A DNA stretch of 9,553 nt, taken from positions 1 through 9,553 of the forward strand of contig JAABRC010000040.1 in the NCBI GenBank assembly GCA_011391115.1, in the 5' to 3' direction. This stretch comes from Candidatus Egaibacter danicus (GTDB taxonomy: Bacteria > Pseudomonadota > Gammaproteobacteria > Burkholderiales > Burkholderiaceae). Each line of letters opens with the position of its first letter. Position 1 is the first letter of the stretch. Shown here piece by piece: positions 1 to 9,553 of the stretch. The position numbers and the translations under genes are program-made. The notes under the pieces were generated by a model. It was not told where the DNA came from. It did not search any database and saw only the letters and a list, made by a program, of their open reading frames with translations.

Positions 1-301
1 GAAACGCGTTGACTATATTGCCCGCCACATCGCTGCTGTAGGCGAAGCGATGGACAAGGGTGTGCGCATGGCCGGCTACATGGTGTGGAGCCTCATGGAT
101 AACTTTGAATGGGCCTCGGGCTACGAAAAGCGGTTCGGCATCGTGCATGTGGACTACGAAACGCAAGAACGCACGCTAAAAGACAGTGCGCTCTGGTATA
201 GGGAGTTTTTGCGCCAGCAAAAGGCAGCTCGGGCACGTGGCGGTGCCTCAACTCTGACCGAACACGCTGCTGAGCCAGTTGCCGCGCTGACCTGTTCTTG
301 A
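1..301 (+). CDS. Beta-glucosidase, GH1 family (3' end only)
   Basis: This is the last 99 codons of a GH1 beta-glucosidase; the frame is open to the left edge and ends in TGA at 299-301. The visible part carries the C-terminal GH1 signature WSLMDNFEWASGY, whose Glu-Trp pair lines the glucose-binding -1 subsite, followed by KRFGIVHVDY and a TLKDS..WYREF stretch, all typical of the end of the family's (beta/alpha)8 barrel. The two catalytic glutamates (NEP and TENG motifs) lie upstream, outside the window. GH1 enzymes of this kind hydrolyse cellobiose, laminaribiose and short beta-glucans to glucose, usually in the cytoplasm. The tail after the barrel is short, Ala-rich and probably not structured. 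It precedes the GH16 gene by 148 bases on the same strand and is probably the final step of the same pathway. Family assignment is firm; substrate is inferred from the neighbours. Confidence 0.93.
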   Translation, partial: KRVDYIARHIAAVGEAMDKGVRMAGYMVWSLMDNFEWASGYEKRFGIVHVDYETQERTLKDSALWYREFLRQQKAARARGGASTLTEHAAEPVAALTCS

Positions 302-435
302 ACGAGGGCAGGTGGCAAGCACCGTCCACACACTTCGCATCACCGAATGCAGAGTCAAATTTACACAGACGCTTTGGGCGGTCAACTTCAGTATGGCGTG
401 AATGTTGATTGCGGTTGGGTGCGCCATCCACTCAC

Positions 436-441
436 AGGAGG
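436..441 (+). promoter_or_regulatory. Ribosome binding site of the GH16 gene
   Basis: A perfect AGGAGG lies 8 bases before the ATG at 450. It decides the GH16 start: the longer in-frame ATG at 402 has no comparable site and would add only a 16-residue leader. It is the clearest Shine-Dalgarno sequence I see in the + strand gene series. Confidence 0.85.
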
Positions 442-449
442 CTAATTTG

Positions 450-1361
450 ATGACGTTTCCGAACAAAGATGTCTGGGCACTGGTCTGGTCCGATGAGTTT
501 GAAGGCGATCGCATTGATCCCTGCAAGTGGGACTTTGAAATGGGTAATGGCTTTTTCGATTACCGCACGCACACCTGGATCGCAGGGTGGGGCAACGAAG
601 AGCTTCAGTACTACACCGACCGACCAACGAATTCTTCGGTTAAGGACAGTGTTTTGACGATCCGTGCTGTCAAAGAATCCCTGCACGGTTGCGGTTACAC
701 CTCAGCTCGCTTGAGAACGCGCAAGCAAGACGGTTCGCCTTTGTTCGTGAAGAGGTACGGCCGGTTTGAATTTCGGGCCAAAGTGCCATACGGCAAGGGG
801 CTGTGGCCCGCTTTGTGGATGCTGCCGCAGGACAATGCATACGGCGGTTGGGCTGCCTCCGGTGAAATCGACGTGATGGAAATTGCCGGCGAAAAACCGC
901 ACGAAGTGCTCAATAGCATCCATTTCGGCTCATCTGGCAGCGAAGGGCGGTCGCTGATCACGCATGTGCATCCGCTGCCCAATGGCAGCACCGTAGCCGA
1001 CTGGCACACCTACACAGTGGAGTGGGAGCCGGGTGAAATCCGCTTCTATGTGGACGATGTGCATACGCGCACCTACGACCACTGGTGGAGCTGCAGCGTT
1101 ATCCACGACGGTACCGGGGTGGTGGCGCGCCGCGCCAAAGACCTCAACCCGTGGCCAGCGCCTTTTGACCAGCCCTTCTACCTAGTGATGAACGTCGCTG
1201 TGGGTGGCAATTTCCCCGGTGTCCCCAGCCCTGAGACTCTCTTCCCGGCTGAGTTGATGGTGGACTATGTGCGCGTGTACGACAAGGTTGGCGGATACGG
1301 CGAAACAAGGCCGATTGGAAAAGCGCGGTTTCCTTGGCAAAAAGAAAAGAAAAAGCCCTGA
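450..1361 (+). CDS. Endo-beta-1,3-glucanase (laminarinase), GH16 family
   Basis: A 303-residue GH16 enzyme that hydrolyses internal beta-1,3 (or mixed beta-1,3/1,4) glucosidic bonds with retention. The catalytic motif EIDVMEIAG has the spacing of the laminarinase branch, with nucleophile E139, assisting D141 and acid/base E144. Other family marks are LVWSDEF near residue 11, GWGNEELQYYT at 47-56, YGRFEFRAKVPYGKGLWPALWML at 103-125, and the late strands around PFYLVMNVAVGGNFPG. The catalytic domain fills almost the whole chain, with no carbohydrate-binding module. From the start chosen for its perfect AGGAGG there is no signal peptide, so the enzyme appears cytoplasmic, which is unusual for a laminarinase and suggests it acts on imported oligosaccharides. 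The upstream ATG at 402 would give a short leader without positive charges, not a convincing export signal. The C-terminus is a basic tail (KEKKKP) from an A-rich stretch. The next gene starts 40 bases downstream. Confidence 0.93.
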   Translation: MTFPNKDVWALVWSDEFEGDRIDPCKWDFEMGNGFFDYRTHTWIAGWGNEELQYYTDRPTNSSVKDSVLTIRAVKESLHGCGYTSARLRTRKQDGSPLFVKRYGRFEFRAKVPYGKGLWPALWMLPQDNAYGGWAASGEIDVMEIAGEKPHEVLNSIHFGSSGSEGRSLITHVHPLPNGSTVADWHTYTVEWEPGEIRFYVDDVHTRTYDHWWSCSVIHDGTGVVARRAKDLNPWPAPFDQPFYLVMNVAVGGNFPGVPSPETLFPAELMVDYVRVYDKVGGYGETRPIGKARFPWQKEKKKP

Positions 1362-1401
1362 CGCGCCGTTTTCTGTGGGCTTAAATTTTAAAAGAGTAGA
1401 C

Positions 1402-2391
1402 ATGTCCAAACCCCATCCTGACTTCGCGACTGCCACTGCCGCCGCCAAGGGCATTCGCGAAGGTGATGTCGGCGAAGAGGCGCGCGCGGACCTTGTCCCT
1501 TGCGTTGTCCCCAGTGCCACCGCCTGGACGAGCAGTTGTCCCACGGTTTGGACCACCGCTTCGCGCAACGAATTGACCGTTGCGTTTGGCGCCGCGTTAC
1601 AGCGCGGCGTTCACGGCCTGTGTTTCAGCCCTTATATGGAAGGCCAGCAGCCGGGCACGCAGGTTGGCGCGGCACAGATCCGCGAGCGCTTGAAGATTCT
1701 GCAGCCGCATACCGGTTGGGTGCGGACGTTCTCCTGCACCGACGGCCACGAACAGACCCCGCAACTGGCGCACGAGCTTGGAATGAAAACGCTGGTGGGT
1801 GCCTGGTTGGGCACCGACGCCGATATCAACGAGCGTGAGCTGCAGGGCGTGATTGAACTCGCACGTGCTGGTCACGCGGACATCGTGGCCGTGGGCAACG
1901 AGGTGCTGCTGCGCGAGGATATGAGCGAGGACGCATTGCTCGCCAGCATACAGCGCGTCAAGGAAGCCCTGCCTGGCGTACCGGTGGGCTACGTTGATGC
2001 TTATTACCTGTTCGAGAAGCATCCGCGTATCACCGCTGCTTGCGATGTCGTGATGACCAACTGTTACCCCTTCTGGGAAGGCTGCCCACGCGAGCAGGCG
2101 CTGGCCTACATGCAGACCATGGTGCAGCGCACGCGCGCCGCCGCGCCAGGCAAGCGCGTGCTGATCAGCGAGACCGGCTGGCCGGACCAGGGCAGCCCGT
2201 TCCATGGTTCTGTGCCTTCTCGGGAAGGAGCCATGCAGTACTTTGTCGATTGCTGCCGCTGGGCCGAAGAAGACGGGATCGAAATTTTCTACTTTGCCGC
2301 CTTTGATGAGGCCTGGAAGGTGGGTGCTGAAGGCGATGTCGGCGCTTACTGGGGCCTATGGGACAAACACGGCGTCCTCAAGTTCGGATAA
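1402..2391 (+). CDS. GH17 glucan hydrolase, short type (copy 1)
   Basis: A 329-residue protein with a GH17 (beta/alpha)8-barrel domain, acting on beta-1,3-glucans as a hydrolase or possibly a transglycosylase. The acid/base is E167 in AVGNEVLLRE and the nucleophile E257 in LISETGWP; the late motif FDEAWK and WGLWDK close the barrel. It is roughly half identical by eye to the GH17 domain after the transporter (4939-5778), indicating duplication. The barrel begins at about residue 72 (GLCFSPY); the preceding 70 residues, rich in Ala and Thr, have no counterpart in that copy and no hydrophobic signal peptide. The ATG at 1402 follows a weak AAAGAG site; a TTG at 1573 would give a protein closer in length to the other copy, but it has no good ribosome site. 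Expected in the cytoplasm. It follows GH16 by 40 bases and is separated from the next GH17 gene by 4 bases. Confidence 0.88.
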   Translation: MSKPHPDFATATAAAKGIREGDVGEEARADLVPCVVPSATAWTSSCPTVWTTASRNELTVAFGAALQRGVHGLCFSPYMEGQQPGTQVGAAQIRERLKILQPHTGWVRTFSCTDGHEQTPQLAHELGMKTLVGAWLGTDADINERELQGVIELARAGHADIVAVGNEVLLREDMSEDALLASIQRVKEALPGVPVGYVDAYYLFEKHPRITAACDVVMTNCYPFWEGCPREQALAYMQTMVQRTRAAAPGKRVLISETGWPDQGSPFHGSVPSREGAMQYFVDCCRWAEEDGIEIFYFAAFDEAWKVGAEGDVGAYWGLWDKHGVLKFG

Positions 2392-2395
2392 CCCT

Positions 2396-3343
2396 ATGAC
2401 CCTGTTGAACCTGCCCTCGGGCAATGCCATCTGCTACAGCGGCTACCGCGACGGCCAAAACCCTGGCGAGCAAACCTATCCTTCACTCGAAGAGATCCGC
2501 GAAGACCTGGGCATTCTGCGAAAGCATTGGACACTGCTGCGCCTATACGACTGCAGCCCTCACGCCGAGCGCGTGCTGCAGGTCATTGCCGAAGATCGGC
2601 TGCCCTTTCAGGTGATGCTGGGCGCTTACCTGGGTGCGGAGATGAACAACTTTGGCTGCCCCTGGGGCGCCACCTTCACAGAAGAGCAGCTAGAGGCGAT
2701 CCGGGCCGAGAACGGCGCCGAACTTGAGCGTCTGGTGGCCCTGGCGAACCGCTATCCGGATATCGTGTTTTCGGTGGCCGTGGGCAACGAGGCCACGGTC
2801 GACTGGACCGACCACTACGTGCCGGTGCCACGCATGATCGAATACGTGCGCCGCGTCAAGGCGGCTGTGCGCCAGCCCGTCACCTTCTGCGAGAACTATG
2901 TGCCCTGGCAGCACAAGCTGCGTGATCTGGTGACTGAACTTGACTTCATCTCGCTGCACACCTACCCAGTTTGGGAATACAAGCACATCCACGAAGCGCT
3001 GGACTACACCAAAGACAACGTTCACAGCGTGGCTCGCCTCTATCCCGACAAGCCGCTGGTCATCACCGAGGCCGGTTGGTGCACCAACAGCAACGGTCGG
3101 GGCATGCACGCCGAACACGCAGTTCAGGAGTTGCAGGCTGTCTATTACCAGGACCTGATGGACTGGACACGCGCCGAAGGGCTGCTGTGTTTCGTTTTCG
3201 AGGCCTTTGACGAAACCTGGAAGGGATCGCCCGACCCGCTGGAGCCCGAGAAACACTGGGGCCTGTTCACCGTGGATCGCAAACCCAAGCTGGTGATGCA
3301 GACCTTGTATCCCGAGTTGATGAACCCGCCACTAGCAGGCTGA
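2396..3343 (+). CDS. GH17 glucan hydrolase, second type (copy 2)
   Basis: A 315-residue GH17 enzyme made of the catalytic domain alone. The acid/base is E132 in AVGNEATVDW and the nucleophile E225 in VITEAGW; FDETWK near residue 271 and HWGLFTVDRKPK near 287 complete the family pattern. The sequence is closer to the exported lipoprotein GH17 on the opposite strand (shared LLRLYD/LIRLFD, VGNEATV/VGNETMV, GLFxVxRxPxxVxQxLYP) than to copy 1 next to it, so it is a different GH17 subgroup. No signal peptide is seen, so it should be cytoplasmic. The ATG lies only 4 bases after the stop of copy 1 and has no strong ribosome site of its own, which points to translational coupling. The ORF could be extended upstream, but that would overlap copy 1. 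Likely role: degradation of imported laminari-oligosaccharides; endo- or exo-action cannot be told from sequence. Confidence 0.9.
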   Translation: MTLLNLPSGNAICYSGYRDGQNPGEQTYPSLEEIREDLGILRKHWTLLRLYDCSPHAERVLQVIAEDRLPFQVMLGAYLGAEMNNFGCPWGATFTEEQLEAIRAENGAELERLVALANRYPDIVFSVAVGNEATVDWTDHYVPVPRMIEYVRRVKAAVRQPVTFCENYVPWQHKLRDLVTELDFISLHTYPVWEYKHIHEALDYTKDNVHSVARLYPDKPLVITEAGWCTNSNGRGMHAEHAVQELQAVYYQDLMDWTRAEGLLCFVFEAFDETWKGSPDPLEPEKHWGLFTVDRKPKLVMQTLYPELMNPPLAG

Positions 3344-3384
3344 TAGCGTAGCCAATAGAGCCACCCAGGCCAGCCGCGAGGGTA

Positions 3385-5778
3385 GTGCCTGCCGAGAACC
3401 CCACCACTGGAAAGCTCAACGTGACCCAAGCAGCAGTTATTACCGCGCACAAAATCCCTTTCGGGCAGAAGATAGCCTTTGGGCTTGGCATGCTGGCGAA
3501 TCAGATGTTCCCAGCGGCGCTGGGCATCTTCATGGTGGTGCTGGTGCAAGACCTGGGATTTCCCGCCTGGATGTGGGGCATCCTGTTCTTCCTGCCGCGC
3601 GTCTTCGATTCCGTCACCGACCCGATCATGGGGTTCATCTCTGACAACACCCGCTCCACCTGGGGTCGACGCAAGCAGTACGTGTTTATCGGCGCCATCG
3701 TGATGGGCCTCTCGTTCATCGCGATGTGGCAGTTGCACCGCGAGAACGGCATCACTTACAACTTCATCTATTTCCTCCTCTGGTCGCTGGTCTTCTACAG
3801 CGGTCTTACCCTGTTCAGCATTCCTTACGTGGCCATGGGCTACGAGATGAGCGACGACTTTCACGAGCGCACCAGCATCATGGCAGTGGCGCAGTGGATC
3901 GGACAATGGGCATGGGTGATTGCGCCTTGGTTCTGGGTCGTGATGTACGACAAGTCGTGGTTCGAAAACGCCGACACGGCCACGCGCACCCTGTCGGTGG
4001 GTGTGGGCGTGACCTGCATGCTGCTCGCCATGGTGCCGGCGCTTTTCCTGCCCAGCCGATCGACCAAGGACGATACCCACCTGATACCGCTGAACTGGGC
4101 GAACTTTGGCGGCGGCATGCGGGAGATCCTTAGCGGATTCAAAGATGCCTTGCGCATCAAGCCCTTCCGCAAGCTGTGCTTCTCCACCTTCCTGATCTTC
4201 AACGCCTTCAACACCGTGGCGGCGTTCTCATTCTTCATCGTTGTCTACCACCTCTTCAACGGAAGCACGGCGGACGCCTGGATCTGGCCGACGCTGTTTG
4301 GCAGCGTTGGCGCGTTGGTCACCACGTTCGCGGTCATTCCCACTGTGGCCTGGATGTCACGCAAGATGGGCAAGAAGAACGCCTTCATGCTTTCGCAAGG
4401 CATCTCCATCATTGGCTACGTGTTGCTTTGGTTGCTCATGATCCCGGGCAAACCCTATATGTTCATGTTCGCCTTGCCCTTTTTCTCGTTCGGCATCGGC
4501 GGGTTGTTCACTTTAATGATGTCCATGACGGCAGACGTCTGCGACCTAGACGAACTGGCCACCGGCAAACGCCGCGAAGGCATCTTCGGCGCCATCTACT
4601 GGTGGATGGTCAAGTTTGGTTTTGCGATCGCCGGCCTGCTCAGCGGCGCCATCATGAGCTGGGTCGCATTCTCGCCGGGTGCTGCCGTGCAGCCCGAAGG
4701 GGCGGTGGACGGGCTGCGCTTGTTCTATTCCGGCGTGCCCATTCTTGGGACACTGTTGGCCATGTGGATCATGCGTGACTACGATCTTGATGAGGCTCGT
4801 GCCACCGAGGTGCACGCCGAGTTGGCACGACGCAAGCTGCGCGCTGCCCCCACATCGTCCCGGGGCTCTGGTGCGCGGCCTTGGCTGGAAGAGCACGGCC
4901 ATCACCTTCCAGCCAGCCTGGGTGCACCCCTGACCACCATGACGCTCGCTGACATCAGCCGTCTTCATGCCGAGCAGATGAACACCGGGATGTATGGCCT
5001 TTGCTTCAGCGCCTACGCCGAGGGTCAGCGGGAAGGCGACCAACTGCAGGAGGCGAATGTCCGTCGGCGCATGGAGTTGATTGCGCCCCACACGCGCTGG
5101 GTGCGATCCTTTGCCTGCACCGAAGGCCACGAGCTCATTCCCGGTCTGGCCCATGCCAACGGATTGAAGGCCATGGTGGGTGCGTGGATCAGTCACGACC
5201 GTGAGCGCAACGAGCGCGAAATTGCAGCGCTGGTGGCACTGGCCCGGCAAGGCCTGGTCGACGTCGCTGTGGTGGGCAATGAAGTGCTGCTGCGCGAGGA
5301 ACTGCCCGAGGCCGATCTGCTGGCCTACATCCGTCGGGTCAGGGCTGCCTTGCCTGAAAGTGTGCCCGTGGGTTGCGTTGACGCTTACTACCAGTTCCTG
5401 GAACGACCTGCGCTGGTGGCAGCCTGCGACGTGCTGCTGCCCAATTGCTACCCCTTCTGGGAAGGCGTTGACATTGACATGGCCCCTCAGTACCTGCGCC
5501 GCATGGTCGGCCTGGTGCAAGCCGTCGGGGGTGACAAGCGCGTGATCGTCACGGAAACCGGTTGGCCCGGCAACGGGCAGGCGGTGGCTTCTGCCGTGCC
5601 GTCCGCCGGCAACGCCATGCGCTACTTTGTCGAGGTCCAGCAGTGGGCTCGCAGCGAAGGGGTGAAGCTGTTCTACTTCGCCTCGTTCGACGAACCTTGG
5701 AAGTTGCACCAGGAAGGTGATCTGGGCGCGCAGTGGGGCCTGTGGGACAAGAACGAACGCCGCAAGTACGCCGTCTGA
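3385..5778 (+). CDS. GPH-family sugar symporter continuous with a C-terminal GH17 domain
   Basis: One open frame of 797 codons joining two normally separate proteins. Residues about 25-465 form a complete GPH (glycoside-pentoside-hexuronide:cation) symporter of the MFS superfamily: twelve hydrophobic segments can be picked out, and after the second lies the GPH signature DSVTDPIMGFISDNTRS-TWGRRK (75-97). Residues 519-797 form a full GH17 domain with acid/base E633 (VGNEVLLREE) and nucleophile E724 (VTETGWP). A 50-residue polar linker joins them. With twelve helices the C-terminus, hence the GH17 domain, would face the cytoplasm. The start is uncertain: GTG at 3385, or GTG at 3421 behind a GGAAAG, which fits the usual GPH N-terminus. 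The linker has better codon use in another frame that stops at 4933 just before an ATG at 4939, so this may be two genes fused by an indel, real or artefactual. Likely role: uptake of beta-glucan oligosaccharides. Confidence 0.82.
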   Translation: MPAENPTTGKLNVTQAAVITAHKIPFGQKIAFGLGMLANQMFPAALGIFMVVLVQDLGFPAWMWGILFFLPRVFDSVTDPIMGFISDNTRSTWGRRKQYVFIGAIVMGLSFIAMWQLHRENGITYNFIYFLLWSLVFYSGLTLFSIPYVAMGYEMSDDFHERTSIMAVAQWIGQWAWVIAPWFWVVMYDKSWFENADTATRTLSVGVGVTCMLLAMVPALFLPSRSTKDDTHLIPLNWANFGGGMREILSGFKDALRIKPFRKLCFSTFLIFNAFNTVAAFSFFIVVYHLFNGSTADAWIWPTLFGSVGALVTTFAVIPTVAWMSRKMGKKNAFMLSQGISIIGYVLLWLLMIPGKPYMFMFALPFFSFGIGGLFTLMMSMTADVCDLDELATGKRREGIFGAIYWWMVKFGFAIAGLLSGAIMSWVAFSPGAAVQPEGAVDGLRLFYSGVPILGTLLAMWIMRDYDLDEARATEVHAELARRKLRAAPTSSRGSGARPWLEEHGHHLPASLGAPLTTMTLADISRLHAEQMNTGMYGLCFSAYAEGQREGDQLQEANVRRRMELIAPHTRWVRSFACTEGHELIPGLAHANGLKAMVGAWISHDRERNEREIAALVALARQGLVDVAVVGNEVLLREELPEADLLAYIRRVRAALPESVPVGCVDAYYQFLERPALVAACDVLLPNCYPFWEGVDIDMAPQYLRRMVGLVQAVGGDKRVIVTETGWPGNGQAVASAVPSAGNAMRYFVEVQQWARSEGVKLFYFASFDEPWKLHQEGDLGAQWGLWDKNERRKYAV
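4939..5778 (+). other. GH17 domain of the transporter frame, or a separate GH17 gene (copy 3)
   Basis: This is the part of the long frame that would be an independent 279-residue GH17 enzyme if translation began at the in-frame ATG at 4939. From that ATG the protein starts MTLADISRLHAEQ and enters the barrel at GLCFSAY, about 19 residues later, a natural length for a catalytic-domain-only GH17. It is the closest relative in the window to copy 1 at 1402. A TGA in another frame ends at 4933, leaving a 5-base gap, close to the 4-base gap between copies 1 and 2. There is no strong ribosome site before 4939. I cannot decide between fusion and separate gene from sequence alone. Confidence 0.5.
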
Positions 5779-5790
5779 ACATGCCGCCTT

Positions 5791-5813
5791 CAGGGTGCAG
5801 GTACAGCACCCTG
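5791..5813. repeat. Perfect 8-bp inverted repeat after the + strand genes
   Basis: CAGGGTGC and GCACCCTG flank a 7-base loop, 12 bases past the stop of the transporter-GH17 frame. The stem is perfect and GC-rich, but no T-run follows on either strand, so it is not a textbook intrinsic terminator. It may protect the 3' end of the message or help the second hairpin just beyond it. Confidence 0.5.
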
Positions 5814-5816
5814 CTG

Positions 5817-5853
5817 AACGCCACTCTTACGTACATAGGCAAGTGTGGCGTTT
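5817..5853. terminator. Hairpin between convergent genes, possible bidirectional terminator
   Basis: A 12-bp inverted repeat with one mismatch (AACGCCACTCTT at 5817-5828 and AAGTGTGGCGTT at 5841-5852) with a 12-base loop fills the 82-base space between the + strand operon and the GH30 gene. The right arm runs into a short TTT on the + strand. The T-run is weak in both directions, so termination is inferred mainly from its position between converging genes. Confidence 0.5.
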
Positions 5854-5860
5854 GCCCTAA

Positions 5861-7213
5861 TCAGCACCCGGTCCAAGGCAGCAAGCAGGTGGCAATGCCG
5901 CGTGCGGGCAACATCAGATACGCCGACTGTTGAGGTGAGCGCACCACCAGCTCAAACGGCTGCTCAGTGCGGTTCATGGCAACCAGCGCCACGCCACCAT
6001 CTGGGTTCAAAAAAGCGGTGGCTTCAACCGCTTGCCGGCTGGCCGCGCACAAAATTCGCTGGGCGCCGGGTGCGATAAACCGGGTGAAATGACCGATGTA
6101 GAAATACGAACTTTGCGGGTGGACTGTATCGTGTACCGCATCCACCAGCATGGGGGCACTGCAGAAATTGCCCACGTGGTTGGGTCCACCCTGGTTGTCG
6201 AGCAGCAGGTTCCAATCTATCCAACCCACCGTCCAGCGGTTCAGATCGTTGATCATGGAGCGCGCATAGCGCTCGCCCAGCGCCCACGAACCGTGGTGCG
6301 GTCCACCCTCCTGGCAACCCTCGGTGAACAGAAGTTGCTTGTCGGGCCAAGCGTCGTGCACCAGTTGAACATGGTCAAAATGGTCTTCACCATACCAGTG
6401 GAAACCAGTGCCCCAGACGTACTTGGCGGCTTCTGGGTCGGCATAGACGGTGCCCGCTCGTTCAACCATCAGGTCGCGGTTGTGGTCCCAGATGACGATG
6501 CGCACATGGCCCAGCCCGGCCGCTGAGAGTGCCGGGCCCAGGTGGTCGCGCACAAAATCCCGTTCCTCCTCGGCGGTGTAGATGCAGGAGTCCCAGCGCT
6601 GTGTGGCTGCAGGCTCGTTCTGCACCGAAACGCCCCACACCGGGACACCGTGCGCCGCATAGGCATGAATGAATTTCACGTAGCAGCGGGCCCATGCATC
6701 CCGGTGTTCGGGCAGCAGCTTGCCACCGTGGTTCATCTGACCGTTGGTCTTCATCCAGGCCGGTGGGCTCCACGGTGACACCAGCAGCTTGATGGGGCGC
6801 TTGGCCACCCGCTGGGCCGCCTGGATGAACGGCAGCAGAGCCTGCTCGTCGCGTGCGATGCTGAAATGCTCCAGCGCCACGTCGCCCGGCGTATCAGCAT
6901 GGGCGTAATTGCCCAGGGAAAAGTCGCAACTGTTCATGTGTACCCTGCACAGCGTGTAGCCATGGCCTTCGGCCTTATCAAAGTAGCCCGTCAAGACCGC
7001 TTCTTGCTGCACCGGGCACAGAGCCTGCCACTGCACGGCCGCTGCTTCGGTGAAGGCAGCACCGAAACCTTCCATCGTTTGGAAGCGCCGCGTCGGATCA
7101 AGCCATATGGAGGGCAGGTGTTCGCAAGTCTGCTGGGGCCGGGTGGTGGCCTGTTCGCTCAGGCGTTGGCCGCTGTCGCGGGCAGTGATGAAGGTGCGCA
7201 TGGTGTGGGTCAT
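5861..7213 (-). CDS. GH30 beta-glucanase/beta-glucosidase, probably acting on beta-1,6 linkages
   Basis: A 450-residue GH30 enzyme from the ATG at 7213. Family marks run in order: FQTMEGFGAAFTEAAA near residue 44, GYTLCRVHMNSCDFSLGNYA near 85, LLVSPWSPPAWMKTNGQM near 143, acid/base E200 in SVQNEP, nucleophile E298 in LFTEGC, and a C-terminal beta-sandwich with EATAFLNPDGGVALVAMNR. The family includes glucosylceramidases and beta-1,6-glucanases or exo-beta-1,6-glucosidases; next to GH16, GH17 and GH1 genes, removal of beta-1,6 side branches of laminarin is the likely job. There is no signal peptide, so it should be cytoplasmic. The start is open: ATG 7213 or ATG 7201 both suit the conserved FITARDSG N-terminus but lack a ribosome site; a TTG at 7258 would make the first residues out of the terminator hairpin and is unlikely. 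It lies downstream of the lipoprotein gene on the same strand, past a terminator. Confidence 0.9.
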   Translation of the reverse strand: MTHTMRTFITARDSGQRLSEQATTRPQQTCEHLPSIWLDPTRRFQTMEGFGAAFTEAAAVQWQALCPVQQEAVLTGYFDKAEGHGYTLCRVHMNSCDFSLGNYAHADTPGDVALEHFSIARDEQALLPFIQAAQRVAKRPIKLLVSPWSPPAWMKTNGQMNHGGKLLPEHRDAWARCYVKFIHAYAAHGVPVWGVSVQNEPAATQRWDSCIYTAEEERDFVRDHLGPALSAAGLGHVRIVIWDHNRDLMVERAGTVYADPEAAKYVWGTGFHWYGEDHFDHVQLVHDAWPDKQLLFTEGCQEGGPHHGSWALGERYARSMINDLNRWTVGWIDWNLLLDNQGGPNHVGNFCSAPMLVDAVHDTVHPQSSYFYIGHFTRFIAPGAQRILCAASRQAVEATAFLNPDGGVALVAMNRTEQPFELVVRSPQQSAYLMLPARGIATCLLPWTGC

Positions 7214-7253
7214 AAACGAAAAAACGGCGTTCCGTCCAAAGGACAGAACGCCG
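7214..7253 (-). terminator. Intrinsic terminator between the GH17 lipoprotein and GH30 genes
   Basis: On the - strand GGCGTTCTGTCC, a TTT loop and GGACGGAACGCC form a 12-bp stem (one G-U wobble; one more C-G pair closes it) followed at once by six T and then CGTTT. The wobble becomes a C-A mismatch on the + strand, which also lacks the T-run, so it acts on - strand transcripts. It starts about 20 bases past the lipoprotein stop codon, and its T-run ends at the GH30 start codon, so GH30 expression needs read-through or a start very close by. Confidence 0.87.
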
Positions 7254-7274
7254 CACAAAGGGATGGAACTTGTT

Positions 7275-9038
7275 TTAGCGGGACCAGTGAATCCCGTCCA
7301 CGGTCAATGGGGTCCTAATGTTCGAATTCAACGCTTTGCCGGTGAAGCTGTAGCGGTCTGCGATGTAGAACGGATTCAGCACCAGACGGAAATCGAGTTT
7401 GGCGTTCTTGGCCTTGAAAGCGCTCAGCGGTACGGACACCTGGCACCAGGTACCGGTATTGCAGAAACCATACTCTCCGTTGCCAATCTGGACAAAAGCC
7501 TCTTGTGCATTGCCATCGACGTCCAGTGTGGAAAGGCCAAACTCAATTTTTCCAGGGTAGGTGGTGTTGATCCATGCATTCACAGCGCCAAAAGCCGAGA
7601 GGTTTTGGGTCGCGCGGGCGACCTGTGGGTTGTACAGCAAGCCCCATCCGTAGTTGGCCGGGGCGGGCGTGATGCGCATGCTCACGGCGCCGTCGCCCGG
7701 CGCTGCAGCAATGGTGGTGTCGGCCAGGTTTCGGGGAGCCGTGAACCCGTCAAACGCATCGAGGTTGTAGCCTGCAACGGGGGTCGCACCTGGAGCATCT
7801 GAGTACAGGGTGAGCTGATTGCCAGCGAAAGCATCATTGATGACCGGCGGGATGAAGTACACCGCGTCGGCGTCGGTCAGGTTGGCGTTTTCTGGTTGAA
7901 GGCTGGGGTAGAGGTTCTGGACCACATAGCGAGGTTGCCGCTGCACGTTGAACAGACCCCAGCCATCGTCACTTTGCTTCCAAGGCTCGTCAAAGGCTTC
8001 AAAGTAAAAAATGTTGGCCGGTCCGGTACCGCTCAGGCGGCTCTCCTGGCGCCACTCTTCCAGGCGTTGGAAATACATCTTCTGGTTCACCGGGTTGGCA
8101 CGGAAGGCCTGGTCACCGGTTATGCGGGCTTTCCAGCCGGTTTCGCCGAACACGATGGGCATCTTGTCAAGTCCCATGCTGTCCAGTGCATCACGGGTGT
8201 CCTGGTATTGCTCTTTTAGTTCGACGATGCTGGCATCCATCATGGCTTTGGCCCGTGCAGGTCCCTCAGGCACGTTCAGCTGCTTCCAGTCCCAATAAAA
8301 GTCGCTGTCCGGATATTCCGTGTCGATGTTGGGGTAGGCGTGAATGGCCGCAAAGTCGATCTGGTCGGTGATGATTTTGGGAATTGGGTTGGAATAAAAC
8401 AGAAAGTTGTCGTCGGTCGTGACTGGCTGTGTTACACGGTCACGGACGTACTTGATGTACACCGCCATGTCAGCGGGGTCAATGGGCACGATGGACCAGT
8501 TCACCATGGTCTCGTTGCCCACGCTCACCGCCAAAATGATGTCTTTGTATTTTGCATTTGTGGCCAACGCCACAGCACGGGCCAGTTCCATCCCGTTGGC
8601 GGTTTTGATCTCTTCCTTCACGTAGGGGTTGTCCACGTTTTTGAAGGTGTTCACGTAAGCGCCTAGCTGCACCTTCATGTCCAGGTTGTTGTCAGCGATA
8701 ACGTCCAGCACCAGTTTGGCAACCTTGTCCGAGCTGTCGAACAGGCGGATCAGGCGAAAGTTGCCTTGTACCAGGAGGTCGAGGTCTTCTTTCACCATGG
8801 TCATCGTGATGGTTTCGGTGTCCCGGCTGCTGCTCCGAAAAGGGCTGTAGGCCACGGCCTGGCGGGCCAGGTATTCGGCAGGCAGAGCCCGCGGGCTGAC
8901 CACTGACACTGGCGCAGGTGAGGTGGACCCACTGGTATCGCTGCCGGTTGTCACGCCGCCACCGCCACAGGCGGCAATGAGTGACGCCGTGAGCACAGCC
9001 GCCGCGGCCCGTGCGAGTTGTTTGAATGAAATTGACAT
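7275..9038 (-). CDS. Exported GH17 glucanase lipoprotein with C-terminal beta-sandwich domain
   Basis: A 587-residue lipoprotein. Residues 1-23 are a signal peptide (MSISFKQLARAAAAVLTASL) ending in the lipobox LIAAC, with C24 as the lipidated residue; Gly at +2 favours the outer membrane. A Gly/Ser/Thr-rich tether follows. The GH17 barrel spans about 58-380, with acid/base E176 (SVGNETMVNW), nucleophile E299 (VFGETGW), FDEPWK and a late LFNVQRQPRYVVQNLYPSL. Residues about 395-587 look like a galactose-binding-type beta-sandwich (WCQVSVPLSAF, LDFRLVLNPF, TVDGIHW), probably carbohydrate binding, although I cannot name a CBM family. Likely role: first cuts in beta-1,3-glucan at the cell surface. 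The ATG at 9038 is chosen because it begins the signal peptide and follows ACAGGA; longer in-frame starts overlap the preceding barrel gene. It begins 49 bases after that gene and probably shares its transcript. Confidence 0.92.
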   Translation of the reverse strand: MSISFKQLARAAAAVLTASLIAACGGGGVTTGSDTSGSTSPAPVSVVSPRALPAEYLARQAVAYSPFRSSSRDTETITMTMVKEDLDLLVQGNFRLIRLFDSSDKVAKLVLDVIADNNLDMKVQLGAYVNTFKNVDNPYVKEEIKTANGMELARAVALATNAKYKDIILAVSVGNETMVNWSIVPIDPADMAVYIKYVRDRVTQPVTTDDNFLFYSNPIPKIITDQIDFAAIHAYPNIDTEYPDSDFYWDWKQLNVPEGPARAKAMMDASIVELKEQYQDTRDALDSMGLDKMPIVFGETGWKARITGDQAFRANPVNQKMYFQRLEEWRQESRLSGTGPANIFYFEAFDEPWKQSDDGWGLFNVQRQPRYVVQNLYPSLQPENANLTDADAVYFIPPVINDAFAGNQLTLYSDAPGATPVAGYNLDAFDGFTAPRNLADTTIAAAPGDGAVSMRITPAPANYGWGLLYNPQVARATQNLSAFGAVNAWINTTYPGKIEFGLSTLDVDGNAQEAFVQIGNGEYGFCNTGTWCQVSVPLSAFKAKNAKLDFRLVLNPFYIADRYSFTGKALNSNIRTPLTVDGIHWSR

Positions 9039-9087
9039 GGTGTTGAGTCCTGTGAACTTGGTGGGGTGGGTTTCCCTAGGGCAGTGG

Positions 9088-9553
9088 TCAGAACGTGTAT
9101 TTGGCACCAACGCCAAACCAGTTTCCGGACTTGGTGGTTCGCGAGTCGATGCCATTGATCGTCGCGTTGGAAGGCATCGACAGGGGTGCCAAGCCTTTGT
9201 TGCGGTAGTGAACCATCCCGCCAAAAACAGAAAATTCCAACCCATGCCCGTAAGCGTAGGTGGCCTGTAAGGTGTTGATGAGTGCGCTATTGCTTTGCCC
9301 ACGTTCGCTTGGGTTGGCGGTGCTGGCCTTGCCCATGTAGGCCATGCCGGTGGCAAAGGTCCACTTGTCCATGCGGTAGCGTGCACCCAGTGAAAGATTG
9401 GTCGAGGTGGCTGAGTAGCCAGGGTTTGGCACGCCGTTGAGTGAGCCAAACCAATCTACGTTGAATGGGAAGTTGAACTGTGCAGGCGAACCGGGCAGGG
9501 CAACTACCGCATAGGCGCCACTCCAGCGGTTGCGGCGCACCGCGCCCGAGATT
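9088..9553 (-). CDS. Outer-membrane beta-barrel protein, porin-like (3' end only)
   Basis: The last 154 codons of a protein whose frame runs off the right edge; TGA at 9088-9090. The sequence alternates polar and hydrophobic residues in strand-length stretches (TNLSLGARYRM, WTFATGMAYMG, NTLQATYAYGHGLEFSVFGGMVHY, GNWFGVGAKYTF) and ends in a C-terminal Phe, the signal recognised by the BAM machinery in many outer-membrane barrels. It resembles general porins of betaproteobacteria in layout, but I cannot name its family with confidence. It precedes the GH17 lipoprotein by 49 bases on the same strand with no terminator between, so a role in passing beta-glucan oligosaccharides through the outer membrane is plausible but inferred. 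Confidence 0.75.
   Translation of the reverse strand, partial: ISGAVRRNRWSGAYAVVALPGSPAQFNFPFNVDWFGSLNGVPNPGYSATSTNLSLGARYRMDKWTFATGMAYMGKASTANPSERGQSNSALINTLQATYAYGHGLEFSVFGGMVHYRNKGLAPLSMPSNATINGIDSRTTKSGNWFGVGAKYTF

Follow-up and report, generated by a model that had tools for sequence, protein, structure and literature searches.

The window, by which we mean the whole stretch of 9,553 nucleotides analysed here from contig JAABRC010000040.1 of Candidatus Egaibacter danicus, contains genes encoding enzymes of families GH1, GH16, GH17 and GH30, an outer-membrane barrel protein, and a gene that joins a transporter to a GH17 domain in one reading frame (Table 1). No export signal was obvious by eye in the products of the GH16, GH17a, GH17b and GH30 genes. 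The GH30 gene scored 269.8 against the NCBIfam endo-1,6-beta-glucanase model, under the cut-off of 700. The GH17 protein encoded on the opposite strand bears a motif that we take to be a lipobox identifying it as a lipoprotein, and it is likely a surface or periplasmic endo-enzyme. The corresponding cluster of the nearest relative (L001) adds a LacI regulator, parts of an ABC sugar importer, a GH81 gene and a second GH16 gene. SusC and SusD were absent among the genes typed in that cluster, and its full-length barrel counterpart gave no Pfam match.

Table 1 Features of the window. Residue numbers follow the 797-residue reading of the fusion gene.
Feature	Position	Strand	Basis
GH1 beta-glucosidase gene end, cut by window edge	2..301	+	Pfam
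GH16 glucanase, without obvious signal peptide	450..1361	+	Pfam
GH17a, free GH17, without obvious signal peptide	1402..2391	+	Pfam; FUS2-type GH17 branch by identity and tree
GH17b, second free GH17, distant branch	2396..3343	+	Pfam; outgroup in GH17 trees
Transporter-GH17 fusion gene	3421..5778	+	likely start GTG 3421, 785 aa; relatives ~785 aa, L001 counterpart 785 aa
12-helix MFS_2 (GPH-like) transporter part	3460..4773	+	residues 26-463; Pfam, model, Foldseek to MelB
Cytoplasmic helix (predicted) and linker	4783..4944	+	residues 467-520; pLDDT <50 at 488-494; dN/dS
GH17 domain of the fusion	4945..5775	+	residues 521-797; acid/base E633, nucleophile E724
GH30 (beta-1,6-glucanase-like)	5861..7213	-	Pfam
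GH17 with lipoprotein-type signal	7275..9038	-	Pfam GH17 27.9 bits against cut-off 28.2; signal by eye
Outer-membrane barrel protein, C-terminal part, cut by window edge	9088..9552	-	sub-threshold Porin_4 and OMP_b-brl

The fusion gene and its two domains

Positions 3385-5778 of the forward strand form a single open frame of 797 codons, for which GTG 3385 is the longest-frame start. The relatives among the matches listed were mostly 780-790 residues long and the L001 counterpart has 785, making GTG 3421 the likelier start; the protein thus probably has 785 residues. Residue numbers of the initial annotation, retained here, come from the longer reading and may be 12 too high if GTG 3421 starts the gene. 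That annotation had claimed a fusion of a sugar symporter and a GH17 glucanase, and the claim was borne out by one frame with two complete domains that is conserved in frame among relatives. A protein search with the GH17 part as query, limited to subjects of 0.55-1.75 times the full length, returned 1257 matches out of 7994 scored. The search for the same domain order elsewhere, as had been proposed, found both domains in all 120 of the matches listed, according to the table; names among these included Hydrogenophaga, Rubrivivax and Piscinibacter. A genome scan confirmed 535 places, and at the best 80 of them (30 titled Burkholderiales or Betaproteobacteria and 50 Bacteroidota), which were picked as the best full matches, both domains lay in one frame without exception. 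The fusion gene is real and not an artefact.

The N-terminal part matched Pfam MFS_2 at residues 32-470 with 223.3 bits against a cut-off of 27, and a sequence search of the PDB aligned residues 27-477 with MelB, which the window's transporter matched at E = 3e-13. An AlphaFold2 model built from 63 aligned sequences (overall pLDDT 85.1, pTM 0.61) placed 12 long helices between residues 26 and 463, and Foldseek matched this half to MelB with a TM score of 0.86 by target length at 16-17% sequence identity. The full 12-segment transporter described in the initial annotation (residues about 25-465) was therefore recovered, but its assignment to GPH was less secure, as the NCBIfam 'gph' model (TIGR00792) scored 178.8 bits, under its own cut-off of 231.35; 'MFS_2, GPH-like' is the safer name. 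D75 and D79 were invariant in all 63 sequences and align with the cation-site aspartate pair in helix II of MelB, which we take to be D55 and D59.

Beyond the last membrane helix, the model continued with a helix at 470-487 and a poorly predicted stretch at 488-494, and an alpha/beta domain began at about residue 521. The pTM of 0.61 leaves the mutual placing of the two domains loosely fixed. Comparison of linker residues 467-520 between the window and nine of the 30 Burkholderiales loci gave dN/dS values of 0.12-0.35 in eight cases (dS was saturated in the ninth), indicating that the linker is translated in this frame and is under purifying selection. The linker is variable. The spacing from Y466 to the barrel was 70-80 residues in the 63 sequences. 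Lysine and arginine were more frequent in the loops predicted to face the cytoplasm (for example, eight in 222-268 and four in 323-334, against none in 288-303 and 430-443), which would place the C-terminal part inside the cell. The GH17 part, past the last membrane helix, is thus predicted to lie on the cytoplasmic side, in agreement with the cytoplasmic glucanase proposed earlier.

Pfam detected GH17 at residues 713-797 only (45.2 bits against a cut-off of 28.2), and the PDB sequence search widened the match to residues 529-781 of the window protein, with the fungal GH17 transferase RmBgt17A (4WTP) as subject. Foldseek matched this half to 4WTR, also RmBgt17A, with a TM score of 0.88 at 27-28% sequence identity. 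The best fold matches of the two halves, MelB and RmBgt17A, are each single-function proteins, unlike the fusion. The domain is complete, and the two catalytic glutamates assigned to it from the outset, E633 and E724, were kept in each of the 81 fused proteins aligned.

Distribution and descent of two fusion families

The fusion type of the window is designated FUS1, and FUS2 denotes a second fusion family with another transporter. In a careful GH17 tree of 73 rows, the FUS1 domains formed one clade (31 rows, support 99/98), inside which the seven Burkholderiales rows made up a single clade (100/100) adjoining four rows of Saprospiraceae, Lewinella and Phaeodactylibacter (99/96). A quick GH17 tree agreed on the FUS1 clade with a support of 94; in an earlier quick tree of 84 rows, FUS1 did not form a single clade, as free GH17a together with six fused rows from Bacteroidota branched within the fused group. 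In the transporter tree, the 31 rows from Burkholderiales (support 100) grouped with eight from Bacteroidota (99), of which five were titled Saprospiraceae, Lewinella-like or Phaeodactylibacter. Because the transporters of L031-L036 are 78-81% identical to that of the window across phyla, movement of FUS1 between phyla appears to be the simplest account. The trees, whose weak roots were set on very long outgroup branches, would suggest the direction from Bacteroidota to Burkholderiales. One genome (L095) combines a GH17 domain of the FUS1 clade with a transporter from a different subfamily (40% identical).

The occurrence of fused and unfused forms was assessed in even genome samples from the order of L001 (300 genomes), the family of L001 (349) and the family of L041, Flavobacteriaceae (299). 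In the order sample, the fusion was found only in the centre genome G001. The family of L001 included seven fused genomes (76-89% identical, G001 among them), three with the transporter alone (80-82% identical) and two that matched through another fusion. At the three transporter-alone loci, no fused-type GH17 was found in frames of at least 90 codons; a free GH17a lay near the unfused transporter in L105 and L106, and none within 16 kb in L107. Among the Flavobacteriaceae, 98 genomes gave some match at 1e-60. Full-span matches in a single frame without stops were tabulated for 16 of them (G002 and G186 were inspected at the locus), and three more had a stop-free match running from the transporter into GH17 (G178 inspected, G073 and G128 from the table). 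Unfused transporters were commoner than fused ones in this family, being present in 29 of the 299 genomes at 60-75% identity (23 inspected at the locus and six from the table only); the incomplete transporter rows G041 and G169 were left out of these counts. An apparent 'triple fusion' of 1,025-1,045 residues in Flavobacteriaceae was rejected, since stop codons interrupt the frame span and the genes are distinct. Likewise, each of eight 'full-length' rows with stops proved to be two genes, one for the transporter and, directly after it, one for a GH17 nearer to GH17a.

In the transporter tree of 87 rows, 14 unfused members of this subfamily were scattered among the fused ones, corresponding to nine changes, at least five of them forced by well-supported branches. 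On this tree, the fusion has an old origin and a history of repeated loss or regain. It is not obligatory, and the transporter can do without the GH17 domain. The initial annotation had named two separate genes in all related genomes as the observation that would speak against a fusion, and the relatives proved to be mixed: they are not all split, and some have the transporter alone.

FUS2 was first met in two of the 349 genomes, whose matches to the window protein reached only 32-33% identity across almost the full length; at these loci (L108 and L109), a different transporter, 23-24% identical to that of the window, bears the GH17. The members L108, L109, L121 and P0122-P0241 are GPH-GH17 fusions of about 800 residues. 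A search with the FUS2 transporter part gave 5510 matches out of 7999 scored, and by our own count 103 of the 120 matches listed also had GH17; the few that were named among those listed belonged to Pseudomonadota. Seven FUS2 transporters were 23-26% identical to that of the window, and the FUS2 transporter P0147 matched MelB with E = 3e-42. In the careful GH17 tree, 13 FUS2 domains fell outside the FUS1 clade, nine near or among the free Burkholderiales GH17a and four on a separate branch. A single origin of all fusions was rejected by the AU test (p-AU 4e-8), for which the rows had been chosen after the earlier quick trees. By these phylogenetic criteria, FUS2 has an origin separate from that of FUS1. 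The test likewise rejected a single FUS2 clade based on the GH17 domains (p 0.012); more than one gain or loss of the transporter within FUS2 may therefore have occurred.

In the 349-genome family sample, FUS2 was present in three genomes (G821, G833 and G752) and FUS1 in seven with no overlap, numbers too few to test exclusion. An evenly drawn set of 398 Pseudomonadota genomes yielded no FUS2; its two matches were G001, through its free GH17a, and G1281, through an unfused transporter of 44% identity. A candidate FUS2 in G696, with a frame of 755 codons, was discarded as a free GH17a with an open upstream frame and no FUS2 transporter match.

The GH17a of the window was 72-77% identical to the GH17 part of five out of seven FUS2 proteins and 59% and 49% identical to the remaining two; the fused GH17 domain of the window was 45-55% identical to the same seven. 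The gene order in L121 is barrel, GH17 lipoprotein, GH16, FUS2 and GH17b, and that of the window is GH16, GH17a, GH17b and FUS1, with GH30, the GH17 lipoprotein and the barrel on the opposite strand. GH17a therefore occupies the place where L121 has a FUS2 ending in nearly the same enzyme. In this comparison of one locus, either FUS2 would be a transporter joined to GH17a, or GH17a would be a remnant of FUS2. L108 and L109 each have a free GH17a and GH17b with FUS2 downstream of them, at the position that FUS1 occupies in the window. FUS1 of the window and FUS2 share the domain order, the length of about 800 residues and clusters with GH16 and GH17b, to which L121 adds the GH17 lipoprotein and the barrel. 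They differ in that the window transporter is farther from MelB and its GH17 domain is not of the GH17a branch.

Relation to known systems and likely role of the tether

The initial annotation knew of no characterised GPH-GH17 fusion, a statement superseded by the accessible part of Unfried et al. 2018 (PMC6246565), which describes FbGH17B (FORMB_24740, AOR29491.1) of Formosa sp. Hel1_33_131 as an MFS-GH17 fusion and reports its assayed GH17 part to be an exo-beta-1,3-glucosidase. According to the same text, such fusions are common among marine Flavobacteriia, coupled hydrolysis and uptake were suggested, and to its authors' knowledge a transporter-CAZyme fusion had been undescribed in other bacteria. 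The window protein resembles FbGH17B, as far as that source describes it, in having an N-terminal 12-helix MFS transporter and a C-terminal GH17 in one protein and in its laminarin-type cluster with GH16, GH17 and GH30. The fusion of a Formosa MAG (L076), used as a stand-in for AOR29491.1, shared its GH17 clade with the window protein. In contrast to FbGH17B, the host belongs to Pseudomonadota rather than Bacteroidota, and the Burkholderiales cluster has GH1, a barrel and, in L001, the LacI regulator and ABC importer genes without a typed SusC/SusD. By its domains and clade, the window protein is of the published fusion kind, now in another phylum (Pseudomonadota). In a literature search that covered subscription journals and preprints thinly, no further transporter-GH17 fusion was found, including in the accessible parts of PMC11345257 and PMC8371827, and no report of FUS2.

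The best explanation, which we regard as fairly probable as a whole, is that the window encodes a transporter-hydrolase fusion of the FbGH17B kind within a cluster for the use of beta-1,3-glucan (laminarin-like) in Hydrogenophaga-like Burkholderiales, and that uptake is coupled to cleavage, which would be its likeliest role. Cutting of oligosaccharides on entry, as suggested initially, is plausible. By analogy with FbGH17B and the families concerned, from which the substrate, cation coupling, compartments, order of steps and benefit of the tether are all drawn, the exported GH17 lipoprotein would cut the glucan polymer outside, and short beta-1,3-oligosaccharides would cross the outer membrane, perhaps via the neighbouring barrel. 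The MelB-like part would then import them across the inner membrane with a cation, and the GH17 domain tethered at its cytoplasmic end would trim them, probably by hydrolysis, before the soluble GH16, GH17a, GH17b, GH30 and GH1 enzymes finish the degradation. The tether might hold free oligosaccharide low at the transporter exit. Against this explanation, the ABC importer genes of the L001 cluster could carry the same sugar, and the transporter is unfused in 29 of 299 Flavobacteriaceae and three of 349 Burkholderiales-family genomes.

Alternatively, the fusion could be real and the tether nothing special, with enzymes of one pathway joined by chance, separable and without channelling. This reading is a serious contender, although we think it somewhat improbable. 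It accords with the interleaving of fused and unfused forms in the transporter tree, with the three Burkholderiales genomes that have the transporter alone, and with the eight Flavobacteriaceae genomes in which the transporter gene is followed at once by a separate GH17 gene. What it accommodates less well is that the architecture recurs in FUS2, where both the transporter family and the GH17 branch are different, and on a third transporter subfamily in L095, and that the stretch from Y466 to the barrel stays at 70-80 residues in the 63 sequences. Whether glucan feeders hung a GH17 domain on the cytoplasmic end of an importer at least twice, with different transporter families and GH17 branches, and the tether was favoured by selection, we judge to be evenly balanced.

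Less probable still, and in our view unlikely, is that the fused GH17 acts as a transglycosylase that rebuilds or branches imported oligosaccharides, like MlGH17B and RmBgt17A. Its best solved match is a GH17 beta-1,3-glucanosyltransferase, and all 81 fused rows have W692 and E693, the counterparts of two residues in the acceptor-site trio described for RmBgt17A and MlGH17B (accessible part of PMC11005184). However, the acceptor trio of Tyr, Trp and Glu is incomplete in the window, where the tyrosine is replaced by L636; leucine also occupies this position in 31/31 Burkholderiales fusions, and the 50 Bacteroidota fusions have Leu (30), Tyr, His and Met (five each), Gln (three) or Phe (two). 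As cited in PMC11005184, a Tyr-to-Ala change abolishes transfer in RmBgt17A, and FbGH17B has Met at this position, as does L076, unlike the Leu of the window. The leucine favours hydrolysis, as reported for FbGH17B, and the fused GH17 of the window is thus probably a hydrolase. Free GH17a showed Tyr here in 41 of 46 Bacteroidota rows, whereas all 25 Burkholderiales rows had Leu; judged by this residue, GH17a of Burkholderiales may likewise lack transferase activity.

MlGH17B of Muricauda lutaonensis (WIW39500) is described in the accessible parts of PMC11005184 and PMC13188888 as a free-standing transglycosylase of 295 residues with the acceptor-site Tyr, 53% identical to FbGH17B, with which both papers compare it. 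As in the window, a GH17 of cytoplasmic type and an MFS transporter are encoded side by side in a laminarin cluster; by length and Tyr in that description, MlGH17B resembles the free Bacteroidota GH17a more than the fused domain. At the Bacteroidota loci, the fusion is usually followed directly by a free GH17a (50 loci yielded 46 such rows), so MlGH17B may correspond to that gene rather than to the fused domain.

Finally, a sequencing or assembly error, or two neighbouring genes read as one, is an explanation to which we give almost no credence: separate genes do exist in several relatives, but the same fusion in independent genomes and metagenomes, the unbroken frame at the best loci and the purifying selection on the linker rule it out for the family.

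A symporter bearing its own hydrolase is unusual, and in the literature found it is confined to Formosa and its marine relatives. New here are FUS1 in Burkholderiales, apparently acquired by inter-phylum transfer, and FUS2 with its apparently separate origin. Together, FUS2 and the relatives in fused, unfused and re-fused form open the coupling idea to testing and offer a comparative system for asking whether tethering improves uptake. Algae store carbon on a very large scale in beta-1,3-glucans such as laminarin. If importer and enzyme did become joined independently at least twice, uptake coupled to the first cut would be a selected trait in beta-1,3-glucan feeding, and the repeated losses in Flavobacteriaceae would mark where the coupling is not worth keeping.

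GH17 lipoprotein and barrel protein

The lipoprotein GH17 of the window scored slightly below the Pfam cut-off (27.9 vs 28.2), and its C-terminal ~200 residues had no Pfam match. A Pfam search at 0.001 likewise returned zero matches for the counterpart of the adjoining barrel protein in L001, the nearest relative locus. The barrel protein is possibly a porin for beta-glucan oligosaccharides of an undescribed family.

Features of the window and of the compared loci
Feature	Location	Strand	Remark
Lipoprotein GH17	window 7275-9038	-	
Outer-membrane barrel protein	window 9088-9552	-	adjoins GH17 lipoprotein gene
Barrel counterpart	L001:15648-17003	-	452 aa
ABC sugar importer genes	L001:1301-4458 and 5933-6985		binding protein, two permeases, ATPase
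FUS1-type GH17 domain on 40-45% subfamily transporter	L095:3312-5891	+	
Unfused GPH-like transporter	L035:4168-5610		~45% identical; shares cluster with fusion
Unfused GPH-like transporter	L101:3845-5275		~45% identical; shares cluster with fusion

Assignment of MlGH17B

In the Muricauda cluster paper, MlGH17B is matched to the fused FbGH17B of Formosa (PMC13188888). Judging from its length and active-site Tyr, however, MlGH17B looks more like GH17a, the free enzyme encoded downstream of the fusion gene in other Bacteroidota.

Transporters accompanying the fusion

The arrangement in L095, where a GH17 domain of the FUS1 kind (the fusion type of the window) is attached to a transporter with additional sequence, is a swap of transporter or of domain. 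Since L035 and L101 each encode an unfused transporter besides the fusion, two GPH-like transporters are possible per cluster. The ABC importer genes and the fused symporter of L001 lie within one cluster, where the two importer types perhaps serve a single common substrate.
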